From NCBI GenBank assembly GCA_015272165.1, contig JACYMF010000008.1:124001-188000 (forward strand): a DNA stretch of 64,000 nucleotides, given 5' to 3'. The stretch is from Cyanobacterium sp. T60_A2020_053. Lineage in GTDB: Bacteria > Cyanobacteriota > Cyanobacteriia > Cyanobacteriales > Cyanobacteriaceae. The notes beneath the pieces were generated by a model. It ran no database searches and was not told where the DNA came from. It worked only from the letters and a program-made list of their open reading frames with translations. Numbering within the stretch: the stretch's first letter is position 1; each line of letters opens with the position of its first letter. Positions 1 through 64,000 of this stretch are shown here, in pieces. The translations under genes were made by a program, and so were the position numbers.

Positions 1-369
1 CACAAAGAATTACATTTGAGGACAAGAGAGTAAGGCTTACAGTCTCGGTAGCAGACTATCTAGTGAAGATTCAAATTAATTAAGCAAATCTAAAGAAACA
101 CCACAGCAGAAAATTATTCTGTTACTATTACTTATTTCCATCAAATTCCCTCTCGTCAGCAAGATAAGCAAATGTTTTGAGGCTGTCAAAAGGACAAAGA
201 TAAATTGAAAGATAGCTTACACTACCATTAAATTAAATTTGCCTAACCCTTAAAAAACAGGTTTTTAAACCCTTCATTATTTTAAAAAAGAGTTCAAAAT
301 ATTTCATCACTATAAAAATTATTAATTGAGAATAATTTAACTAACTACTACACTATAAAAAATAAGATT
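1..369. other. AT-rich intergenic stretch, nothing recognised
   Basis: No coding sequence, RNA gene or repeat from the families described below is recognisable here. The stretch ends just upstream of the DUF2949 gene and presumably carries its promoter. A TATAAA-like sequence at about 353-358 lies only about 12 bases before the start codon, too close to serve as a normal -10 box. Confidence 0.4.
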
Positions 370-561
370 ATGCCCCCAACTATTTATTGTAAATTTTTAA
401 ATTTTCTCCAAGAAGAAATCAATCTTTCTCAAGACTCCATTGCTGTGGCTAAACGTTCGGTCGAGCAAAACGTGGAGTTAATTCCTATGGTACTATGGCA
501 ATACGGTTTAGTGACCATTGATCAATTAGATCGTATCTATGATTGGTTAGAAACTTATTAA
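370..561 (+). CDS. DUF2949 family small protein
   Basis: A 63-residue protein matching the cyanobacterial DUF2949 family. It has the typical layout of a leader with LNFLQEE, a helical centre and the closing block LWQYGLVTIDQLDRIYDWLE at residues 42-61. The length equals the family norm, so it is complete. No signal peptide or membrane segment is visible. The function of the family is unknown and nothing nearby suggests one; the gene stands alone with more than 200 bases to its neighbour. The family call rests on the conserved C-terminal block, which I recognise from memory. Confidence 0.75.
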   Translation: MPPTIYCKFLNFLQEEINLSQDSIAVAKRSVEQNVELIPMVLWQYGLVTIDQLDRIYDWLETY

Positions 562-769
562 GCTAGTTTCCATCTAAGTTTACTGGTGGAGATAGGGAAA
601 AGAGAATTATTAAATAATAATTTCTAAACTTTTAACTATTATTTTGCTCTAAGCATTATTTTTTATTACTTTATCATAACCACTGTAGAAGGGTTATAAA
701 AATTAGTTGATCCGAAGTAAAAAAGATAACCTAAAATAAAGGGGTTAATTTGTGTAGCGTGAGCAAAGA

Positions 770-1540
770 ATGTCTTCATCATTTACCGATGCTTGGCAAT
801 GGCAAAAAACAGCCCATGGAAGGTATTTAACCAGCGCCCTCCTCCGTGATTGGCAACATGGCTTTTTTAGTAGTGATTTTATCGGTAAAACCCCTCAAGA
901 CATAGCACAAAATTTCTCAAATGTCAAGGCAATTTATCGTCTCAAACAAATACATAGTAATATTGTTCTACCTAGTTCAGCAGTAAAAGAAGAAGGATAT
1001 ACCGAGGGTGACGGTATCATCACCACAGGAAAAGGGCAATCGGCGTGGTGCGCTAGTGCGGATTGCACTCCGGTTTTGATTGCTGACAGGGTTTCTGGGC
1101 AAGTAACTGCCATTCATTCTGGTTGGCGTGGCACAGCTTCGGAAATAGTGGGGAGGGCGCTTAATCTTCTCAGGGATTACGGTTGTCAAAAACAAAACCT
1201 TTTATTTGCTTTAGGTCCAGCCATCAGTGGCGAAGTTTATCAAGTTACCATGGAAGTAGCTTTAACCTTATTAAAAACAATTTTTCAGGGTAGCGAGGAA
1301 GAAATTTTACGCCAAGGTTATCAATCAAAAAATCAAGTTATTTTAGTTGATCCACAACCAGAAAGAGTAAGATTAAATGTAACTCAAGTGATTTATCAGC
1401 AAATTTTACAACAGGGTATTAAACCCGAACAAATTACTGTAGCGCCCTTCTGCACTTATCAAAATCCCGACTTATTCTTTTCCTATCGGCGCACCCATGA
1501 AAAAAATGTGCAATGGTCTGGTATTGTTGCTAATGGATAA
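770..1540 (+). CDS. pgeF: Peptidoglycan editing factor PgeF (YlmD/YfiH, laccase-domain family)
   Basis: A 256-residue member of the Cu-oxidase_4/YfiH family. E. coli PgeF hydrolyses misincorporated L-Ser from UDP-MurNAc precursors so that L-Ala stays at position 1 of the stem peptide; older annotations call the family multicopper polyphenol oxidase. Visible family signatures are SADCTPVLI near residue 96, the metal-site block AIHSGWRGTASEIV near 115, GPAISGEVYQV near 150 and the closing FFSYRRT near 239. The His and Cys residues of the metal site are present. The start is the first ATG after an AT-rich leader. It is monocistronic and convergent with the toxin-antitoxin pair that follows 15 bases downstream. 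Confidence 0.88.
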   Translation: MSSSFTDAWQWQKTAHGRYLTSALLRDWQHGFFSSDFIGKTPQDIAQNFSNVKAIYRLKQIHSNIVLPSSAVKEEGYTEGDGIITTGKGQSAWCASADCTPVLIADRVSGQVTAIHSGWRGTASEIVGRALNLLRDYGCQKQNLLFALGPAISGEVYQVTMEVALTLLKTIFQGSEEEILRQGYQSKNQVILVDPQPERVRLNVTQVIYQQILQQGIKPEQITVAPFCTYQNPDLFFSYRRTHEKNVQWSGIVANG

Positions 1541-1555
1541 TAGGCAATAATTTAG

Positions 1556-1963
1556 CTAAGGATTCCAAAATTCCATACTACCAAAAAAACCTAAATCTTT
1601 ATAATCAATAGTCCAAATTTGACTCTGATATTTTTGAGCAATTACTATCACAGAAGCATCTTCCAAAGTACCTCGCCAATGGGAAAAGTTCAATACTAAA
1701 TCCGATATACTCACAAAATCCGATGTAGAGATAGTGACGATTACTGTTTCTTCCTCAATAACACTTAATAACTTCTTTGCCATGTTAATTGATTCATTAC
1801 GGGATACAAACTTATAAACTTCAAATAATATGGGTAAAGGAGTTAAAACTTCCCCAAAAATAAGGGAAATTTTGCTAAAACCAAGTTTAGCTTCACTGTG
1901 ATAATTGTCCTTTTTAGATACTAGCGCGATTAATGGTCCAGCATCTAATACTAATCTTTTCAT
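1556..1963 (-). CDS. PIN-domain toxin (VapC-like)
   Basis: A 135-residue PIN-domain protein, the usual size for VapC-type RNases. The N-terminal VLDAGPLIAL supplies the first acidic residue, and a C-terminal cluster (LEDASVIVIA, then TIDYKDLGFFG) supplies the later acidic residues of the metal site. It lies directly downstream of a small DNA-binding-type gene, with stop and start codons overlapping by one base (TAATG), the standard toxin-antitoxin arrangement. Inference: an RNase toxin neutralised by the product of the preceding gene. No GGGCGCT motif occurs in the pair, unlike most genes here, which fits mobile accessory origin. Confidence 0.82.
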   Translation of the reverse strand: MKRLVLDAGPLIALVSKKDNYHSEAKLGFSKISLIFGEVLTPLPILFEVYKFVSRNESINMAKKLLSVIEEETVIVTISTSDFVSISDLVLNFSHWRGTLEDASVIVIAQKYQSQIWTIDYKDLGFFGSMEFWNP

Positions 1964-2169
1964 TAGCGGTTATCAACATTTGTAGAGGAATCTGCGGAAG
2001 CATCCTTAACTATCCCAGCTAACTGTAATAAACCCTTACCATTACGAGGACGTAATTTTTCTTTTAATGCCATTTGTACTACGCTAGACGGGTTTTCTTG
2101 AGGATGTTGTTGTAAATAATTAGTTAATTCCTCCCATAATTCATCAGGGATGTATAAAGTTTTTTTCAT
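1963..2169 (-). CDS. Antitoxin of the PIN toxin (ribbon-helix-helix type)
   Basis: A 68-residue protein whose N-terminus (KKTLYIPDELWEELTNYL, then a second helix with SSVVQMALKEKL) has the beta-strand/helix/helix layout of ribbon-helix-helix antitoxins. The C-terminal tail, about 25 residues rich in polar residues, would be the toxin-binding part. It overlaps the PIN toxin start by one base. Such antitoxins usually repress their own operon by binding palindromes upstream; I do not see a clear operator in the 40 bases before the start. The fold assignment is by pattern, so another small antitoxin class is possible. Confidence 0.7.
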   Translation of the reverse strand: MKKTLYIPDELWEELTNYLQQHPQENPSSVVQMALKEKLRPRNGKGLLQLAGIVKDASADSSTNVDNR

Positions 2170-2245
2170 AGTAATTATTACGAGGTATGACTAATATCAT
2201 ACTAGCGTGTTTTTCATCTTTTTGATCTCGAACTCAGATTTAGAG

Positions 2246-2434
2246 CAGGTTTGCTGAATGAATCAAAACTTTGTTAAACAAAAGTTTTCAGCACAATAAA
2301 ACTCAAAAAAATTCTCATAAATTGTCTTATTTTCTTTGGAAATACCGTATTTTTTCATCCCAATCAAAAATTCTAAATTCTACATTCTAAATTCTACATT
2401 TCCTTCATGACTCCACTTTTTCAGCAAAACCTAC
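2246..2434. repeat. Interspersed mosaic repeat, family C copy 1
   Basis: The ends are GGTTTGCTGAATGAATC on the left and CTTTTTCAGCAAAACCTA on the right, the imperfect inverted termini of family C. The middle has TTAAACAAAAGTTTTCAGCACAATAAAACTC, a sequence also found at 9.4 and 38.5 kb, and a tract of ATTCTAC heptamers near 2370-2400. It fills most of the gap before guaB3. Confidence 0.7.
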
Positions 2435-2520
2435 TTATTACTTTATTTTCCCACTTGCCTAAAGATGTCAAAATTTGATAATCTAGGCAGATAACTTATA
2501 GTAGAAAGTGTATTATTAAA

Positions 2521-3684
2521 GTGGAAATCGTAATTGGTCGTGGCAAAAAAGCTCGTCGGGCTTATGGTATAGATGAAATCGCCTTAGTACCGGGCATGAC
2601 AACATTAGACCCCGTTTTAGCGGATACTAAAGTAGAAATCGGTGGTATTGTCAGAGAAATTCCCATTATTGCCAGTGCCATGGATGGTGTCGTTGATGTA
2701 CAAATGGCAGTGTTATTGTCTGAGTTAGGGGCGCTGGGAGTGCTTAACTTAGAAGGAATCCAAACCCGTTATGATGATCCTAATCCTATTTTAGATCGCA
2801 TTGCTTCTGTGGGGAAATCAGAGTTTGTTGGTTTGATGCAGGAGTTATATAGTGAACCAGTTAAACCAGAATTAATCACCCAAAGAATCACGGAAATCAA
2901 AAATCAAGGTAGTATCGCTGCCGTCAGTTTAACCCCGGCTGGTGCTTCTCTTTATGGTGAGGTGGTAGCAGAAGCTGGAGCAGATTTAGTATTTATTCAG
3001 GCTACGGTAGTTTCCACAGCGCACCTCGCCCCAGAATCAATTAATCCCCTTGACTTAGAAGAGTTTTGCTCTAAAATGCCCATGCCAGTTATTTTGGGCA
3101 ACTGTGTCACCTATGATGTGGCGATGAATTTAATGAAAGCCGGTGCTTCTGGTATTTTAGTAGGAATTGGACCGGGCGCTGCTTGTACTTCCAGAGGTGT
3201 TTTAGGGGTAGGTATTCCCCAAGCCACCGCTGTAGCCGATTGTGCTGCCGCGCGCAATGATTTCCAAGCTCAAACAGGTAAATATGTACCAATTATTGCT
3301 GATGGCGGTATCATCACCGGAGGTGATATTTGTAAATGTATCGCCTGTGGTGCTGATGCGGTGATGATCGGTTCTCCCATTGCTCGTAGTGCCGAAGCAC
3401 CGGGTAGGGGTTATCATTGGGGTATGGCGACACCTAGCCCTGTTTTACCGAGAGGTACAAGAATTAATGTGGGTACAACGGGAACTATTAAAGAAATTTT
3501 AACAGGTCCTGCTCGTTTAGATGATGGTACTCATAATTTGTTGGGGGCGCTGAAAACCAGTATGGGAACTTTAGGAGCTAAAAACATCAAGGAAATGCAG
3601 GAAATCGAAGTAGTAATTGCGCCTTCTTTGTTAACAGAAGGTAAAGTGTATCAAAAAGCCCAACAATTAGGTATGGGTAAATAG
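2521..3684 (+). CDS. guaB3: GuaB3, IMP dehydrogenase-family protein without CBS domains
   Basis: A 387-residue IMPDH-like TIM barrel beginning at GTG (family start VEIVIGRGKKARRAYG). It lacks the CBS pair that interrupts GuaB, giving the short length typical of the cyanobacterial/actinobacterial GuaB3 group. The catalytic loop GPGAACTSR near residues 218-226 carries the nucleophilic Cys, and ADGGIITGGDICKCIACGAD near 260 forms the phosphate/nucleotide site. Cyanobacterial GuaB3 has been reported to work in purine interconversion (GMP-reductase-type chemistry) rather than as a second IMPDH; that assignment comes from the literature, not from this sequence. Monocistronic; the next 540 bases hold only gene debris. 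Confidence 0.88.
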   Translation: MEIVIGRGKKARRAYGIDEIALVPGMTTLDPVLADTKVEIGGIVREIPIIASAMDGVVDVQMAVLLSELGALGVLNLEGIQTRYDDPNPILDRIASVGKSEFVGLMQELYSEPVKPELITQRITEIKNQGSIAAVSLTPAGASLYGEVVAEAGADLVFIQATVVSTAHLAPESINPLDLEEFCSKMPMPVILGNCVTYDVAMNLMKAGASGILVGIGPGAACTSRGVLGVGIPQATAVADCAAARNDFQAQTGKYVPIIADGGIITGGDICKCIACGADAVMIGSPIARSAEAPGRGYHWGMATPSPVLPRGTRINVGTTGTIKEILTGPARLDDGTHNLLGALKTSMGTLGAKNIKEMQEIEVVIAPSLLTEGKVYQKAQQLGMGK

Positions 3685-3818
3685 GTTTTGATTAAAAGTT
3701 GAGGAGTGAAGGTTATGAGCAATGGATGATTTACAATTATGGGATTTTACTATCTCACGATAGTATCGATTTATTCAGCAGAACCTAAATAAATTTCTAT
3801 TGGTAATTAATTTCCTAA

Positions 3819-3839
3819 GGGTTGAACCATGTTCAACCC
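3819..3839. repeat. Perfect hairpin GGGTTGAAC-CAT-GTTCAACCC
   Basis: Nine-base arms around a 3-base loop, about 135 bases after the guaB3 stop. It has no T-run after it, so it is not a classical intrinsic terminator. A related GTTGAATATTATTCAAC palindrome lies near 55150, so it is probably one of the small dispersed palindromic repeats of this genome. Confidence 0.5.
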
Positions 3840-3840
3840 A

Positions 3841-4180
3841 ATACTTTTGGTGAAAATAACTTTACAAAAAGCCAATATATTGCTCAACAAATTTAATGAT
3901 GAGCGAGAAAATTTACGAGAATTATTAAAAGGTAACGGTAAGAATAATAATCGGCTGAAAGCGATTACCATAGTAGAAGTAACCTTATAACCTTTCTCGT
4001 CAAGATGGCATGGGTAAACTTTATATTGAAGTATTTGATATTAATTTGCTTTACAATGAACGTCAAGAAGCTATTAATCGTCTTAACAAAATAGAAGATG
4101 AAATAGCCCATTTGAATAATCAAACCACTATTGATATTGATTTCAGCGCCCCTAGTCGTCAACTTTTAGGGTTGGAATAA
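3841..4180 (+). pseudogene. Frameshifted 3' remnant of an unidentified gene
   Basis: Two open segments in different frames read as pieces of one protein. The first, about 3841-3990, is lysine/asparagine-rich (QKANILLNKFNDERENLREL); the second, 3989-4180, reads NLSRQDGMGKLYIEVFDINL, then a coiled-coil stretch ERQEAINRLNKIEDEIAHLN, and ends at TAA. Codon use matches coding DNA here and the second part contains a GCGCCCC iterated motif, yet no start codon or full-length frame exists. I do not recognise the family; the coiled coil followed by a short acidic tail would fit the C-terminus of a DNA-modification enzyme, but that is a guess. Confidence 0.45.
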
Positions 4181-4225
4181 TAGTAATTTTTCCTAATTTT
4201 CATACTATCATTTGATTTCAAGTTA

Positions 4226-4939
4226 TTAGATAGCACCATAGATAGCGTAATATTGATTGTAGGGATGATCAGAATTGCTTAACCATGCCCACATTTGATC
4301 CCCTAGACAAAAATGCCACCATTCTCCTAAATGTCGCTTAAATCCGCCATAAGTCATGGCAGTAAGTAATAAATCTCGTCTTTGTTGATACTTTTGGGAT
4401 GATATATCTTCAGTAAATTGAAGATAATAATTCGGTTCAGCGCGCGCCGACATTTCGTCTATATCTCCACCCATATCAATAATATTACCGTTTTCGTCCA
4501 TTAAGGTCAAATCAATAGCGCCCCCCGTACTATGGGGAGGAGGTGTGTCAGGATTATGGCTCGGTATTGCCCAAATTTTATACACTTCTTGTAATAACCC
4601 ATCTTTTTCAACTGCGGTGAGGTGCGCTGGATTCAAACCTCGTTTTTCACATTCCCACTGAAACGTATAATCAACCATAAACTGTTGCACAGAAATGGGG
4701 CGATAAGCGTCAAAAATATAAAAACGCCATCCCACTTGTAATTGCTGTAATTTCTCTTGTGCTTTGATTAAGGCTTCTATCACTCCTTCCCTGAGATAAT
4801 AAGGTGACTTACCTTGATAATCAGCGCCCTTCGCCTCATATGGTGGGGGAGTCGCCACGGTGAATATATCAAGGGGTATGGGTAATAGTGGCTCTTGACA
4901 CTCTTTAATGATAACTTTTTGGTAGGCTTTTTCCATCAT
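4226..4939 (-). CDS. D-alanyl-D-alanine dipeptidase (VanX/DdpX, peptidase M15D)
   Basis: A 237-residue zinc peptidase. The M15 zinc motif is clear: SHNPDTPPPHSTGGAIDLTL near residues 126-145 (first His and the Asp ligands) and GEWWHF near 205 (catalytic Glu and second zinc His). Also present is the FDAYRPISVQQ block. Such enzymes cleave D-Ala-D-Ala, in non-pathogens for recycling cell-wall peptides. No signal peptide is visible, so it probably acts in the cytoplasm. There is no VanH/VanA partner nearby, so a resistance role is unlikely. The start is the ATG of MEKAYQK or the ATG one codon upstream; both are plausible. Confidence 0.87.
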   Translation of the reverse strand: MMEKAYQKVIIKECQEPLLPIPLDIFTVATPPPYEAKGADYQGKSPYYLREGVIEALIKAQEKLQQLQVGWRFYIFDAYRPISVQQFMVDYTFQWECEKRGLNPAHLTAVEKDGLLQEVYKIWAIPSHNPDTPPPHSTGGAIDLTLMDENGNIIDMGGDIDEMSARAEPNYYLQFTEDISSQKYQQRRDLLLTAMTYGGFKRHLGEWWHFCLGDQMWAWLSNSDHPYNQYYAIYGAI

Positions 4940-4942
4940 TTT

Positions 4943-5192
4943 AACCTGAGTTCGAGATAAAATTTTCGGTGCTGTAAAGGTGTCAGGTATCAGGTGTTAG
5001 GTATTAGGTGAAAGAATTGACAAAAAATAGCCTTTTTTCTCTAAAAATACTGTATTTTGTCCATCTCCATCAAAAATTATTGAGACAAATGAGCAATTTA
5101 TGAAAAATAACTATTTGGCTTAATTCTTTAATTTATAAGCATTATACCTGACACCTGACACCCGAAACCTGACACCTCCCCGCCAAAATCAA
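4943..5192. repeat. Interspersed mosaic repeat, family C copy 2
   Basis: The left end is CCTGAGTTCGAGATAAAATTTTCGG, shared with 55.2 kb and, inverted, with 7.35 kb. The right end is CCCGCCAAAATCAACCCCTA, a variant of the family C right end. The interior holds CAGGTAT/CCTGACA heptamer tracts on both sides of a TAAAAATACTGTATTTT core. It separates the dipeptidase from the ABC permease. Confidence 0.65.
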
Positions 5193-5195
5193 CCC

Positions 5196-6884
5196 CTACT
5201 CAGTTTCTGCCATCATTAAGCGTTTAGTAACACTCATTCCAGCTTTGTTTAAGGTTTTGACTGTTTGTAAATTAACAGCTACAATCCCTAATGTTTCCCC
5301 TAATAAAGTCATCATCATCAAGGAAGTTGACATAGCAGGAGTAACGACTATCGGTAAGCCCGATAAGAAAACAAAACTTTCCCTCAACCATGAAATGTCG
5401 CGCCATAAAACAATACCAACCACTGGAGTTGCCATCATCAGCATAACAGCGCCCGTCGCCAATAAAGCTCTTTTGTCGGTCTTTAATAACATCATGGTTT
5501 GAGCAAGGGAAGCATAGAACAAAATTACCATGATTCCTGCGACTAAACCGAAAAGGATGGAAAAAATATCATCTCCGAAAGTAAATACCGAAGGAAGAAG
5601 ATATAAATTAACAATAGCAAGATTAATTATGATTGCCAATAACGGTGGACTTTTTTCCCCCAAACCTAAATCCTTGAAAAGATGACGATTTTCTCCTGAG
5701 TTTTGATGACGAAATCTCGCCCAATCTACCAGTGCTTGTCGAGATGGCATTAAACAAGGAATTAGTAATAAAAATAAAATTAAGTTAAAACCCTGCACAG
5801 TAATTAAACTATGGAAAAAAGTATGATATTCACTAACATTTTGCAGAGCAAAACCAACATTAATAATGGCAAAAGTAGCGGAAATACCATAGCTTTGCTT
5901 TTTACTAATTATGGTGGCGAGGGGATTATGAAAACGGCGTTTCAAACCTTGCCATAGCCAAAAAGTCCAAACCAGATAATTAACCATCATAAAAACACCA
6001 CCACTAAAAGCATGATGCCACAAACCTGCACCATACCACCGTAAATTCATTAAAGCATCAGCGTTAAGAGAACCTACCGTTTGACTGGCTAAAAAGGTGG
6101 ATTCTACTGCATAAGCTAAAAATGTCCCCGGATAAAATAATAAAAACCAGTCAAAGGATGTTTCTGTATAAACAGGGGCGTTGACTTGTAGTGTTATTCC
6201 CATGATGGAAAGTAGGAAAAATAATATAAATGTACCGATGACGGGCGCTTGAAAACTACCCCAACCGCCAGTAGTTAAGCTCAAAACTGAGCTAACGCTA
6301 TAAAAAAAAGCACAGGCAGTAGCTAAAACTAAATAAAAGCCGATAATTAGCGGAAAAGAAATTTTTGCACTCAATCCAGCCCATAAATGCAAAGGAATAG
6401 CTAAAAATCCGAACAAATAGATGAGGATAGGTACTCCTAAAATTTTACCTAAAAAGATATTAGTCGCTGACTGAGGACTTAAACGAATAAAGTTAAATGT
6501 ACCTTTGTTTTCCTCTTTAGCAATATCAGTAACTAACATATAGCTACCAGCCACTAGCAAAATAAAAATACCAATAACACTCATGGTGGTAAATACATCA
6601 AGCCACCATAATTCTTTGATAATCATGACATTACCGTTTAAATCAGCAATACAGGATGGTACATAATAGGAGTTTTCATAGGCTTCTCCTGTACAATAGC
6701 GATTATTAACCCCTTCAATTAAAGGTAATTTTCCTTTAAAAGACAACCATAATAATACTTGTCCCACAATAGACAATGTGGCAGTAATTACGACATTACG
6801 CAGGTTAATTCTACCTTTGATTTCTCGAAATAATTGGGGATTAAATTCCCCGATTTGATCCAATGGTGAGATTTGAGCGAACAT
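5196..6884 (-). CDS. ABC-2 type transporter permease, cyanobacterial
   Basis: A 562-residue polytopic membrane protein with an N-terminal cytoplasmic stretch (FNPQLFREIKGRINLRN) and at least ten hydrophobic segments. The SIVG...LLWLSFKG segment near 40, IGIFILLVAGSYMLVTDIA near 110 and the EENKGTFNFIRLSPQSA loop after it are typical of ABC-2 permeases of the GldF/NatB kind. I chose the ATG at 6884 because GAGGAG lies 11 bases before it; the frame opens slightly earlier at a TTG without a ribosome site. No ATPase gene is adjacent, so the partner is elsewhere. The substrate cannot be read from the sequence. Confidence 0.75.
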   Translation of the reverse strand: MFAQISPLDQIGEFNPQLFREIKGRINLRNVVITATLSIVGQVLLWLSFKGKLPLIEGVNNRYCTGEAYENSYYVPSCIADLNGNVMIIKELWWLDVFTTMSVIGIFILLVAGSYMLVTDIAKEENKGTFNFIRLSPQSATNIFLGKILGVPILIYLFGFLAIPLHLWAGLSAKISFPLIIGFYLVLATACAFFYSVSSVLSLTTGGWGSFQAPVIGTFILFFLLSIMGITLQVNAPVYTETSFDWFLLFYPGTFLAYAVESTFLASQTVGSLNADALMNLRWYGAGLWHHAFSGGVFMMVNYLVWTFWLWQGLKRRFHNPLATIISKKQSYGISATFAIINVGFALQNVSEYHTFFHSLITVQGFNLILFLLLIPCLMPSRQALVDWARFRHQNSGENRHLFKDLGLGEKSPPLLAIIINLAIVNLYLLPSVFTFGDDIFSILFGLVAGIMVILFYASLAQTMMLLKTDKRALLATGAVMLMMATPVVGIVLWRDISWLRESFVFLSGLPIVVTPAMSTSLMMMTLLGETLGIVAVNLQTVKTLNKAGMSVTKRLMMAETE

Positions 6885-6931
6885 TTTGCAGATTCTCCTC
6901 AATGATAGTCAATTTATTCTAACTCAATTAT

Positions 6932-7366
6932 CACCTCAGTTCGATGCAAAAATGCCTGATAAGGGGAGGTGTCAGGCTTCAGGTGAAATGGTTATAAATT
7001 AAAGAGTTAAGCCAAATATTTATTTTTCATAAATTACTCATTTGTATCAACAATTTTTGATTGGGAAGAAGGAAATACAGTATTTTTGGAGAAAAAAGTC
7101 AATTTATGACACTTTTTCTTATGTAGAATAGACTTTAAACCTTTATTTGACAAGGGTTTCGATTTATTCAGCAGACCCTAATTAATGTAAACTTTAATCA
7201 GTATGGCTTTGAGTATTGCTTTGAGTATTTTAAAAATGCAATTATTATAAGTCAACAGTTTAAATTTAACCTAATACCTGCTACCTGAGATCTGACACCT
7301 TTTTTTCACCTAACACCTGATACCTGACACCTTTACAGCACCGAAAATTTTATCTTGAACTAAGGT
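6932..7366. repeat. Composite interspersed repeat, family C copy 3 (nested)
   Basis: The outer ends are ACCTCAGTTCGATGC (left) and TATCTTGAACTAAGGT (right), inverted versions of each other and of the ends at 55206/55419. Inside lies a typical family C core with AATACAGTATTTTTGG and an internal GATTTATTCAGCAGACCCTAA end near 7160-7183, followed by further CCTGACA heptamers. The order suggests one element inserted in or recombined with another. It accounts for nearly all of the 576 bases between the permease and the histidine kinase. Confidence 0.6.
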
Positions 7367-7460
7367 ATTATCAATTATCAATTGTCAATTATCCATTGAA
7401 TTGGTCAAATTACCCGTTAAGCAATAAAATAAGAAGTATTATTTCAATTTATGCCTTACC

Positions 7461-8720
7461 ATGAGCGCATTTACTAATATAACGGTCAGTGAGCAATTCA
7501 TTGAACTTTGTCAAGCACAACTGGTCTTGTTAGCTCAAAATTTGTCTGCTCAAAAAAGTGCAATTTATCTTACAGAAAATTTTGTTAATTCTCCACCAAA
7601 ATTAGTTCCTATTCTTATTTATCCTGCTAGTAATAGTGAAAATAACAGCGCCCTCCGCCTCAGCGAATCCATAAATAATGAAGATTTTAATCTTGATTGG
7701 TATGAACAAACATCTAATAATTTATCTCAATTAATCAGATATAATAAAGATCAAATATCGCCTCATCAACTAATTTTACCATTAATTTATCAGGATAATA
7801 TGATGGGATTTTTAGCAACAAATCGTAGTATTGAACCATGGCAAAAACGAGATATTTTACAAGTGGAAGAAGTAGCTAAAACTATTAGTTTAGCCAGATT
7901 TTTAGATCAAAGAAGCCAAATTGCAGAACAGAAAATACAACAAAATTATCAATTACAAATTATTCAAAATGAACATCTGGATGACTTTTTACATCAACTA
8001 CGCAATCCTTTAACTGCTATAAGAACTTTTGCTAAATTATTATTAAAAAGATTAATTCCAGAAGACAAAAATTATTCTATTGCACAAAATATTCTCAGAG
8101 AGGGGGATAGATTAAAAGATTTAATTCAAGATTTTAGTGAAGATTGGGAAGTCGTTAATAGTAACTATTGTTTAGATTTACCTGATATTGAGTCCACCAG
8201 TTTTTTCTTAACAGAAAGTATCCAAAAAAAAGAATCTATTGACATTTATCAACTAATTAAACCATTAATTGATGGCATTACTACTCTGGCTAAGGAAAAA
8301 AATATTACCGTAATTAATCATATTGAAAGTGATTTACCAATAATTTTTAGTAATGCTAAAGCCTTGAGAGAAATTTTTAATAATTTGTTAGATAATGCCA
8401 TAAAATATACTCCAGAGGGAGGGGTGCTGGCACTAGAAGTTATGGTGCAAAAACAAGATCAAAATATAGAACAATTAGTGATTGAAATTAGCGATACTGG
8501 TTATGGTATTCCTCATCAAGATCAAGGTCATATTTTTGAGCGCCGTTATCGTGGAGTACAGGCACAGAGCGACATTGAAGGCACGGGATTAGGTTTAGCT
8601 ATCGTGAAAGAATTATGTGATAAATTAAATATTAAAATAGAAATTTTTAGCCCTTCTTTATGGTTAAAAAATCAAGCCAATAATGGGACTACTTTTAGTT
8701 TATTTATTCCCTTAAAATAA
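7461..8720 (+). CDS. Sensor histidine kinase with GAF-like N-terminal domain
   Basis: A 419-residue soluble kinase with no membrane segment. Residues 1-150 resemble a GAF sensor domain (LILPLIYQDNMMGFLATN). The H-box FLHQLRNPLTAIRTFAKLLL near 178 carries the phospho-accepting His with the Asn/Pro pattern of HisKA. The ATPase domain shows the N-box REIFNNLLDNAIKYTPEGG near 309, G1 ISDTGYGIP near 346, F-box HIFERRYRG and G2 GTGLGLAIVKEL near 380. It is followed 14 bases later by miaE, so the two are probably co-transcribed. No response regulator is adjacent. The signal sensed cannot be told from the sequence. Confidence 0.87.
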   Translation: MSAFTNITVSEQFIELCQAQLVLLAQNLSAQKSAIYLTENFVNSPPKLVPILIYPASNSENNSALRLSESINNEDFNLDWYEQTSNNLSQLIRYNKDQISPHQLILPLIYQDNMMGFLATNRSIEPWQKRDILQVEEVAKTISLARFLDQRSQIAEQKIQQNYQLQIIQNEHLDDFLHQLRNPLTAIRTFAKLLLKRLIPEDKNYSIAQNILREGDRLKDLIQDFSEDWEVVNSNYCLDLPDIESTSFFLTESIQKKESIDIYQLIKPLIDGITTLAKEKNITVINHIESDLPIIFSNAKALREIFNNLLDNAIKYTPEGGVLALEVMVQKQDQNIEQLVIEISDTGYGIPHQDQGHIFERRYRGVQAQSDIEGTGLGLAIVKELCDKLNIKIEIFSPSLWLKNQANNGTTFSLFIPLK

Positions 8721-8734
8721 GTTACTTTAAAGAT

Positions 8735-9328
8735 ATGAAAACAGCAACAAAAATCAAGTTATTATCTCAACCCACTAGCGAAGCATGGTTACAACAGGCT
8801 TTATCTAATTTAGATATTATTTTATTAGATCATTCCCATTGTGAACGCAAGGCTGCCGGAGTAGCGGTTAATTTATTGTTTCGTTATCCTTCCTATACTG
8901 AGCTAATTTACCAGCTAACAAGCATCGCCCAAGAAGAGTTAGAGCATTTTCAGCAGGTAAATGATTGGTTAGCAAGAAAAAATATTCCCCTAGCGCCCCT
9001 CACCCCATCCCCTTATGGTGCTACTTTAAAAAGTAGTATTCGTCGTCATGAGCCTCATCGTTTGTTGGATTCTCTGTTAATCTCCGCATTGATTGAAGCG
9101 CGCTCCCATGAGAGACTAGGATTATTAGGTGAATATTGCCCTGATGTGGAATTGGCTAAATTTTATCGAGGTTTAATGGCATCAGAAGCCAGACATTATG
9201 GCATTTATTGGGTCTTGGCTACTAAATATTTCGACCGTATTACAGTAGAAGAAAGATTAGTAGAGTTAGCAGATATTGAGAGCGAAATCCTCAAGGAATT
9301 ATATCCGCAACCGCGTATTCATAGTTAG
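8735..9328 (+). CDS. miaE: tRNA-(ms2io6A37) hydroxylase MiaE
   Basis: A 197-residue non-haem diiron enzyme that hydroxylates the isopentenyl side chain of 2-methylthio-N6-isopentenyladenosine at tRNA position 37. The ferritin-like iron ligands are visible as two E...ExxH-type helices: DHSHCERKAA near 32, QEELEHFQQVNDWL near 69, ALIEARSHERLGLL near 118 and MASEARHYGIYW near 150. The length is normal. It lies 14 bases after the histidine kinase and probably shares its transcript. The family is scattered among cyanobacteria. Confidence 0.9.
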   Translation: MKTATKIKLLSQPTSEAWLQQALSNLDIILLDHSHCERKAAGVAVNLLFRYPSYTELIYQLTSIAQEELEHFQQVNDWLARKNIPLAPLTPSPYGATLKSSIRRHEPHRLLDSLLISALIEARSHERLGLLGEYCPDVELAKFYRGLMASEARHYGIYWVLATKYFDRITVEERLVELADIESEILKELYPQPRIHS

Positions 9329-9584
9329 GGGAGGTGTCAGGTAAAATGCTTATAAATTAAGGGTTTTAAGCACAATATAACTCAAAAAAAGTGCAGAAAA
9401 TAATCTTTTTTCGCCAAAAAATCTATATTTCTGATCTCCAAATCAAAAATAATTGATACACAATGGCAATTTATAGAAAATGATTATTATGGCAAAATCT
9501 TTGATATATAAGCATTTCACCTGATACCTGACACCCGACACCTGACACCTCCCCCCGCCAAAATACTTTTTCAGCACCACCTAA
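9329..9584. repeat. Interspersed mosaic repeat, family C copy 4
   Basis: It runs from GGGGAGGTGTCAGG to the right end CCAAAATACTTTTTCAGCACCACCTAA, and closely matches copy 6 at 38.4-38.7 kb, including AAGCACAATATAACTC and the CCTGACACC heptamers. Its right end abuts the stop codon of the protease gene on the other strand, so it fills the whole convergent gap after miaE. Confidence 0.7.
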
Positions 9585-10781
9585 TTAACGGGTGGGTAAT
9601 ATGCCCAAACGAACATTAAGACTTACTTCATTAGTTTGGCGCTTGAGAGTGAGGGGGATTTCCTTACCCACTCGATTAGATGCAACTACCTTTTGGACAG
9701 TTTCTGCATCCGTGACGTTAGTGCCATCAATAGTTTTGATAATATCTCCTGATTTTAAACCAGCTTGAGAGGCTGGGGAGTCGGGCGCTACTTGCACCAC
9801 TAAAACTCCTTTCTCATTGGCAGAGATATTAAAACCTTCACTTTGCACACGTTGCAGATTTTGGGGTGTCAGAGACACCATAGAAACACCGATATAAGGA
9901 TGATCTACTTTTCCTTCAGCGATTAGTTGTTGAGCAATTTCCTGCGCCCGATTAATAGGAATAGCAAACCCTAAACCTTGTGCATTACGAATAATTGCCG
10001 TATTGATACCTATTACTTCTCCTTGAGCATTAAGTAAAGGACCTCCAGAGTTACCCGGATTAATAGCAGCATCAGTTTGAATAAAATCTAAACGTTTATC
10101 GCCCACACCAATTTGAGCGCTTGATCTGCCTGTGGCGCTGATAATTCCAGTGGTGACGGTGTTATCAAGCCCTAGGGGATTGCCGATAGCGATAGCCCAT
10201 TCCCCAATGATTAAATCATCAGAGTTACCTAATTTTGCCACGGGTAAATTGTTAGCATCCACTTGAATTACTGCTAAATCCGTGAGAGGATCAGTACCTA
10301 ACACTTTCCCCGCTAAAACCCGGCCATCTTTGAGGTTAACGGATACTTCCGTAGCGCCCTCCACCACATGGGCATTAGTTAAAATTTTACCATCATCACT
10401 AATTAAAAAACCAGAGCCTGTACCTTCTCTAATTTGTTCGTCTGGCATTTGTGGAATTTGATCCCCAAAAAAGCCACGGAAAAAAGGATCATTAAATATT
10501 GGTGGCACTTGGGTAGCAACTTTACGAGAAGCATTAATTCTCACCACCGACGGACCTATCTCTTGTACTACTTCTGAAACGAAATTAACATTTCCATTAC
10601 GATTTGTTGGTAGTAGTTGGGCGCTGAGAGAATCTCTTGATTCTTGTGCTGGTGATTGACCAGTAAAAGCAGATATTTGCGGAATGTTGCTTAAAGAATT
10701 GAAGCCAACACCAATACCTAAGCCTAATAATAAAAATGATGTACCGGTGCTGAGTTTTGATAGTAATGGTTTTTTAGCCAT
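9585..10781 (-). CDS. HtrA/Deg-family serine protease with PDZ domain
   Basis: A 398-residue S1C protease. The N-terminal segment SFLLLGLGIGVGF at 15-27 is a signal anchor, so it acts in the periplasm or thylakoid lumen. The catalytic triad is His138 (TNAHVV), Asp168 (DPLTDLAV) and Ser245 (GNSGGPLL). One PDZ domain follows, about 295-390, with DSPASQAGLKSGDIIKTIDG. One PDZ and this length fit the cyanobacterial HhoA/HhoB/HtrA trio; length is closest to HhoA of Synechocystis, but I cannot assign the paralogue without alignment. It has a long upstream region of repeats and stands alone. Role: degradation of misfolded extracytoplasmic proteins under light and heat stress (family knowledge). Confidence 0.92.
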   Translation of the reverse strand: MAKKPLLSKLSTGTSFLLLGLGIGVGFNSLSNIPQISAFTGQSPAQESRDSLSAQLLPTNRNGNVNFVSEVVQEIGPSVVRINASRKVATQVPPIFNDPFFRGFFGDQIPQMPDEQIREGTGSGFLISDDGKILTNAHVVEGATEVSVNLKDGRVLAGKVLGTDPLTDLAVIQVDANNLPVAKLGNSDDLIIGEWAIAIGNPLGLDNTVTTGIISATGRSSAQIGVGDKRLDFIQTDAAINPGNSGGPLLNAQGEVIGINTAIIRNAQGLGFAIPINRAQEIAQQLIAEGKVDHPYIGVSMVSLTPQNLQRVQSEGFNISANEKGVLVVQVAPDSPASQAGLKSGDIIKTIDGTNVTDAETVQKVVASNRVGKEIPLTLKRQTNEVSLNVRLGILPTR

Positions 10782-10937
10782 GGATATTTCCTCTATATAA
10801 GTTTAAGATTATTTAAAATTTATTGATTAATTAGACATATTTAAAGAAGACAAAGTTTCTTTTTGTGTTATTTTTTATTATAGTTTTTTATTTTTAATAA
10901 GAGGTGAGGTTTTCTCTACTTCCTTTACTATTTAATT

Positions 10938-11165
10938 AAGGTCTGCTGAATAGGTCTAAAATCTTGTCAAATAGAGATTTTCAGCAACATGAAAGCCAAA
11001 AAGAGTTCCAAAAATGGTCTTTTTTGCTTAAAAATGCCCCTCTTTGCTCCACTCTAACTAAACATCATCGATAAAAATGTTCGATTTATGAAAAGTCAGT
11101 GTTGGGCGAAGGTCTTTAATTTATAAGCATTTCATCTGACACCCGAAACCTGATGCTTCCCCTTG
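10938..11165. repeat. Interspersed mosaic repeat, family C copy 5 (diverged)
   Basis: The left end is AGGTCTGCTGAATAGGTCTAAAA, followed by a TTTTCAGCAACATGAAAGCC block and, on the right, TTTAATTTATAAGCATTTCA with GACACCCGAAACCTGATGC heptamers. It lacks a recognisable right GCTGAA terminus, so it is a decayed copy. Confidence 0.55.
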
Positions 11166-11337
11166 TCTTTCTTTCTCTTGTTAAAACTAGATTATTTTAC
11201 TTACTTGTAACTAAACTAGAAATAATTTAATAATGCTATCTCAACCTTAAATAATTAAAGTTTTAATAATAAAATTATCTTTTAAAATAATTTTAAGACA
11301 TTGCTTAATAATCAGCAACACAAAATATTGAGAAAGA

Positions 11338-11394
11338 AAAGTCAGCGTAAAGAGCGAAGGAGATAAAGAGGAAAACCTTTTCTTTCGCTGACTT
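11338..11394 (-). terminator. Long stem-loop, likely terminator of the 11460-12221 gene
   Basis: Read on the minus strand, AAGTCAGCG pairs with CGCTGACTT across about 38 bases that contain a second small hairpin, and the outer stem is followed by TTCTTTCT. It lies 65 bases after the stop of the upstream minus-strand gene. The length and internal structure would also allow a small RNA, but I see no promoter for one. Confidence 0.45.
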
Positions 11395-11459
11395 ATTTAT
11401 TAGTATAGGTGCTATTTATGAAATTGGTATGACAAAGCGATGAATTTTTGATGGCAAAA

Positions 11460-12221
11460 CTAGAACAATTTATATTTACTCAGCAATACTTTAACCACAG
11501 TAGGGAAGGTTTCTAGTAATTCCTCACTATTACTATATCTAATTCTCTGGGATTCTGGTAGATCAAACAGTTGTTTTCCCCCTTTATATTCTCCCTCCTC
11601 CTGTAGTAAAAGGATGTCAGATTGCGGTTTGAGGGCGCTGGCGCTACCCAATTCTAAATTAACGAGGGGATGAGAAATGAAATTTTCCGCAGAGTTACTA
11701 ACCTGTTTAATGGGGGTAATATCAGCAATAAATAATAAACTCTGACGAATTTTTCGCGCAGGGATATTAGCCAAACGCAGGGGAATTGTGTTGCGGTTAC
11801 TCAATTCTAGTTTTAAGGGAATACGACTATTTTCGTTTAATATTTCCAGCGCCCTCCCCACACTTTCCATCAGGGCAATGGTATGCTGACACTGTGGATC
11901 AAAAATACTCATAAATAACATTGGTTCAAGACTGGAAAAAACCTCTTGTTTATGAAAATAAATCTCTCTGGAGATTAAATCAATATTAGCGATGCTGTAA
12001 CTACCACTACCTTCGAGATAAAATTCCACGGTTTCCCCTTCAAGGTAACAAAGAAACCACTGAGCGCTACTTACTTCGTCAATGTCATTAAGAAAATCCG
12101 CTCTCAAACCAGACTTTAACAAACTACTACGGTTGAGACGCAAATCAGCCGGTTGCTTTAAAACTTCTCGCAACGGTTGATACTGGGGGAGATACCATCC
12201 CTTTAACTCGATAATTGCCAT
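11460..12221 (-). CDS. Conserved cyanobacterial protein of unknown function
   Basis: A 253-residue soluble protein with no signal peptide, membrane segment or motif known to me. It starts MAIIELKGWYLPQYQPLREV, a style common to cyanobacterial conserved hypotheticals. The centre is mixed alpha/beta with a conserved-looking FDPQCQHTIALMESVGRALE. Three GGGCGC-type motifs lie within it, so it has the base signature of resident genes rather than of recent acquisitions. It stands alone, with a hairpin downstream. I do not propose a function. Confidence 0.6.
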   Translation of the reverse strand: MAIIELKGWYLPQYQPLREVLKQPADLRLNRSSLLKSGLRADFLNDIDEVSSAQWFLCYLEGETVEFYLEGSGSYSIANIDLISREIYFHKQEVFSSLEPMLFMSIFDPQCQHTIALMESVGRALEILNENSRIPLKLELSNRNTIPLRLANIPARKIRQSLLFIADITPIKQVSNSAENFISHPLVNLELGSASALKPQSDILLLQEEGEYKGGKQLFDLPESQRIRYSNSEELLETFPTVVKVLLSKYKLF

Positions 12222-12466
12222 GGTGAGGATATTATTTCTAAAATCAGTCAGCTAAGAGATCATATCATATCCATCAATATCTTAACTGTGATTGCACTTA
12301 ACCCATTAGACATCTTCACAAAATATGATTTTGTCACGGTATTTCCAGCTTCTCCCCTGATTACTATAAAATCTATTTTCTAGCCCCATTTGTCAAAAAG
12401 TTCATGGCACTGATCATATAATGAAGTAAAGACAAATTTTCCCGTCAATGGAATTTCTTTTATATT

Positions 12467-13186
12467 ATGACATCCACTGAAATTAAAACCATAATTCAAC
12501 AAGAATTACCGAGAATTATCGCTGAAGATGCTTCCATTCGGGATTTTATCCTGCGCACGGTGTCGGAATACTATTCTCCAAAACAAGAAACAGATAGTAA
12601 GTTTGATCGTATTTTAGCAGAATTACGGCAAGATCGAGAAGAACAAGCTATAAAATGGGCGGAAAATAATCGCCGTCTTGATAACTTCATTCACGAACAA
12701 AATCAAAAATGGCATGAGCAACAGGAGTATAACAAAGCTACTTTAGCAGAAATACAAAAGCTCCATAAAAAATATGATAGCGCCATCGGTGCGTTAGGTT
12801 CTCGTTGGGGTTTGTATTCTGAAGCTAGTTTTCGCAATGCGCTTAAAGGTATTCTTGAGGATTCTTTTGGGGTGGAGGTTTTCAATCTCAATGATTTTGA
12901 TGACGATGGGGATGTTTTCGGCAGACCTGATCAAGTGGAAATTGATGTCATTATAAAAAATGGCTTAGTTATACTTTGTGAAATAAAATCTTCCATGAGT
13001 AAGGGTGATATGTATATTTTTGATCGCAAAGTGGCATTTTATCAAAAACGTCATCAGAGGGAAGTTAATCGTAAGTTAGTTATTTCTCCTATGGTAGATC
13101 GGCGCGCGCTACCGGTGGCGGAAAATTTGGGTATTGAAATTTATACTTCCGCCGAAGATGTAGAATCTGACAACTCAAAATCATAG
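12467..13186 (+). CDS. Coiled-coil protein with PD-(D/E)XK nuclease-like domain (DUF3782 type)
   Basis: A 239-residue protein. Residues 1-110 are mostly charged coiled coil (EYYSPKQETDSKFDRILAEL and following). The C-terminal half carries the nuclease-fold pattern: GLYSEASFRNALKGIL, then EIDVIIKNGLVILCEIKSS near 160-180, where the Asp of EIDV and the ExK of CEIKSS are the usual catalytic residues. Such proteins are common in cyanobacteria, often in several copies, without established function; some are linked to mobile DNA. The active-site residues are intact here. Monocistronic. Confidence 0.72.
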   Translation: MTSTEIKTIIQQELPRIIAEDASIRDFILRTVSEYYSPKQETDSKFDRILAELRQDREEQAIKWAENNRRLDNFIHEQNQKWHEQQEYNKATLAEIQKLHKKYDSAIGALGSRWGLYSEASFRNALKGILEDSFGVEVFNLNDFDDDGDVFGRPDQVEIDVIIKNGLVILCEIKSSMSKGDMYIFDRKVAFYQKRHQREVNRKLVISPMVDRRALPVAENLGIEIYTSAEDVESDNSKS

Positions 13187-13382
13187 TTTTTTTTTCCTGT
13201 TAACGTAACGGTGGAGACGTTATTTTTATTCTCAAACCAAAACTCTAGTAATAGTGGTAACGCTTTAGCCTTGCTACACTTCCATGTACTGCAAAACTCA
13301 TCAAGGATTACCCGATTAACCCCCTCCCAATAACTTGAGTATTTTTCTTTATCATTAACATAAAAACTAGGAATATTTTATC

Positions 13383-13679
13383 ATGGCACAACCAATCGAA
13401 ATTGGTTTAATTGATGTACTCAATAAATTAGACAGTAAAATAGATAAACTAGATAGTAAAATCGATGCTTTAGAAGATAAACTAGACAGTAAAATAGATA
13501 AATTAGATAGTAAAATCGACGGTTTAGAAGAAAAACTAGACAGTAAAATTGAGAAGCTAGAAACTTCTATTAATAATCGTTTCAATACTTTAACGTTAGG
13601 GTTTTTAGGTTTAGTTGGTGTCTTAGTAACAGGATTACTAGGAATTGTTACCAAAATCGTATTTTTTCCTAATCTCTAA
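13383..13679 (+). CDS. Small coiled-coil protein with C-terminal membrane segment
   Basis: A 98-residue protein. Residues 14-60 are a near-perfect heptad coiled coil built of repeating LDSKIDKLDSKIDALEDK units, encoded by DNA with a period of 21 bases (two units near-identical over 63 bases). Residues 66-92 are a single hydrophobic segment (LGFLGLVGVLVTGLLGIVTKIVFF). It looks like a bitopic membrane anchor projecting a coiled-coil stalk. A paralogue of similar layout lies at 40832. The repeat structure makes the length liable to change by slippage. Function unknown. Confidence 0.7.
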   Translation: MAQPIEIGLIDVLNKLDSKIDKLDSKIDALEDKLDSKIDKLDSKIDGLEEKLDSKIEKLETSINNRFNTLTLGFLGLVGVLVTGLLGIVTKIVFFPNL

Positions 13680-13687
13680 ATAATTCA

Positions 13688-13713
13688 AGGTAGCTATAAC
13701 TAGCTACTTTTTT
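13688..13713 (+). terminator. Intrinsic terminator of the coiled-coil gene
   Basis: GTAGCT and AGCTAC form a short stem six bases apart, followed directly by TTTTTT, ten bases after the stop codon. Confidence 0.6.
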
Positions 13714-13829
13714 AAAAAGAAAAGGTTTTAACAAATCTGCTGAGGATTTCAACTAGGATGGAGGGCGCTGGATTGATGATTTAAACAAAAACGGCGCACG
13801 CCACCCCACCAAATATCAAACTGTTAAGA

Positions 13830-14555
13830 CTACTGATAATTAACCAATCTCGCAAAACTGTCATATTGAAGACTAGCGCCCCCCACCAAAGCACCATCTA
13901 TCTGGGGTTGAGCCATAATTTCATCTACGTTGTTAGGCTTCACAGAACCACCATACTGAATAGTAACATCTTGATTAGTTAACTGACTACGAATAACCCC
14001 AATTACTCGATTCGCTTCTTCCGCCTCACAGGTATCCCCCGTGCCGATAGCCCAAATTGGTTCATAAGCAATGACTAAATTAGCTTGATCAACATTAACC
14101 AAACCTTTTTCTAATTGATTAATAATAACTTGTTCTGTGTCTCCAGCGTCTCTTTGAGCTTTACTTTCACCCACACAAAGAATGGGGGTTAAATCGTGAC
14201 GTTGCGCCGCCAACAGCCTTTTATTAACCGTTTCATCCGTTTCACCGAAATATTGACGACGCTCACTATGCCCCACAATGACATAATTTAAACCAGTTTC
14301 CGTCAACATAGCGCCCGATATTTCTCCCGTAAAAGCGCCCTCCTCCTCCCAGTGAATATTCTGTGCGCCCAAATTAATACGACTACCATGCAAATTTTTG
14401 GACATAAAATGTAAAGTAGTGAAAGGCACACACAAAACGATGTCACGATTTTCTGGAGTATCTTCCAGATGAGGCATAAATCCCTGTAAAAATTCAAGGG
14501 ATTCTCGTTGGTTTTTGTGCATTTTCCAGTTACCAGCCATAATGATTCTACGCAC
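13830..14555 (-). CDS. tpiA: Triosephosphate isomerase
   Basis: A 241-residue complete TIM that interconverts dihydroxyacetone phosphate and glyceraldehyde 3-phosphate in glycolysis and the Calvin cycle. Catalytic residues are visible: Lys11 in NWKMHKN, His96 in IVGHSERR and Glu165 in [13 protein letters not shown], with the phosphate-binding YGGSVKPNN and GALVGGASL near the end. The start is [13 protein letters not shown] at 14555. Monocistronic, convergent with the coiled-coil gene and divergent from the Rpn-type gene. Five GGGCGC-type motifs lie inside or at its edges, one of the densest clusters in the window. Confidence 0.96.
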
Positions 14556-14722
14556 TTTTGCTCCTTTAATATATTTTTTTACTATAACTAGCTCAATATT
14601 TCACATTGCCGATGATGGCAACAGAATTAACTCAAAACTTCTATTTTATATCGATCAAGTCCAAACACGCAAATTCTTTCCATGCCCTTTAATATAATTA
14701 GGTGCTATCCATAAAATTAATC

Positions 14723-15547
14723 ATGAAAACTGACTCCATATTTTATGAATTATTCCAATATTTACCCGAAACTCTCTTTAGCTTACTCAATTTACCCTCC
14801 GAATTAGCCCAACAGTATCAATTTCTTTCTCAAGAATTAAAACAACTATCCAAAAGAATTGATGGAGTTTTTCTTACTGATAATATTAATCAACCAATCT
14901 ATTTTGTCGAGGTACAATTCCAAAATGATAATAACTTATATCAGCGTTTATTTACCGAAATATTTATGTACTTAGGACAATACAATCCCCCCAACGACTT
15001 TCGGGCGCTGGTAATATGGGCAAATCACAAACTTGATTATCCCCTACCAAAGTATTACGAGAGTTTTCGTCAATCAGGAAAACTAGAGATTATTTATCTT
15101 GACCAACTAGACTTTGAGCCAAGTGATAATATTGGTATAGAAATAGTAAAATTGATTGTAGCCTCAGAAGAAAAGGCAAAGACTCAAGTCAAATATCTGT
15201 TTGATTTGACAGAAAATACTATTAAAAACAGCACAAAACAAAAATATACCGTAGAATTAATTGAAAAAATTTTAATATATAAATTTACTCAATACTCAAG
15301 GGAGGAATTGGATAAAATGTTTACATTGACAGACTTTAAAAAGACTCGTTTTTATCAGGATACTTATTCCGAAGGAAAACTTGAAGGAAAACTTGAAGGC
15401 AAACTCGAAGGCAAACTCGAAGGCAAAATTGAGACAATTCCTGAACTATTAAAGTTAGGATTAACAAGAGAACAAATAGCGCGCGCCCTCCACCTTAGCA
15501 TCGATATAGTTAACCAGTTTCCCATACCAAAAGAAGAAAACTACTAA
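14723..15547 (+). CDS. Rpn-family/DUF2887 PD-(D/E)XK nuclease, first of two
   Basis: A 274-residue protein of the Rpn (recombination-promoting nuclease) / DUF2887 family, close to the usual size. It starts at the ATG of MKTDSIFYELF; an earlier in-frame GTG at 14702 lacks family similarity. The nuclease core reads GVFLTDN...IYFVEVQFQNDN, with the Asp and the ExQ of the active-site pattern, then RLFTEIFMYLGQY. The C-terminus carries a DNA slippage tract: four to five repeats of GKLE encoded by 12-base units at about 15372-15425, then a short helical tail with RALHLSIDIV. Related to the gene at 17216. These families occur in many copies in cyanobacteria; some members are transposase-derived. Confidence 0.8.
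   Translation: MKTDSIFYELFQYLPETLFSLLNLPSELAQQYQFLSQELKQLSKRIDGVFLTDNINQPIYFVEVQFQNDNNLYQRLFTEIFMYLGQYNPPNDFRALVIWANHKLDYPLPKYYESFRQSGKLEIIYLDQLDFEPSDNIGIEIVKLIVASEEKAKTQVKYLFDLTENTIKNSTKQKYTVELIEKILIYKFTQYSREELDKMFTLTDFKKTRFYQDTYSEGKLEGKLEGKLEGKLEGKIETIPELLKLGLTREQIARALHLSIDIVNQFPIPKEENY
15372..15425 (+). repeat. 12-base tandem repeat inside the Rpn-type gene
   Basis: Four to five consecutive 12-base units, of the kind GGAAAACTTGAA or GGCAAACTCGAA, encode (GKLE)n. The unit length keeps the frame when copies are gained or lost. Confidence 0.8.
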
Positions 15548-15828
15548 AAATTCATAGCCCTCAAAACTACATTCCTCCGCTTTGACAAGCAGAGCTAGGG
15601 GGGATAAAACCCAGCGCCCTCCCCCTCACCTCAAAACCTCTTACTTTTTACTAAAGAAGCCCCCGATTGCTCATAAAAAACTTAGATAAAAAAAGAAAAA
15701 ATAATCTATACTTAATATCAGCAAAAAATAATTTTGAGCCAATGAAAATCAATAAGTTGTCAATGAATCACACTGCTAATTAAATCTGATAAATCAAGTT
15801 TGGTCAACATAAAAGGGAAATACTTGGT
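15548..15828. promoter_or_regulatory. Upstream region of the PEP-CTERM gene, no defined site
   Basis: A gap of 281 bases between the Rpn-type gene and the PEP-CTERM gene. It holds one intergenic AGCGCCC motif (15614) and an AT-rich stretch. AAAGGGAAATACTTGGT precedes the start codon, with AAAGGG as the likely ribosome site some distance upstream. I see no clear operator. Confidence 0.3.
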
Positions 15829-16904
15829 ATGAAAAGTAACGCATTTAATAAATTACGCCTTGCTACGGCGGGCGCTGGAATGGCATTGGCGATGGGAGTT
15901 GCCCCCGTACAGGCGGCAACAGTTAATTTACCTTTAGTGGTTGATCAAGGAAATGCAGTATGGGGAAGGAGTTCTGCTTCCAGTAGTTCTAGTTCATTAC
16001 GTGCGATTAATAACGCCTCTGCTTCCATGGTGGTGACGGCGGGGGGCGCTACTGCTCCTGGTTCTGTTTTTGGTATTGGGGATGCTTTTTTGATTGTTGG
16101 TCAAACAGCTTCTGGCTCTGTAACAGATCAACTAACTGACGCTTTTGACCGTTTTGCTGGAATTCGGGTCAATGGCACTTTTTTCCAACAACCCAATGGA
16201 CAGGTTGATCGGAGACGATGGGCGCTGGAACATTTCTGAATACCATTACTCCCCAAGATATTGGCGGTATTAACACCAGTTTGGATTATTTCTTTGACAA
16301 TAACCGCATTGCCAGAGTCTTAGCCACTTTTACCAATACTACAGGTAGTAGTCAAGGGTTAGAAGTGCTGTACGGTGGTGATTTAGGTTCTGATAGCGGT
16401 ACAGTAATTGAAAACTCTAGCAGTGGTGATAACGTCTTCCAACAAAGCGATCGGTGGTTTATCAGCTCCGATACCGCGCCATTTGATGATCCTATCTTGA
16501 CTTTCGTGCGCTATGGTTTGGGTAACGTAGAGGTAGCTTTAGATACTTTTGCAATTCCGGGTACTGATTCGGGTAATGGTTATACAGACTATTTCACAGA
16601 TGTGTGGAATTTGACCATTGGTGCAGGAGAAACCCAGCGCCTGATGTGGTTTGTACAAATGAATGAAGATTTAAACACTGCCCTCAGCGAAACAACTAAA
16701 TTTGATGATCTTACCTCATTAAGCAATGCAGGTTTATTAGAAGGATTAGATGCCACCACTCAAGGAGAAATTGTCAACTGGTCATCTTCTCCTCAATCTA
16801 CGCCAGAACCTTCAATTTTATTCGGTTTAGGGGCTTTAGTCTTGTTAGGAGGGGTGACAAAACGTAAAGGTAAGGATAAAGATGACCACTTAGAGAAAGA
16901 GTGA
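15829..16904 (+). pseudogene. PEP-CTERM sorted exported protein, interrupted by a frameshift
   Basis: One protein split over two frames. The first part, 15829-16239, has a signal peptide (LRLATAGAGMALAMGVAPVQA, cleavage after AQA-like VQA) and a Ser-rich exported domain, then ends at TGA. The second, 16218-16904, continues the domain (TFLNTITPQDIGGINTSLDY) and ends with the PEP-CTERM sorting signal: TPEPSILFGLGALVLLGG followed by basic KRKGK. The shift of one base lies between about 16195 and 16225, right at a GGGCGCTGG motif. Without it the protein would be about 350 residues. PEP-CTERM proteins are processed by exosortase and sent to the cell surface. It is flanked by two Rpn-type nucleases. 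A sequencing error could also explain the shift. Confidence 0.7.
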
Positions 16905-16944
16905 TTTAATTTCATAGTCTCACCCTCAACTCCTCTCCCACAGC

Positions 16945-17118
16945 AGGGCGTTTTCAAAGTCAGCATCAAAATTGATTTGTTTAGCAGGGGAAGCAGAGGA
17001 AGCAAGGGAGAAAGGGAGATTTTTTACTATTAATTGATTTATTAGTAGTTAAAAACCTCTGAATTTCAAACTATTAGCTAGTTTGATAAACTAACATTTT
17101 TGACAATGAAAACACCCT
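16945..17118. mobile_element. MITE family A copy 1 (diverged, shortened)
   Basis: The ends AGGGCGTTTTCAAAGTCAG and AATGAAAACACCCT are the family A inverted termini. It is bordered on both sides by CTCCCACAG, a 9-base target duplication. The middle lacks the CCCCCC-TTAAAAA-GGGGGG hairpin of the other copies and has instead a purine-rich AGCAGGGGAAGCAGAGGAAG tract, so this copy is older or internally replaced. Confidence 0.8.
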
Positions 17119-17215
17119 GCTCCCACAGGAGAGGGGAGTAAGAAATAATAATGACACAAAAGGTAAAATCATTAATCATTTGAGGTAAAAGAAACCCAGC
17201 GCCCTCCCCCGTGAC

Positions 17216-18112
17216 ATGAAAACCGACAAATTTTTTTATCGCATCTTTCTCACTCAACAATCACTAATATCAGAATTAATCCCTGAAATACCGCCAGACT
17301 GTGAATTTGATTATCAAGCGCCCGTCGTCAAAGAAAAAGAATTTCGTTTAGATGGTTTATTAACACCATTGCTTGATGATGATAATTTACCTCTAGTGTT
17401 TTTAGAAGCACAAATGCAGAATGATGGTGAGTTTTACGGGCGCTATTTTGGTGGTATATTTATCTACTTACATCAGTATAAAATTAAGAGAGATTGGCGA
17501 GGATTGTTAATTTTAAATAACCGTAAACAAGATTTAGGAAATCAAAAACCCTATCAAGATTTGTTAGCGGAAAAAGTACAAAGAATATTTTTATCAGACT
17601 TATTAACACAGGATAAATTAAGCCCAAATTTAGCATTATTAAAATTAATTGTTACACCGAAAAAACAAGCAGTAGAAGAAGCGAATAAAATTTTAGCAAG
17701 TGTGGAGAGTGAGGAAGAATTTAGGAAAAAATTAGATGTGATAGAAGCTATACTGGTAAATAAATTTCCCACATTAACTATTGAGGAGATACAAAAAATG
17801 ATGAATTTAAGAGAAGCCGACATCACCCAAACTAGATTTTATCAGCAAGTATGGGAAATCGGGCGCAGCGAAGGAGAAGAAATTGGACTTACAAAAGGAA
17901 TACAAATTGGGCGTATTGAAGCTACTAAAGAAGCAGAAACTAATATGGTTATCCGCTTATTAAATCGCCGTTGCGGTAGTTTGCCCTCTCAGATAGAAGG
18001 GGAAGTACGCAATTTATCCATTCCTCAATTAGAATCTTTAGGGGAAGCATTACTGGATTTTCAGGGCATGACAGATTTAGAAAATTGGTTAATAAATAAC
18101 TCCAAAAATTAA
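17216..18112 (+). CDS. Rpn-family/DUF2887 PD-(D/E)XK nuclease, second of two
   Basis: A 298-residue protein starting MKTDKFFYRIF, the standard DUF2887 start. The nuclease core is complete: FRLDGLLTP (Asp), LVFLEAQMQND (ExQ of the active site), then RYFGGIFIYLHQYK. The central part has a helical segment and MMNLREADITQTRFYQQVWE, found in the paralogue as MFTLTDFKKTRFYQDTY. The C-terminal region is a DUF4351-like module (MVIRLLNRRCGSLPSQIEGEVRNL and following) near 245-290. It begins about 100 bases after MITE A copy 1. Function presumed DNA cleavage or recombination, from the family only. Confidence 0.82.
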   Translation: MKTDKFFYRIFLTQQSLISELIPEIPPDCEFDYQAPVVKEKEFRLDGLLTPLLDDDNLPLVFLEAQMQNDGEFYGRYFGGIFIYLHQYKIKRDWRGLLILNNRKQDLGNQKPYQDLLAEKVQRIFLSDLLTQDKLSPNLALLKLIVTPKKQAVEEANKILASVESEEEFRKKLDVIEAILVNKFPTLTIEEIQKMMNLREADITQTRFYQQVWEIGRSEGEEIGLTKGIQIGRIEATKEAETNMVIRLLNRRCGSLPSQIEGEVRNLSIPQLESLGEALLDFQGMTDLENWLINNSKN

Positions 18113-18171
18113 TTATCCAAACTTGATATAATATATTTGTTTGATAAGGTTGGTAATTTATTTAGCAGACT

Positions 18172-19836
18172 CTAATTTTTAATTTTATTGCCAATGCCTT
18201 GTAATATGCCCTTACCAATTAAGCCAATACCTTTACCGAGAATTTCCGTCAAAATATATACTAATGCCTTACCGAAAATATCAGCTAAAGATTTAGCGCC
18301 CCTCGCCAAACTATCTACTAATTCGATTAAAATAGTTACTAACCAAGGCAATCCTTGTAATTGTTTTAACTCTTCTTGGCGAGGATGACTAAGATTAGTT
18401 TTGACGATACCTTGATAAGCAAAAGTTAATAAAGGGTATTCATCTTCAAAAATATTACGGGGGTTTTGCCAATATTTTTCTCGGCGATATTTCCAACCTA
18501 AATTATTACGAAACATAGCTATTTTTCGAGATGATTTCCATTCGGGTTTTAATAAGTTATGTTTAATATCAGCATATTCTATTAACTCATTTAAAATATA
18601 TTGCATCACACTAAGAGCCACTACATTTAGAGCATTTTCTGTTAAGATTAATTCTATTTCTTCTCCATCTTTACTACCATAAGCATAAACTTGATAGTCG
18701 ATCAAAAAGTTTTCTTCTTTGACTAAATAATTTAATAATTGCTCAAATAAAGGTATTTTAATTAGTTGATTGTCAATGATAAATTGACTATAGTTAGTAA
18801 TACTTGTTTTTAAATTAATGTCATTTTCTGGTTTTGATTGATCCCAATAAATTTCTAAATATTTGAGGGCGCTACTTTGCCATAATTCTTTAATAACTAT
18901 TAACTTTCTCTGGTTAATTTCTTCTACAGTTAAATTAAGGCTAGTTAAATCTTTTATTAATAGTCTTAATTCTTTTAAAATTAATAAAAATAATTCTTTT
19001 TTTATATTGTCTAATAAAATATCAGTTTCTAAAATTAAATCAGTACAATTTGATAAAGAACCATTAATTTTTTCTTTAATAATATCCCTCGATAACGTAA
19101 TCTCACTCTTGTTTATCGTTAATTTACCTGTTGTTTTTGTCTTTTCTTGATTATTTTCCGTTGATTCTCGTTCTTGACTATTATTAGTTATGGAGGGGAG
19201 GGCGCTGGAATTATTAGTAGGTGAAACTTGCTTAACTAACCAGCGCACGAGCCGTAATTCTCTCCGTCTGCCTTGCCAAAAAATAATATCGATAGCTGAT
19301 AAATTTTGCTGTTTTAAATAATAGTTAATTTCATTAATATTTTTATCGATTTCTCTTAAACCTAACTGACATTGACCAGATAACCAACCCCAAAATAATG
19401 GAGTATTTTTGATTTGACTGGAACGAAAATAAGTACCGCCACTAGCACAAATTTTAATAGCTTTAATCAACTCATCAGCATCACCACTTCTCAGGCAACA
19501 ACCCTTAACATTATCAATATTCTCTAAAGTTTCATTACTACCCGAAGATGTAATCAACAGCATTGGTAAATCAGGATATTTGAGGCGCAGTTTTCGACCT
19601 AAAGCCTGTAAATCACTGACCTTATCTGGATTCAAAGCTAAATCAAGGGAAATTAATAATAAATTAATAACTTGAGCTTTTTCCTGCTCTAAAAGAGGAA
19701 AAATATCAGCAAATTTTCCTTGAGCAATAATGGAAATGTTAGAGTTAACTTGTCCTTGAATTAAGGCAATTAGACCCAAACGAACAATCAAATCATCATC
19801 GAAAATAAGTAAATTAATTTTAGCATCATTAGTCAT
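18172..19836 (-). CDS. Receiver-domain protein with Ycf55/DUF3685 region
   Basis: A 554-residue protein. Residues 5-125 form a response-regulator receiver (LLIFDDDLIVRLGLIALIQG with the acidic pocket; the LLISLDLAL segment stands where the phospho-Asp is expected). The remaining part matches DUF3685, the family that includes the red-algal chloroplast Ycf55. The tail is hydrophobic and amphipathic (LADIFGKALVYILTEILGKG). Its start lies 2 bases after the stop of the Fur-like gene, so the two form an operon. Ycf55-type proteins are of unknown function; a regulatory role tied to the Fur-like protein is inference from the operon only. Confidence 0.75.
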   Translation of the reverse strand: MTNDAKINLLIFDDDLIVRLGLIALIQGQVNSNISIIAQGKFADIFPLLEQEKAQVINLLLISLDLALNPDKVSDLQALGRKLRLKYPDLPMLLITSSGSNETLENIDNVKGCCLRSGDADELIKAIKICASGGTYFRSSQIKNTPLFWGWLSGQCQLGLREIDKNINEINYYLKQQNLSAIDIIFWQGRRRELRLVRWLVKQVSPTNNSSALPSITNNSQERESTENNQEKTKTTGKLTINKSEITLSRDIIKEKINGSLSNCTDLILETDILLDNIKKELFLLILKELRLLIKDLTSLNLTVEEINQRKLIVIKELWQSSALKYLEIYWDQSKPENDINLKTSITNYSQFIIDNQLIKIPLFEQLLNYLVKEENFLIDYQVYAYGSKDGEEIELILTENALNVVALSVMQYILNELIEYADIKHNLLKPEWKSSRKIAMFRNNLGWKYRREKYWQNPRNIFEDEYPLLTFAYQGIVKTNLSHPRQEELKQLQGLPWLVTILIELVDSLARGAKSLADIFGKALVYILTEILGKGIGLIGKGILQGIGNKIKN

Positions 19837-19838
19837 GA

Positions 19839-20324
19839 TTAATTTTGATTACTATAACCGAAAAAATCAACCCGATAATTAGTTACCTTTACCCCTGTTT
19901 TTGTTTCAATTTCTGCAATTATTTCCGAAGGTAATTCTACACAAACATTAATAATTTTATTGGTATCAATAACGTTAACATGACTGAGTTTATCCGTAAC
20001 ACTACCATATAAGCGCCCGTCGTGTCGATCAACACACTCGATAATACCATGACTAGACAATGCTTCAAGATTTTGATATACCGAAGTATGACCAATATGC
20101 TTACCCTGTTGACTTAAAAGATCATAAACTTGTTTAGCGGATAAATGCTCTTGTGTTGACCACAACAATTGTAGGATAAATCTCCTTTGACGAGATAACC
20201 GCATCCCTAATTCTTGACAGCGATGTAGGGCATCAGCTAAGGAGCGAATTGACTGGGTTTTTGCTCCCTGTTGTTCCATATTTCGGTATTTTTCCTCTGA
20301 TTTTTTGATAATTTCTAAAGTCAT
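19839..20324 (-). CDS. Fur-family transcriptional regulator with altered metal site
   Basis: A 161-residue Fur-fold protein. The winged helix is clear: GMRLSRQRRFILQLLW, SAKQVYDLLSQQGKHIGHTSVYQNLEALSSHGIIE, near 36-95. The dimerisation domain departs from classical Fur: where Fur/Zur/PerR have HHHHxxCxxC, this one reads LSHVNVIDTNKIINV, with no CxxC and one His. It ends with GVKVTNYRVDFFGY, as in some cyanobacterial Fur homologues. It is first gene of an operon with the Ycf55-like gene. An alternative start is the Met at 20279 (MEQQGAKT). It may respond to a signal other than zinc or iron, or use other ligands; the sequence alone does not decide. Confidence 0.82.
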   Translation of the reverse strand: MTLEIIKKSEEKYRNMEQQGAKTQSIRSLADALHRCQELGMRLSRQRRFILQLLWSTQEHLSAKQVYDLLSQQGKHIGHTSVYQNLEALSSHGIIECVDRHDGRLYGSVTDKLSHVNVIDTNKIINVCVELPSEIIAEIETKTGVKVTNYRVDFFGYSNQN

Positions 20325-20561
20325 TATATATCCACTTAACTCAGTTCGAGATAAAATTATTGGTTAACGTGGCAGAAAAAATGACATTAATAAACATTTC
20401 CAGAAAATAATATTGTGTTATGGTATTTCCAGCTTCTAGCCTAATTTTAGGAAAGGTTGGACTTATTACATTAGGATTTCGTTAATTAATTACAAATAAA
20501 TTAAAAAAAATTACTATTGGGTTATGCTTTGGCACTTCTCAACCTACAAACTCATTCAACT

Positions 20562-21221
20562 ATGAAGCAAAACGGTATCGAAATTGAAAAACTAAATTTT
20601 AGTTGGCATAGCCAAGCGCCCGTCATCCAATCCTGTAGTCTAAAAGTACCACAAGGAGAATTTTGGATGTTATTAGGAGATAATGGCTGTGGTAAATCAA
20701 CCCTTTTGAGACTAATTGCCCAAGTATTAGAAGCGGATGAAGGCACCATTAAAACAGAAAAACCCCTTGGCTTCGTCTTCCAAAACCCCGATCACCAATT
20801 AGTAATGCCCACCGTGGCCGCCGACATCGCCTTTGGCTTAGTATCGGAAAAATTGAACCCTGCCGAAATAAAAATGAGAGTAAAAGAGGCATTAACCGCC
20901 GTTAACCTTTTACCCCTCGAAAGAAGACCAATTTATGCCCTCAGTGGTGGGCAAAAACAACGTATCGCCATTGCGGGCGCCATCGCGCGCCACTGCCAAG
21001 TATTGCTATTAGACGAACCCAGCGCCCTCCTCGATCCGGATAGCCAAATCGAATTAGTAGCATTAGTCCAAAAAATTGTCAAAGAAAGAGGGATAACCGC
21101 CCTTTGGGTAACGCACCGCCTCGAAGAATTAGCCTACGCTGATGGTTACTTTTTACTGAAAAATGGTCAAGTTGCCCAGCAAGGCAACCCCCAAGACTTA
21201 ATTGCTAATTTGTCAAAGTAG
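20562..21221 (+). CDS. Energy-coupling-factor type ABC ATPase (CbiO/EcfA-like)
   Basis: A 219-residue ABC ATPase starting at the ATG of MKQNGIEIEKLNFSW; an earlier in-frame TTG at 20517 gives a leader without family similarity. Walker A GDNGCGKSTLL, Q-loop VFQNPDHQLVMPTVAADIAFGL, signature LSGGQKQRIAIAGAIA, Walker B VLLLDEPSALLD and the H-loop THRLEEL are all present. The NPDxQ loop followed by V..D.AFG is typical of ECF-type and CbiO ATPases for cobalt, nickel or vitamins. No permease or substrate-binding gene is adjacent. The usual partner in cyanobacteria is encoded elsewhere, so the substrate is unknown. Confidence 0.85.
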   Translation: MKQNGIEIEKLNFSWHSQAPVIQSCSLKVPQGEFWMLLGDNGCGKSTLLRLIAQVLEADEGTIKTEKPLGFVFQNPDHQLVMPTVAADIAFGLVSEKLNPAEIKMRVKEALTAVNLLPLERRPIYALSGGQKQRIAIAGAIARHCQVLLLDEPSALLDPDSQIELVALVQKIVKERGITALWVTHRLEELAYADGYFLLKNGQVAQQGNPQDLIANLSK

Positions 21222-21305
21222 CTACAGCGACAAAGTTAAATTTTTGTTAAAATTTATGCTTATAAAGAAAAATGAACACCTTAAAATCAGGATATATGCA
21301 AAAAA

Positions 21306-21854
21306 ATGATTTCTATCTCTTCTCAAACTATCTTATTGGTAGATGGTTACAACATCATCGGCACCTGGAACAACCTTAAACAAGTCAGAGACGAAAACGG
21401 CTTAGAATCCGCCCGTCAAACTCTCCTTGATACCCTCGTTAACTATACAGGGTATAAATCCCTAGAAACCAAAGTAGTATTTGATTCCTACTATCAAAAT
21501 ACCCCTAGTTATCAAGAAAAATATAGCGACTCCGTTTCCATTCACTACACATCCTATCGAGAAACAGCTGACACCTATATCGAAAAATACTGTGCCAACT
21601 TTCGCAGAAAAAATCCCCATACCTCCACCAGAATTATGGTGGCAACTTCTGATCAAGCTCAACGTCATACAGTAGTAGGTTATGGTGCTGAGTGGATTTC
21701 TGCTCAAAAACTAGCCCAAGAAGTTCACGATACGAAAAAAAGAAATAAACGCAACCATCGCCACCGAAGCAAGTCTCAGGGGCGCTTTTTATTTGCTTCC
21801 CTCGATGCGGAAACTCAACAAGCGCTCTCACAAATGCGTTTTGGGATAAAATAA
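21306..21854 (+). CDS. NYN-domain RNase, YacP/Rae1 type
   Basis: A 182-residue NYN (PIN-like) protein. LLVDGYNIIGTW carries the first catalytic Asp, KVVFDSYYQ the second, ADTYIEKY the third and VATSDQAQRHTVVGYGAEWISA the conserved C-terminal part. The basic tail KKRNKRNHRHRSKSQGR suits RNA binding. Bacillus Rae1 (YacP) cuts mRNA on the ribosome; in cyanobacteria the role is untested. It lies between two ABC ATPase genes, 28 bases before the LivG-like gene, and may share its transcript. Confidence 0.87.
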   Translation: MISISSQTILLVDGYNIIGTWNNLKQVRDENGLESARQTLLDTLVNYTGYKSLETKVVFDSYYQNTPSYQEKYSDSVSIHYTSYRETADTYIEKYCANFRRKNPHTSTRIMVATSDQAQRHTVVGYGAEWISAQKLAQEVHDTKKRNKRNHRHRSKSQGRFLFASLDAETQQALSQMRFGIK

Positions 21855-21882
21855 CTTGACAATCCTTTAACTTCAGTTAGCC

Positions 21883-22653
21883 ATGATTTCCTCCTCTGAA
21901 TATATCTTAGATGCCCATAATTTAAGTAAAAGTTTTGGCGGTTTAAAAGCCGTTGATAATGCCCAAATTAAGGTAAAACGGGGAGGAATTACGGGGTTAA
22001 TTGGACCGAATGGCGCCGGTAAAAGTACCCTTTTTAATCTTCTTGCCAATTTTATTCTCCCTGATCAAGGTACAGTTATTTTTAATGGGGAAAGTGTCAA
22101 TAAAATGCCCCCTCATCGCATCGCCAGAAGGGGTTTTATCCGTACATTTCAAGTAGCGCGCGTCTTATCTCGCCTAACGGTATTAGAAAATATGCTCCTT
22201 GCCAATCAAGAGCAAAAGGGTGAAAAAATTTGGTCAGTATTAATCCAACCTCGTCAAATTAAACTACAGGAAAAAGCTAATCGAGAAAAAGCCTTAACTA
22301 TTCTTGAATCTGTGGGCTTACTCGAAAAAGCCTATGATTATGCCGGGGCGCTATCGGGAGGGCAAAGAAAACTTCTCGAAATGGCGCGCACTTTAATGAC
22401 TGACCCTAAATTAATTCTATTAGATGAACCAGCCGCCGGAGTCAATCCGACCCTAATTAATCAAATTTGTGAACATATTGTTAATTGGAATCAGCAAGGC
22501 ATTTCTTTTTTAATTATTGAGCATAATATGGACGTGATTATGTCATTATGTGATCACGTTTGGGTATTGGCTGAAGGGCGCAATCTTGCTGATGGTACAC
22601 CCCAAGAAATCCAAACCAACGATCAAGTTTTAGATGCTTACTTAGGAGGCTAG
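21883..22653 (+). CDS. LivG-type branched-chain amino-acid ABC ATPase
   Basis: A 256-residue ATPase of the LivG/NatA family. Walker A GPNGAGKSTLF near 42, the LivG-specific RRGFIRTFQVARVLSRLTVLENML block near 86, signature LSGGQRKLLEMARTL near 160, Walker B LILLDEPAAGVNP and H-loop IEHNMDVIMSLCDHVWVLAEG. It normally serves with LivH/M permeases and a LivF ATPase; none of these is adjacent, as is common in cyanobacteria where neutral amino-acid transporter genes are scattered. It may share the YacP transcript. Confidence 0.88.
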   Translation: MISSSEYILDAHNLSKSFGGLKAVDNAQIKVKRGGITGLIGPNGAGKSTLFNLLANFILPDQGTVIFNGESVNKMPPHRIARRGFIRTFQVARVLSRLTVLENMLLANQEQKGEKIWSVLIQPRQIKLQEKANREKALTILESVGLLEKAYDYAGALSGGQRKLLEMARTLMTDPKLILLDEPAAGVNPTLINQICEHIVNWNQQGISFLIIEHNMDVIMSLCDHVWVLAEGRNLADGTPQEIQTNDQVLDAYLGG

Positions 22654-22886
22654 ACATAAACTTTAAGAACTTTTTGGCAAACATTAATGGCTCATTTAGG
22701 TATTTAACTGACGTTACGCACAATAAACCTTAAAATATTAATTTTGCACGAGAATTTAGTTTATCTCATTTTAGATTGTAACTGGATTTTTCATCAAAAA
22801 AACATGATTATGCACATTTTTGGATAATTTTATTATTGTCTCAAACCTGATGAATTAATGTTTCTGATTTATGTAGTAAACCCTAT

Positions 22887-25800
22887 TTACAATTTAATCC
22901 CTAAAACTTGAGTATAAGCGCCCCTCGCCTGTGTTACCCCAATAGTGCGTTGAGAAGCCTCAATCATGGGGCGGCGCAGACTAACCACAATAAATTGAGC
23001 TAATTTTGCTTGAGTTTGAATCATTTTTGATAATTTTTCCACGTTAGCGCCATCCAGAAACATATCCACTTCATCAAAGGCATAAAAAGGGGAAGGACGG
23101 TATCTTTGTAAAGCAAAAATAAAACTTAAAGCCGTCAAAGATTTTTCTCCTCCGGACATGGAACTTAACCGAGTAACTGGTTTTCCTTTGGGGTGCGCTA
23201 CTAAAGTTAAGCCACCATTAAAAGGGTTATTTTCATCTTCTAATTTTAAATAACCATCTCCTTCTGAAAGAGTTGCAAAAATTGTTTTAAAATTTTCATT
23301 CACTGCGATAAATGCTTCACTAAATGCTCTTAATCTTAAAGTGGTAAAGTTTTCTACCCTTAATAATAACTCTGTTCTTTCTCCTTGTAAAGTAGCTAAT
23401 TTTTCTGATAATTCTGTCAATCTTTCTTGATTTTTTTCATATTCTTCTAAAGCTAACATATTTACCGGTTCAAGCGCTTCTAAACGTTTACGGGCGCTGT
23501 TAATTTCTTTTTTAATTTGTTCTAATTGCTCTTGTAAATTATCGAAAATAATTTTACTATTATCCGCAGTGATTTCTTCACTATCATTCACTAGATAAGG
23601 TATTTCAGGGATGGGTTGTGGTAATTCAGGGATAATTTCTTGGATTTCCGTTTGAATTTGACTTAATTTAGTTTGATTTTCTTGATGTTGTAATATCAAT
23701 TTTTCTATGTGCCATACTAATTTTTGTTGCTCATTTTCTAACCTTTTGACTTCTTTTTCTTCTTGATCTCTTTGCTGTTTAACTTCAGTTAATTTTTCTG
23801 CTAGTTGTTGAAATTTTTGCTCATATTTAACAATTTCTTCACTAATATTATCTATTTTTTCTAAATTAGATGTAAATTGCTGATTTAGTTCAATATCTTC
23901 CCGTTGTAACTTATCTTTATTAGTCTGAATTTGAGCTAACTTATCTTGAAAGTTGATAATCTGATTAGTTGATTTTTCTAAATGTTTTTCAGCATCAATT
24001 AAAAGGTTTTGATTTTTCTCTAACACTTTTTCTTGCTCTTGAATTTCTGTTTGTAAATCATGCCACTGCTGATTATCATAACTAGATTCTAAAATCTCTA
24101 ATGCTTCTTGTCTTTCTATTAATTCAGCTTGTAAGAAAGGAATACTTTGCTGTAAATTAGCTAAGTCTTGTTGACTGCTAACTAATGATTGATAATTATG
24201 CCCCGTGGCAATAATAATTTTTTCTTTTTCTTCTTGTAAACGATTAATTTCTTTCTGCCATTGCTCTAAATAATATTGTTTTTTTTGCCGATTTTGACGG
24301 GCTTGATCAAGGTCATTTGTGGACTGCTTTATTTTTTGCGTATTTTGTGCTATTTTAAAATTAAACTGGGATATTATTGTCTCAATTTCTTGAATACGTT
24401 GATACAACAAATCAACTTCATGGGAATCAGTAACTCCCACCTTGCCAAAACGAAGGGAGTTACGGCGGTTGATACTACCACCAGTCAGCGCCCCTGACAC
24501 TTCCAATAACTCCCCGTCTAGGGTAACAATTCTTTCCTGACCGAGAAAGGGACGGGCGCTGTTTAAGTCACGGAAAACCACGGTACTACCAAAAACATAA
24601 CCGAAAATATCATCGTATTTTTCGTCACAACTTATCAAATTAAGGGCTAAATCAATGTAGCCCACAGCTTCAATGATACCCTGGGAAGGGTTGTAAATAC
24701 GAGGGGATTTAATCTTATTGAGAGGTAAAAAGGTTGCCCTTCCTGCCTTCTCTTGCTTGAGTAATTTTATCCCTGCCGAGGCGATGGAGTCATCTTCCAC
24801 CACAATAAAGCCCAAGCGCCCTCCACCGGCAATCTCAAGGGCTAATTGATAAGCAGTTTCTACTTGCCCTAATTGTGCCACTAAGCCACAAACACCGGGT
24901 AAATCGGAATTAAGGATAAGTTTAGTAGCGAGACTGCCTTGTACTTCCTGTTGTGCCTGTTTGGTAGCTTCGATTTTATCCAATTGTCTTTGTTTGTCTC
25001 TTTGTTCCACATTGAGGCGCTGGATAGTTTCTTGACTGAGATTGTTTTCGGTTTCAAAGGCGCTGATTTTTTGGGCAAGGGATTGGATTTCCAGTTCCAG
25101 CGCCCCTACCTCTTGCTCAAAATTGGGTTGTTGTAATAATTTTGCGTTAATTTCGTTGTCTAAATGGGCTAAAATTTGGTTATCGTTGGTGATAGTTTTT
25201 TCTAATTGTTGACAACGTTCTTTTAATAGGGCTTCTTGAGTTATTTTGGGATTTAACTGTTCTTGTATTTGTTTGATTTCTTGATTCAAGATAGTTTGTT
25301 GATTTAACCATGCTTGAGATTGAGAGGCAATAGCTTGAGATGTTTCTTTTAGTTCATTAATGTGACTTCTTAAAGTTTGATTTTCTAGGCTTAATGGTGG
25401 GATGGTTTCTTTATTTAGGATTAATTTTTCTTCTTCAATTACGGTTAATTGCTGTTGATAATTTTTTTCCTCCTTTTCTATTTGTTGATAATTACTTTGT
25501 TTGTCACTAATTAATTTAGCTAAATCTTGGTTAGTTTTAGTTAATTGTTGTCGTTTAGCTTTTTGGGTAGCTAAGTGGGAAGCAATGGTGATTTGTTCTT
25601 CTTCTCCTAATGCTTTCACTTCTTGATTTAATTTTTCTAAACGGTGAAGGGCGCTGGTTATATTCTCTTGAGTTATATTTAATTTATTTTGGCATTGTTG
25701 CTGTTCATTATCAAGGTAAATTAACTGCTCATTAACCTGTTTTTCTTGTGCCTGTAGATAACGCCAATTAATTACTATTGAACATTGTTGCTTTTCTTGA

Positions 25801-26519
25801 ATTTTATTTTTTAATTTTTGATACTTCAAGGCTTTTTCTGAATCTTGCTTCAACTTTTCCCCATATAAAAATAACTCTTGAGCAATGATATGACACTTTT
25901 CTTCCCTTTCCTTTACCGCATCTAAAGTTACTCTAGTTTGATTAATTTTACGATCAAATTCTGCTACCCCTGCCAACTCATCAATTATCTCTCTTCTTTC
26001 CTTACTATTCATGGTTATAATGCGAGTGACATCTCCCTGTAAAACCACATTATAACCTTCAGGATAAATCCGTAAACGATTCAATTCACTTTGTAACTCA
26101 GTGGCGGTGCAGGGTTGCTCATTAACATAAAAAGTGGAAGCATAACTACCATTTTTAGTAACTCTTAAACGACGAGTTATTTTTAACTCTGTTAGAGATT
26201 GAAGATTAAGTTTATCTTGCTCATTATCTATATTTTCTAGGTCATTTTGCCAATCAGAAATATCAAAAGTAACTGAAACAATAGTTTCTAATTTACCTTT
26301 ATTAGAATTATTAGTATTATTAATTAAATCAGGTAAACGATCCGCTCGCATCCCCTTAGAACTAGCTAAACCTAAACAAAATAAAAGCGCATCTAAAATG
26401 TTTGATTTTCCTGAACCATTGGGACCAGAAATGACAGTAAAGCCCGGTAAAAAAGGGATAGAATTACTACCACCAAAAGACTTAAAACGGGATAATTCTA
26501 CTCGTTTAACATAGACCAT
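22887..26519 (-). CDS. smc: Chromosome segregation protein SMC
   Basis: A 1210-residue condensin ATPase. Order: N-terminal ATPase half with Walker A SGPNGSGKSNILDALLFCLG near 31, coiled coil (about 170-510), hinge (about 520-690, with DLPGVCGLVAQLGQV and GGRLGFIVVEDD), second coiled coil, then the C-terminal half with signature LSSMSGGEKSLTALSFIFALQ and Walker B PSPFYAFDEVDMFLDGANV. Complete. It organises and separates newly copied chromosomes with ScpA/ScpB, which are not near. It starts MVYVKRVELSRFKSF as is usual in cyanobacteria. The long gene carries about seven GGGCGC motifs. Confidence 0.96.
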   Translation of the reverse strand: MVYVKRVELSRFKSFGGSNSIPFLPGFTVISGPNGSGKSNILDALLFCLGLASSKGMRADRLPDLINNTNNSNKGKLETIVSVTFDISDWQNDLENIDNEQDKLNLQSLTELKITRRLRVTKNGSYASTFYVNEQPCTATELQSELNRLRIYPEGYNVVLQGDVTRIITMNSKERREIIDELAGVAEFDRKINQTRVTLDAVKEREEKCHIIAQELFLYGEKLKQDSEKALKYQKLKNKIQEKQQCSIVINWRYLQAQEKQVNEQLIYLDNEQQQCQNKLNITQENITSALHRLEKLNQEVKALGEEEQITIASHLATQKAKRQQLTKTNQDLAKLISDKQSNYQQIEKEEKNYQQQLTVIEEEKLILNKETIPPLSLENQTLRSHINELKETSQAIASQSQAWLNQQTILNQEIKQIQEQLNPKITQEALLKERCQQLEKTITNDNQILAHLDNEINAKLLQQPNFEQEVGALELEIQSLAQKISAFETENNLSQETIQRLNVEQRDKQRQLDKIEATKQAQQEVQGSLATKLILNSDLPGVCGLVAQLGQVETAYQLALEIAGGGRLGFIVVEDDSIASAGIKLLKQEKAGRATFLPLNKIKSPRIYNPSQGIIEAVGYIDLALNLISCDEKYDDIFGYVFGSTVVFRDLNSARPFLGQERIVTLDGELLEVSGALTGGSINRRNSLRFGKVGVTDSHEVDLLYQRIQEIETIISQFNFKIAQNTQKIKQSTNDLDQARQNRQKKQYYLEQWQKEINRLQEEKEKIIIATGHNYQSLVSSQQDLANLQQSIPFLQAELIERQEALEILESSYDNQQWHDLQTEIQEQEKVLEKNQNLLIDAEKHLEKSTNQIINFQDKLAQIQTNKDKLQREDIELNQQFTSNLEKIDNISEEIVKYEQKFQQLAEKLTEVKQQRDQEEKEVKRLENEQQKLVWHIEKLILQHQENQTKLSQIQTEIQEIIPELPQPIPEIPYLVNDSEEITADNSKIIFDNLQEQLEQIKKEINSARKRLEALEPVNMLALEEYEKNQERLTELSEKLATLQGERTELLLRVENFTTLRLRAFSEAFIAVNENFKTIFATLSEGDGYLKLEDENNPFNGGLTLVAHPKGKPVTRLSSMSGGEKSLTALSFIFALQRYRPSPFYAFDEVDMFLDGANVEKLSKMIQTQAKLAQFIVVSLRRPMIEASQRTIGVTQARGAYTQVLGIKL

Positions 26520-26646
26520 AATTAATTATTAACCACAGAAAATATACTTAGAAGCACCTAGAAACATAATATATTATGCCCTAATTCTGATGCAGATGAT
26601 TTGAAAATCAGAATTTTTTATTATTAAGTAGTTGATAATGTCAACT

Positions 26647-27219
26647 CTACCAAATTAATTCTAAATCTAAAGTAAAATTAATTAAGACTTTTTCTCCTGA
26701 TAAAGTTTGAGGATGATCTAAAATCTCTGTAGTTTGATTCTCTCGATAGATTTCAACTTGCTGATTTTTACAATTAATTAACCAACCTAATTTAGTGCCA
26801 TTGTCCATATATTCTTTCATCTTATCTTGAGTAGTTTTGAGGTTATCACTAGGAGACATCAATTCGATGATAAAGTCAGGACAAATATGAGCAAATTTTT
26901 CTTTTTCCATGTCAGGAATTAACCGCCATTTAGCTAAGGGAATCCAAGAGACATCTGGTGATCTAATGGCATTATTTGGTAATATAAAACCAGCAGAAGA
27001 GTCAAAAACGATACCTGATTTATCTTGATTATTCCATAACCATAATTGAGCAATAATTCCGGCATTTCGATTACTGCTTATATCTCCCACTGGAGTCATA
27101 ATTAATAATTCTCCTTGATAGTTTTTTTCAAATTTAAGATTACGATTATTAAGGCATAATTGGTAAAATTGCTCATTACTAATATTTAAAGATTGGCAGT
27201 CAATAGTTAAGGTTGTCAT
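26647..27219 (-). CDS. Uma2-family endonuclease-like protein, tandem copy 1
   Basis: A 190-residue DUF820/Uma2 protein with PD-(D/E)XK fold. The start is the ATG of MTTLTIDCQSL; the in-frame TTG six codons earlier has no ribosome site. Core motifs are RSPDVSWIPLAKW near 90 and PDFIIELMSPSDNL near 115. It is about 90 percent identical, by eye, to the gene just upstream, with long stretches identical at DNA level. No GGGCGCT motif in either copy. Uma2 genes occur in dozens of copies in cyanobacteria, are often linked to transposition, and have no proven role. Confidence 0.85.
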   Translation of the reverse strand: MTTLTIDCQSLNISNEQFYQLCLNNRNLKFEKNYQGELLIMTPVGDISSNRNAGIIAQLWLWNNQDKSGIVFDSSAGFILPNNAIRSPDVSWIPLAKWRLIPDMEKEKFAHICPDFIIELMSPSDNLKTTQDKMKEYMDNGTKLGWLINCKNQQVEIYRENQTTEILDHPQTLSGEKVLINFTLDLELIW

Positions 27220-27342
27220 AGTTTTAATCTCTGTCAAAAGGGCAAAGGTAAATTTAAAGATCGCTTAAACTAGCAATAAATTTATTTATGTTTTAAAAGA
27301 CAAAATTTTAAATTCTCTATTTTTTGATAAATTTACTAATAA

Positions 27343-27915
27343 TTACCAAATTAATTCTAAATCTAAAGTAAAATCAACTAGGATGTTTTCTCCCGATAAA
27401 GTTGGAGGATAATCTAGAATTTCTGTAGTTTGATTCTCTCGATAAATTTCAACTTGGTGATTTTTACGATTAATTAACCAACCTAATCTAGTGCCATTGT
27501 CCATATATTCTTTCATCTTGTCTTGAGTAGTTTTGAGGTTATCACTAGGTGACATCAATTCGATAACAAAGTCAGGACAAATATGAGCAAATTTTTCTTT
27601 TTCTACGTCGGGAATTAATTGCCATTTCGCTAAGGAAATCCAAGAAGCATCTGGTGATCTAATGGCATTATTTGGTAATATAAAACCAGCAGAAGAGTCA
27701 AAAACGATACCTGATTTATCTTGATTATTCCATAACCATAATTGAGCAATAATTCCGGCATTTCGATTACTGCTTATATCTCCCACTGGAGTCATAATTA
27801 ATAATTCTCCTTGATAGTTTTTTTCAAATTTAAGATTACGATTATTAAGGCATAATTGATAAAATTGTTCGTTGCTAATATTTAAAGATTGGCAGTCAAT
27901 AGTTAAGGTTTTCAT
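27343..27915 (-). CDS. Uma2-family endonuclease-like protein, tandem copy 2
   Basis: A 190-residue near-duplicate of the downstream gene. The ATG of MKTLTIDCQSL is chosen; a longer in-frame reading from a TTG at 27990 adds residues without similarity to the family. Identity to copy 1 is complete or nearly so from the segment encoding SNISNEQFYQ to IRSPD, while the last third differs at scattered positions (for example DHPQ/DYPP, EKVLI/ENILV). The pattern points to recent duplication or gene conversion of the 5' half. The function is unknown, as for copy 1. Confidence 0.85.
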   Translation of the reverse strand: MKTLTIDCQSLNISNEQFYQLCLNNRNLKFEKNYQGELLIMTPVGDISSNRNAGIIAQLWLWNNQDKSGIVFDSSAGFILPNNAIRSPDASWISLAKWQLIPDVEKEKFAHICPDFVIELMSPSDNLKTTQDKMKEYMDNGTRLGWLINRKNHQVEIYRENQTTEILDYPPTLSGENILVDFTLDLELIW

Positions 27916-28162
27916 TATTTTAATTTTGATAAATTTACTAATAATAGCTAAATAAATTAGACATGGGCTATATTTGGGATAGAAGATCAATATACGATAA
28001 AAAATACTATTTTTTGAAGAAGTATATTCTTAATATAATGTAAAATTAAATAGAACTTTTTTTTCCTAATAAACTTTTAGAATGATATAATATTTATGCA
28101 GTTTTGACTTTTTGAGTAAATTGTAGTCAATTATAGCAAATGTGATATTTTAGGAGTAAATT

Positions 28163-29041
28163 ATGGGCGCTTTTAATCCTTGGGTTACACCGCTTAATTT
28201 GTTAACCAGAGAGACTTTAATTACGGGAGGGGCGCTGGAATATGAAGATTTCCTTTGTGATGTGGATACTTTGGGATGTTTATTATACACTTTATTTCAA
28301 GAGCATTGGCAAGATACCCAAGTGGGTCATGTGGTGGAAGGTAGTGTTTTAGAGTTAGAGTTAACTAAACCGCCGAAAGTTTGTATTATCTACGACGGTT
28401 ATTTAACGGTGATGACGGAATCTTGGCATTTACACCTGTGTTTAGAGGAAAATAGTGGCGGACCAGATGGCAAAACTCCCCTATCATTAAGGCAACAAAG
28501 AGTTGTTAATCGGGCTTCTTTTTATCGCCGTTTTAATGAAAAAAATCAGCCTCGTAGTTGGGGTATTCAATTTTGGAATGGTGCTGGGGAAAAAATGATG
28601 AATATTTTTTTACCTAATCCTTTCGTTGATGAAGATGATAATTTATTACCTGAAAATAAACCAAATTTAGCTAAGTTGGCTTTATATGAGGAGTTGAGGG
28701 ATATTTATGTCCTGGGTAAAAAACCGATTCCCTATAGCGCTAATCCTCTGAAAAAACCTTATATCTCAGTATGTAGAGGAGGGCGCTGTAATCCGGGGCA
28801 AGTTTGGCAACCAATTTTTGATACGTTACAAGAGGAAGTCGAAAAAGCAGAAATTGATGTGACAGTGAAAACTTCAGGCTGTTTGGAGGTGTGTAAGATG
28901 GGCGCTGTGGTTTTTTATTCAGGAGATAAAACTTGGTACACAAGAGTTACACCAGAGGTGGCTAAGGAGATTGTTAAGCAACATTTAGGGGAGGGTGAAA
29001 AAATCACTGAGCATATTTACCCGGCTATTTATACCAAATAG
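28163..29041 (+). CDS. Thioredoxin-like 2Fe-2S ferredoxin protein, cyanobacterial
   Basis: A 292-residue protein. The C-terminal part is a thioredoxin-like [2Fe-2S] domain with Cys204 and Cys209 (VCRGGRCN) and Cys240 and Cys244 (SGCLEVCKMG), all four cluster ligands present. The N-terminal 180 residues are a cyanobacterial conserved domain of unknown role (CIIYDGYLTVMTESWHLHLC). The protein would carry electrons in the cytoplasm; partner unknown. Start at ATG preceded by TTAGGAG, a good ribosome site 7 bases upstream. Four iterated GGGCGC motifs. Monocistronic. Confidence 0.83.
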   Translation: MGAFNPWVTPLNLLTRETLITGGALEYEDFLCDVDTLGCLLYTLFQEHWQDTQVGHVVEGSVLELELTKPPKVCIIYDGYLTVMTESWHLHLCLEENSGGPDGKTPLSLRQQRVVNRASFYRRFNEKNQPRSWGIQFWNGAGEKMMNIFLPNPFVDEDDNLLPENKPNLAKLALYEELRDIYVLGKKPIPYSANPLKKPYISVCRGGRCNPGQVWQPIFDTLQEEVEKAEIDVTVKTSGCLEVCKMGAVVFYSGDKTWYTRVTPEVAKEIVKQHLGEGEKITEHIYPAIYTK

Positions 29042-29390
29042 GCTCTCTTCAATCAATAACAAGATAGAATTATCGAGAGTTTGGCAGTGCTACCAGATTA
29101 AAAAAAAAGCAAGGTGACATTATTTAAACAAAAATAGTCTTAAAAAGAGAAGTTAATAGATACTACCATGAGATGACCATAATTGTTAACTTTTCACTGC
29201 CCTGACGACTCCATTTTTTCTGCAATCTCTTTTGGATAGTGTGGAGGTGCGCCCTCCACCGTTTTTAAGAGCTTAGATAGAGAGAAGTTCTTTGCTCCAT
29301 TTAAGTTAAAATAGAATTAATCTTCACTCCTAGTGTAGTTTAAACTTTATTTATCTATATTATATTTATTATTTTTATTAACTTACTAAC
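29042..29390. other. Intergenic region with one terminator-like hairpin
   Basis: No gene is visible. The hairpin listed separately lies at 29241. The 120 bases before the rhodanese start are AT-rich and probably hold its promoter (TATATT near 29357). Confidence 0.35.
29241..29266 (+). terminator. Hairpin GTGGAGG-loop-CCTCCAC with T-run
   Basis: Seven-base arms around TGCGC, then CG and TTTTT. It lies 200 bases after the ferredoxin-like gene. The right arm contains the GCGCCCTCC version of the iterated motif, so the motif itself forms part of the stem. Confidence 0.5.
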
Positions 29391-30224
29391 ATGAGTCACC
29401 ATCAGAGCTTAGTCTCGGCAGAATGGCTCAAAGATAACCTTGATAATCCTGATGTGAAAATCATTGATTGTCGGTTTCGTCTCCCAGATGCAAACTGGGG
29501 TTATCAACATTATTCCCATAGCCATATCAAAAATGCTTATTATTTAGATTTGAATAATGACCTTTCTGGTTGTGTTTCTACCCACGGGGGAAGGCATCCT
29601 CTCCCAGACTGCCAGTTATTAGCTAAAAAATTCGAGGGTATTGGTATCGTCAAAAATCTTACCACTGTGGTAGTTTATGATGATTCTCGTTTTGCTTTCA
29701 GCGCCCGTCTCTGGTGGCTATTACGTTATTTAGGACACCAAAAAGTATTTCTCCTTGATGGCGGTTGGCAGGGTTGGCAAACACTGGCTTATCCTTGTGA
29801 TAATGTTACCCCCCCATCTTCCAAAGGAGATTTTTCCCCTAGCCCTAATGCTGATTGGCTGGTGGATAAAGTAACAGTAGAAAAGGCTCAAAGCATTGAA
29901 AACATTGGGATTATTGATGCGCGCGCCCCTGCACGCTATGGGGGGGAAGTTGAACCAATTGATCCTATTGCTGGAAGTATTCCCACGGCTTTGAATTTGT
30001 TTTGGCAGGAAAATAGCACTGCTGAGGGCTTTTTAAAATCCCCTTCGGAATTAGCACAAATTTGGCAACCTTATGAATCTTATCAAGAATTAATTCTCTA
30101 TTGTGGTTCTGGGGTGACGGCTTGTGTTAATTTTTTTGTCCTTGAGCAACTTGGCTACGGTAATTGTAAATTATATACTGGTGGTTGGAGTGATTGGTGT
30201 TCTTATTTAGTTCCTCAATCTTAA
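29391..30224 (+). CDS. Two-domain rhodanese (thiosulfate/3-mercaptopyruvate sulfurtransferase)
   Basis: A 277-residue protein with two rhodanese domains. The N-terminal one (residues 8-130, VKIIDCRFRLP, SHIKNAYYLDLN, VVVYDD) lacks the catalytic Cys. The C-terminal one (150-275) has the active-site loop YCGSGVTAC, with the nucleophilic Cys near 238, and ends with LYTGGWSDW. The CxSGVTA loop with two domains is characteristic of SseA-like sulfurtransferases that move sulfur to cyanide or thiols. Length normal. Monocistronic. Confidence 0.9.
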   Translation: MSHHQSLVSAEWLKDNLDNPDVKIIDCRFRLPDANWGYQHYSHSHIKNAYYLDLNNDLSGCVSTHGGRHPLPDCQLLAKKFEGIGIVKNLTTVVVYDDSRFAFSARLWWLLRYLGHQKVFLLDGGWQGWQTLAYPCDNVTPPSSKGDFSPSPNADWLVDKVTVEKAQSIENIGIIDARAPARYGGEVEPIDPIAGSIPTALNLFWQENSTAEGFLKSPSELAQIWQPYESYQELILYCGSGVTACVNFFVLEQLGYGNCKLYTGGWSDWCSYLVPQS

Positions 30225-30393
30225 TCTGTAACCTGTTAGTATTATTAATTATTTATATCTAAAATTTTATTATTAATTACCCTAAAATTATTATGTTTAA
30301 ATGTTTTTTGCACAGGGTGAAGGGCGCTGTATTTTTCTGATAAATTGATAATTATTTCTTTTTTATCATTAAGATAATTGTAACATTAGTTAC

Positions 30394-30423
30394 CAACAAT
30401 TTAATCATAAATTGTTGTATTTT
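30394..30423 (+). terminator. Hairpin CAACAATTTA/TAAATTGTTG followed by TATTTTT
   Basis: Perfect 10-base arms around ATCA, then a T-rich run. It lies 170 bases after the rhodanese stop and could end that transcript. Confidence 0.5.
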
Positions 30424-30645
30424 TCGATGCTTTTTTCTAAATTATTATTTCCAATTAAAGGTAAGACAAAACACAAAAATTGTGTTATCACTAAATAAGT
30501 AAACCTAGACTAATTAACCATTAGCTCTGTTATAATAAACTAGCTATAACTACAAAAATTAATTATATATCTTCTAAAAACTAAAAGTATAAGAGCTATT
30601 TAAAATCCTATTTAAAAATTCACCATCATTATATTTAGAGACAAC

Positions 30646-30670
30646 AATAAACTAAGTTACTTAGTTTATT
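30646..30670. promoter_or_regulatory. Perfect palindrome AATAAACTAAG-TTA-CTTAGTTTATT
   Basis: Eleven-base arms around a 3-base centre, 80 bases before the NYN gene. Its symmetry and place upstream of a gene fit an operator for a dimeric regulator; it has no T-run for a terminator. No other copy was noticed in the window. Confidence 0.4.
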
Positions 30671-30749
30671 TACTAAATAAATATGTCTATTAATTTAAAA
30701 TTACTCTTATTTTTTATTTAAAATATCGATCTTTTTTCTATATACTTTA

Positions 30750-31559
30750 ATGAATTATCTGAACTTTATTATGAATAGTTTTAACTTAAATAATGGCAAA
30801 TATAGTATTAATAATAACTATAATAATTTTGATAGCTTAGAACGGGAAATAGATTCAGAAGAAGAGAGGGAAATAAATATTAATAATATTCCCACTTTAA
30901 ATCCTCGACCTCAATTAATTCCCCGCCCAGAGTATAATCCTGATGAGCGCGCGCCCAATACAACTATTATTGCTCCCAATTCTGAAATTAATCATACGAA
31001 TCATTACAACTATGTCAATAACGTTAATCATAGTAGTAGTCAAAAACGTTTAAGAGATCGCATTTCCATTTTTGTGGACGGTAATAATATGTTTTATGCC
31101 CAACAAAAAAACGGCTGGTTTTTTGATCCTCGTAAAGTAATTGATTATTTTTCTGAAGAATCAGGTTTTATGCTCATCAATGCTTTTTGGTACACCGGTT
31201 TAAAAGATTCTCAAGATCAAAGGGGATTTCGAGATGCGCTGATTAGTTTGGGTTATACAGTTAGAACAAAAATACTAAAAGAGTATTATGATGATAGTTC
31301 GGGACGGTTTTCACAGAAAGCCAATTTAGATATTGAAATAGTGGTGGATATGTTTAACACAGTAGATCAATATGATCGAGTGGTCTTATTTAGCGGTGAT
31401 GGGGATTTTGAGCGCGCTATTGAGTTACTGAGGTCAAAAAATACTCATATTACCGTGGTTTCTACGGAGGGGATGATCGCACGAGAGTTACGCAATGCCA
31501 CAGATCGTTATTTAGATTTAAACGAAATCCGTAATTGTATTGAGAAGAAGGACTTTTAA
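30750..31559 (+). CDS. LabA/DUF88-type NYN-domain protein
   Basis: A 269-residue protein. The first about 100 residues are low-complexity, rich in Asn, Pro and Glu. The NYN domain (103-265) shows ISIFVDGNNMFYAQQ (first Asp), LDIEIVVDMF (second), VVLFSGDGDFERAIELLRSK (third) and HITVVSTEGMIARELRNATD. LabA-like proteins include the Synechococcus clock-output factor LabA; NYN members are metal-dependent RNases. A second ATG, of MNSFNLN at 30771, is an alternative start. Clock involvement is not shown here. Confidence 0.82.
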   Translation: MNYLNFIMNSFNLNNGKYSINNNYNNFDSLEREIDSEEEREININNIPTLNPRPQLIPRPEYNPDERAPNTTIIAPNSEINHTNHYNYVNNVNHSSSQKRLRDRISIFVDGNNMFYAQQKNGWFFDPRKVIDYFSEESGFMLINAFWYTGLKDSQDQRGFRDALISLGYTVRTKILKEYYDDSSGRFSQKANLDIEIVVDMFNTVDQYDRVVLFSGDGDFERAIELLRSKNTHITVVSTEGMIARELRNATDRYLDLNEIRNCIEKKDF

Positions 31560-31607
31560 TTGATAATGGATAATTATACCTGAAACCTGCCCTTATAAAG
31601 CATTCTT

Positions 31608-31760
31608 ATATTAAGTTCGGATAATTAGTTATAAAAGATTATATCTTCGCAATTGACCCACCGTGTAATGAATTACACGGAACCAACAGTATTCCGTTCA
31701 ATAAATTGAACTAAGATGCTGATATTACTAATTTGTAAGTGTTCAAACGAACTTGATATT
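31608..31760. mobile_element. MITE-like family B, copy 1 (inverted)
   Basis: The ends are TATTAAGTTCGGATAA and CGAACTTGATATT, inverted relative to each other. The centre has the palindrome CCGTGTAAT-GA-ATTACACGG next to TTCAATAAATTGAA. The same 150 bases occur at 43.3 and 55.0 kb. It lies in the gap after the LabA-like gene. Confidence 0.75.
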
Positions 31761-31896
31761 ACATCAAACTGAGGAGATTTTGCGTATTTTTAAATAATTA
31801 TAGTATATATTAACTATTATCAATTAACACTTCTGAGTTTATTCAGCAAACCCTAATTAGTTTAGTCGTTTTTTACTATCAATTGTCCATTGCCCG

Positions 31897-32913
31897 TTAG
31901 CCTTTTTCTTTTTGATCATCAATTAAAGTAGCTTCTATTTCCTGTTGATAATTAAGATTATTTTGTTGAAAAACTTGGTTAATGAAACCTAATTGTTGTA
32001 ATGATAAATGGGCAACTTCTTTCACTTCAGGGTCTGGATCATGGTGTGCAGTTTGTAAAATTAGGGGCTGTATTTGGGTTACTAATTCATACAATTTTGT
32101 AATATCTCGAATAGCATTTTTTCTAACCTCCCCTTGTTCATCTTGTAAGGAAATAATTAACGCTTCATTAATTGGTTTTAAAGTATTAAAAGCAATTTGA
32201 GAAATGGCTTCTAAAATTAGAGCTTTTTCCCTTGAGTTACCTTTAGCCATAATATCCAATAACGGTTGAATAGCGCGAGAATCAGCGCCCGTCGCCAAAC
32301 GCCAAATTATCTTATTTCGGTCATTACCGTTGACTTGTAACAGTTGTCTAATTAGGTTTTTAGTTTCGTCAGAATGATCGATATTTTCTTCTAATTCTGG
32401 CTTAATTCTTTGGACTAATTGACCTGAAGAAGATGCTAATTGAGTAGATTTATTAGTAAGTTTAATCACAGAAGAAGAAGATAGAGATTCTGTTTTTCTT
32501 TCTCGATATTTTATTTTTTTATTGTCAGATAAGTTAATTAACCTTAAACTAATAATTATCAAAGTAACTGCCATTAAAATAATTAAGAAAATTACCCCTA
32601 TTAATAAAATGGTAAAAAGAGAATTATTTTCTAATAAATCATTAGAATTACTTCGAGCTAAAATATTTTGAATATTATTAATAGCTTGTTGGGCATAAAA
32701 ATCATCAGGGCGATGACTTAAAGCGGTATTGAAGTATTCCAGCGCCCTCCCGTATTCTTTATTCCTCGTTGCTTCATAACCTTTTTGCATATTTTCATCA
32801 TAAAGGATGATTTTTTCCTGAGTTGACGGGGTTAGAGGTGCCGTATTTTGGGCTATGGCTAACGGTGACGGGCGCTGGATGAATATTAAGATTAGTAGGG
32901 TAAGTAATTTCAT
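31897..32913 (-). CDS. Membrane protein with TPR and HEAT-like repeats
   Basis: A 338-residue protein with a signal peptide (LLTLLILIFIQRPSPLAIA), a TPR-like pair (GYEATRNKEYGRALEYFNTALSHRPDDF, about 45-72), one transmembrane segment (FTILLIGVIFLIILMAVTLIII, about 100-122) and, after a charged linker, HEAT-like helices (TKNLIRQLLQV, DSRAIQPLLDIMAKGNSREKALILEAI, and PDPEVKEVAHLSLQQL near the end). The TPR would be outside, the HEAT repeats in the cytoplasm. It probably mediates protein contacts; no specific role can be given. It is separated from glnN by repeats. Confidence 0.7.
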   Translation of the reverse strand: MKLLTLLILIFIQRPSPLAIAQNTAPLTPSTQEKIILYDENMQKGYEATRNKEYGRALEYFNTALSHRPDDFYAQQAINNIQNILARSNSNDLLENNSLFTILLIGVIFLIILMAVTLIIISLRLINLSDNKKIKYRERKTESLSSSSVIKLTNKSTQLASSSGQLVQRIKPELEENIDHSDETKNLIRQLLQVNGNDRNKIIWRLATGADSRAIQPLLDIMAKGNSREKALILEAISQIAFNTLKPINEALIISLQDEQGEVRKNAIRDITKLYELVTQIQPLILQTAHHDPDPEVKEVAHLSLQQLGFINQVFQQNNLNYQQEIEATLIDDQKEKG

Positions 32914-32934
32914 ATTTAGTGCAAAGGAAAGGGA

Positions 32935-33056
32935 GACAGGGAGAAGGGGAAGCAGGGGGAGAAAGGGAAGCAGGGGGAGAAAGGGAAGCAGGGGGAGAAT
33001 TATAATTCATAATTTATTCAACCTTTGTCCTTTGCCCTTTGCCCTTTGCCCTTTTG
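32935..33056. repeat. Purine-rich tandem repeat followed by TTTGCCC heptamers
   Basis: Three copies of an 18-base unit of the form GCAGGGGGAGAAAGGGAA at 32950-32999, then four TTTGCCC/TTTGTCC heptamers at about 33023-33055. These form one of the heptamer-rich intergenic tracts and lie between the TPR/HEAT gene and glnN. Confidence 0.8.
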
Positions 33057-33066
33057 AATATTAATT

Positions 33067-33079
33067 GTTCATTGTGAAC
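33067..33079. promoter_or_regulatory. Palindrome GTTCA-TTG-TGAAC upstream of glnN
   Basis: Five-base arms around TTG, 55-68 bases before the glnN start, in a position suitable for a regulator. It does not match NtcA sites. AAGAG(AAAAT) precedes the start codon as ribosome site. Confidence 0.3.
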
Positions 33080-33134
33080 TTTTTTACTAAATCAGAATAG
33101 TTATTATTATGATTTTACAAAACAAAGAGAAAAT

Positions 33135-35309
33135 ATGAGCGGAAATAGTTCAAGGGTTCAGGCAATTTACCAAATCACTAATCGAGAAATAAAGCCTTTC
33201 AATACCCCCAAACGGTTAGAAGAAATGTGGGCAAAAGATGTTTTTACCCTTAGTAAAATGCAAGAATGTCTGCCCAAAGAAGTATTTAAGTCTTTGAAAA
33301 AAACCATTCAAACCGGTGAAACCCTAGATATATCTATCGCTGATGTGGTTGCGACGGCCATGCGTGATTGGGCAATCTCCAAAAAAGCTCTTTATTACGC
33401 CCACGTTTTCTATCCTCTCACCAATTCTACAGCAGAAAAACATGATGGGTTTGTTTCTGTGCAAGGAGATGGTTCAGTAATTTCTGAATTTGCAGGTAAA
33501 GTATTGGTTAAGGGTGAGCCTGATGGCTCTTCTTTCCCCAATGGGGGCATCCGTTCTACCTTTGAAGCTCGTGGTTATACAGCTTGGGATGTCACCAGCC
33601 CCGCCTATGTGATGGAAACTGACAATGGTGTAACTCTCTGTATTCCCACTGTATTTATTTCTTGGACAGGAGAGGCACTAGATAAAAAAACTCCCCTATT
33701 GCGTTCTAATCGAGCCCTTAATAAAGCCGGTCAAAGGGTATTAAAACTCTTAGGACACGATAAAATCGCCCCCATTAGCTCTAGTTGTGGAGCAGAACAA
33801 GAATACTTCTTGGTGGACTCTAATTTTGCCCACAGCCGTCCTGATTTACTCCTCGCTGGACGTACTTTATTCGGGCGCCCTCCAGCCAAAGGTCAAGAAT
33901 TTGATGATCATTATTTTGGGGCAATTCCTGAACGGGTACAAGTGTTCATGCAAGACGTGGAAGAATCCATGTATCGCTTAGGGATTCCTGCCAAAACTCG
34001 CCATAATGAGGTAGCTCCCGGACAATTTGAATTAGCTCCGTTTTTCGAGTCTGCCAACGTAGCCACAGACCATCAACAGTTAACCATGACCATTTTAAGA
34101 AAAATGGCAAAAAAACATGGTTTTATCTGTTTACTACACGAAAAACCCTTTGCCGGTATTAATGGTTCTGGTAAGCACGTTAACTGGTCAGTAGGTAATG
34201 CTACCCAAGGGAATTTATTAGACCCCGGTGACACTCCCCACGCTAATGCTCAATTTTTGGTCTTCTGTGGTGCCATCATTCGAGGAGTACATAAATATGG
34301 TAAGCTCTTACGCGCTGTGGTAGCTACCGCTAGTAATGACCACCGCTTAGGTGCCAATGAAGCGCCCCCCGCCATCATGTCAGTGTATTTAGGTTCTCAG
34401 TTAGAAGATGTTTATGAACAAATCCGCCAAGGTGAAATTACTGGGTCGAAGGGCGCTGGAGTAATGAATATTGGTATCGATACTTTACCCGAATTTCCCA
34501 AAGATCCGGGCGATCGCAATCGTACTTCTCCTTTTGCTTTTACGGGCAATCGTTTCGAGTTTCGTGCCGTCGGTTCAGGTCAATCCGTAGCTGGTCCTTT
34601 AGTGGCAATGAATACTATTTTAGCTGACTCTTTAGGTTGGGTAGCTGATCAGTTAGAAGCCAAACTCGCTGAAGGAGTAGATTTGAATGTTGCCATTCAA
34701 GCAGTGCTAAAAGAAATCATGGAGAAACATGGTAACGCTGTTTTTGGTGGTAATGGTTATTCCCCTGAATGGCATAAAATGGCAGTGGAAGAAAGAGGAT
34801 TGGCGAATTTACCCACTACAGCCGATGCTTTACCTTGCTTGAGAACTAAGGAAATTGAAGAATTATTTGAGCGTACTGGTGTACTATCCCCTGTGGAATT
34901 AGAAAGCCGTTTTGAAGTGTATGGTGAGCAGTACATTCTTTCTTTAGAAGTGGAAGCAAAATTAGTGATCAGTATGGCAAAAACCATCATCTACCCCGCC
35001 GCCGTTAGTTATTTAGAAAAATTAACTTCAACTGTAGCAAGTTTAAAAGGCATTGGTATTCAGTTAGATACAGAAAGCATTAGAAAAGTAGCTGATTTGA
35101 CTAACGGTATGATGGCTGAAGTCAACAAATTGAGTGATGCTTTAGCTAAACATGATTTTCCTGATACTGAAGCAAAAATGAAGTATTTTGCTCAAAATGT
35201 TTTACCGATTATGGGTGAAGTGCGCAAATTTGCTGACGGTTTAGAAGGTGAAATTGCTGATGAGTTATGGTCTTTACCTACTTATCAAGAAATGTTATTT
35301 ATTAAATAG
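33135..35309 (+). CDS. glnN: Glutamine synthetase type III (GlnN)
   Basis: A 724-residue GSIII, the usual length. It joins ammonia to glutamate with ATP, the entry step of nitrogen assimilation (with GOGAT). GSIII signatures are [19 protein letters not shown] near 134, [12 protein letters not shown] near 220, [21 protein letters not shown] near 290, [12 protein letters not shown] near 345 and [21 protein letters not shown] near 465, which carry the ATP/glutamate/metal residues. In cyanobacteria glnN is usually controlled by NtcA; I looked upstream and saw no GTA-N8-TAC site, only a GTTCATTGTGAAC palindrome at about 33067. The only clear HIP1 octamer of the window lies in this gene (34510). 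Confidence 0.95.
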
Positions 35310-35326
35310 GTTATGTAGTTATGTAG

Positions 35327-35343
35327 GGTGGGCATTGCCCACC
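35327..35343 (+). terminator. Hairpin GGTGGGC-ATT-GCCCACC after glnN
   Basis: Seven-base GC-rich arms 18 bases after the glnN stop; followed by TCTTAG, without a strong T-run. The same TAGGGTGGGCATTGCCCACC sequence is a common dispersed hairpin in cyanobacteria and may serve to stabilise or end the transcript. Confidence 0.5.
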
Positions 35344-35395
35344 TCTTAGAAGATATAATCACTTTAATAGTTGAACTTATTTATTAATAACTTGA

Positions 35396-35638
35396 ATGGA
35401 TGTAACATTAGTCAATATCGGTTTTGGTAACATAGTCTCTGCCAATCGAGTCATCGCCATTGTCTCCCCTGAGTCAGCGCCCGTCAAACGGGTAATCAGT
35501 GAGGCAAAAGAAAATAAACGATTAGTTGACGCTACCTATGGAAGGCGCACTAGGGCAGTGATTATTACCGACTCCAATCATGTTATTTTATCCGCTATTC
35601 AACCAGAAACCGTTGCCCAACGTTTCAATATTAAATAG
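35396..35638 (+). CDS. RemA-like DUF370 protein
   Basis: An 80-residue protein of the RemA/DUF370 family. [32 protein letters not shown] starts as usual and [31 protein letters not shown] is the conserved second half. In Bacillus RemA is a DNA-binding activator of matrix genes; the cyanobacterial homologues are widely conserved and may regulate transcription, including glutamine synthetase in some bacteria as reported for a RemA homologue. Here it sits just after glnN, 86 bases downstream, which may be relevant. Complete. Confidence 0.87.
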
Positions 35639-35695
35639 AGTCTGACGAAAAAGGGCAAGGGGCAAAGGTTAAAACCCTTTAAAATCAATTGTCCA

Positions 35696-36538
35696 TTATC
35701 GATTTAGTATATCAGCTACTTTAGCAACTTGAGACATTTCCGCAACGTCATGGACTCGCAAAATATCAGCGCCCTTCACAATAGCATGATAACAAGTAGC
35801 TCCCGTTCCCCAAACCCTTTTCTTTGGGTCTTTTTCTTGTAATATTTCCCCGATAAAACTTTTACGAGAAGTACCAATTAGTAACGGAAAACCTAAGGTT
35901 TTTAACTGGTCAATATTTTGTAAAATTGTAATATTTTGTTGGTAATTTTTAGCAAAGCCAATACCGGGGTCTAAAATAATTTGTCGGGATGAAACTCCTT
36001 TACTAAAAGCATAATTGATTTGAATAGTAAAAAACTCTTTAATTTCGCCCATTAAATCATTATAATCCGTCAAAGATTGCATGGTTTGAGGATTACCACG
36101 CAGGTGCATTAAAATAATTGGTTTGCCCGATTCAGCAACAAAATCAAACATTTTTGGTTCAAATGTACCACCAGATATATCATTAATAAAATCAGCGCCC
36201 TTCGCCATCGCTTCCCTTGCCACTGCTACCCGAGTAGTATCAATAGAAATGGGATGGTCCGATTTCGCTCGGATGGCTTCGATAACAGGGATTACTCTTT
36301 GTAACTCTTCTTCTAGGCTAATTTGGAGGGCGCCGGGGCGAGTGGATTGTCCACCAATATCAATTATATCAGCCCCGTTTTCTATCATATAGAGAGCTTG
36401 TTTTACCGCTTGATTAATTTGTTGATAATCACCGCCATCACTAAAGCTATCGGGAGTAACATTAAGAATACCCATGATATAGGTACGTTGCCCCCAATTA
36501 AAGCGATAATTTTTAATATTTAGACTAAAATCAGTCAT
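35696..36538 (-). CDS. folP: Dihydropteroate synthase
   Basis: A 280-residue TIM-barrel enzyme that condenses p-aminobenzoate with 6-hydroxymethyl-dihydropterin diphosphate in folate synthesis. The family signatures are MGILNVTPDSFSDGGDY near 22, GADIIDIGGQSTRPGA near 54, ISIDTTRVAVAREA near 97, FINDISGG, ILDPGIGFAKN near 190 and LLIGTSRKSFIGEIL near 220. The C-terminal RVHDVAEM is normal. It starts at ATG 36538. Four iterated GGGCGC motifs. Monocistronic. Confidence 0.95.
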   Translation of the reverse strand: MTDFSLNIKNYRFNWGQRTYIMGILNVTPDSFSDGGDYQQINQAVKQALYMIENGADIIDIGGQSTRPGALQISLEEELQRVIPVIEAIRAKSDHPISIDTTRVAVAREAMAKGADFINDISGGTFEPKMFDFVAESGKPIILMHLRGNPQTMQSLTDYNDLMGEIKEFFTIQINYAFSKGVSSRQIILDPGIGFAKNYQQNITILQNIDQLKTLGFPLLIGTSRKSFIGEILQEKDPKKRVWGTGATCYHAIVKGADILRVHDVAEMSQVAKVADILNR

Positions 36539-36756
36539 ATTGGTGCCATTCGTTCAGTTAAGGTTGAAATACCTGAAACGTAGGATTGGAAGAAAAAAAA
36601 TCCCTCCTTATATAAAGCTCATCTTTTTACAACTTTTTTAATGTCCCGAAAAGATTTATTTTCTACCTGGGGAATTTCAGAGGCAAAAACTGAGTTTACT
36701 CAAATAATTATATCAAGAACCTACTCTAATGGCATCCTTTGATTTAACTGTGACAA

Positions 36757-36795
36757 ACTTAGGGTAATCGGGCTAAAAGCCCGAAATACTATGAA
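36757..36795. repeat. Dispersed palindrome ATCGGGCTAAAAGCCCGAAATAC
   Basis: GGGCTAAAAGCCC hairpin with flank TTAGGGTAAT upstream and GAAATACT downstream. A second copy, TTATCGGGCTAGAAGCCCGAAATACC, lies at 57210-57245. It lies between the divergent stretch before folP and the end of sat. Confidence 0.6.
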
Positions 36796-36823
36796 AAAAA
36801 ATGTTATCGTTTAGAGGAATTGA

Positions 36824-37990
36824 TTAATTGTGCATAGCTTTGGCTAATTCGGCGGCTACTTCAGGGCGAGAAAACTGCGGGGGAGGTAATTCACCACGTC
36901 TTAACATTTCTCTCACTTTTGTGCCTGATAAATGCACTCTTTCTTCTGGGGTAGAAGGGCTAGTTTTTGATGTTGCCATTTGTTCGGTGCGCAAGCAGTA
37001 GAAGGCGTGTTCAAATTTCATGGGGGTGATACCTAATTCTGCTGGTTCAAACTCATCAAAAATTAATTGTGCATCATAAGTACCATAATAGTCACCTACT
37101 CCGGCATGATCACGACCGACAATAAAATGAGTACATCCGTAGTTTTTCCGTATTAAGGCATGGAAAATGGCTTCACGGGGACCAGCGTAGCGCATAGCAG
37201 AAGGGTTAATGGCGAGAATAACTCTATTTTGAGGGAAGTATTTATCCACCATAATTTCATAACAGTTCATTCTTACATCAGCGGGGATGTCATCGCTTTT
37301 AGTAGCACCCACCAACGGATGCAGAAATAAACCATCTACCGTTTCTAAAGCGCATTTTTGGATGTATTCATGGGCGCGGTGAATGGGGTTACGGGTTTGA
37401 AAACCAACCACGGTTTTCCAGCCTCTTTCTACAAATAATTGACGAGATTCGGCTGGATCGATTTGATATTTAGGGAATAAGGGATGAGGGTCTCTTTGTA
37501 GTAACCAAATAGGTCCAGCGAGGTTAATTTCGCCCTGTTCATATACTACCTTAACGCCCGGATGTTTTTCTTCATCGGTGCGATAGACTTTAACGGCTTC
37601 GTGGGTTTTGTTGTAGCGGTATTTTTGGGTTAATTCTAATACGCCCACAAATCTACCATTATTATCATCTAAGCGAATCCAACTGCCTTCGGTGAGGGGC
37701 GCTGCCACTTCTGCGGTAACGGATAAGGTGACAGGCACTGCCCAAGGTAAGCCATTAGCTAGGCGCATATTATCCACCACGTTTTCATAGTCTGCTTGTG
37801 CCATAAAGCCGTGTAGAGGGCTAAAACCACCAATGGCAATCATGACAAGGTCAGAAAAGGCACGCTCATCTAGGGTTACTCTAGGCATTTTGTCGGCTTG
37901 TGCCATAAATTCATCCCTTTCCCCTACGGTAGCAAGACGATTTATGAGTTGTCCACCGTGCGCTGGGATAGTTTCTTGACTTTTACTCAT
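36824..37990 (-). CDS. sat: Sulfate adenylyltransferase (ATP sulfurylase)
   Basis: A 388-residue single-domain ATP sulfurylase, the first step of sulfate assimilation (ATP + sulfate to APS + PPi). The catalytic motif [11 protein letters not shown] near 197 and the second nucleotide motif [17 protein letters not shown] near 290 are present, as is [25 protein letters not shown] near the end. It starts at [13 protein letters not shown]. No ATP sulfurylase-associated APS kinase domain is fused. Monocistronic, with a 720-base repeat-rich region on its upstream side. Confidence 0.95.
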
Positions 37991-38076
37991 CTATAATTTT
38001 TTTAATAATTTTTGTCAGATTTCATACTACCATGAATGATTACACCTCAAAGGGCAAAGGACAACAGTTAAGAGAG

Positions 38077-38157
38077 GTTTCAGGTAGCAGGTAGCAGGTA
38101 GCAGGTAGCAGGTAGCAGGTTTCAGGTAGCAGGTAGCAGGTAGCAGGTTTCAGGTTT
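38077..38157. repeat. CAGGTAG heptamer array
   Basis: About eleven consecutive seven-base units (CAGGTAG with CAGGTTT variants at regular places). It is the longest and least degenerate of the heptamer arrays in the window. There are no spacers, so it is not a CRISPR. Confidence 0.85.
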
Positions 38158-38186
38158 AAAACTCTTCCCTCAATAGACTCCTGTAA

Positions 38187-38312
38187 GTAGATAAGCAAAA
38201 TTAATTGTGATTTTTATTTTTCTTAAAGCTATGGTAACAGAGGAAGGCAAGGGGATGTGCGCCCCTTGTTAACCCCTTGCCTATATATAATTAATTTTGC
38301 ACGATAACTTAT
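38187..38312. repeat. Family D element copy 1 (GGGG/CCCC hairpin with AATTAATT flanks)
   Basis: Runs from GTAAGTAGATAAGCAAAATTAATTG to ATTAATTTTGCACGATAACT, nearly inverted ends. The middle has the G-run/C-run hairpin, here enlarged by GGATGTGCGCCCCTTGTTAACCCC. Similar pieces lie at 44.1, 45.8 and 54.9 kb. Confidence 0.65.
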
Positions 38313-38440
38313 CATTAAATTTATTTACTTCTTAAAAGACTGGGTTTTAAACCTTCTATTTTTTGATAAGATGATAATCATTACTTTTTATCATCAATCA
38401 TCATTTTGACGGTCACAGATTGCTTTTTATTTCTTATATT

Positions 38441-38693
38441 TAGGGTCTGCTGAATAAATCAAAACCCTTGTCTAATAAAGGTTTTAAGCACAATAAAACT
38501 CAAAAAAGTGCCAAAAATAATCTTTTTTTGCCAAAAAATCTGTATTTCTGATCCCCTAATCAAAAATTATTGATACAAATGAGCAATTTATGAAAAATAA
38601 CGATTTGGTTTAACTCTTTAATTTATAAGCATTTCACCTGAAACCTGAAACCTGACACCTCCCCACACCAAAATACTTTTTCACCAACCCCTA
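38441..38693. repeat. Interspersed mosaic repeat, family C copy 6 (best preserved)
   Basis: The ends are TAGGGTCTGCTGAATAAATC and CCAAAATACTTTTTCACCAACCCCTA. The middle contains TTTTAAGCACAATAAAACTC, AATCTTTTTTTGCC, CAAAAATTATTGATACAAATGAGCAATTTATG and a CCTGAAACCTGACACC heptamer tract. It lies directly before cruA. Confidence 0.75.
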
Positions 38694-38714
38694 TTTATTC
38701 TTTTTTTTAGCATA

Positions 38715-40703
38715 ATGAATTTAAAACTTTTATTATATTTAGAAGTCCCTAATCCTGATACTAATGGTGTCGTGCGCTGGTTGCAGGAATCTTGGCGCCC
38801 TTCGAGAGGGGAAAAATTCAATACTCCTGATGGCATTAATTTAAAGTTAGATCATAATAGTCAGTTATCGATTTTTGTGTGGAATTTACAGCGCACTTCA
38901 TACCTCAAAATATTTAGGTGGGGTGTAAAATCATCTTTAGAAAATAAATTAAAAAGAGAATTATCAAAAGCAATTAAACAACAATTCCCAACTCAATATC
39001 CTGAATTACCAGAAATTAACTTGGAGGAGCAATCTATTTTTGACGCCCTTGCTCCTCGTTATCCAGCCACGGTTAAATTTTTCCAAAAAATGCCCCAAGG
39101 AGAGTATGATTTAAACCGAGTTTATTGGTGGGAAAAAAAATGGCGTGAAAGTGTCCAAAATAATAGTAACAATAGTAGTAATTATCAACTTAAACCAGTT
39201 ATTTTCAGGGATCAAAGCACTGGTAAAGCAGATTATGATTTAATTTATGTGGGAGGGGCGCTGGGCGCCCTCCACGCCAGTTTAATGGCTAAAATGGGTT
39301 ACAGTGTGCTGTTAATTGAACGTTTAAAATTCGGTAGAATGAACCGAGAATGGAATATTTCTCGCCAAGAATTTCAAGTTTTAATCGATCAAGGTTTATT
39401 CACAAAAAAAGAATTTGAATATATTATTTCCGCAGAATACCAAGACGGTTTTAGTAAATTTTTTGATGGCAATAATCCCCCTCATTTAAAGGCGGATGTT
39501 TTACATACTCCCACCGTATTAAATATTGCCATTGATACTAATAAATTACTGGAATTGTGTCAGAAAAAATTAATTAAATATGGCGCAGAAATATGGGATC
39601 AAACTGAGTTTGAAAAAGCCACTATTGGCAAAGATTTAGTCACCGTTAATGTCACTAATTTAGTCACAGACGAAGCCAAAGAAGCCACAGGAAGGCTCTT
39701 AATTGATGCTATGGGTACAGCATCCCCCATTGCATGGCAAATGGCTGGAAAGAAAACCTTTGATAGTGTGTGTCCGACGGTGGGCGCTATAGTCGAAGGT
39801 ATCAGCGCAGAAGTATGGGATCGTAATTATGGGGATGTTTTGTTTTCCCATGGGGATATTTCCAAAGGAAGGCAATTAATTTGGGAGTTATTTCCGGGTG
39901 AGGGTGAGGAATTAACCATTTATTTATTTCATTATCACCAAGTGCATCCCGATAATCCCGGTTCTCTGTTAGAAATGTATGAGGACTTTTTCAATATTTT
40001 GCCAGAATATCGCCGTTGTGACATGGAGCAGTTAACTTGGAAAAAACCGACTTTTGGCTACATTCCGGGGCGCTTTACTGTAAGCAAAAAAGATCGCACC
40101 ATTGCCATGGATAGGTTACTTTCTATCGGTGATTCCGCTTCTTTGCAATCCCCCCTCGTTTTTACTGGTTTTGGCTCTCTGGTGCGTAATTTAGGGCGTT
40201 TAACGAGCCTTTTAGATCAGGCTCTGAAAAATAATCTTTTAGATGGTGATTCTCTGAATCAAATTAATGCTTATCAAAGTAATATTGCTGTAACATGGTT
40301 GTTTTCTAAGGGAATGATGGTGCCAACTCATCAAACTTTGCCTCCAGCGCGCGTCAACTCCATGTTAAATACTTTCTTTGGTTTATTGGCAGATGAACCG
40401 GCAACAGCGGATGTTTTCATTAAAGATCGTACGGATTGGTTAACTTTCAATCGTTTGGCATTAAAAGCGGCGCGCAAAAATCCTCCCTTATTATGGTGGA
40501 TTTGGCAGATGGCGGGTACGAAAGACATCGGGCGCTGGATTGGTTCTTACCTCATTTTTACGCTGGATGCGTTAAAAAATCTCTTGTTTAGCCGTTGGCT
40601 TAATCCTTGGTTGCAGAAACAAGGGGAATGGTTAAAGCAATCACAACCGAAGTTATGGTTTAAGTTGCTTACTTTTAGTTCGGGTTTTGTAGCTCAAAAA
40701 TAA
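38715..40703 (+). CDS. cruA: Lycopene cyclase CruA (or CruA/CruP-family oxidoreductase)
   Basis: A 662-residue flavoprotein. The Rossmann motif VGGALGALHASLMAKMGYSVLLIER is near 188, followed by FGRMNREWNISRQEF, a hallmark of the CruA/CruP group of lycopene cyclases, and the C-terminal GDSASLQSPLVFTGFGSLVRN near 480. CruA cyclises lycopene ends to beta-ionone rings in cyanobacteria without CrtL. The length, about 660, is that of CruA rather than the shorter CruP. CruP-type proteins have other suggested roles, so experimental activity is not certain. There are about seven GGGCGC-type motifs including two back to back. Confidence 0.75.
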   Translation: MNLKLLLYLEVPNPDTNGVVRWLQESWRPSRGEKFNTPDGINLKLDHNSQLSIFVWNLQRTSYLKIFRWGVKSSLENKLKRELSKAIKQQFPTQYPELPEINLEEQSIFDALAPRYPATVKFFQKMPQGEYDLNRVYWWEKKWRESVQNNSNNSSNYQLKPVIFRDQSTGKADYDLIYVGGALGALHASLMAKMGYSVLLIERLKFGRMNREWNISRQEFQVLIDQGLFTKKEFEYIISAEYQDGFSKFFDGNNPPHLKADVLHTPTVLNIAIDTNKLLELCQKKLIKYGAEIWDQTEFEKATIGKDLVTVNVTNLVTDEAKEATGRLLIDAMGTASPIAWQMAGKKTFDSVCPTVGAIVEGISAEVWDRNYGDVLFSHGDISKGRQLIWELFPGEGEELTIYLFHYHQVHPDNPGSLLEMYEDFFNILPEYRRCDMEQLTWKKPTFGYIPGRFTVSKKDRTIAMDRLLSIGDSASLQSPLVFTGFGSLVRNLGRLTSLLDQALKNNLLDGDSLNQINAYQSNIAVTWLFSKGMMVPTHQTLPPARVNSMLNTFFGLLADEPATADVFIKDRTDWLTFNRLALKAARKNPPLLWWIWQMAGTKDIGRWIGSYLIFTLDALKNLLFSRWLNPWLQKQGEWLKQSQPKLWFKLLTFSSGFVAQK

Positions 40704-40735
40704 ATAAAATTAGTTAGGGGTGGAGAGGGAAAGAA

Positions 40736-40760
40736 TTATGAATTATGAATTATGAATAAT
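40736..40760. repeat. GAATTAT heptamer tract
   Basis: Three units GAATTAT/GAATAAT in the gap between cruA and the coiled-coil gene. Confidence 0.55.
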
Positions 40761-40831
40761 TAGAGTAAAGAAAAAAGAGGAGTTGAGCGCTCTTTTACTA
40801 AAATAAAAATATTAGTTAAAACAATTTAATT

Positions 40832-41125
40832 ATGAGTACATTAATGGATAATGATTTGAAAGAATTAAAAGATTTAATCAACTCTAAATTTGAGCAAGTA
40901 GATCGCAAATTTGAAAAGGTGTTTGAGGAATTTACCTCTGTTAAAATTGAAATTGCTACCATTAAAACTGAAGTTAATGGGTTAGGAAAAAGATTAGATG
41001 ATACTAATAAAAGGATTGATAACCTTGAGTTTACTAATCGAGGGATTTTAATAACAGTTGTCAGTGGTTTACTTTTAGCTGTTATTACTTTAACTGTTAA
41101 GTTTTTAGTACCACCAATTAGTTGA
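40832..41125 (+). CDS. Small coiled-coil protein with C-terminal membrane segment (paralogue)
   Basis: A 97-residue protein. Residues 5-68 form a coiled coil (DLINSKFEQVDRKFEKVFEE, then LGKRLDDTNKRIDNLEF) and residues 70-92 one membrane segment (ILITVVSGLLLAVITLTVKFL), the same layout as the protein at 13383. Start codon options are this ATG or MDNDLKE four codons later. The function is not known; such small stalk-and-anchor proteins are common in cyanobacteria. Confidence 0.65.
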   Translation: MSTLMDNDLKELKDLINSKFEQVDRKFEKVFEEFTSVKIEIATIKTEVNGLGKRLDDTNKRIDNLEFTNRGILITVVSGLLLAVITLTVKFLVPPIS

Positions 41126-41132
41126 ATATAAA

Positions 41133-41422
41133 TAGGGGTTGCTGAAAAAGTGGTGTCGTGAGGGGAGTGGTTAGTGGACAGTGGGTAGTGGATAGTGGGC
41201 AGTGGGAAGTGGGTAGTGGATAGTAAAAAGGTTTATAAATCAAAGGTTTTAGCATAATCATAGCTTCTTAAAAATTCCTAATTTTTATCAATGATTGTTG
41301 ATTGATAACAAGAAAATACCGTATTTTTGGAGAAAAAATGCTATTTTTTGCACTTTTTTCTATGTAAATTATGCTGAAAACCTTTGTTTAACAAGAGTTT
41401 CGATTTATTTAGCAGACCCTAA
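41133..41422. repeat. Interspersed mosaic repeat, family C copy 7
   Basis: The ends are TAGGGGTTGCTGAAAAAGT and GATTTATTTAGCAGACCCTAA, a clear inverted pair of about 17 bases. The middle contains AGTGGGT/AGTGGAT heptamers at 41172-41224 in the place where other copies hold CCTGACA or TAGAATG heptamers, then the AAATACCGTATTTTTGG core. Confidence 0.75.
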
Positions 41423-41427
41423 ATAGC

Positions 41428-41640
41428 AGGGGATTTTCAAAGTCAGGATCAAAATTGATTTGTTTTTGACAAGAAGACAATATAAGGATGATCCCCCCCA
41501 ACCCCCCTTAAAAAGGGGGGAGATTCAGGGAGACAGGAGGATTTTTTACTATTAATTGATTTATTAGTAGTTAAAAACCTCTGAATTTCAGATTATTGGC
41601 TAGTTTGAGAAACTAACATTTTTGAGAATGAAAACGCCCT
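41428..41640. mobile_element. MITE family A copy 2
   Basis: A full copy of about 213 bases with ends AGGGGATTTTCA (one change) and TGAAAACGCCCT, and the central CCCCCC-TTAAAAA-GGGGGG hairpin. Target duplication CCCTAAATAG on both sides (left copy is the end of the family C element, right copy borders the toxin-antitoxin debris), so it inserted after the family C element. Confidence 0.85.
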
Positions 41641-41650
41641 GCCCTAAATA

Positions 41651-41746
41651 GGTGATCAGCTAGGAAAAAGAGTAGATTTAGTTATGAAAAAAGGTTTAAA
41701 ATCTCATATCGGTAAATATATTTTGAATGAGGTTATTTACTTATGA
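41651..41746 (+). pseudogene. 3' fragment of a MntA-type nucleotidyltransferase antitoxin
   Basis: An open segment reading GDQLGKRVDLVMKKGL, then KSHIGKYILNEVIYL and stop, which is the typical C-terminus of MNT-domain antitoxins of the MntA/HepT system. The upstream part is missing; family A element copy 2 ends 10 bases before. It overlaps the next fragment by ATGA as intact pairs do. Confidence 0.6.
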
Positions 41747-41799
41747 AAAGAGAATTAAAAGACTACTTAAAACATATTCTTAAAACCCTAGAATATTAA
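41743..41799 (+). pseudogene. 5' fragment of a HepT/DUF86 toxin
   Basis: MKRELKDYLKHILKTLEY followed by TAA. This is the usual start of HEPN-domain DUF86 toxins, cut off after 18 codons. With the preceding fragment it is the relic of a MntA-HepT toxin-antitoxin pair. Confidence 0.55.
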
Positions 41800-41835
41800 A
41801 ATATTCCGCTCTGAAATTATAAAGCCTCATCATTG

Positions 41836-43041
41836 TCACTTATCCATTTTGTGATAATAATTATCAAGATTTATCAGTAATTGATCTTGACGATTACGCA
41901 GGTCATCTAGTCCATTACCATAGTTCATCAGAGAAAAATAAACTTTTTGACCTGAGGGGTCGTCAAACACTCCTACAAGCGCACTCACCACAGCGAGAGT
42001 CCCTGTTTTTACGCTGATACCATGGGGAATTTTGCGCCCTTCGATAGTGCCGATATTTTGGGGGGCGCTGGTGGGTAATAAATCGGAAAATTGTAAATTA
42101 TTAGCCTGTAATTGTCTTTCTAAAGCGAGTAAAATTTGACAGGCAGCGCGGGGAGATATGCGGTTTTCTTCTCCTAATCCTGAGCCATTGATTAATTGTA
42201 TCTCATTAGATGGTACATTGATTAGGGGAAGGGCGCCCTCCACCATTTTTTCGACTCCTCCCATTTGATCTGTTAAAGATTGAGCAATATAATTATTACT
42301 ATACACGTTCATTAACTTGAGAATTTCGATCAATTGTGCTGATTGATGCGCTTTAAATAAGCTAATTTCTGCAGGTAAATCATCCCTAAAAACCGTTTTT
42401 CCCGTAATTTTTATAGTAGGGCGAGATATTGATTTTTCTAAGGTTTTATACTGTTTTTCTACTTGCCAATTCCACTGAGAAGAATTAAAAGCAACCCGTA
42501 AAAATTCTGCGGATTTAGCCACATCGGCAGTAAAATTCATTTGCCAATTGCCAACAATAATTAAATTACCATCAATAGATTTAATTCCTTGCTGTTGTAA
42601 TTCATGGGCAATAATTATGGCATCTTCCCAGACAAAAAATGGATTACCGCCATTTTCAATAATTAAATCGCCTTGAAGTATGCCATTAGTAACAGCGCCC
42701 TTCGTATATATATTAGTGATAAAACGATGGTTTATTTCCCAAGTATTTAGCGCCCCTAAACTGGTGACTAACTTGGTGGTAGATGCAGAGGGAAGGGGTA
42801 TCATACCTTGATTTGACGCTAAATCAACCCAAGGGGTTTGTATCCATACCCCTTGCTGAGATAGGTTTAATCCTCGTTGTTGCAACCCTTGCAAATATTC
42901 ATTAACAATTGATTCAATTTCGGGATTTGCTTCAGTGGGTAATTCAAAAATACTAGCTGTCTGCCAAGGAATGACGGGAATGGCTGAGGGGGAGGGCGCT
43001 ATGATATTTAGTAAAGCTGTTATTAAACTAGAAAAAATCAT
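41836..43041 (-). CDS. dacB: D-alanyl-D-alanine carboxypeptidase/endopeptidase (PBP4, peptidase S13)
   Basis: A 401-residue low-molecular-mass penicillin-binding protein. The serine motifs are SxxK at Ser87 (SASTTKLV), SxN as YSNNYIAQSL near 250 and KTGT near 348. An N-terminal hydrophobic segment (FSSLITALLNIIAP) acts as signal. It trims or opens peptidoglycan cross-links in the periplasm. Length is short of E. coli DacB (about 477) because of smaller inserted domains, as in other cyanobacteria. About six GGGCGC-type motifs. Monocistronic, bordered by repeats on both sides. Confidence 0.93.
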   Translation of the reverse strand: MIFSSLITALLNIIAPSPSAIPVIPWQTASIFELPTEANPEIESIVNEYLQGLQQRGLNLSQQGVWIQTPWVDLASNQGMIPLPSASTTKLVTSLGALNTWEINHRFITNIYTKGAVTNGILQGDLIIENGGNPFFVWEDAIIIAHELQQQGIKSIDGNLIIVGNWQMNFTADVAKSAEFLRVAFNSSQWNWQVEKQYKTLEKSISRPTIKITGKTVFRDDLPAEISLFKAHQSAQLIEILKLMNVYSNNYIAQSLTDQMGGVEKMVEGALPLINVPSNEIQLINGSGLGEENRISPRAACQILLALERQLQANNLQFSDLLPTSAPQNIGTIEGRKIPHGISVKTGTLAVVSALVGVFDDPSGQKVYFSLMNYGNGLDDLRNRQDQLLINLDNYYHKMDK

Positions 43042-43046
43042 TAATT

Positions 43047-43250
43047 ACGGGTTGCTGAAAAAGTATTTTGGTGAGGGGAATGTAGAATGTAGAATGTAGA
43101 ATTTAGAATGTAGAATTAATAATTTTTGATTGGGATGGAAAAAATAGGGTATTTTTAGAGAAAAAAGTCAATTTATGACACTTTTTGTTATTTAGAATAG
43201 ACTTTAAACCTTTATTTGACAAGAGTTTCGATTTACTCAGCAAACCCTAA
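43047..43250. repeat. Interspersed mosaic repeat, family C copy 8
   Basis: The ends are ACGGGTTGCTGAAAAAGT and GATTTACTCAGCAAACCCTAA. The heptamers here are TAGAATG (43082-43115), followed by the GGTATTTTTAGAGAAAAAAG core. It starts 6 bases before the dacB start on the opposite strand and so covers the dacB promoter region. Confidence 0.75.
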
Positions 43251-43268
43251 TTATTTGCGAGAATAAGT

Positions 43269-43421
43269 TATGTCAAGTTCGTTTGAGAACTTATAAATAA
43301 ATTAAACTAATCTTAGTTCAATTTATTGAACGTAATACCGTTGGTTCCGTGTAATTCATTACACGGTGGGTAAAGTGCGAAGAGAAAATCTATTTGTAAA
43401 AGATTATCCGAACTTGATATT
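43269..43421. mobile_element. MITE-like family B, copy 2
   Basis: Ends TATGTCAAGTTCGTTTGA and CCGAACTTGATATTA; contains CCGTGTAAT-TC-ATTACACGG and TTCAATTTATTGAA. Its right end reaches into the stop codon of the Uma2 gene on the minus strand. Confidence 0.78.
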
Positions 43422-44004
43422 AACCATCTAAAATAACATTTTCATATAAATCTGTCAAGGAAAAACTAAAATTAAGACAAGGAAATTCTACTAAGTTGTC
43501 TTGATTATCATAGGGATGAAGCACCCATAAATTATCGCTATTTTTCCTAAAACATTCTACCTGCATTTTATCTTGAGAAATTAAAATATACTCTTGTAAA
43601 CTTTCAATTTGACGGTAACTGGCAAATTTATCACCTCTATCATAACGCTCTGTGCTTTCTGATAAAACTTCGATAATTAATTGGGGATATTCTTTAAAAT
43701 AAGTGGATTGTCGATCTTTTTCCTCACAAGTAACAATAATATCAGGATAGAAAAAAGCATTTATACTAGCTACTTTTACTTTCATATCAGATATATAAAC
43801 TCGGCAGTTTTTATTATTACTTTGTTTAAGAAAGTTTTTGATCAAATAAAATAGATTACCAGCAATGGTAACATGAGAATCACTAGCGCCCACCATCTCG
43901 TAAATATCTCCTTCTTTATATTCTCTTTTAATTAAACTACTTTTTTCGCTCTCTAAATATTCATCGGGAGACAATTTTATTTTTGCTTTAGTTGCTACTG
44001 TCAT
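43420..44004 (-). CDS. Uma2-family endonuclease-like protein
   Basis: A 194-residue Uma2/DUF820 protein. AKIKLSPDEYLESEKSSLIKREYKEGDIYEMVGAS and SDSHVTIAGNLFYLIKNFL are typical of the family start; the core is FYPDIIVTCEE near 105 and PQLIIEVLSESTERYDRGDKFASYRQI near 122-150, with PD and ExL positions of the nuclease fold. The stop codon TAA lies in the end of family B element copy 2, so the natural C-terminus may have been changed by the insertion. It is unrelated in detail to the tandem pair at 26.6-27.9 kb. Confidence 0.84.
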   Translation of the reverse strand: MTVATKAKIKLSPDEYLESEKSSLIKREYKEGDIYEMVGASDSHVTIAGNLFYLIKNFLKQSNNKNCRVYISDMKVKVASINAFFYPDIIVTCEEKDRQSTYFKEYPQLIIEVLSESTERYDRGDKFASYRQIESLQEYILISQDKMQVECFRKNSDNLWVLHPYDNQDNLVEFPCLNFSFSLTDLYENVILDG

Positions 44005-44069
44005 AATTTATTATTTTTATAAATAATCTTACTAATTATTTTAACCTTAAAGTTATAATGATCAATAGG

Positions 44070-44158
44070 TAAGTAAAATTAATTGTAATTTTTATTTTTC
44101 TCAAAGATATGATAACAAGGGGTTAAAACCCCTTACCTGTAGTTGATTTTATCGTATT
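44070..44158. repeat. Family D element copy 2
   Basis: GTAAGTAAAATTAATTGTAATTTTTATTTTTCTCAAAG, then AACAAGGGGTTAAAACCCCTTACC. It lies between the Uma2 and P450 genes and ends at the P450 stop. Confidence 0.65.
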
Positions 44159-44160
44159 AC

Positions 44161-45486
44161 TTAATTCATGTTGCCATGAGAAAAATTAATCACTTTTAAC
44201 CCTGATTTAGGATGTAAACTGGGAATATTTACTAAACTTAAATCTTGATTAGATTCTAACTGCCAAGTATAGTTTTCTAGCAATAAACTAGCAAAAAGTT
44301 TCATTTCCATTTGTGCAAAAGCATAACCCAAACAAAAACGAGGGCCACCGCCAAAAGTAATTAAACTAAATTCAGCTTTTTTATCTTCTTGCCTTTCAGA
44401 ATTGAATCTTTCTGGATCAAATTTATCAGGCTCAAAATATATATTTTCATCTTGGTGAGTAGCTTCAATTCTATATAAAACTTGCCAATCTTGGGGTACA
44501 TAATAACCATTAAAAACAAAAGGCTTTACTACTCCTCTAAATCCACCAGCCACAGGGGGATATAACCTTTCTACCTCTTTTAATATCTGTCCTAAATAAG
44601 TCATTAATTTAAGTTTATTTATGGTAATTTCACCATCTTTTGCTAGACATTTCTGTTCTTCTTTTGCTTTATTAAAAATTTCTGGATGTTGAGATAATGC
44701 TAAACAGAAAGAGGTTAACATGGAGGTAGTTGTTTCATGTCCTGCAAATAACATTAATATTGCTTGGGCTTTGATTTCCTCTATTTTTAAGCTGTTTCCC
44801 TCTTCATCTTTAGTTTGAATTAATAAACTTAGAGCATCATTAGTCGGTTTTTCTTGTCTTTTAATAATTTCTTTTTCGATGTGACATAGTAATAAATCTC
44901 TACTTTTTAAAGCTTTATGATAGCTTGTGCCGGGTAGATTAATGGGAAAGGTAAACAAACCAGCACTTAATTCGCTAAATAGTTGTGATAAATAACGATT
45001 ATTTTCGCCTCTTTCACCTCCTAGTAACAACACACTAGCAATTTCAAAGGTCATTTGCTTTAATTCATCAAACCAAGTAAAATTTTTATCTTTTTCCCAT
45101 TTTTCCAAGTAGCTTTGAATAATTATTTTCATAGTTTCAAAGTAATGGTGGAGGGCGCTGGAATGAAAAGTAGGCATAAGTAATTTGCGGTTTCTTTTAT
45201 GCTCTTCTCCATCTTGTAAAAATAATGATCTTCCCAACAATTCTTTAAAATTTTGGGGCCAGCCTTTTTCCCAAGAAAAGTAATCAAAATGAGTTTGTAA
45301 AATAAATTTATTAGCTTCTATTCCCCCCATAAATATAGTTTTTTTACCTAGTATATTCGTTTTAAAAACGGCTCCATATTTTTCAGCTTTTTTCTTGGCA
45401 AAATTAGGATCAAAAAGAAAATTTAAAGTTTCACCTATTACGGGTAAACCAAAATTACCGGGAGGATATTGATGTTTATTATCCAT
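44161..45486 (-). CDS. Cytochrome P450, CYP120-like
   Basis: A 441-residue P450. The proline-rich start reads PPGNFGLPVIGETL. The I-helix motif is LFAGHETTTSM near 254, ExxR is LKEVERLYPPV near 308 and the haem loop FGGGPRFCLGYAFAQMEMK has the cysteine ligand near 384. No membrane anchor is visible, so it is soluble. Overall it resembles cyanobacterial CYP120 proteins (CYP120A1 of Synechocystis hydroxylates retinoic acid); the specific substrate here is unknown. No redox partner is adjacent. Only one GGGCGCT motif in 1.3 kb, low for the window. Confidence 0.9.
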   Translation of the reverse strand: MDNKHQYPPGNFGLPVIGETLNFLFDPNFAKKKAEKYGAVFKTNILGKKTIFMGGIEANKFILQTHFDYFSWEKGWPQNFKELLGRSLFLQDGEEHKRNRKLLMPTFHSSALHHYFETMKIIIQSYLEKWEKDKNFTWFDELKQMTFEIASVLLLGGERGENNRYLSQLFSELSAGLFTFPINLPGTSYHKALKSRDLLLCHIEKEIIKRQEKPTNDALSLLIQTKDEEGNSLKIEEIKAQAILMLFAGHETTTSMLTSFCLALSQHPEIFNKAKEEQKCLAKDGEITINKLKLMTYLGQILKEVERLYPPVAGGFRGVVKPFVFNGYYVPQDWQVLYRIEATHQDENIYFEPDKFDPERFNSERQEDKKAEFSLITFGGGPRFCLGYAFAQMEMKLFASLLLENYTWQLESNQDLSLVNIPSLHPKSGLKVINFSHGNMN

Positions 45487-45884
45487 GATTATTTATTTGT
45501 TTATTAATACTTTATTTTTATGATAATCTATCTCAATAAAAAAGACCCATTGGTGAATTAAAGCAGTTTTCATTTCCTTAAACCACACTTTAGATTGTCA
45601 CAAAGATTGCCTTTGCGTCTTCGCGCCTTTGCGAGAAACAAAAAAAGTGGTTTATTGGTTTATTCATGTGAAATGTGCTGTAAGGTAGGATTATTGGTTA
45701 AACTAGGAAGAAAGAAATATAGCAATCCTATCTGAGTTGTGAGATTATCAACAGTTAAATTTTAATAACAAGGGGTTTAAAACCCCTTGTATGGTAGATT
45801 GTGCCATAATCTTCTTTATTTTAAATTTCTCATAAATCATTCCTGATTGCTATAGTTGTTATATAAATTTAGAATAGCTTGATC
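45487..45884. repeat. Intergenic repeats: cell-junk repeat and family D core
   Basis: The stretch holds a dispersed repeat near 45600-45655 (CTTTGCGTCTTCGCGCCTTTGCGAGAAACAAAAAAAGTGG), recurring inverted near 55426-55474, and a family D hairpin core AACAAGGGGTTTAAAACCCCTTGT at 45767-45791. A promoter for the next gene may be TATAGT near 45851. Confidence 0.6.
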
Positions 45885-46469
45885 ATGAAATATAATTCTC
45901 AAAGTAACTCATCACAACTTAGTTTATTTGACAATCAATCAAGCTACCAAGTAAAAACAACCAAACTAAAACAAGAATTTACGATGAGTTTGGATTATTT
46001 GAAAAAATGGAAGAGGAATATTTTTAATTATCAACAAAAATCAGCTAATATTCAAGTAAAACAAGCTAATTTGCTGGATAAAGATGACTATGATTTAGAT
46101 ACTGAGTTAATTAATCCTTTTACTCTTAAAACTCATACGGATCAGTTTTATAATTTACCTCAATATGGTAATAGTGAAAATTGTTTATACTTTATTTTAG
46201 ATACACATTTGCCAATATTATTATACGTTGGTGAAACTAAATTATCCCCTCAACAAAGATGGATTAATCATGATTGCAAAAGCTATATTAATAGTTATAT
46301 TTTTTTACATCGAAAGTATAGTTTACCTGTAATAATTAGGTCGGCTTTTTATTGGGCTGTTTCTCCTGATAGGGTCACTAGACAAAAGTTGGAAAAAGAG
46401 TTAATTTTACGATGGAGGGCGCCCTTCAACAAGGAATCATGGCAATGGTGGGGGCAACCTTTTAAATAG
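45885..46469 (+). CDS. GIY-YIG-like nuclease domain protein
   Basis: A 194-residue protein whose residues 85-190 look like a degenerate GIY-YIG fold: CLYFILDTHLPILLYVGETKLSPQQRW (the two strands with YxI and LYVGET), then an R helix and the terminal EKELILRWRAPFNKESW with the Glu-helix and Asn that ends the domain. The first about 80 residues are variable. The ATG at 45885 is chosen; an in-frame TTG two codons earlier is a poor start. Related proteins are widespread and unstudied in cyanobacteria. Assignment is by pattern. Confidence 0.65.
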   Translation: MKYNSQSNSSQLSLFDNQSSYQVKTTKLKQEFTMSLDYLKKWKRNIFNYQQKSANIQVKQANLLDKDDYDLDTELINPFTLKTHTDQFYNLPQYGNSENCLYFILDTHLPILLYVGETKLSPQQRWINHDCKSYINSYIFLHRKYSLPVIIRSAFYWAVSPDRVTRQKLEKELILRWRAPFNKESWQWWGQPFK

Positions 46470-46601
46470 AAAGGGAGAAAGGGAGAAAAGGGGGAAAGGG
46501 AGAAAGGGAGAAGGGAGAGAAAATATATAAATTATAAAAGTGATGGTAAAATGAAGTTGTTTGGGAGCAATTTTTAGTACATATCGCATAAGTAATAACA
46601 C
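46470..46601. other. Purine-rich repeat GAAAGGGA upstream of bolA-like gene
   Basis: Between the GIY-YIG-like gene and the BolA gene, 46470-46520 holds (GAAAGGGA)n with period near 8 and irregularities. The rest contains the BolA upstream region, with AACACATG at the start and no strong ribosome site. Confidence 0.6.
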
Positions 46602-46856
46602 ATGGTTAGTTTAGAGCAAGTCAAAACCACAATTAAAAGTCAGTTACCGGATGCTGAGGTGGTAGTAAGGGATTTAACCGGCGGTGGCGATCATCTTGAA
46701 GCTATAGTGGTATCTAGTGCTTTTGAGGGGAAAACTATGGTAAAACAACATCAGTTAGTTTACAGCGCCCTCCACACTGAGCTACAATCTGAAGCTATCC
46801 ATGCTTTAGCCTTAAAAACTTTCACCCCCTCCGCTTGGGCTAGTATGAGTAAGTAA
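46602..46856 (+). CDS. BolA-family protein
   Basis: An 84-residue BolA/YrbA-type protein. [31 protein letters not shown] holds the conserved core with the family His pair, and ends with [11 protein letters not shown]. It forms a [2Fe-2S]-bridged complex with the monothiol glutaredoxin whose gene follows 170 bases downstream, a classic pair in iron-sulfur trafficking. Complete. Confidence 0.88.
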
Positions 46857-46904
46857 TCGAAGACAGAAAGACAGGAAGACGGGGAGAAAGGGTAGCAGAG
46901 GAGG

Positions 46905-46972
46905 AAAGGGAGAAAGGAGAGATAATGAGTAGTTTTCCATTATCCATTGTCCATTGTCCATTATCAAAAATC
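46905..46972. repeat. Purine-rich and CATTGTC heptamer tract
   Basis: GGAAAGGGAGAAAGGAGAG followed by TTTTCCATTATCCATTGTCCATTGTCCATTATC, another heptamer family, in the gap between bolA-like and grxD. CCATTGT/CCATTATC also appears near 35.7, 56.2 and 52.7 kb. Confidence 0.7.
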
Positions 46973-47026
46973 TGTTATGATTTTTAGTAAAACTGTAGCG
47001 ATAAAGTAGTGATTAATAGATAAAAT

Positions 47027-47350
47027 ATGACACCTGAATTAAAACAGCGCCTTGATGACATTGTTAATAGTAGCCCCGTTTTTGTTTTTATGAAAGGCAA
47101 TAAATTAATGCCTCAATGTGGTTTCTCCAATAATGTGGTACAAATATTAAATACCCTTGGTGTACCTTTTGAAACTTTTGATGTTCTTTCTGATTATGAC
47201 ATTCGTCAGGGTATCAAAGAATATTCCCAATGGCCCACGATTCCTCAAGTATATGTCAACGGTGAATTTGTCGGTGGTAGCGATATTTTAATTGAATTAT
47301 ATCAAAATGGTGAACTACAACAAATGATCGAAGTCGCCCTCGCTTCGTAA
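47027..47350 (+). CDS. grxD: Monothiol glutaredoxin (Grx4/GrxD family)
   Basis: A 107-residue CGFS glutaredoxin with the active site MPQCGFSNN, Cys31. The thioredoxin-fold residues WPTIPQVYVNGEFVGGSDILIELYQNGEL near 69-97 carry the cis-Pro and the glutathione-binding residues. Monothiol Grx hold a [2Fe-2S] cluster with glutathione and pass it to targets; it pairs with the BolA-family protein upstream. Complete. Confidence 0.95.
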   Translation: MTPELKQRLDDIVNSSPVFVFMKGNKLMPQCGFSNNVVQILNTLGVPFETFDVLSDYDIRQGIKEYSQWPTIPQVYVNGEFVGGSDILIELYQNGELQQMIEVALAS

Positions 47351-47503
47351 TTAAGTATTGGGTATTGGGTGTTTGACATTCGCCCTTTGCCCTTTAAACT
47401 TTGTCTTTTTAAATCCCTTTTTTATCCCAATCTAAAATATTATGATATAACATAATCAATTTCAAAAATAAGCATAACATAAAGTAAGGGGTTAAAGTTC
47501 TCT

Positions 47504-48979
47504 ATGTATATAGTCCATATCGCTTCAGAGTGCGCACCAGTTATCAAAGCTGGGGGATTAGGTGATGTTGTTTATGGCTTGAGTCGAGAAATTGAGAATC
47601 GGGGTAATACGGTAGAAATTATCCTCCCTATGTATGATTGTATGCGTTATGACCATATTTGGGGGCTTCATGATGCTTACCAAGATTTAGCAGTGCCTTG
47701 GTATGATGGTGAAATAAAATGCTCGGTTTATTGCGGTTGGGTTCACGGTAGGTTATGCTTTTTCATTAAACCTCTTTCCGATGATAATTTTTTTGATCGT
47801 GGTTGTTACTATGGCTGTGATGATGATGCCATGCGTTTTGCTTTTTTCTCCAAAGCTGCCCTAGAATTTTTGTTAGTCAGTAATAAGCGCCCTGATATAA
47901 TTCACTGTCATGACTGGCAAACGGCTTTAGTGCCTGTGTTATTGTATGAAATTTACAAATGGCATGGTATGGCTAATCAAAGGGTATGTTTTACGGTGCA
48001 TAATTTTAAACATCAAGGCTTCGCTGGTGGTGAGTTATTAAAGGCTACTGGTTTAAATAATGAGAATTACTACTATAGTTATGAGCGTTTACGGGATAAT
48101 TTTAACCCTTTTGCTATTAACTTAATGAAGGGTGGCATTGTTTACTCAAATCATGTTAATACTGTTTCTCCTCATCATGCTTGGGAGGCGAGATATAGCG
48201 ATGTAAGTTATGGTTTAGGGCATACTTTAGAGTTACATCATTACAAATTTGATGGCATTCTTAATGGTATTGATTATAATATCTGGAATCCTGAAATCGA
48301 TACTCATATTCCTTTTCAATATACTATGGAAAATTTTGAAGGTAAAAGTAAAAATCGACGGGCGCTGAGGGAAAGGTTATTATTAAGGGATGAAAATAAG
48401 CCTATTGTGGCGTTTGTGGGTCGTTTAGACTATCAAAAAGGGGTAGAGTTAGTACATCATGCCCTCTATTATTCTCTCCATCATAATGCTCAATTTGTAT
48501 TATTGGGTTCGGCGACGGGCGCTGAGATTAATAATTGGTTTCGCCACGAAAAGGATTTTCTCAATAACAACCCCGATTGTCATTTAGAGTTGGGTTTCCA
48601 TGAAGAATTAGCGCACCTCATCTATGCTGGAGCGGATATAATTGTCGTACCTAGTATGTATGAACCTTGTGGATTAACGCAAATGATCGGCTTAAAATAT
48701 GGTACTGTACCAGTGGTGCGCGGTGTAGGTGGTTTGATGGATACGGTGTTTGATAAGGATTATGATCAACATCATGCTCCAGAAAAGCGTAATGGTTACG
48801 TATTCTATGAAAATGATTACCCAGCGTTGGAATCTGGTTTGGCGCGCGCCATCGGTTTATGGCATCACTTTCCGAAGGATTTTGAACAGTTACAAAAGCA
48901 GGGCATGGAGTATGATTACTCATGGAATCAGCCGGGTAAGCAGTATGTGCGCTTGTATGATTATATTCGCCATAAGTAA
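47504..48979 (+). CDS. glgA: Glycogen synthase GlgA
   Basis: A 491-residue glycosyltransferase family 5 enzyme that adds glucose from ADP-glucose to glycogen. The substrate motif IKAGGLGDVV near 14 (KxGGL), the conserved HCHDWQTALVPVLLY near 138, FVGRLDYQKGVEL near 307 and EPCGLTQMIGLKYGTVPVVRGVGGL near 386 are in place. The YYSYERLRDNFNPFAINLMKGG segment is typical of the second cyanobacterial GlgA group (GlgA2). It starts MYIVHIASECAPV, preceded by AAGGGG 17 bases up. Complete, monocistronic. Confidence 0.94.
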   Translation: MYIVHIASECAPVIKAGGLGDVVYGLSREIENRGNTVEIILPMYDCMRYDHIWGLHDAYQDLAVPWYDGEIKCSVYCGWVHGRLCFFIKPLSDDNFFDRGCYYGCDDDAMRFAFFSKAALEFLLVSNKRPDIIHCHDWQTALVPVLLYEIYKWHGMANQRVCFTVHNFKHQGFAGGELLKATGLNNENYYYSYERLRDNFNPFAINLMKGGIVYSNHVNTVSPHHAWEARYSDVSYGLGHTLELHHYKFDGILNGIDYNIWNPEIDTHIPFQYTMENFEGKSKNRRALRERLLLRDENKPIVAFVGRLDYQKGVELVHHALYYSLHHNAQFVLLGSATGAEINNWFRHEKDFLNNNPDCHLELGFHEELAHLIYAGADIIVVPSMYEPCGLTQMIGLKYGTVPVVRGVGGLMDTVFDKDYDQHHAPEKRNGYVFYENDYPALESGLARAIGLWHHFPKDFEQLQKQGMEYDYSWNQPGKQYVRLYDYIRHK

Positions 48980-49027
48980 TGAATAATTTAATTTTGAAAC
49001 CCTCACCCCTAACCCCTCTCCCATAGC

Positions 49028-49240
49028 AGGGCGTTTTCATTCTCAAAAATGTTAGTTTCTCAAACTAGCCAATAATCTGAAATTCAGAGGTTTTTAACTA
49101 CTAATAAATCAATTAATAGTAAAAAATCCTCCTGTCTCCCTGAATCTCCCCCCTTTTTAAGGGGGGTTGGGGGGGATCATCCTTATATTGTCTTCTTGTC
49201 AAAAACAAATCAATTTTGATCCTGACTTTGAAAACACCCT
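49028..49240. mobile_element. MITE family A copy 3 (inverted)
   Basis: The ends are AGGGCGTTTTCATTCTC and CTGACTTTGAAAACACCCT. The target duplication CTCCCATAG is present on both sides, including the C-to-T change relative to CTCCCACAG that borders other copies, which is good proof of insertion into a dispersed CTCTCCCAYAGGAGAGG hairpin. The element reads in the opposite direction to copies 2, 4, 5. Confidence 0.87.
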
Positions 49241-49294
49241 GCTCCCATAGGAGAGGGGGATAAGTATATTTTTAGTAAAAAGTATTTTAGAAAA

Positions 49295-50353
49295 ATGGGA
49301 CAATTAGAATATAAACCGAATATCCGCACTTGTGGCATTAACCTTAATCATTGGTATGTAGTGGCTAGAAGTAGCGAAATTACCGCAAAACCTTACAGCG
49401 CCCGTCTCTGGCACCAAGATATAGTCATTTATCGAGATGGCGCTGGGAAAGTAATTGCGTTGGAGGATCGTTGTCCCCATCGTCAGGTAAAATTAAGCTC
49501 TGGGAAGGTGGTTAATGATAACCTTGAATGTGCTTATCATGGTTGGTTATTTAATGGAGGGGGGGAGTGCGCTGGTGTACCATATTTAGCGGAAAATCAG
49601 AAAATCCCCACTTGCAAAATTAAATCTTATCCCGTCAAAGAGTTAGATGGTTTTATCTGGATTTTTCCCGGTGACGGTGATTATGACCAAATCCAGCCCA
49701 TGGGTTTACCAGAATGGGAGCATTTGAACTATATTGCTAGTGTAGCGGAAATTGACTGCCCCGGACATTATTCTTATTTGATTGAAAATTTAATGGATAT
49801 GCACCATGGGCATCTTCATGATAATTACCAAGCATGGGCGGAAGCTACTTTAAAAGACATTGAAACCTCTGAAAAAAGAGTTGATGTTTTATATTCCGCA
49901 CAAAGTTATTATCGCATCGATAAAATTTGGTCAATTTCCCAGTTATTTTTTCCCGCACTACGGCGTTTACATCCTGAACCTCTCAAGGTAAGCTATGTTT
50001 ATCCTCATTGGGCTTCTAGTTTGGGGCAGGATTTTAAAATTTACTGTTTATTTTGCCCTGTGGATGAAACCATCACTAAGGCTTATTTGATTCATTTTAC
50101 TTCCCTTGAGTCTTTTTGGCGTTTACATAAGTTGCCTGTTTGGTTTAGGAGATTTATCAAAAATAGTTTATTTAATGCCGCTAAGGGGTTATTGGAAGGG
50201 TTAGTGCGCCAAGATGTGGAGATGATAATTCAAGAGCAAGATTCTTTTAATCGTAATCCCATCCAACGTAATTATGAGGTGAATCGGGCGCTGGTAAAGG
50301 TACAACAATTAATTATTAATCAATATCTCAATTCTCAACAAATTAGAAGTTAA
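49295..50353 (+). CDS. Rieske non-haem oxygenase (PaO/ring-hydroxylating type)
   Basis: A 352-residue oxygenase. The Rieske cluster ligands are Cys60-His62 (CPHRQV) and Cys79-His82 (ECAYHGW). The mononuclear iron site is LIENLMDMHHGHLHDNY near 168-180, with the Asp and His residues. No membrane helix is evident at the C-terminus. Related cyanobacterial proteins resemble pheophorbide a oxygenase/Tic55 and aromatic ring hydroxylases; the substrate is unknown. Preceded by a repeat-rich gap. Its stop is 4 bases before the methyltransferase start, so the two may be co-transcribed. Confidence 0.85.
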   Translation: MGQLEYKPNIRTCGINLNHWYVVARSSEITAKPYSARLWHQDIVIYRDGAGKVIALEDRCPHRQVKLSSGKVVNDNLECAYHGWLFNGGGECAGVPYLAENQKIPTCKIKSYPVKELDGFIWIFPGDGDYDQIQPMGLPEWEHLNYIASVAEIDCPGHYSYLIENLMDMHHGHLHDNYQAWAEATLKDIETSEKRVDVLYSAQSYYRIDKIWSISQLFFPALRRLHPEPLKVSYVYPHWASSLGQDFKIYCLFCPVDETITKAYLIHFTSLESFWRLHKLPVWFRRFIKNSLFNAAKGLLEGLVRQDVEMIIQEQDSFNRNPIQRNYEVNRALVKVQQLIINQYLNSQQIRS

Positions 50354-50356
50354 ACA

Positions 50357-51352
50357 ATGCAGAAATCAATATTAAACAATGATTATGAAATTAAAAATTG
50401 TTATGATTCCAACAGTGACTTGATTTTATATCATGGCGATAATAAAGATTTTTTATCAACAATTCCCGACAAATCTTTGAGTTTAATTATTACTTCTCCG
50501 CCTTATAATATGGGCAAAGAATATGAAAAAAATCTTAGTATTGAAGAATATTTAGTAAATCAATCATCAATTATTAAAGAATTTTATCGTATTTTAAAAG
50601 ATGATGGTCATATTTGTTGGCAAGTAGGAAATTATGTAAAAGATGGCGAAGTTTATCCTTTAGATATTTATTATTATCCCATATTTAAAAACTTTAATTT
50701 TCGACTTCGTAATCGTATAATTTGGCATTTTGGTCATGGACTCCACGCCTCTAAAAGGTTTTCAGGGCGCTATGAAACCATTTTATGGTTTAGTAAAACT
50801 GATAATTATTATTATAACTTGGATGCAGTTAGAGTTCCAGCAAAATATCCGGGTAAAAGACATTATAAAGGAGAAAAAAAGGGACAAATTTCAGGTAATC
50901 CACAAGGAAAAAACCCCTCTGATTATTGGGAAATAGTTTTGCAAGATTGGGAAAAAGAAATATGGGAAATTCCCAATGTAAAATCAAATCATCCCGAAAA
51001 AACTATTCATCCTTGTCAATATCCTATAGAATTAGTAGAACGCTGTGTTTTAGCTTTAACAAAGGAAAATGACCGTGTTTTTGATCCTTTTGCTGGAGTA
51101 GGCTCGTCAATTATTGCTAGTATTAAACATAAAAGAAAAGCCATAGGATGTGAACAAAAATTAGAATATATTAATGTGACAATAGATAGAATTAATAAGT
51201 ATTACAATAATGATTTAAAAATTAGACCATTAGGCAAAATTATCCATAAACCAACAGGGAAAGAAAAAGTGAGTCAAATTCCCCCTGAATGGCAAGAAGA
51301 AAAGTCTATTTATCAACAATTAAATTTATTAAATCAACAGGAAAAAAATTAA
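50357..51352 (+). CDS. Type II DNA methyltransferase, beta-class (BglII/BstYI partner)
   Basis: A 331-residue DNA methyltransferase. Motif IV TSPPYN at residues 46-51 comes before motif I VFDPFAGVGSS near 231, the order of the beta class (N4-cytosine or N6-adenine). The centre has the target-recognition region and TIHPCQYPIELVERCVLAL. It overlaps the following BglII/BstYI-type gene by one base (TAATG), as in a restriction-modification operon. BglII-type methylases modify the cytosine (N4) in AGATCT; whether this one does is inference. Only one GGGCGCT motif occurs in 1 kb, low for this window. Confidence 0.88.
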   Translation: MQKSILNNDYEIKNCYDSNSDLILYHGDNKDFLSTIPDKSLSLIITSPPYNMGKEYEKNLSIEEYLVNQSSIIKEFYRILKDDGHICWQVGNYVKDGEVYPLDIYYYPIFKNFNFRLRNRIIWHFGHGLHASKRFSGRYETILWFSKTDNYYYNLDAVRVPAKYPGKRHYKGEKKGQISGNPQGKNPSDYWEIVLQDWEKEIWEIPNVKSNHPEKTIHPCQYPIELVERCVLALTKENDRVFDPFAGVGSSIIASIKHKRKAIGCEQKLEYINVTIDRINKYYNNDLKIRPLGKIIHKPTGKEKVSQIPPEWQEEKSIYQQLNLLNQQEKN

Positions 51353-51702
51353 TGATTATTGGTGGATTGTATTCATTTAACAACGGTGAAAATTTTATTA
51401 ATCAACATTTTCAGGATGAATTTAAAGAAGTTCAAGACGTGATAAAAAATATTAATGCACTCGAACATAAAACGAAAACCAGTAAAGAACAAACTATGGT
51501 TGGTAATATGTTATACAGTCCATCTTCTCTAAATAAATCATTCAAAAAAAAATTTAGTCAAAGAAATTGGCAATCAAAAAAAATTTCTTGTAATTATTCA
51601 CAAAATTATTATACTTCTCATTATAAGCCTTCTAATCTTTCCACGAAAAGTAAATCAAGTCCTTTGGACTTATTTTTAGCAATTTCATGCTGTGGAATTT
51701 AG
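51352..51702 (+). pseudogene. Truncated BglII/BstYI-family restriction endonuclease
   Basis: A 116-residue open segment that starts at ATG 51352, one base overlapping the methylase stop. Its first 75 residues follow the BglII/BstYI family: MIIGGLYSFNNGENFI, then KTKTSKEQTMVGNMLYSPSS and LNKSFKKKFSQRNWQ. The rest, ending AISCCGI, does not continue the family and lacks the catalytic PD-(D/E)XK region (the family has a D...EVQFGK segment after about residue 120, in a protein of about 200). The nuclease is therefore truncated and presumably inactive, leaving the methylase as an orphan. No continuation was found in the other frames before 51722. Confidence 0.75.
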
Positions 51703-51721
51703 GTTATATTAGTGCAGTTTT

Positions 51722-52546
51722 TTAATTTTTACTAACCGTAATAAATTTGCATTCTGTAAAGGGTTTAATTTCCCTCATTTTTGCTTTTTCTGGGTCAAAA
51801 TCTATGGGAAATTTAGTAAATAAATCATAACAAGCATTGGTTAAATTTGTTTTAGTTAAATCTGTTTCTTTAAGAATAGCTCCAGCTAAATTAGCATTAA
51901 TCAATGTAGCTTCACTTAAATTGGCTTCCTGAAAGTTACTTTTTTTAAAATTAGTTTTATTAAGATTAGCCTTAGTTAAATCAGCCTGAAAAAAATTACT
52001 ATAAGATAAGTCTAAATTATCTAATTTAGCTTCTTGTAAATTAGCATTTTTGAGTAAATTATTAGATACTTGAGACTGATTAAAACTGATTAAATGAGTA
52101 TCTTTCAAAAAAATGATCATATAGCGTTTTCTTTCTCCATTTAACTCAGCTAATGTTGCTTGGGTATCAGCTCTTAATAGGTTAAAGTCCTGCTGTAATT
52201 GCCATGAGGAATAATTTAAAGTTAATTGGGTAATTTGATTAAGATAATTACTGAGAATATTATGACGATAACTTTCTAATTCCAGGTTATATTGAGCATT
52301 ATTATCTTGAATTTGTAGTGGTCTATACAAAAATTGCTCACTAAAAATGTTGGAAATGGTCAGCGCCCCTAAAATTAGGGTAGTAGTAGAAGTAATTAAA
52401 GCGCCCACAATCGGTCCAATGGCGATTTCTGGAATATGCACTGAACCTGTTACTGCCAAGGCAATGGCACTTAAAAATGATGATAAGGTGCGCTGAAATT
52501 TGCTAAAAATGCGGGGTAGTAATGGCTTTTTTTTCTTTTCTTCCAT
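51722..52546 (-). CDS. Membrane-anchored pentapeptide-repeat protein
   Basis: A 274-residue protein. Residues 25-70 contain two membrane segments (FLSAIALAVTGSVHIPEIAIGPIVGA and TTTLILGALTISNIF). The middle is alpha-helical, and residues 165-240 hold pentapeptide repeats A(N/D)Lxx (ANLQEAKLDNLDLSYSNFFQ and following) that form a right-handed beta-helix. It ends close to the truncated endonuclease. Function unknown. Convergent with the restriction-modification locus. Confidence 0.78.
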   Translation of the reverse strand: MEEKKKKPLLPRIFSKFQRTLSSFLSAIALAVTGSVHIPEIAIGPIVGALITSTTTLILGALTISNIFSEQFLYRPLQIQDNNAQYNLELESYRHNILSNYLNQITQLTLNYSSWQLQQDFNLLRADTQATLAELNGERKRYMIIFLKDTHLISFNQSQVSNNLLKNANLQEAKLDNLDLSYSNFFQADLTKANLNKTNFKKSNFQEANLSEATLINANLAGAILKETDLTKTNLTNACYDLFTKFPIDFDPEKAKMREIKPFTECKFITVSKN

Positions 52547-52949
52547 CAGTAAATAAATGTGAAAATTTCACTTTAATTAGGGCTGAATAATTCAGAAATA
52601 TTGATTCATCAAGGTTAAGACGGGCTACAGTCGTCAAAAAATATACAAAATTACGCTTTTTTTATAAAAATGTAGTTTAAATACGAGATTACATATAATA
52701 CACTAAGATAGCAAAACTTCATCATTATCAATTGTCCATTTGTCCTTATGAATGCACTTTTCAGTGCCATCTAATTATACCGAAAGTTCCAGATAAAAAC
52801 TTTTAACAAGAGCTTTAAACCCCTTACCTTGTAATTAAAATCCCTTATATTTTCAAGCAATCAGTTCAAATCAAACTGAGTTTATATTGAGTAAGTAAGT
52901 TAATATATATGAACGAAATCATAACATTAGGTAATTACCTTCATTAACG
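52547..52949. promoter_or_regulatory. Upstream region of the antiporter gene
   Basis: A 403-base gap with a CATTGTCC-type heptamer near 52733, a degraded family D trace (AACAAGAGCTTTAAACCCCTTACC) near 52806, and the start region. Just before the antiporter, 52909-52947 is a short open reading of 12 codons (ATG to TAA) ending 2 bases upstream of the antiporter ATG. No other gene is visible. Confidence 0.35.
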
Positions 52950-54854
52950 ATGGAAGAATCTTTTACCCTTACCCTACAAATCATTATCACTGTTTGCGCA
53001 GGAATTAGCTCTCAGGTATTCGGGGAATATTTCAAAATACCTAGTATTGTCTTTTTACTCATTTTCGGAGTAATTTTAGGGCGAGATATGCTAGGTATTC
53101 TGCAACCTGAGTTGTTGGGGGTAGGGTTAGAGGTTTTAGTTGCCCTAGCGGTGGCGATTATTCTTTTTGAAGGGGGATTAAACCTAGAATTGCGTCAGTT
53201 AGATAAGGTATCGGGCAGTTTACGCAATCTCGTCACTATCGGTACTTTAATTACTTTTCTTTGTGGGGGGGTAGCGGCGCACTTCCTCGCTGAATTTCCG
53301 TGGGAAATTGCCTTTTTATACGCTTCTTTGGTGGTTGTAACTGGTCCAACCGTAGTAGCGCCCCTCCTCAAACAGGTAGCGGTGGATAAGAGAGTTGCCA
53401 CAATTTTGGAAGGGGAAGGGGTTTTAATTGATCCGGTGGGCGCCATTCTCGCTGTGGTGGTATTAGATACCATTATTAATAGTTCTGCTGATCCTCTCGA
53501 TATTATCACGAGGTTAGTATTTCGCTTGGGCATAGGGGCGCTAATCGGGGGGCTAAGTGGCTATTTTTTAGGATATTTTCAAAAAAATGCTAATTTTGTT
53601 CCTGAAGAATTAAAAAATTTAGTGGTTTTAGCCGGAGTATGGGGTACATTTGGACTCTCTCAAATGATTTTAAGTGAGTCGGGATTAATGGCAACGGTAA
53701 TCGCTGGTATTGTGGTGCGCGCTTCTGGTATCCCCGAAGAAAGGTTATTACTACGTTTTAAAGGACAACTGACGGTTTTATGTGTTTCAGTTTTATTTAT
53801 ACTCCTCGCCGCCGATTTATCTATAGATAGTATTTTTGCACTAGGTGGAGGCAGTGTTTTAACCGTATTGGCATTAATGTTCATCGTGCGCCCTTTAAGC
53901 GTGATCATTTGTACTTGGAATAGTGGTTTAAATAGCCGTCAAAAGTTATTTATAGCTTGGATTGCTCCTAGGGGTATCGTTTCAGCTTCTGTTGCCTCTT
54001 TATTCTCTATTCTATTAACCCAAAACGGTATCAATGGTGGTCAATCTATTAAGGGTTTAGTCTTTCTCACCATTATGATGACGGTGTTTGCTCAGGGTTT
54101 AACTGCTGGTCGAGTAGCAAAATGGTTACGAATAACATCGGCTCAGGCGACGGGCGCTGTTATTATCGGTTGTAATCCCATCGGGCGCTTATTGGGGCGT
54201 ATTTATCAAAGTCAAGGAGAATCAGTTGTTTTGATTGATACAGATACAGAGGCTTGTAACCGTGCCAAACAAGATAATTTACCTGTGTTTGAAAGTAGTG
54301 GTTTAGACCCGGATGTCATGGAAAAAGCAGGAATTACCTCCGTAGGCACTTTAGTCGCCTTAACAAATAATGGCGATGTTAATTTGATGATTGCCCAGCG
54401 CGCCATCGAAGAATTTTCTCCCCCCAAAGTATTAGCAGTTTTTCCTAATGAGAAAAAAGAAAATAATATTAAAGCTAATAAGCAAAAAATAGCCCAACCT
54501 TTTATTAACGATATACAAATCAAAACTTGGAATCAATACATTAACGATGGGTTATTTCGTCTCGGTAAAACTGTGATTAGGGGTGAGGGAGAAGCCATTG
54601 ATTTTCAACAAATTCACCTCCAAGCCTTAATTACCGGAGGGGAATTATTACCATTACTGGTAAAAAGAAAAGACAAGTTAGAGATAGTCCAATCCACCGA
54701 AGAATGGAAGTTAGGAGATGAAATTATCTATTTACTACACGACCCTCGACCACAACTATTGAAAAGGCTATCGGGAGTTTCTGCCTCTCCTCGTCTCACT
54801 TTAGAAAAGTTACCCAAAGTGGAAGAAATACCTCTTTCGGTTAATGTTAAATAA
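52950..54854 (+). CDS. CPA1-family cation/proton antiporter with TrkA-N domain
   Basis: A 634-residue membrane protein. About twelve transmembrane segments occupy residues 5-405, with the conserved LFEGGLNLELRQLD near 72 and ILEGEGVLIDPVGAILAV near 151 (the acidic ion-binding residues). The C-terminal cytoplasmic part holds an NAD-binding RCK domain (GAVIIGCNPIGRLLGRIYQSQGESVVLIDTD near 395) and a TrkA-C-like tail. Such proteins exchange Na+ or K+ for H+ and help with salt and pH homeostasis; cyanobacteria have several (NhaS group), and I cannot say which this is. Six or more GGGCGC-type motifs. Confidence 0.88.
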   Translation: MEESFTLTLQIIITVCAGISSQVFGEYFKIPSIVFLLIFGVILGRDMLGILQPELLGVGLEVLVALAVAIILFEGGLNLELRQLDKVSGSLRNLVTIGTLITFLCGGVAAHFLAEFPWEIAFLYASLVVVTGPTVVAPLLKQVAVDKRVATILEGEGVLIDPVGAILAVVVLDTIINSSADPLDIITRLVFRLGIGALIGGLSGYFLGYFQKNANFVPEELKNLVVLAGVWGTFGLSQMILSESGLMATVIAGIVVRASGIPEERLLLRFKGQLTVLCVSVLFILLAADLSIDSIFALGGGSVLTVLALMFIVRPLSVIICTWNSGLNSRQKLFIAWIAPRGIVSASVASLFSILLTQNGINGGQSIKGLVFLTIMMTVFAQGLTAGRVAKWLRITSAQATGAVIIGCNPIGRLLGRIYQSQGESVVLIDTDTEACNRAKQDNLPVFESSGLDPDVMEKAGITSVGTLVALTNNGDVNLMIAQRAIEEFSPPKVLAVFPNEKKENNIKANKQKIAQPFINDIQIKTWNQYINDGLFRLGKTVIRGEGEAIDFQQIHLQALITGGELLPLLVKRKDKLEIVQSTEEWKLGDEIIYLLHDPRPQLLKRLSGVSASPRLTLEKLPKVEEIPLSVNVK

Positions 54855-54857
54855 GTT

Positions 54858-54957
54858 CTCGTACAAAATTAATTGTATATAAGCAAGGGGTTTAAACCCC
54901 TTGTTGTTATAGCTTTGAGAAAAATAAAAGTCACAATTAATTTTGCTTACTTACTTA
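54858..54957. repeat. Family D element copy 3 (inverted)
   Basis: From TCTCGTACAAAATTAATTGTAT to ACAATTAATTTTGCTTACTTAC, with AGCAAGGGGTTTAAACCCCTTGTT between. It immediately follows the antiporter stop and could also act as its transcription-end hairpin. Confidence 0.7.
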
Positions 54958-55110
54958 TATCAAGTCCATTTGATAACTTATAAATTAGTAAGATCAACAT
55001 CTCAGTTCAATTTATTGAACGCAATACCATTGGTTCCGTGTAATGAATTACACGGTGGGTAAAGTGCGAAGATATTATCTTGTATAACAGATTATCCGAA
55101 CTTGATATTA
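54957..55110. mobile_element. MITE-like family B, copy 3
   Basis: The ends ATATCAAGTCCATTTGA and CCGAACTTGATATTA, and the palindrome CCGTGTAAT-GA-ATTACACGG, match copies at 31.6 and 43.3 kb. It follows directly on the family D element. Confidence 0.78.
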
Positions 55111-55205
55111 GACATCGACCGAATTTATTTTCTTTTGCCTCGTAGGAGTTGAATATTATTCAACCCGTATAGGGCTTTAGCCGTTAAAATAACTATATTA
55201 ATAAA

Positions 55206-55419
55206 ACCTGAGTTCGAGATAAAATTTTCGGTGCTGTAAAGGTGTCGGGTATCAGGTGTTAGGTATTAGGTGAAAAAATTGACAAAAAATATATCTTAAT
55301 TGATTTTTTCAGTTCAATTTTGTGATCGAATTAGATCATCGTCTGAAAATTACACCTGAAACCTGCAACCTGCAACCTGAAACCTACCCTTATCAGGCAT
55401 TCTTGCATCGAACTGAGGT
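55206..55419. repeat. Interspersed repeat with ACCT(G/C)AGTTCGA ends, family C-related copy 9
   Basis: ACCTGAGTTCGAGATAAAATTTTCGG on the left and ATTCTTGCATCGAACTGAGGT on the right are inverted versions of one another. The middle has CAGGTAT/TAGGTGT heptamers and ACCTGCA heptamers. The left end is shared with copy 2 (4.94 kb) and copy 3 (6.93/7.36 kb). The remaining stretch to 55474 is the CTTTGCG-type dispersed repeat. Confidence 0.65.
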
Positions 55420-55474
55420 AATAAACCACATTTTTTGTTTCTCGCCTCGATGCGCAAAGGCGCAAAGAGAATCT

Positions 55475-56080
55475 TTACTCATCACTATCTGAGTCAGTTT
55501 CATTAATTTGAAAATAGGATAACTTTGATAAAAATTTAACAGCTACCACTCCAGCAATGGTAGAACAGGAAGTAGCGAGAATGGTAGGGATAAAAATATC
55601 ACTAGCCTCAGCGCCCATCAACGCCACCACAGTAGCTGGTAAAATCAACTGCACACTGGAGGTATTAATCGCCAAAAAAGTTGCCATGGCATTAGTAGCT
55701 GTGTCGGGATTAGGATTAAGTTTCTGTAACTCCTGCATCGCTTTCAAACCCAACGGCGTGGCCGCATTACCCAACCCCAGTACATTCGCCGACATATTCA
55801 GTACCATAGCACTAACCGCCGGGTGATCGGGAGGAATTTCAGGAAATAGCCAAATAGTAATCGGTCGTACTACTTTAGCAACTATATCAATTAAACCAGC
55901 CACTTCAGCAATTTTCATAATGCCGAGCCATAATGCCATGATGCCAATTAAACCGATGGCCAACTCTACCCCTAACTCAGCACTACTGATGGCGGCTTCT
56001 GTGACAGCATCTATTTTACCCGTCAGCGCCCCTACCACTACCGAAACCGCTATCATGGCAAACCAAACGTAATTTAACAT
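55475..56080 (-). CDS. SpmA-like nucleoside-recognition (gate) domain membrane protein
   Basis: A 201-residue polytopic protein with about five membrane segments. The SpmA/SpmB and nucleoside-recognition motif is MVLNMSANVLGLGNAATPLGLKAM near 92-115, along with NAMATFLAINTSSVQLILP near 125. Homologues include Bacillus spore maturation proteins, but the family is wide and of unclear function in cyanobacteria, perhaps transport. Length normal for a single SpmA-type domain. It stands alone between repeats. Confidence 0.85.
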   Translation of the reverse strand: MLNYVWFAMIAVSVVVGALTGKIDAVTEAAISSAELGVELAIGLIGIMALWLGIMKIAEVAGLIDIVAKVVRPITIWLFPEIPPDHPAVSAMVLNMSANVLGLGNAATPLGLKAMQELQKLNPNPDTATNAMATFLAINTSSVQLILPATVVALMGAEASDIFIPTILATSCSTIAGVVAVKFLSKLSYFQINETDSDSDE

Positions 56081-56113
56081 AATTTTTTAGATAAGTAGAA
56101 AGGAAGATAATTG

Positions 56114-56320
56114 GGCAGTGCTGAAAAAGTGAAGTCGTGAAAGCAAATGGATAATTGACAATGGACAATGGATAATCAATTATGGCTCTTCTGCAATAGT
56201 TATGAAAAATTAATAATAAATAACGAACAAAACCTTTGATATATAATAGTTTTAGTATTTTTAAAATGCAATTGTTATAACTTTATGGTTTGCATTTTAC
56301 CTAATACCTGACACCTTTTT
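56114..56320. repeat. Interspersed mosaic repeat, family C copy 10 (decayed)
   Basis: GCAGTGCTGAAAAAGTGAAGTCGTGA at the left resembles the family C end; TGACAATGGACAATGGATAAT heptamers follow, then AACCTTTGATATATAA and, on the right, ACCTAATACCTGACACC. No right terminus is clear. Confidence 0.5.
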
Positions 56321-56364
56321 TTAGACATAATTTATCATACTCAAAGTAGAAGAGCCTCAATTAT

Positions 56365-56925
56365 TTAATTTTGCTCTTGTAAAACGGTGGAAATTAATAC
56401 GAGGTCAATCATTCCATTATCATGATCAACGATTTTTGCTTCAATATCAGGACCAAAAAACTTAGTAATTTTGTCTAATTTTTCTTGCCAAATATCAAAA
56501 CGAGTTAAAGGTGATTCAAACTGTAAAATTAAAGTATAATGACCATCTAACTCTACTTCCTGAATCGTAGTTAAAATGGGGCGCAGTTCATCCGTAGTGC
56601 TGAAACCTAGCTTTTGTAAAGCATAATCCAGATGCACTTCTTGCCCATAACGATAGCGCGTGACATCCTTTCTCAGTTGATTTTGAGTATAGGTAGCTTG
56701 ACTTTCTCTTAGTTTAAGGACTTCTGGGGTGGTAGGTTGAGCGAAGGGAATCGGTTTTAATTCCGATGCTTTGAGGGCTAATCCCCCTAATAGTAAGGGA
56801 ATACCATAAAAAAAACCAGCTAAATTGAGAGTAGAATTACCAACAAAATAAGCATAAAAACCAACTGAAGTTAAAATTGGTCCAACGATTAAACCGACGA
56901 GAGCGAGGGGTATTTTTCTAAGCAT
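56365..56925 (-). CDS. DUF2854 family membrane protein
   Basis: A 186-residue protein with two membrane segments (IPLALVGLIVGPILTSVGFYAYF and LAGFFYGIPLLLGGLALKASEL) and a soluble domain (YRYGQEVHLDYALQKLGFS, EVELDGHYTLILQFESPLTR). It matches DUF2854, found in cyanobacteria and plant plastids. Function unknown. It lies downstream of ycf48 on the same strand, where psbEFLJ would be expected in most cyanobacteria. Confidence 0.82.
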   Translation of the reverse strand: MLRKIPLALVGLIVGPILTSVGFYAYFVGNSTLNLAGFFYGIPLLLGGLALKASELKPIPFAQPTTPEVLKLRESQATYTQNQLRKDVTRYRYGQEVHLDYALQKLGFSTTDELRPILTTIQEVELDGHYTLILQFESPLTRFDIWQEKLDKITKFFGPDIEAKIVDHDNGMIDLVLISTVLQEQN

Positions 56926-57275
56926 AAAATTGAATTGAAAATAGATAAAAATAATTTTAAAAGTCTGGGATTTGCAAAGTCAGTATCAAAATGGTTTACC
57001 CTCACCCCCAACCCCTCTCCCACAGGAGAGGGGAGTAATATTTTCTAATAAAAGGGGGAATTGAAGAGGGTTTTTCCACAAATAGACATCTCCAATAATT
57101 ATTTTAGGAATCAATTTGAATGTTATTTTCATAAATTACTAATGTTTTCTAAATGATCCCTGTCGATAAACTAGAATTTCTGGAGAGGTCTAATGATTTA
57201 GGATTGCTATATGGTTATCGGGCTAGAAGCCCGAAATACCCTAGAAAAATGCTAATTTTGGGGAGGTCTAATCGA
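56926..57275. other. Intergenic region after ycf48: decayed family A trace and dispersed palindromes
   Basis: The gap of 350 bases contains a piece of family A (GGGATTTGCAAAGTCAGTATCAAAATGG, 56967-56994), a CTCACCCCCAACCCCTCTCCCACAGGAGAGGGGAG hairpin just after it (56999-57035), and the ATCGGGCTAGAAGCCCGAAATACC palindrome at 57210-57245. No psbE-like reading frame is present. Confidence 0.6.
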
Positions 57276-58304
57276 TTATGTAGTTTCTTCCTCAATAACG
57301 GTAGTATTTTTGCTGGGATTATACTTTAGTAAAATACCTCTTTGACCTAAAACAAACCCTTGATCTTCACCGGAAAAAACAACTTTATATAAGTTAGAAG
57401 CAACGGTTTCAATATCACGATCTTTTAACCATGTTAAACCGTTATCTTCACTGACTAATAAATTACCGCTACCACCTGCTAACCATAATTGATTACCAGC
57501 GCCCTTCGCCATATCCAAAAAGCCCCAACTGGTAGAAAATTCAGGGTTAATGGGTTCTTGCCAATTTTCAAAATCATTAGATTTACTGAGTTGAATTTGT
57601 CCACCTCTGGCAATTAACCAAAGTCTGTCATCATCCAAAAAGCCCATATTTTGTAAACGACGAGATGAATTACGTTGATGGGGAGTCCATTCCGTATCTC
57701 CCGGTTGCCAAGTGGAGTAAAAATTACCGCGCGCACTGACTGCCACATACTTACCGCTAGGGGAGCGATTGATATTACGAGCCACCCCCACAGCGCCCTC
57801 CACCAAACCTTGCCAAGTCTTACCGCCGTCTTTCGTTTCATAAATTGCCCCTAAATTAGTCACCATTTCGGCGGTGGAGGGCGCTAAAGCAATAATATCG
57901 TTAGGGGCGCCGGGTAACTTGTCACTAAGGAGAATCCGTTGCCAATTTTCACCGCCATCGGTAGTATGTAAAAGAATCGAAGGCTCACCCGTTACCCAGC
58001 CTTCATCACCATAAAAGCTAACACCAGTAAAAGTAATTCTTTCTTTTTCTTGAATGTCGAGGGTTTTTGATTGCCAAGTATCGCCACCGTCTAAAGTTTC
58101 AAATAAACTGGCTTTTGTACCCACTAACCAACCATGATTTTTGTCATCTGTAAAAGCCACATCAGCAAAAGTCGCATCAGTATCAAGGGTAATAGTTTCC
58201 CAAGGATTTGTCTCCAAAGCAGGGGCATAAGCGCAGCTGACACACAATAAACCAATCATTAGCACCATGCCAATTTGCTTTAAATTTTTTAATAATCGAT
58301 TCAT
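57276..58304 (-). CDS. ycf48: Photosystem II assembly factor Ycf48 (HCF136)
   Basis: A 342-residue lumenal protein. The signal peptide ends in a lipobox (LMIGLLCVSC), fitting a lipoprotein. The rest is a seven-bladed beta-propeller with repeated blades of the form GxTW: THDGGENWQRILL-type repeats (LETLDGGDTWQSKTL, TTDGGENWQRILLSD, ETKDGGKTWQGLVEGA, EDNGLTWLKD). Ycf48 helps D1 insertion into the PSII reaction centre. It is 24 bases after rubA and co-transcribed with it, as in most cyanobacteria. Confidence 0.95.
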   Translation of the reverse strand: MNRLLKNLKQIGMVLMIGLLCVSCAYAPALETNPWETITLDTDATFADVAFTDDKNHGWLVGTKASLFETLDGGDTWQSKTLDIQEKERITFTGVSFYGDEGWVTGEPSILLHTTDGGENWQRILLSDKLPGAPNDIIALAPSTAEMVTNLGAIYETKDGGKTWQGLVEGAVGVARNINRSPSGKYVAVSARGNFYSTWQPGDTEWTPHQRNSSRRLQNMGFLDDDRLWLIARGGQIQLSKSNDFENWQEPINPEFSTSWGFLDMAKGAGNQLWLAGGSGNLLVSEDNGLTWLKDRDIETVASNLYKVVFSGEDQGFVLGQRGILLKYNPSKNTTVIEEETT

Positions 58305-58328
58305 AATTAATTTTTATACCTGAATAAT

Positions 58329-58679
58329 TTAATTTGTAAAGTAAAAACTAATGAAAAATAAGAAACCGATGACTAAACCGCCAAAAATTAGGAGATTTTT
58401 TTGACCGGGAGTCATATTGTTAACGCCAAAACCATATTCTAAATTTTCTGCAAACCCAGAAGGCGCATCCGTTGCACCGATATTGACAAAAGCAGGTTGA
58501 GGGGCGCTACACACAGGACAACGCCATGATTTCGGTAAATCAGTAAACTCTGTATTAGGGTTAATATTATTTTGTAAATCACCCTTACTTGGTACATAAC
58601 GATAGCCACAGGAGCGACATTCATAACTGGCTGGGGCTTGTTCTGCTAAGGTTTTCTCATTTTTTCCTGCTTCACTCAT
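58329..58679 (-). CDS. rubA: Membrane-anchored rubredoxin RubA
   Basis: A 116-residue protein with a rubredoxin domain: the iron ligands Cys21, Cys24 (CRSCGYRY) and Cys54, Cys57 (RCPVCSAP) and a C-terminal membrane anchor (NLLIFGGLVIGFLFFISFYF, about 92-113). RubA acts early in PSII (and PSI) assembly. It begins the rubA-ycf48 operon; usually psbEFLJ follow, but here a repeat-filled gap and DUF2854 come next. It diverges from the pentapeptide gene and the Pap-like operon at 59.2 kb. Confidence 0.95.
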   Translation of the reverse strand: MSEAGKNEKTLAEQAPASYECRSCGYRYVPSKGDLQNNINPNTEFTDLPKSWRCPVCSAPQPAFVNIGATDAPSGFAENLEYGFGVNNMTPGQKNLLIFGGLVIGFLFFISFYFTN

Positions 58680-59268
58680 GACTTTATTGGGGTAAATCTT
58701 AAAAGTTCTTTAAGAATTATTACATAAAATTGGCTTTAGTCCCGTAAATCATTCCTAACTCCGTAGTTTCTACTCTATCTAAATTAGAAGTTTAAGAATA
58801 AATCAGCTCTGCTCTGTTACTTTGTCCTTTTTCTCAAAAAATAGAGGGTTTAGAACCCCATTTGTTTAAACGTGAGCAAATTTAACGGCAATGTCAAATA
58901 TCTTTTAGTTTACCTTTGCCCTTTGTGTTTTTGAGAAGAATAGTGAATGAAATGACACTTACCATAACCTATGTAGAAAAATTCTACACTATTAACTCTT
59001 ACTTAAGTAATTATTAAGTGACTAATTAAAGATAATATAAAATTGTTTTTTATGTGAAAATAACTAAGTATAAATACAGCTCTATCCTTTACAAATATAT
59101 CTTTTCATCTCATTACATGAATTTTTGTAAAACATTGATCCCCAACATATATTTTTGAGTTTTTACCTGTTATCATGTGATTATTAGTACAAAATTAAAT
59201 TTTTAAAAGCTAAATAATACTCTAAAGTTACAAATAAACTACACGCATTGAAAAAAGAGGAAATAAGC
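58680..59268. promoter_or_regulatory. Divergent intergenic region between rubA and the pentapeptide gene
   Basis: A 589-base gap controlling two divergent units. It contains TGTAGAA-AAA-TTCTACA (58972-58988), a palindrome with seven-base arms placed about 280 bases from each start. TTAAGTAATTATTAAGT lies at about 59008. The ribosome site AGAGG at 59256-59260 precedes the pentapeptide ATG by 8 bases. No other gene is seen. Confidence 0.4.
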
Positions 59269-60099
59269 ATGGTCATAGGCAACATTGATATTAAAAATTA
59301 CTACAATTTAGGAGAGAGAGACTTTCCTAAGCAACAGTTAAGGCGTATTGATCTGCGAGGGGCAAAGCTAAGAGGGATTAATTTACAAGGGTCTGATCTT
59401 AGTTATGCTGACCTGAGAGATATTGATTTAAGTAACGCTGATTTGCGTAATTGTTATTTTAATGAAGCTAATTTGACGGGCGCTAATTTGACGGGCGCTA
59501 ACTTGACGGGTGCTTATTTCATCAAAGCCTATCTGATTAAAGCTAATTTGCGTAAAGCAATTGTAAAAGAGGCTTATTTAACCGGTAGTTTTGTGACTCG
59601 TGCTGATTTTAGTAAAGCGGATCTCTGTGGCGCATTCCTCAACGGCGCCCACCTCAGTGGTGCCAACTTTAGAAGTGCTGTCTATGATAGTGCCACCCGT
59701 TTTGATCGGGGTTTTGAGCCTGAAAAACTAGGCATGGCAATTGTTTCCTCGTTTGAGGGCGCTATGAGCCATAAAGTCACCATTGGGGATGTGATTAGTA
59801 ATTTGGAAAATATTGCTAGTATTACCAGTCGTTATTTAGGGGGAACTATTACGGCGAAAAACTTTGAACAATCTCGTCCTGAAGTGGAATGGTTACAGGG
59901 TTTTACTATGGACAAAAATAGTAAAATTACCTTTTCAGGATCATCAAATCAACAAGCTACAATGATTCAATTAAAATGGTTGGAAAAATGGACTAATTCT
60001 TTTGTTAAAAAATGTTCCATAATTGTCCAAGATTTGCCAAATATTATTGAAGACAAACATTTAACTATTCAGTCATTGCTAAAGAAGCAAGTGGTATGA
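59269..60099 (+). CDS. Pentapeptide-repeat protein upstream of the Pap-like operon
   Basis: A 276-residue protein starting at the ATG preceded by AGAGG; an earlier in-frame TTG is disfavoured. Residues 18-125 form tandem pentapeptide repeats (LRRIDLRGAKLRGINLQGSD, LSYADLRDIDLSNADLRN and three exact ANLTG repeats) making a beta-helix, followed by an alpha-helical domain. In Synechocystis a protein with pentapeptide repeats also belongs to the slr0144-slr0152 operon, so a link is plausible. The three ANLTG repeats are coded by identical 15-base units with the GGGCGCTAAT motif in two. Confidence 0.8.
   Translation: MVIGNIDIKNYYNLGERDFPKQQLRRIDLRGAKLRGINLQGSDLSYADLRDIDLSNADLRNCYFNEANLTGANLTGANLTGAYFIKAYLIKANLRKAIVKEAYLTGSFVTRADFSKADLCGAFLNGAHLSGANFRSAVYDSATRFDRGFEPEKLGMAIVSSFEGAMSHKVTIGDVISNLENIASITSRYLGGTITAKNFEQSRPEVEWLQGFTMDKNSKITFSGSSNQQATMIQLKWLEKWTNSFVKKCSIIVQDLPNIIEDKHLTIQSLLKKQVV
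59467..59511 (+). repeat. 15-base tandem repeat in the pentapeptide gene
   Basis: GCTAATTTGACGGGC-type units, three in a row, encode ANLTG; two have GGGCGCT across the junction, one has GGTGCT. Confidence 0.75.
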
Positions 60100-60238
60100 A
60101 GTGAAGAACTGTAAAGCAAATGTTGAGAAATATTTAATAATTTAACTCTTAACATCAAAAGATATTAAAGTATAAATAGGTTGATTTGAAATAATTTTTA
60201 ACTAATAATTAATTTACTTAATTAGGGATATTTTATCT

Positions 60239-60955
60239 ATGACTTTTACACCGATAAAACCAAGTCGAACTGTTGAAAAAATTTCTCAAAATTTATGGAA
60301 AAGTAAATATCCAAAAAAACATGATCACTATACCATAGAAGATTTTTTTCATTTTGACCCTGTTAATGGCAGTATCAATGATTGGAATGATTCTCGCAAC
60401 GTTTTAGTTACGGAAGATTTCATCGTTGGTTTGATTGAAGGTTTGGAAGAAGAAGTTGGACCTGCGTCTAGTGTCGTGATGTATAACATCGGCAAGGCAT
60501 GGGGAGTTAGAGATGCGGACTTTTTCATGAATTGGTTTCAAAAAGAATATGAGTATGACAAGGATATTCATAAGATGAATCTTCTCTATGTCTTAGAAGC
60601 GTGGTGGTGGCCTTTTACTACTCAAGGATGGGGCAACTGGGATGTAGATTTGAGTGAGCAGAAAAACGGTTTTATGTTTGTTAATATTTTCGATTCCGCC
60701 GTAGCGCGCACCCTCGGCGATGTGGGTAAGCCTGTGTGTCACATTTACGCTGGATTAATGGCTGGATTTTTCAGTCGTTTTATTAATAAAAAATTAAACT
60801 GTATCGAAATTCAGTGTTATTCCATGGGAGAAACTTATTGTAAGTTTTTGTTGGGAAAACAAGATCGCATTGATGCTGCTACCTTCTGGCACAATGAGGG
60901 GGCGGGCGCTAGGGATATTGAGAAGAAATTAGTCAATGGGGAATATATGAAGTAA
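60239..60955 (+). CDS. V4R-domain protein (Slr0144-like, PSII assembly operon)
   Basis: A 238-residue protein with a V4R (4-vinyl reductase-like) domain in residues 50-210: LIEGLEEEVGPASSVVMYNIGKAWG, AGLMAGFFSRFINKKLNCIEIQCYSMGETYCKFLLG. V4R domains bind small hydrophobic ligands or pigment. The gene order V4R, unknown, phycobilisome-like, V4R, 2Fe-2S ferredoxin is the same as slr0144-slr0148 of Synechocystis, an operon needed for full PSII assembly and activity. A family A element separates this gene from the next. Assignment rests on domain order plus memory. Confidence 0.82.
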   Translation: MTFTPIKPSRTVEKISQNLWKSKYPKKHDHYTIEDFFHFDPVNGSINDWNDSRNVLVTEDFIVGLIEGLEEEVGPASSVVMYNIGKAWGVRDADFFMNWFQKEYEYDKDIHKMNLLYVLEAWWWPFTTQGWGNWDVDLSEQKNGFMFVNIFDSAVARTLGDVGKPVCHIYAGLMAGFFSRFINKKLNCIEIQCYSMGETYCKFLLGKQDRIDAATFWHNEGAGARDIEKKLVNGEYMK

Positions 60956-60987
60956 TAATACCCTCACCGCAACCCCTCTCCCACAGC

Positions 60988-61200
60988 AGGGCGTTTTCAA
61001 AGTCAGGATCAAAATTGATTTGTTTTTGACAAGAAGACAATATAAGGATGATCCCCCCCAACCCCCCTTAAAAAGGGGGGAGATTCAGGGAGACAGGAGG
61101 ATTTTTTACTATTAATTGATTTATTAGTAGTTAAAAACCTCTGAATTTCAGATTATTGGCTAGTTTGAGAAACTAACATTTTTGAGAATGAAAACGCCCT
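60988..61200. mobile_element. MITE family A copy 4, between two Pap-like genes
   Basis: 213 bases with ends AGGGCGTTTTCAAAG and AATGAAAACGCCCT and the CCCCCC-TTAAAAA-GGGGGG hairpin. CTCCCACAG occurs on both sides, a 9-base target duplication, with the CTCTCC...GGAGAG hairpin as target. It widens the gap between the Slr0144-like and Slr0145-like genes to 323 bases. Confidence 0.9.
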
Positions 61201-61278
61201 GCTCCCACAGGAGAGGAGCGTTAAGGAAAGGAGTTAATAAAAAATCATTACCAATTGTCCATTATTAATTAATACACA

Positions 61279-61713
61279 GTGGCATTTGTACACTGGAAAA
61301 CAATGTATCTAATGGGAATCAAGCAATTATCAAAAGGAATTAGTGTCGGTAGATTTTTTGCCCAAGCTAACTGGCAAGGTTTAAAGAAAGCGATGGAAGT
61401 GGTTGAGCAGTCAACTACTAATGATGATTTTATTCCTAGTTTGGATCTGACGGTGAAAGATTTTTTTACCCATCATAATTGGCGCGGTGTCAAAAAAATG
61501 GCGGTTAATATGCCGGTGACGGGCGCTGTAGAGGAAAATTTCACTTTTTCTTTAAAAGTGTCAGTGAGTGATTTTTTCCAAGCTATGAAATGGGAGGGTA
61601 CAAAGATAGTTTCCCCTGCTATGGTAGCTCAAAATCCAGTGATGGAAACAAAAAAAAGAATTTCTCAACCGAAACAAGAGTTAAATCTTGGTGATTTATC
61701 GGATTTATTTTAA
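61279..61713 (+). CDS. Slr0145-like protein with three internal repeats
   Basis: A 144-residue protein beginning at GTG (ATGs at 61303 and 61312 are alternatives). Three internal repeats stand out: residues 21-38 (ISVGRFFAQANWQGLKKA), 57-74 (LTVKDFFTHHNWRGVKKM) and 94-110 (VSVSDFFQAMKWEGTKI), with pattern V-x-x-FF-x4-W-x-G-x-K, spaced by 36-37 residues. The tail is LNLGDLSDLF. I know no domain for it; it occupies the place of slr0145 in the operon. The role in PSII assembly is inferred from position. Confidence 0.65.
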   Translation: MAFVHWKTMYLMGIKQLSKGISVGRFFAQANWQGLKKAMEVVEQSTTNDDFIPSLDLTVKDFFTHHNWRGVKKMAVNMPVTGAVEENFTFSLKVSVSDFFQAMKWEGTKIVSPAMVAQNPVMETKKRISQPKQELNLGDLSDLF

Positions 61714-61729
61714 GTAAGGAGAATAATCT

Positions 61730-62206
61730 ATGTATCCAGAATTACAAGCATTAATTCACCAGGCAGAATATAGTTATCTGCAAAGTGAAAATTTAGAGAG
61801 TTTATCAGCGCACGTCACCGGTTTACAGGCTAAATTGAAAGTCTATAAGTTAATTAGAGATAAGGAGATCGACATATTTCAACCCGTAGCCGATAAATTG
61901 TTAGAAAAAATGTCGGGAGTGGCGCAAAAAGACTTAGAAACTTCTCTACAACATTGGTTATTAATCATGCGCTACGCTTCTATGGCAATGTTACTCAATA
62001 ATCCTGAGTTTTTAGAGCGTCGCTTATTGGAATGGTTGACGGATATTGTCACGGTGCGTCAATCGAGGGAAATTGATCAAGCGGTTTATGATTCTTTATT
62101 GGCACAGTTAGCTAAAGTATTACCAGCGCCCTCCGGACTAGAATACATCAAACCGTTTTTAAGCCAAGCTAAAAATTATTTAATTAACGATCAAGTAACC
62201 GTATAA
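61730..62206 (+). CDS. Slr0146-like phycobilisome-fold protein
   Basis: A 158-residue all-helical protein: ALIHQAEYSYLQSENLESLSAHV, then LLIMRYASMAMLLNNPEFLERRLLEWLTDIV. The RYASMAMLLN...EFLERR pattern resembles the phycobilisome-protein globin fold but I see no chromophore Cys of the usual kind. The gene is 16 bases after the preceding one and 6 before the next, so co-transcription is sure. It takes the place of slr0146 in Synechocystis. Function in PSII assembly unknown. Confidence 0.68.
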   Translation: MYPELQALIHQAEYSYLQSENLESLSAHVTGLQAKLKVYKLIRDKEIDIFQPVADKLLEKMSGVAQKDLETSLQHWLLIMRYASMAMLLNNPEFLERRLLEWLTDIVTVRQSREIDQAVYDSLLAQLAKVLPAPSGLEYIKPFLSQAKNYLINDQVTV

Positions 62207-62212
62207 GAGGAA

Positions 62213-62887
62213 GTGAGTATGATTTCTATTGCGGATTTAATCGCCAAGCAACCCATTAAGGGTAATTATTTTGCCCCCGATGCCTATGTACAAGGTGATT
62301 TTGAGTTAGGCTTGTTGGAAACCAGACAAGGTTCTCGTTTAATCGCTTTACCTGAAGTCTTTTTACAGGGAATGTATGAGGGATTGGAGGAGGAAATCGG
62401 TCAAGCCTCTGGGGTTGTATTATACAACTGCGGGCGCTGGTGGGGTAAAAACTTTTACCGCCGTTTTGTGCTGGAAATTAGTGAATACTACGAAAAGGCT
62501 TTGGCTGATATGGAGATGATTGAGTTTATCAGTTCTCTAAAACAATGCTGGAAAACCCATGGCTGGGGAGTGGCTGATTTTGATTTTGACTATTATTCTC
62601 AGGGTTTTATTGTGGTAAGAAGTGTTAATTCACCTTTTGCTATGGCGGCACCCCCAAATCAGCGTTTTTCTTGTCAAACGGAAGCAGGGGTTTTAGCTTC
62701 TTTCTTCTCTCAGTTAACTGGGGAGGAGTTGGGGTGTCTGCAAACTAGCTGTGAGTCGATGGGCGCTGAAGCTAATCATTTTGTTATCGGTTTGGAAGAC
62801 AGAATCAAACAAGGTAAACAGTGGTTAGAAGATGGTGATGATCACTTAACTATTATGGAGCGTTTTTGTCGTAATACTGCTGGTTAA
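62213..62887 (+). CDS. Second V4R-domain protein (Slr0147-like)
   Basis: A 224-residue V4R-domain protein: MYEGLEEEIGQASGVVLYNCGRWWGKNFYRRF near 52-85 and AGVLASFFSQLTGEELGCLQTSCESMGAEANHFVIG near 155-190. It is a paralogue of the Slr0144-like protein (shared GLEEE(I/V)GxASxVxxYNxGxxWG). Starts MSMISIA, GAGGAAG upstream. A family A element follows before the ferredoxin gene. Part of the Pap-like operon. Confidence 0.82.
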   Translation: MSMISIADLIAKQPIKGNYFAPDAYVQGDFELGLLETRQGSRLIALPEVFLQGMYEGLEEEIGQASGVVLYNCGRWWGKNFYRRFVLEISEYYEKALADMEMIEFISSLKQCWKTHGWGVADFDFDYYSQGFIVVRSVNSPFAMAAPPNQRFSCQTEAGVLASFFSQLTGEELGCLQTSCESMGAEANHFVIGLEDRIKQGKQWLEDGDDHLTIMERFCRNTAG

Positions 62888-62930
62888 TTACTCCCCTCTC
62901 CTGTGGGAGAGGAGTTGGGGGTGAGGGCTT
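62886..62930. repeat. CTCCCCTCTCC-TGTG-GGAGAGGAG hairpin with GGGGGTGAGG
   Basis: CTCCCCTCTCCTGTGGGAGAGGAG directly after the stop of the V4R gene, the reverse of the dispersed CTCACCCCCAACCCCTCTCCCACAGGAGAGGGG hairpins at 16.9, 49.0, 57.0, 61.0 and 63.8 kb. It is a target of the family A element in other places. Confidence 0.7.
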
Positions 62931-62949
62931 TTATCCCCCCTTAGGAAGC

Positions 62950-63162
62950 AGGGCGTTTTCAAAGTCAGGATCAAAATTGATTTGTTTTTGATAAGAAGAC
63001 AATATAAGGATGATCCCCCCCAACCCCCCTTAAAAAGGGGGGAGATTCAGGGAGACAGGAGGATTTTTTACTATTAATTGATTTATTAGTAGTTAAAAAC
63101 CTCTGAATTTCAGACTATTGGCTAGTTTGAGAAACTAACATTTTTTAGAATGAAAACGCCCC
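62950..63162. mobile_element. MITE family A copy 5, between V4R and ferredoxin genes
   Basis: The ends AGGGCGTTTTCAAAG and AATGAAAACGCC with the central hairpin. CCTTAGGAAG is repeated on both sides as target duplication. It is nearly identical to copies 2 and 4. With them it extends the interval to the next gene to 364 bases. Confidence 0.87.
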
Positions 63163-63251
63163 CCTTAGGAAGCGGGGAGATTTAATCGAATGATCCCTTG
63201 ATTTTTGGTTCATGTTATTAACAAAGCAGAGAATTTTTTGAGGTATAAGCA

Positions 63252-63737
63252 GTGGCAAAAACAATTAAACTTGATCCCCTCGGTATGGAAACAGCAATTA
63301 AAACCAATGATAATTTATTATCGGGATTGCTGAAAAATGATCTTAACGTACTTCAAGAGTGTGGCGGTAGGGGGATGTGTTCCACCTGTCACGTTTACAT
63401 TAAGGAAGGGATGGAAAGTTTATCGCCTCTCAACCGCCGAGAAAAGCGCACGTTGGAAGTTATTACCACTTGTAAAATGAATTCTCGTCTTGCTTGTCAA
63501 GCGCGGGTAATTGGGGAAGGGGTAGTTATCGAGTTGCCTTCGGGGATGTATCTTTCGCAAATTGACGATATTGATGCTTTGATTGGGCGCAGGGCGCAGA
63601 ATAATATCTTACATCCCATTTCTGGCAAAATTCTTGTGGAAGAAGGCAAGTTGATTACTCGGTCGATGATTAGTCAATTACAGGATACAAAAGGGGAAGT
63701 TAATCAGTATCTCGCCCAAACTGAAGACGCTATTTAG
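63252..63737 (+). CDS. 2Fe-2S ferredoxin, Slr0148-like
   Basis: A 161-residue ferredoxin starting at GTG (GAGG 9 bases before). Cluster ligands are Cys37, Cys43, Cys46 and Cys82 (ECGGRGMCSTCHV, then LACQARV), the CX5CX2C...C pattern of adrenodoxin/plant-like 2Fe-2S proteins. A C-terminal tail of 60 residues (ALIGRRAQNNILHPISGKIL and beyond) is extra. It takes the place of slr0148 in the operon. It may supply electrons for assembly or repair steps; partner unknown. Confidence 0.87.
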   Translation: MAKTIKLDPLGMETAIKTNDNLLSGLLKNDLNVLQECGGRGMCSTCHVYIKEGMESLSPLNRREKRTLEVITTCKMNSRLACQARVIGEGVVIELPSGMYLSQIDDIDALIGRRAQNNILHPISGKILVEEGKLITRSMISQLQDTKGEVNQYLAQTEDAI

Positions 63738-63854
63738 GGCTTGATACCTTTTTGATTGTTGGGTTTCGTTATCTCAACCCAACCTACTTCATCTTTCTCC
63801 CCTCGCCCTTTGGGAGAGGGGGTGGGGTGAGGGATTTTAACCCCCTTGAGAAGC

Positions 63855-64000
63855 AGGGTGTTTTCAAAGTCAGGATCAAAATTGATTTGTTTTTGACAAG
63901 AAGACAATATAAGGATGATCCCCCCCAACCCCCCTTAAAAAGGGGGGAGATTCAGGGAGACAGGAGGATTTTTTACTATTAATTGATTTATTAGTAGTTA
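63855..64000. mobile_element. MITE family A copy 6, cut by the window end
   Basis: Starts AGGGTGTTTTCAAAGTCAGGATC, contains the CCCCCC-TTAAAAA-GGGGGG hairpin and runs to the end of the window. The left flank is CCCTTGAGAAG. It lies just after the ferredoxin gene and a CTCCCCTCGCCCTTTGGGAGAGG hairpin at 63798-63822. Any further Pap-like genes (slr0149 onward) lie beyond the window. Confidence 0.85.

What the first reader, a model, noticed from the sequence alone, without database searches (positions are those of the whole stretch)
50357..51722. Orphaned BglII/BstYI-type methylase beside a truncated nuclease
The methylase is intact, whereas the nuclease keeps its first about 75 residues of family similarity and then ends in unrelated sequence, without the catalytic segment. 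If GATC-containing sites such as AGATCT or RGATCY remain methylated, the cell keeps an epigenetic mark without restriction. The pair is poor in the iterated motif, which suggests it arrived later than the rest.
Basis: partly seen in the sequence, partly recalled or inferred. Interest (0 to 1): 0.56.

Follow-up and report, generated by a model that had tools for sequence, protein, structure and literature searches.

The report
Solitary methylase with recently broken nuclease
A cyanobacterium carries a working-looking DNA methylase beside the stump of its partner DNA-cutting enzyme, and its genome is still nearly empty of the sites that enzyme should cut, so it seems to have been caught soon after the cutter died.

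Summary
An intact methylase (50357-51352) overlaps the start of a BstYI-type nuclease frame (51352-51702). That frame follows the family for 95-99 residues, then ends in 17-21 unrelated ones. The catalytic segment is missing, and a profile finds no other piece of this nuclease in the assembly. It is BstYI-type, not BglII-type.

New evidence: RGATCY is depleted here (9 found, 65.9 expected in 280 kb) but not in two same-genus genomes without the pair (107/75.5, 135/101.2). Two genomes with an open nuclease frame are depleted too (ratios 0.05, 0.25); four with a solitary methylase are not (1.09-1.30). So the likely site is RGATCY, the nuclease acted here for long, and its loss looks recent. "Arrived later" is not supported.

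Relatives often lack the nuclease: an open frame was found in 3 of 35 methylase-bearing cyanobacterial genomes searched (23 of them from two genera). The methylase is in 12 of 12 Microcystis-type and 11 of 11 g92 (probably Thermosynechococcus) genomes, evolves under purifying selection, and a published Microcystis methylome lists RGATm4CY. This is a known kind, a solitary methylase left by a decayed restriction system, unusually well documented.

The parts
50357..51352 (+). DNA methylase of the BstYI type (predicted RGATm4CY), intact, 331 aa; SPPY and DPFAGVG motifs
   Evidence: PF01555 E=1.2e-52; 109 of 111 conserved columns kept; 56-69% identity to 8 cyanobacterial relatives
51352..51648 (+). 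N-terminal half of a BstYI-type restriction nuclease (family positions 1-99 of 187)
   Evidence: BstYI E=1.4e-12; profile positions 1-99; 16 of 17 conserved N-terminal columns kept
51649..51702 (+). non-family tail of the truncated frame and its stop, beyond the break
   Evidence: similarity ends at 51636-51648; apart from its own place, only chance-level matches (E 0.27 or more) in the held G000, G002 and G003 stretches and the pentapeptide loci
49295..50353 (+). upstream neighbour: Rieske-type oxygenase; the methylase ATG follows its stop after 3 bases
   Evidence: NCBIfam matches below cut-off; 78-82% identical in four same-genus genomes, with other genes next to it
51722..52546 (-). downstream neighbour: pentapeptide-repeat protein, convergent with the truncated frame
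   Evidence: NCBIfam matches below cut-off; at least 0.7 Mb from the Rieske gene in the 7 relatives that have both on one contig, so the locus is a rearranged junction

Best explanation
This is the remains of a Type IIP restriction-modification pair of the BstYI family that targeted RGATCY. Shown: the methylase frame and its conserved residues are intact; the nuclease lost its catalytic and C-terminal half; the genome is depleted of RGATCY while two same-genus genomes are not. Inferred: the pair was gained by transfer, restricted RGATCY long enough to purge most sites, then lost the 3' half of the nuclease gene in a deletion or rearrangement at what is now the junction with the pentapeptide gene; the methylase still makes RGATm4CY, now without a cutter. 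The loss is recent compared with the time of residence, because the depletion is as strong as in genomes with an open nuclease and the nuclease stump shows no drift. It would be an early stage of a path completed in other cyanobacteria, where the same methylase is a conserved solitary enzyme.
For: Truncation before the residues aligned with BstYI D119/E128/Q130; no second half elsewhere in the genome. RGATCY observed/expected: window genome 9/65.9 = 0.14; same genus without the pair 1.42 and 1.33; open nuclease frame G053 0.05 and G301 0.25 (the latter with an in-frame insertion); solitary methylase G443 1.22, G171 1.30, G449 1.22, G096 1.09; genomes without a close homologue G026 (same genus as G053) 0.70 and G021 0.87. 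RGATCY share of GATC sites, window genome against the two relatives: Fisher p=6e-25. The stump keeps 16 of 17 conserved N-terminal columns. A Microcystis panniformis methylome lists RGATCY with m4C at position 5 (PMC4730716), and 12 of 12 genomes of the Microcystis-type genus carry this methylase. In that genus G445 has an open nuclease between methylase and glycosyltransferase, where the solitary locus L051 has about 40 bases. dN/dS of solitary copies: 0.11 in Microcystis, 0.12-0.19 in g92.
Against: No methylome or expression data for this organism. Depletion could also mean that RGATCY is still cut here by an unrelated nuclease. Counts on short stretches around named loci separate the classes poorly: open 195/305.0 = 0.64, broken 0.37, absent 0.79, and three 'absent' loci look depleted (L070 2/7.8, L071 2/7.1, L080 2/7.6). 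G026, without a close homologue, shows mild depletion (0.70, p=0.003). Other palindromes are depleted too: RCATGY is at 0.23 or lower in 8 of the 11 genomes and among the five lowest classes in all 11, whatever their state, and YACGTR (3/24.8) is lower than RGATCY in the window genome. In Microcystis the direction, loss rather than gain of the nuclease, is the simplest reading, not proven.
Confidence: 0.76

Rival explanations
1. RGATCY restriction is still active: an unrelated nuclease elsewhere in the genome cuts RGATCY (or a subset) and the intact methylase protects against it, so the pair is uncoupled rather than dead.
For: The depletion shows no sign of relaxing (0 found against 27.8 expected in the first 120 kb of contig C8); the methylase is intact. 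Two methylase loci of the family stand beside other nuclease-like frames, judged by eye (L071, L077).
Against: No other BstYI-family nuclease in the genome; no candidate identified. Unrelated nuclease families were not searched for.
Confidence: 0.12
2. The methylase is a passing relic: it has no function left, has few targets, and will be lost as the nuclease was.
For: Only 9 RGATCY sites in 280 kb remain; no close relative with the same locus was found in which to test selection after the loss.
Against: The methylase shows no decay; homologues stay under purifying selection without a nuclease in two genera and are in 12 of 12 and 11 of 11 of their genomes.
Confidence: 0.25
3. The methylase is kept as a shield against GATC-type nucleases of other cells or mobile elements (anti-restriction, transformation), not as a regulator.
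For: The family is spread across many phyla, mostly with a nuclease, so cutters of this site are common.
Against: Nothing here tests it, and the flanking genes are not of mobile elements.
Confidence: 0.1
4. Assembly or sequencing error: the nuclease is complete in the cell.
For: Draft assembly in 118 contigs.
Against: The break is inside a 201-kb contig, no other frame or contig continues the family, an ordinary gene stands 20 bases further on, and truncations or scraps occur in relatives.
Confidence: 0.03

Closest known systems
BstYI (RGATCY) Type IIP restriction-modification system; PDB 1sdo, 1vrr, 2p0j
   Same: N-terminal half of the nuclease; RGATCY depletion of the host. The site of BstYI is recalled.
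   Different: Catalytic and C-terminal half of the nuclease missing
Methylase of Microcystis (homologue 64-65% identical); RGATm4CY is listed in the M. panniformis methylome (PMC4730716)
   Same: Same family; no complete nuclease found in 11 of 12 genomes
   Different: No stump beside it in the loci examined and RGATCY not depleted in the one genome counted (G443); here a stump remains and depletion persists
M.Ssp6803II (sll0729), solitary GGm4CC methylase of Synechocystis (PMC6560206, PMC11662147)
   Same: Solitary cyanobacterial N4-cytosine methylase
   Different: Other site (GGCC); its function was studied with mutants, which is not so here
BglII system (PF09195)
   Same: Distant nuclease relative; GATC core (recalled)
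   Different: The frame does not reach the family cut-off. Two BglII-like pairs (L011, L012; likeness recalled, distant match) have methylases 47-48% identical and convergent gene order

Membership tests
BstYI-type Type IIP R-M system | amino-methylase with SPPY and FxGxG motifs | tested here: met
   PF01555 and invariant motif columns
BstYI-type Type IIP R-M system | adjacent BstYI-homologous nuclease gene | tested here: met
   present, but N-terminal 95-99 residues only
BstYI-type Type IIP R-M system | catalytic Asp/Glu/Gln (119/128/130; role recalled) and C-terminal half | tested here: not met
   the frame leaves the family before that segment; so not a working R-M system
BstYI-type Type IIP R-M system | recognition of RGATCY | tested here: inconclusive
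   indirect: lineage-specific RGATCY depletion; RGATm4CY in a genus that carries the homologue
Solitary (orphan) DNA methylase | no cognate nuclease nearby or elsewhere | tested here: met
   only the truncated frame of this nuclease family in the genome; unrelated nuclease families not searched
Solitary (orphan) DNA methylase | active methylation in vivo | not testable with these tools
   no methylome held for this organism
BglII-type system | nuclease scoring over the BglII family cut-off | tested here: not met
   PF09195 15.0 bits, cut-off 26

The most novel reading that the evidence does not exclude
Cyanobacteria repeatedly turn one particular restriction pair into a solitary RGATm4CY methylase: the nuclease is lost by truncation, nonsense, insertion or excision, the methylase stays under selection and becomes a core gene of whole genera, and the RGATCY depletion left by the old nuclease fades. 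The window genome is the intermediate, with a dead nuclease and a depletion that has not yet relaxed. This would contradict, for this family, the general finding that solitary methylases rarely arise by decay of complete systems (PMC4176335).
Probability: 0.45. Interest if true: 0.62.

Novelty: new member of a known kind. Interest (0 to 1): 0.48.

Why it matters
[quoted passage not shown] Here one family shows each stage: complete pair, broken nuclease with the site depletion still in place, and solitary core methylase without depletion. It gives a species in which the effect of losing only the nuclease can be tested while the genome still bears the imprint, and it offers a candidate gene for the RGATm4CY mark already reported in Microcystis.

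Tried and rejected
Late arrival from motif poverty: rejected. HIP1 as the iterated motif: rejected for this genome (1 in the window; 2 in 280 kb). Frameshift instead of truncation: no family match in other frames. Depletion caused by methylation itself rather than by cutting: unlikely, since four genomes with a solitary methylase show none. Empty-site comparison: not possible, because the two flanking genes are far apart in the relatives that have both on one contig.

Enrichment of nuclease loss in cyanobacteria against other phyla: 21 lost and 5 open against 16 and 49, Fisher p=1.1e-6 (91 rows). Choices made: six near-identical Microcystis rows dropped before the tree; rows cut by contig ends set aside; L005 and L126 counted as lost and L128 as open; L116 counted as non-cyanobacterial because it is nearly identical to a Chloroflexales locus. 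Only 4 independent contrasts lie on starred branches (sign test median p 0.5), so the enrichment is not shown after correction for kinship. The named sample is the best 80 of at least 565 matches. The tree is a quick one with 36 of 91 inner branches open.

The dN/dS between the window methylase and its nearest relatives is near saturation (dS 0.8-1.4) and was not used. Rfam search of 49000-53000: nothing. Structure prediction was not run; the alignment already decides the point. A survey of Chloroflexota genomes as a comparison could not be run.

Full report
What is there. The methylase frame 50357-51352 (+) is intact. It starts 3 bases after the stop of a Rieske-type oxygenase gene, and its stop codon overlaps the ATG of the next frame, 51352-51702. 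That frame matches BstYI over residues 5-78 (E=1.4e-12) and a complete 193-residue relative in G053 without gaps over residues 1-95 at 43%; a profile of 49 complete relatives extends the match to position 99 of 187. Then come 17-21 unrelated residues and a stop. The residues aligned with BstYI D119, E128 and Q130 (that these are catalytic is recalled) are not present. The genome (3.36 Mb, 118 contigs, 99.84% complete) has no other match to this nuclease profile. The window is G000:C8:124001-188000.

The methylase looks functional. Of 111 columns conserved at 95% or more in 53 methylases of intact pairs the window keeps 109. The nuclease stump keeps 16 of 17 conserved N-terminal columns, so it shows no drift beyond the truncation.

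The family. A scan of genome contigs with nine cyanobacterial methylases returned 80 loci (the best 80 of at least 565) from many bacterial phyla and from archaea. Of these 80, 5 run off the contig; of the other 75, 52 have a complete nuclease directly downstream (180 or more of 187 profile positions in one open frame), 7 a broken one and 16 none of this family. Two of the 16 have another nuclease-like frame there, judged by eye (L071, L077). The cyanobacteria among the 80, L116 set aside as doubtful, are 3 open (L045, L061, L095), 2 broken (L041, L088) and 5 without (all Microcystis).

Cyanobacteria in the whole-genome set. The methylase (E<=1e-100) occurs in 17 of 386 sampled genomes of the phylum. 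In 35 methylase-bearing cyanobacterial genomes searched with a nuclease profile (22; 19, of which 6 repeats), an open frame is found in 3: G053, G445, and G301, which carries an in-frame insertion. In one (G167) the nuclease is split from the methylase by a transposase-like gene (judged by eye) and has a stop at the Gln of the catalytic segment. Six have remnants: G000 (1-115, read through its stop), G041 (1-34), G449 and G455 (166-188, at the end of the methylase gene), G313 and G295 (152-185, elsewhere in the genome). In 25 none was found. Of the 35, 23 belong to two genera (12 g67, 11 g92); the 35 fall into 12 genera, 3 of which have an open frame. On the methylase tree the least number of changes between open and not open is 18-19 over the 91 rows. 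Such a count cannot tell gain from loss, but the remnants show loss in several lineages. The excess of loss in cyanobacteria is strong by plain count but not established after correction for kinship.

Solitary copies are kept. All 12 held genomes of genus g67 and all 11 of g92 carry the methylase. g67 is taken to be Microcystis: its G313 copy is identical to that of M. aeruginosa NIES-4325 in the tree. g92 is probably Thermosynechococcus (the 2,593,857-base contig of G171 is recalled as the length of strain BP-1). The neighbouring genes are shared by the seven g67 loci and by the three g92 loci examined. Summed dN over summed dS is 0.106 in Microcystis (66 pairs, those with dS over 0.01 counted) and 0.12-0.19 for the three g92 pairs. 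In Microcystis the change can be seen at DNA level: G445 has an open nuclease frame (190 aa) between methylase and glycosyltransferase; in L051 the adjoining stretches match at 98.1% and 96.6%, and about 40 bases stand where G445 has about 650. Loss in L051 is the simplest reading; gain in G445 is not excluded.

Specificity and history from site counts. In 280 kb of the window genome RGATCY occurs 9 times against 65.9 expected from its own flank frequencies (0.14); AGATCT 1 of 20.5, GGATCC 0 of 12.9. In two same-genus genomes that lack the pair it is 107/75.5 and 135/101.2. Genomes with an open nuclease frame are depleted: G053 2/40.2, G301 13/52.2. Four genomes with a solitary methylase are not: G443 51/41.7, G171 133/102.5, G449 162/133.3, G096 78/71.6. 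Genomes without a close homologue: G026 59/83.8 (mild, p=0.003), G021 108/124.7. In these 11 genomes the depletion follows the nuclease, not the methylase. It gives RGATCY as the likely site independently of homology, points to long residence, and makes the truncation look recent. Against this: in short stretches around 68 of the 75 assessable named loci (those of 6 kb or more) the separation is weak, open 195/305.0, broken 11/29.8, absent 80/101.9, and three absent loci look depleted (L070, L071, L080); RGATCY is nonetheless the lowest of the 22 palindrome classes counted in the open pool. RCATGY is low in most of the 11 genomes whatever their state, and YACGTR is lower than RGATCY in the window genome. 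That sites of long-resident systems are avoided more often, and that avoidance can be a trace of a lost system, is reported in PMC4687349 (passages seen, one from the abstract).

Literature. The M. panniformis FACHB 1757 methylome lists RGATCY, m4C at position 5, 808 of 4,232 motif positions (19%), beside GATC m6A; the other m4C motifs there are detected at 18-24% (PMC4730716, passages). The passages assign no gene; assigning it to this methylase is my inference, and I did not examine that strain's genome. I saw no description of this solitary family in cyanobacteria in the listings, of which only PMC4730716 was opened. PMC4176335 (passages seen, one from the abstract) suggests that solitary genes rarely arise by decay of complete systems; this family looks like a counter-example. 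For what a solitary cyanobacterial m4C methylase can do, M.Ssp6803II is the model (PMC6560206, passages; PMC11662147, start of abstract in listings).

Interpretation. Shown: truncation, intact methylase, no other match to the nuclease, depletion that two same-genus genomes lack, remnants and absences in relatives. Inferred: activity and site of this methylase, order of events, recency. Open: whether anything else cuts RGATCY here, and what the mark does with so few sites left.

Noticed in passing
window; G000 sample L169-L182: HIP1 (GCGATCGC) is nearly absent (2 in 280 kb against 193 and 179 in two same-genus genomes), while GGGCGCTG/CAGCGCCC is iterated (270 against 10 and 10): the usual cyanobacterial iterated palindrome seems to be gone and another motif iterated in its place.
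   Followed up: partly
G000 sample L169-L182: YACGTR is strongly depleted (3 of 24.8) in this genome, less so in G003 (27 of 40.5) and G002 (35 of 44.9): possible trace of another restriction system.
   Followed up: no
samples of G000, G002, G003, G026, G053, G096, G301, G443: RCATGY is at 0.23 or lower of expectation in these 8 of 11 cyanobacterial genomes, with or without this pair.
   Followed up: no
L084, L099, L100, L117: Four Lokiarchaeota loci carry the same methylase without a nuclease of this family; a downstream gene looks shared by all four (by eye), and dN/dS is 0.10-0.16 in the two pairs compared: a solitary methylase in Asgard archaea.
   Followed up: partly
G313:C2:167891-167992 and G295:C11:7249-7350: A C-terminal scrap of the nuclease (positions 152-185) lies away from the methylase in two Microcystis-type genomes.
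   Followed up: no
L128:2459-3136 (G301): The nuclease frame carries an in-frame insertion of roughly 35 residues before the catalytic segment and stays open (225 aa).
   Followed up: partly
L078:6933-7145: A Chloroflexota nuclease frame has an in-frame internal deletion that joins about the first 20 residues to the last 31.
   Followed up: no
L113 and L116: Nearly identical methylase loci are filed under Chloroflexales and 'Cyanobacteria bacterium M5B4': one of the bins is probably mislabelled.
   Followed up: no
G000:C12:88964-89770, C27:9471-10205, C15:1762-2472: Three other methylases of the D12 family (PF02086, the family of Dam) over the Pfam cut-off in this genome; GATC inside RGATCY may also carry m6A.
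   Followed up: no
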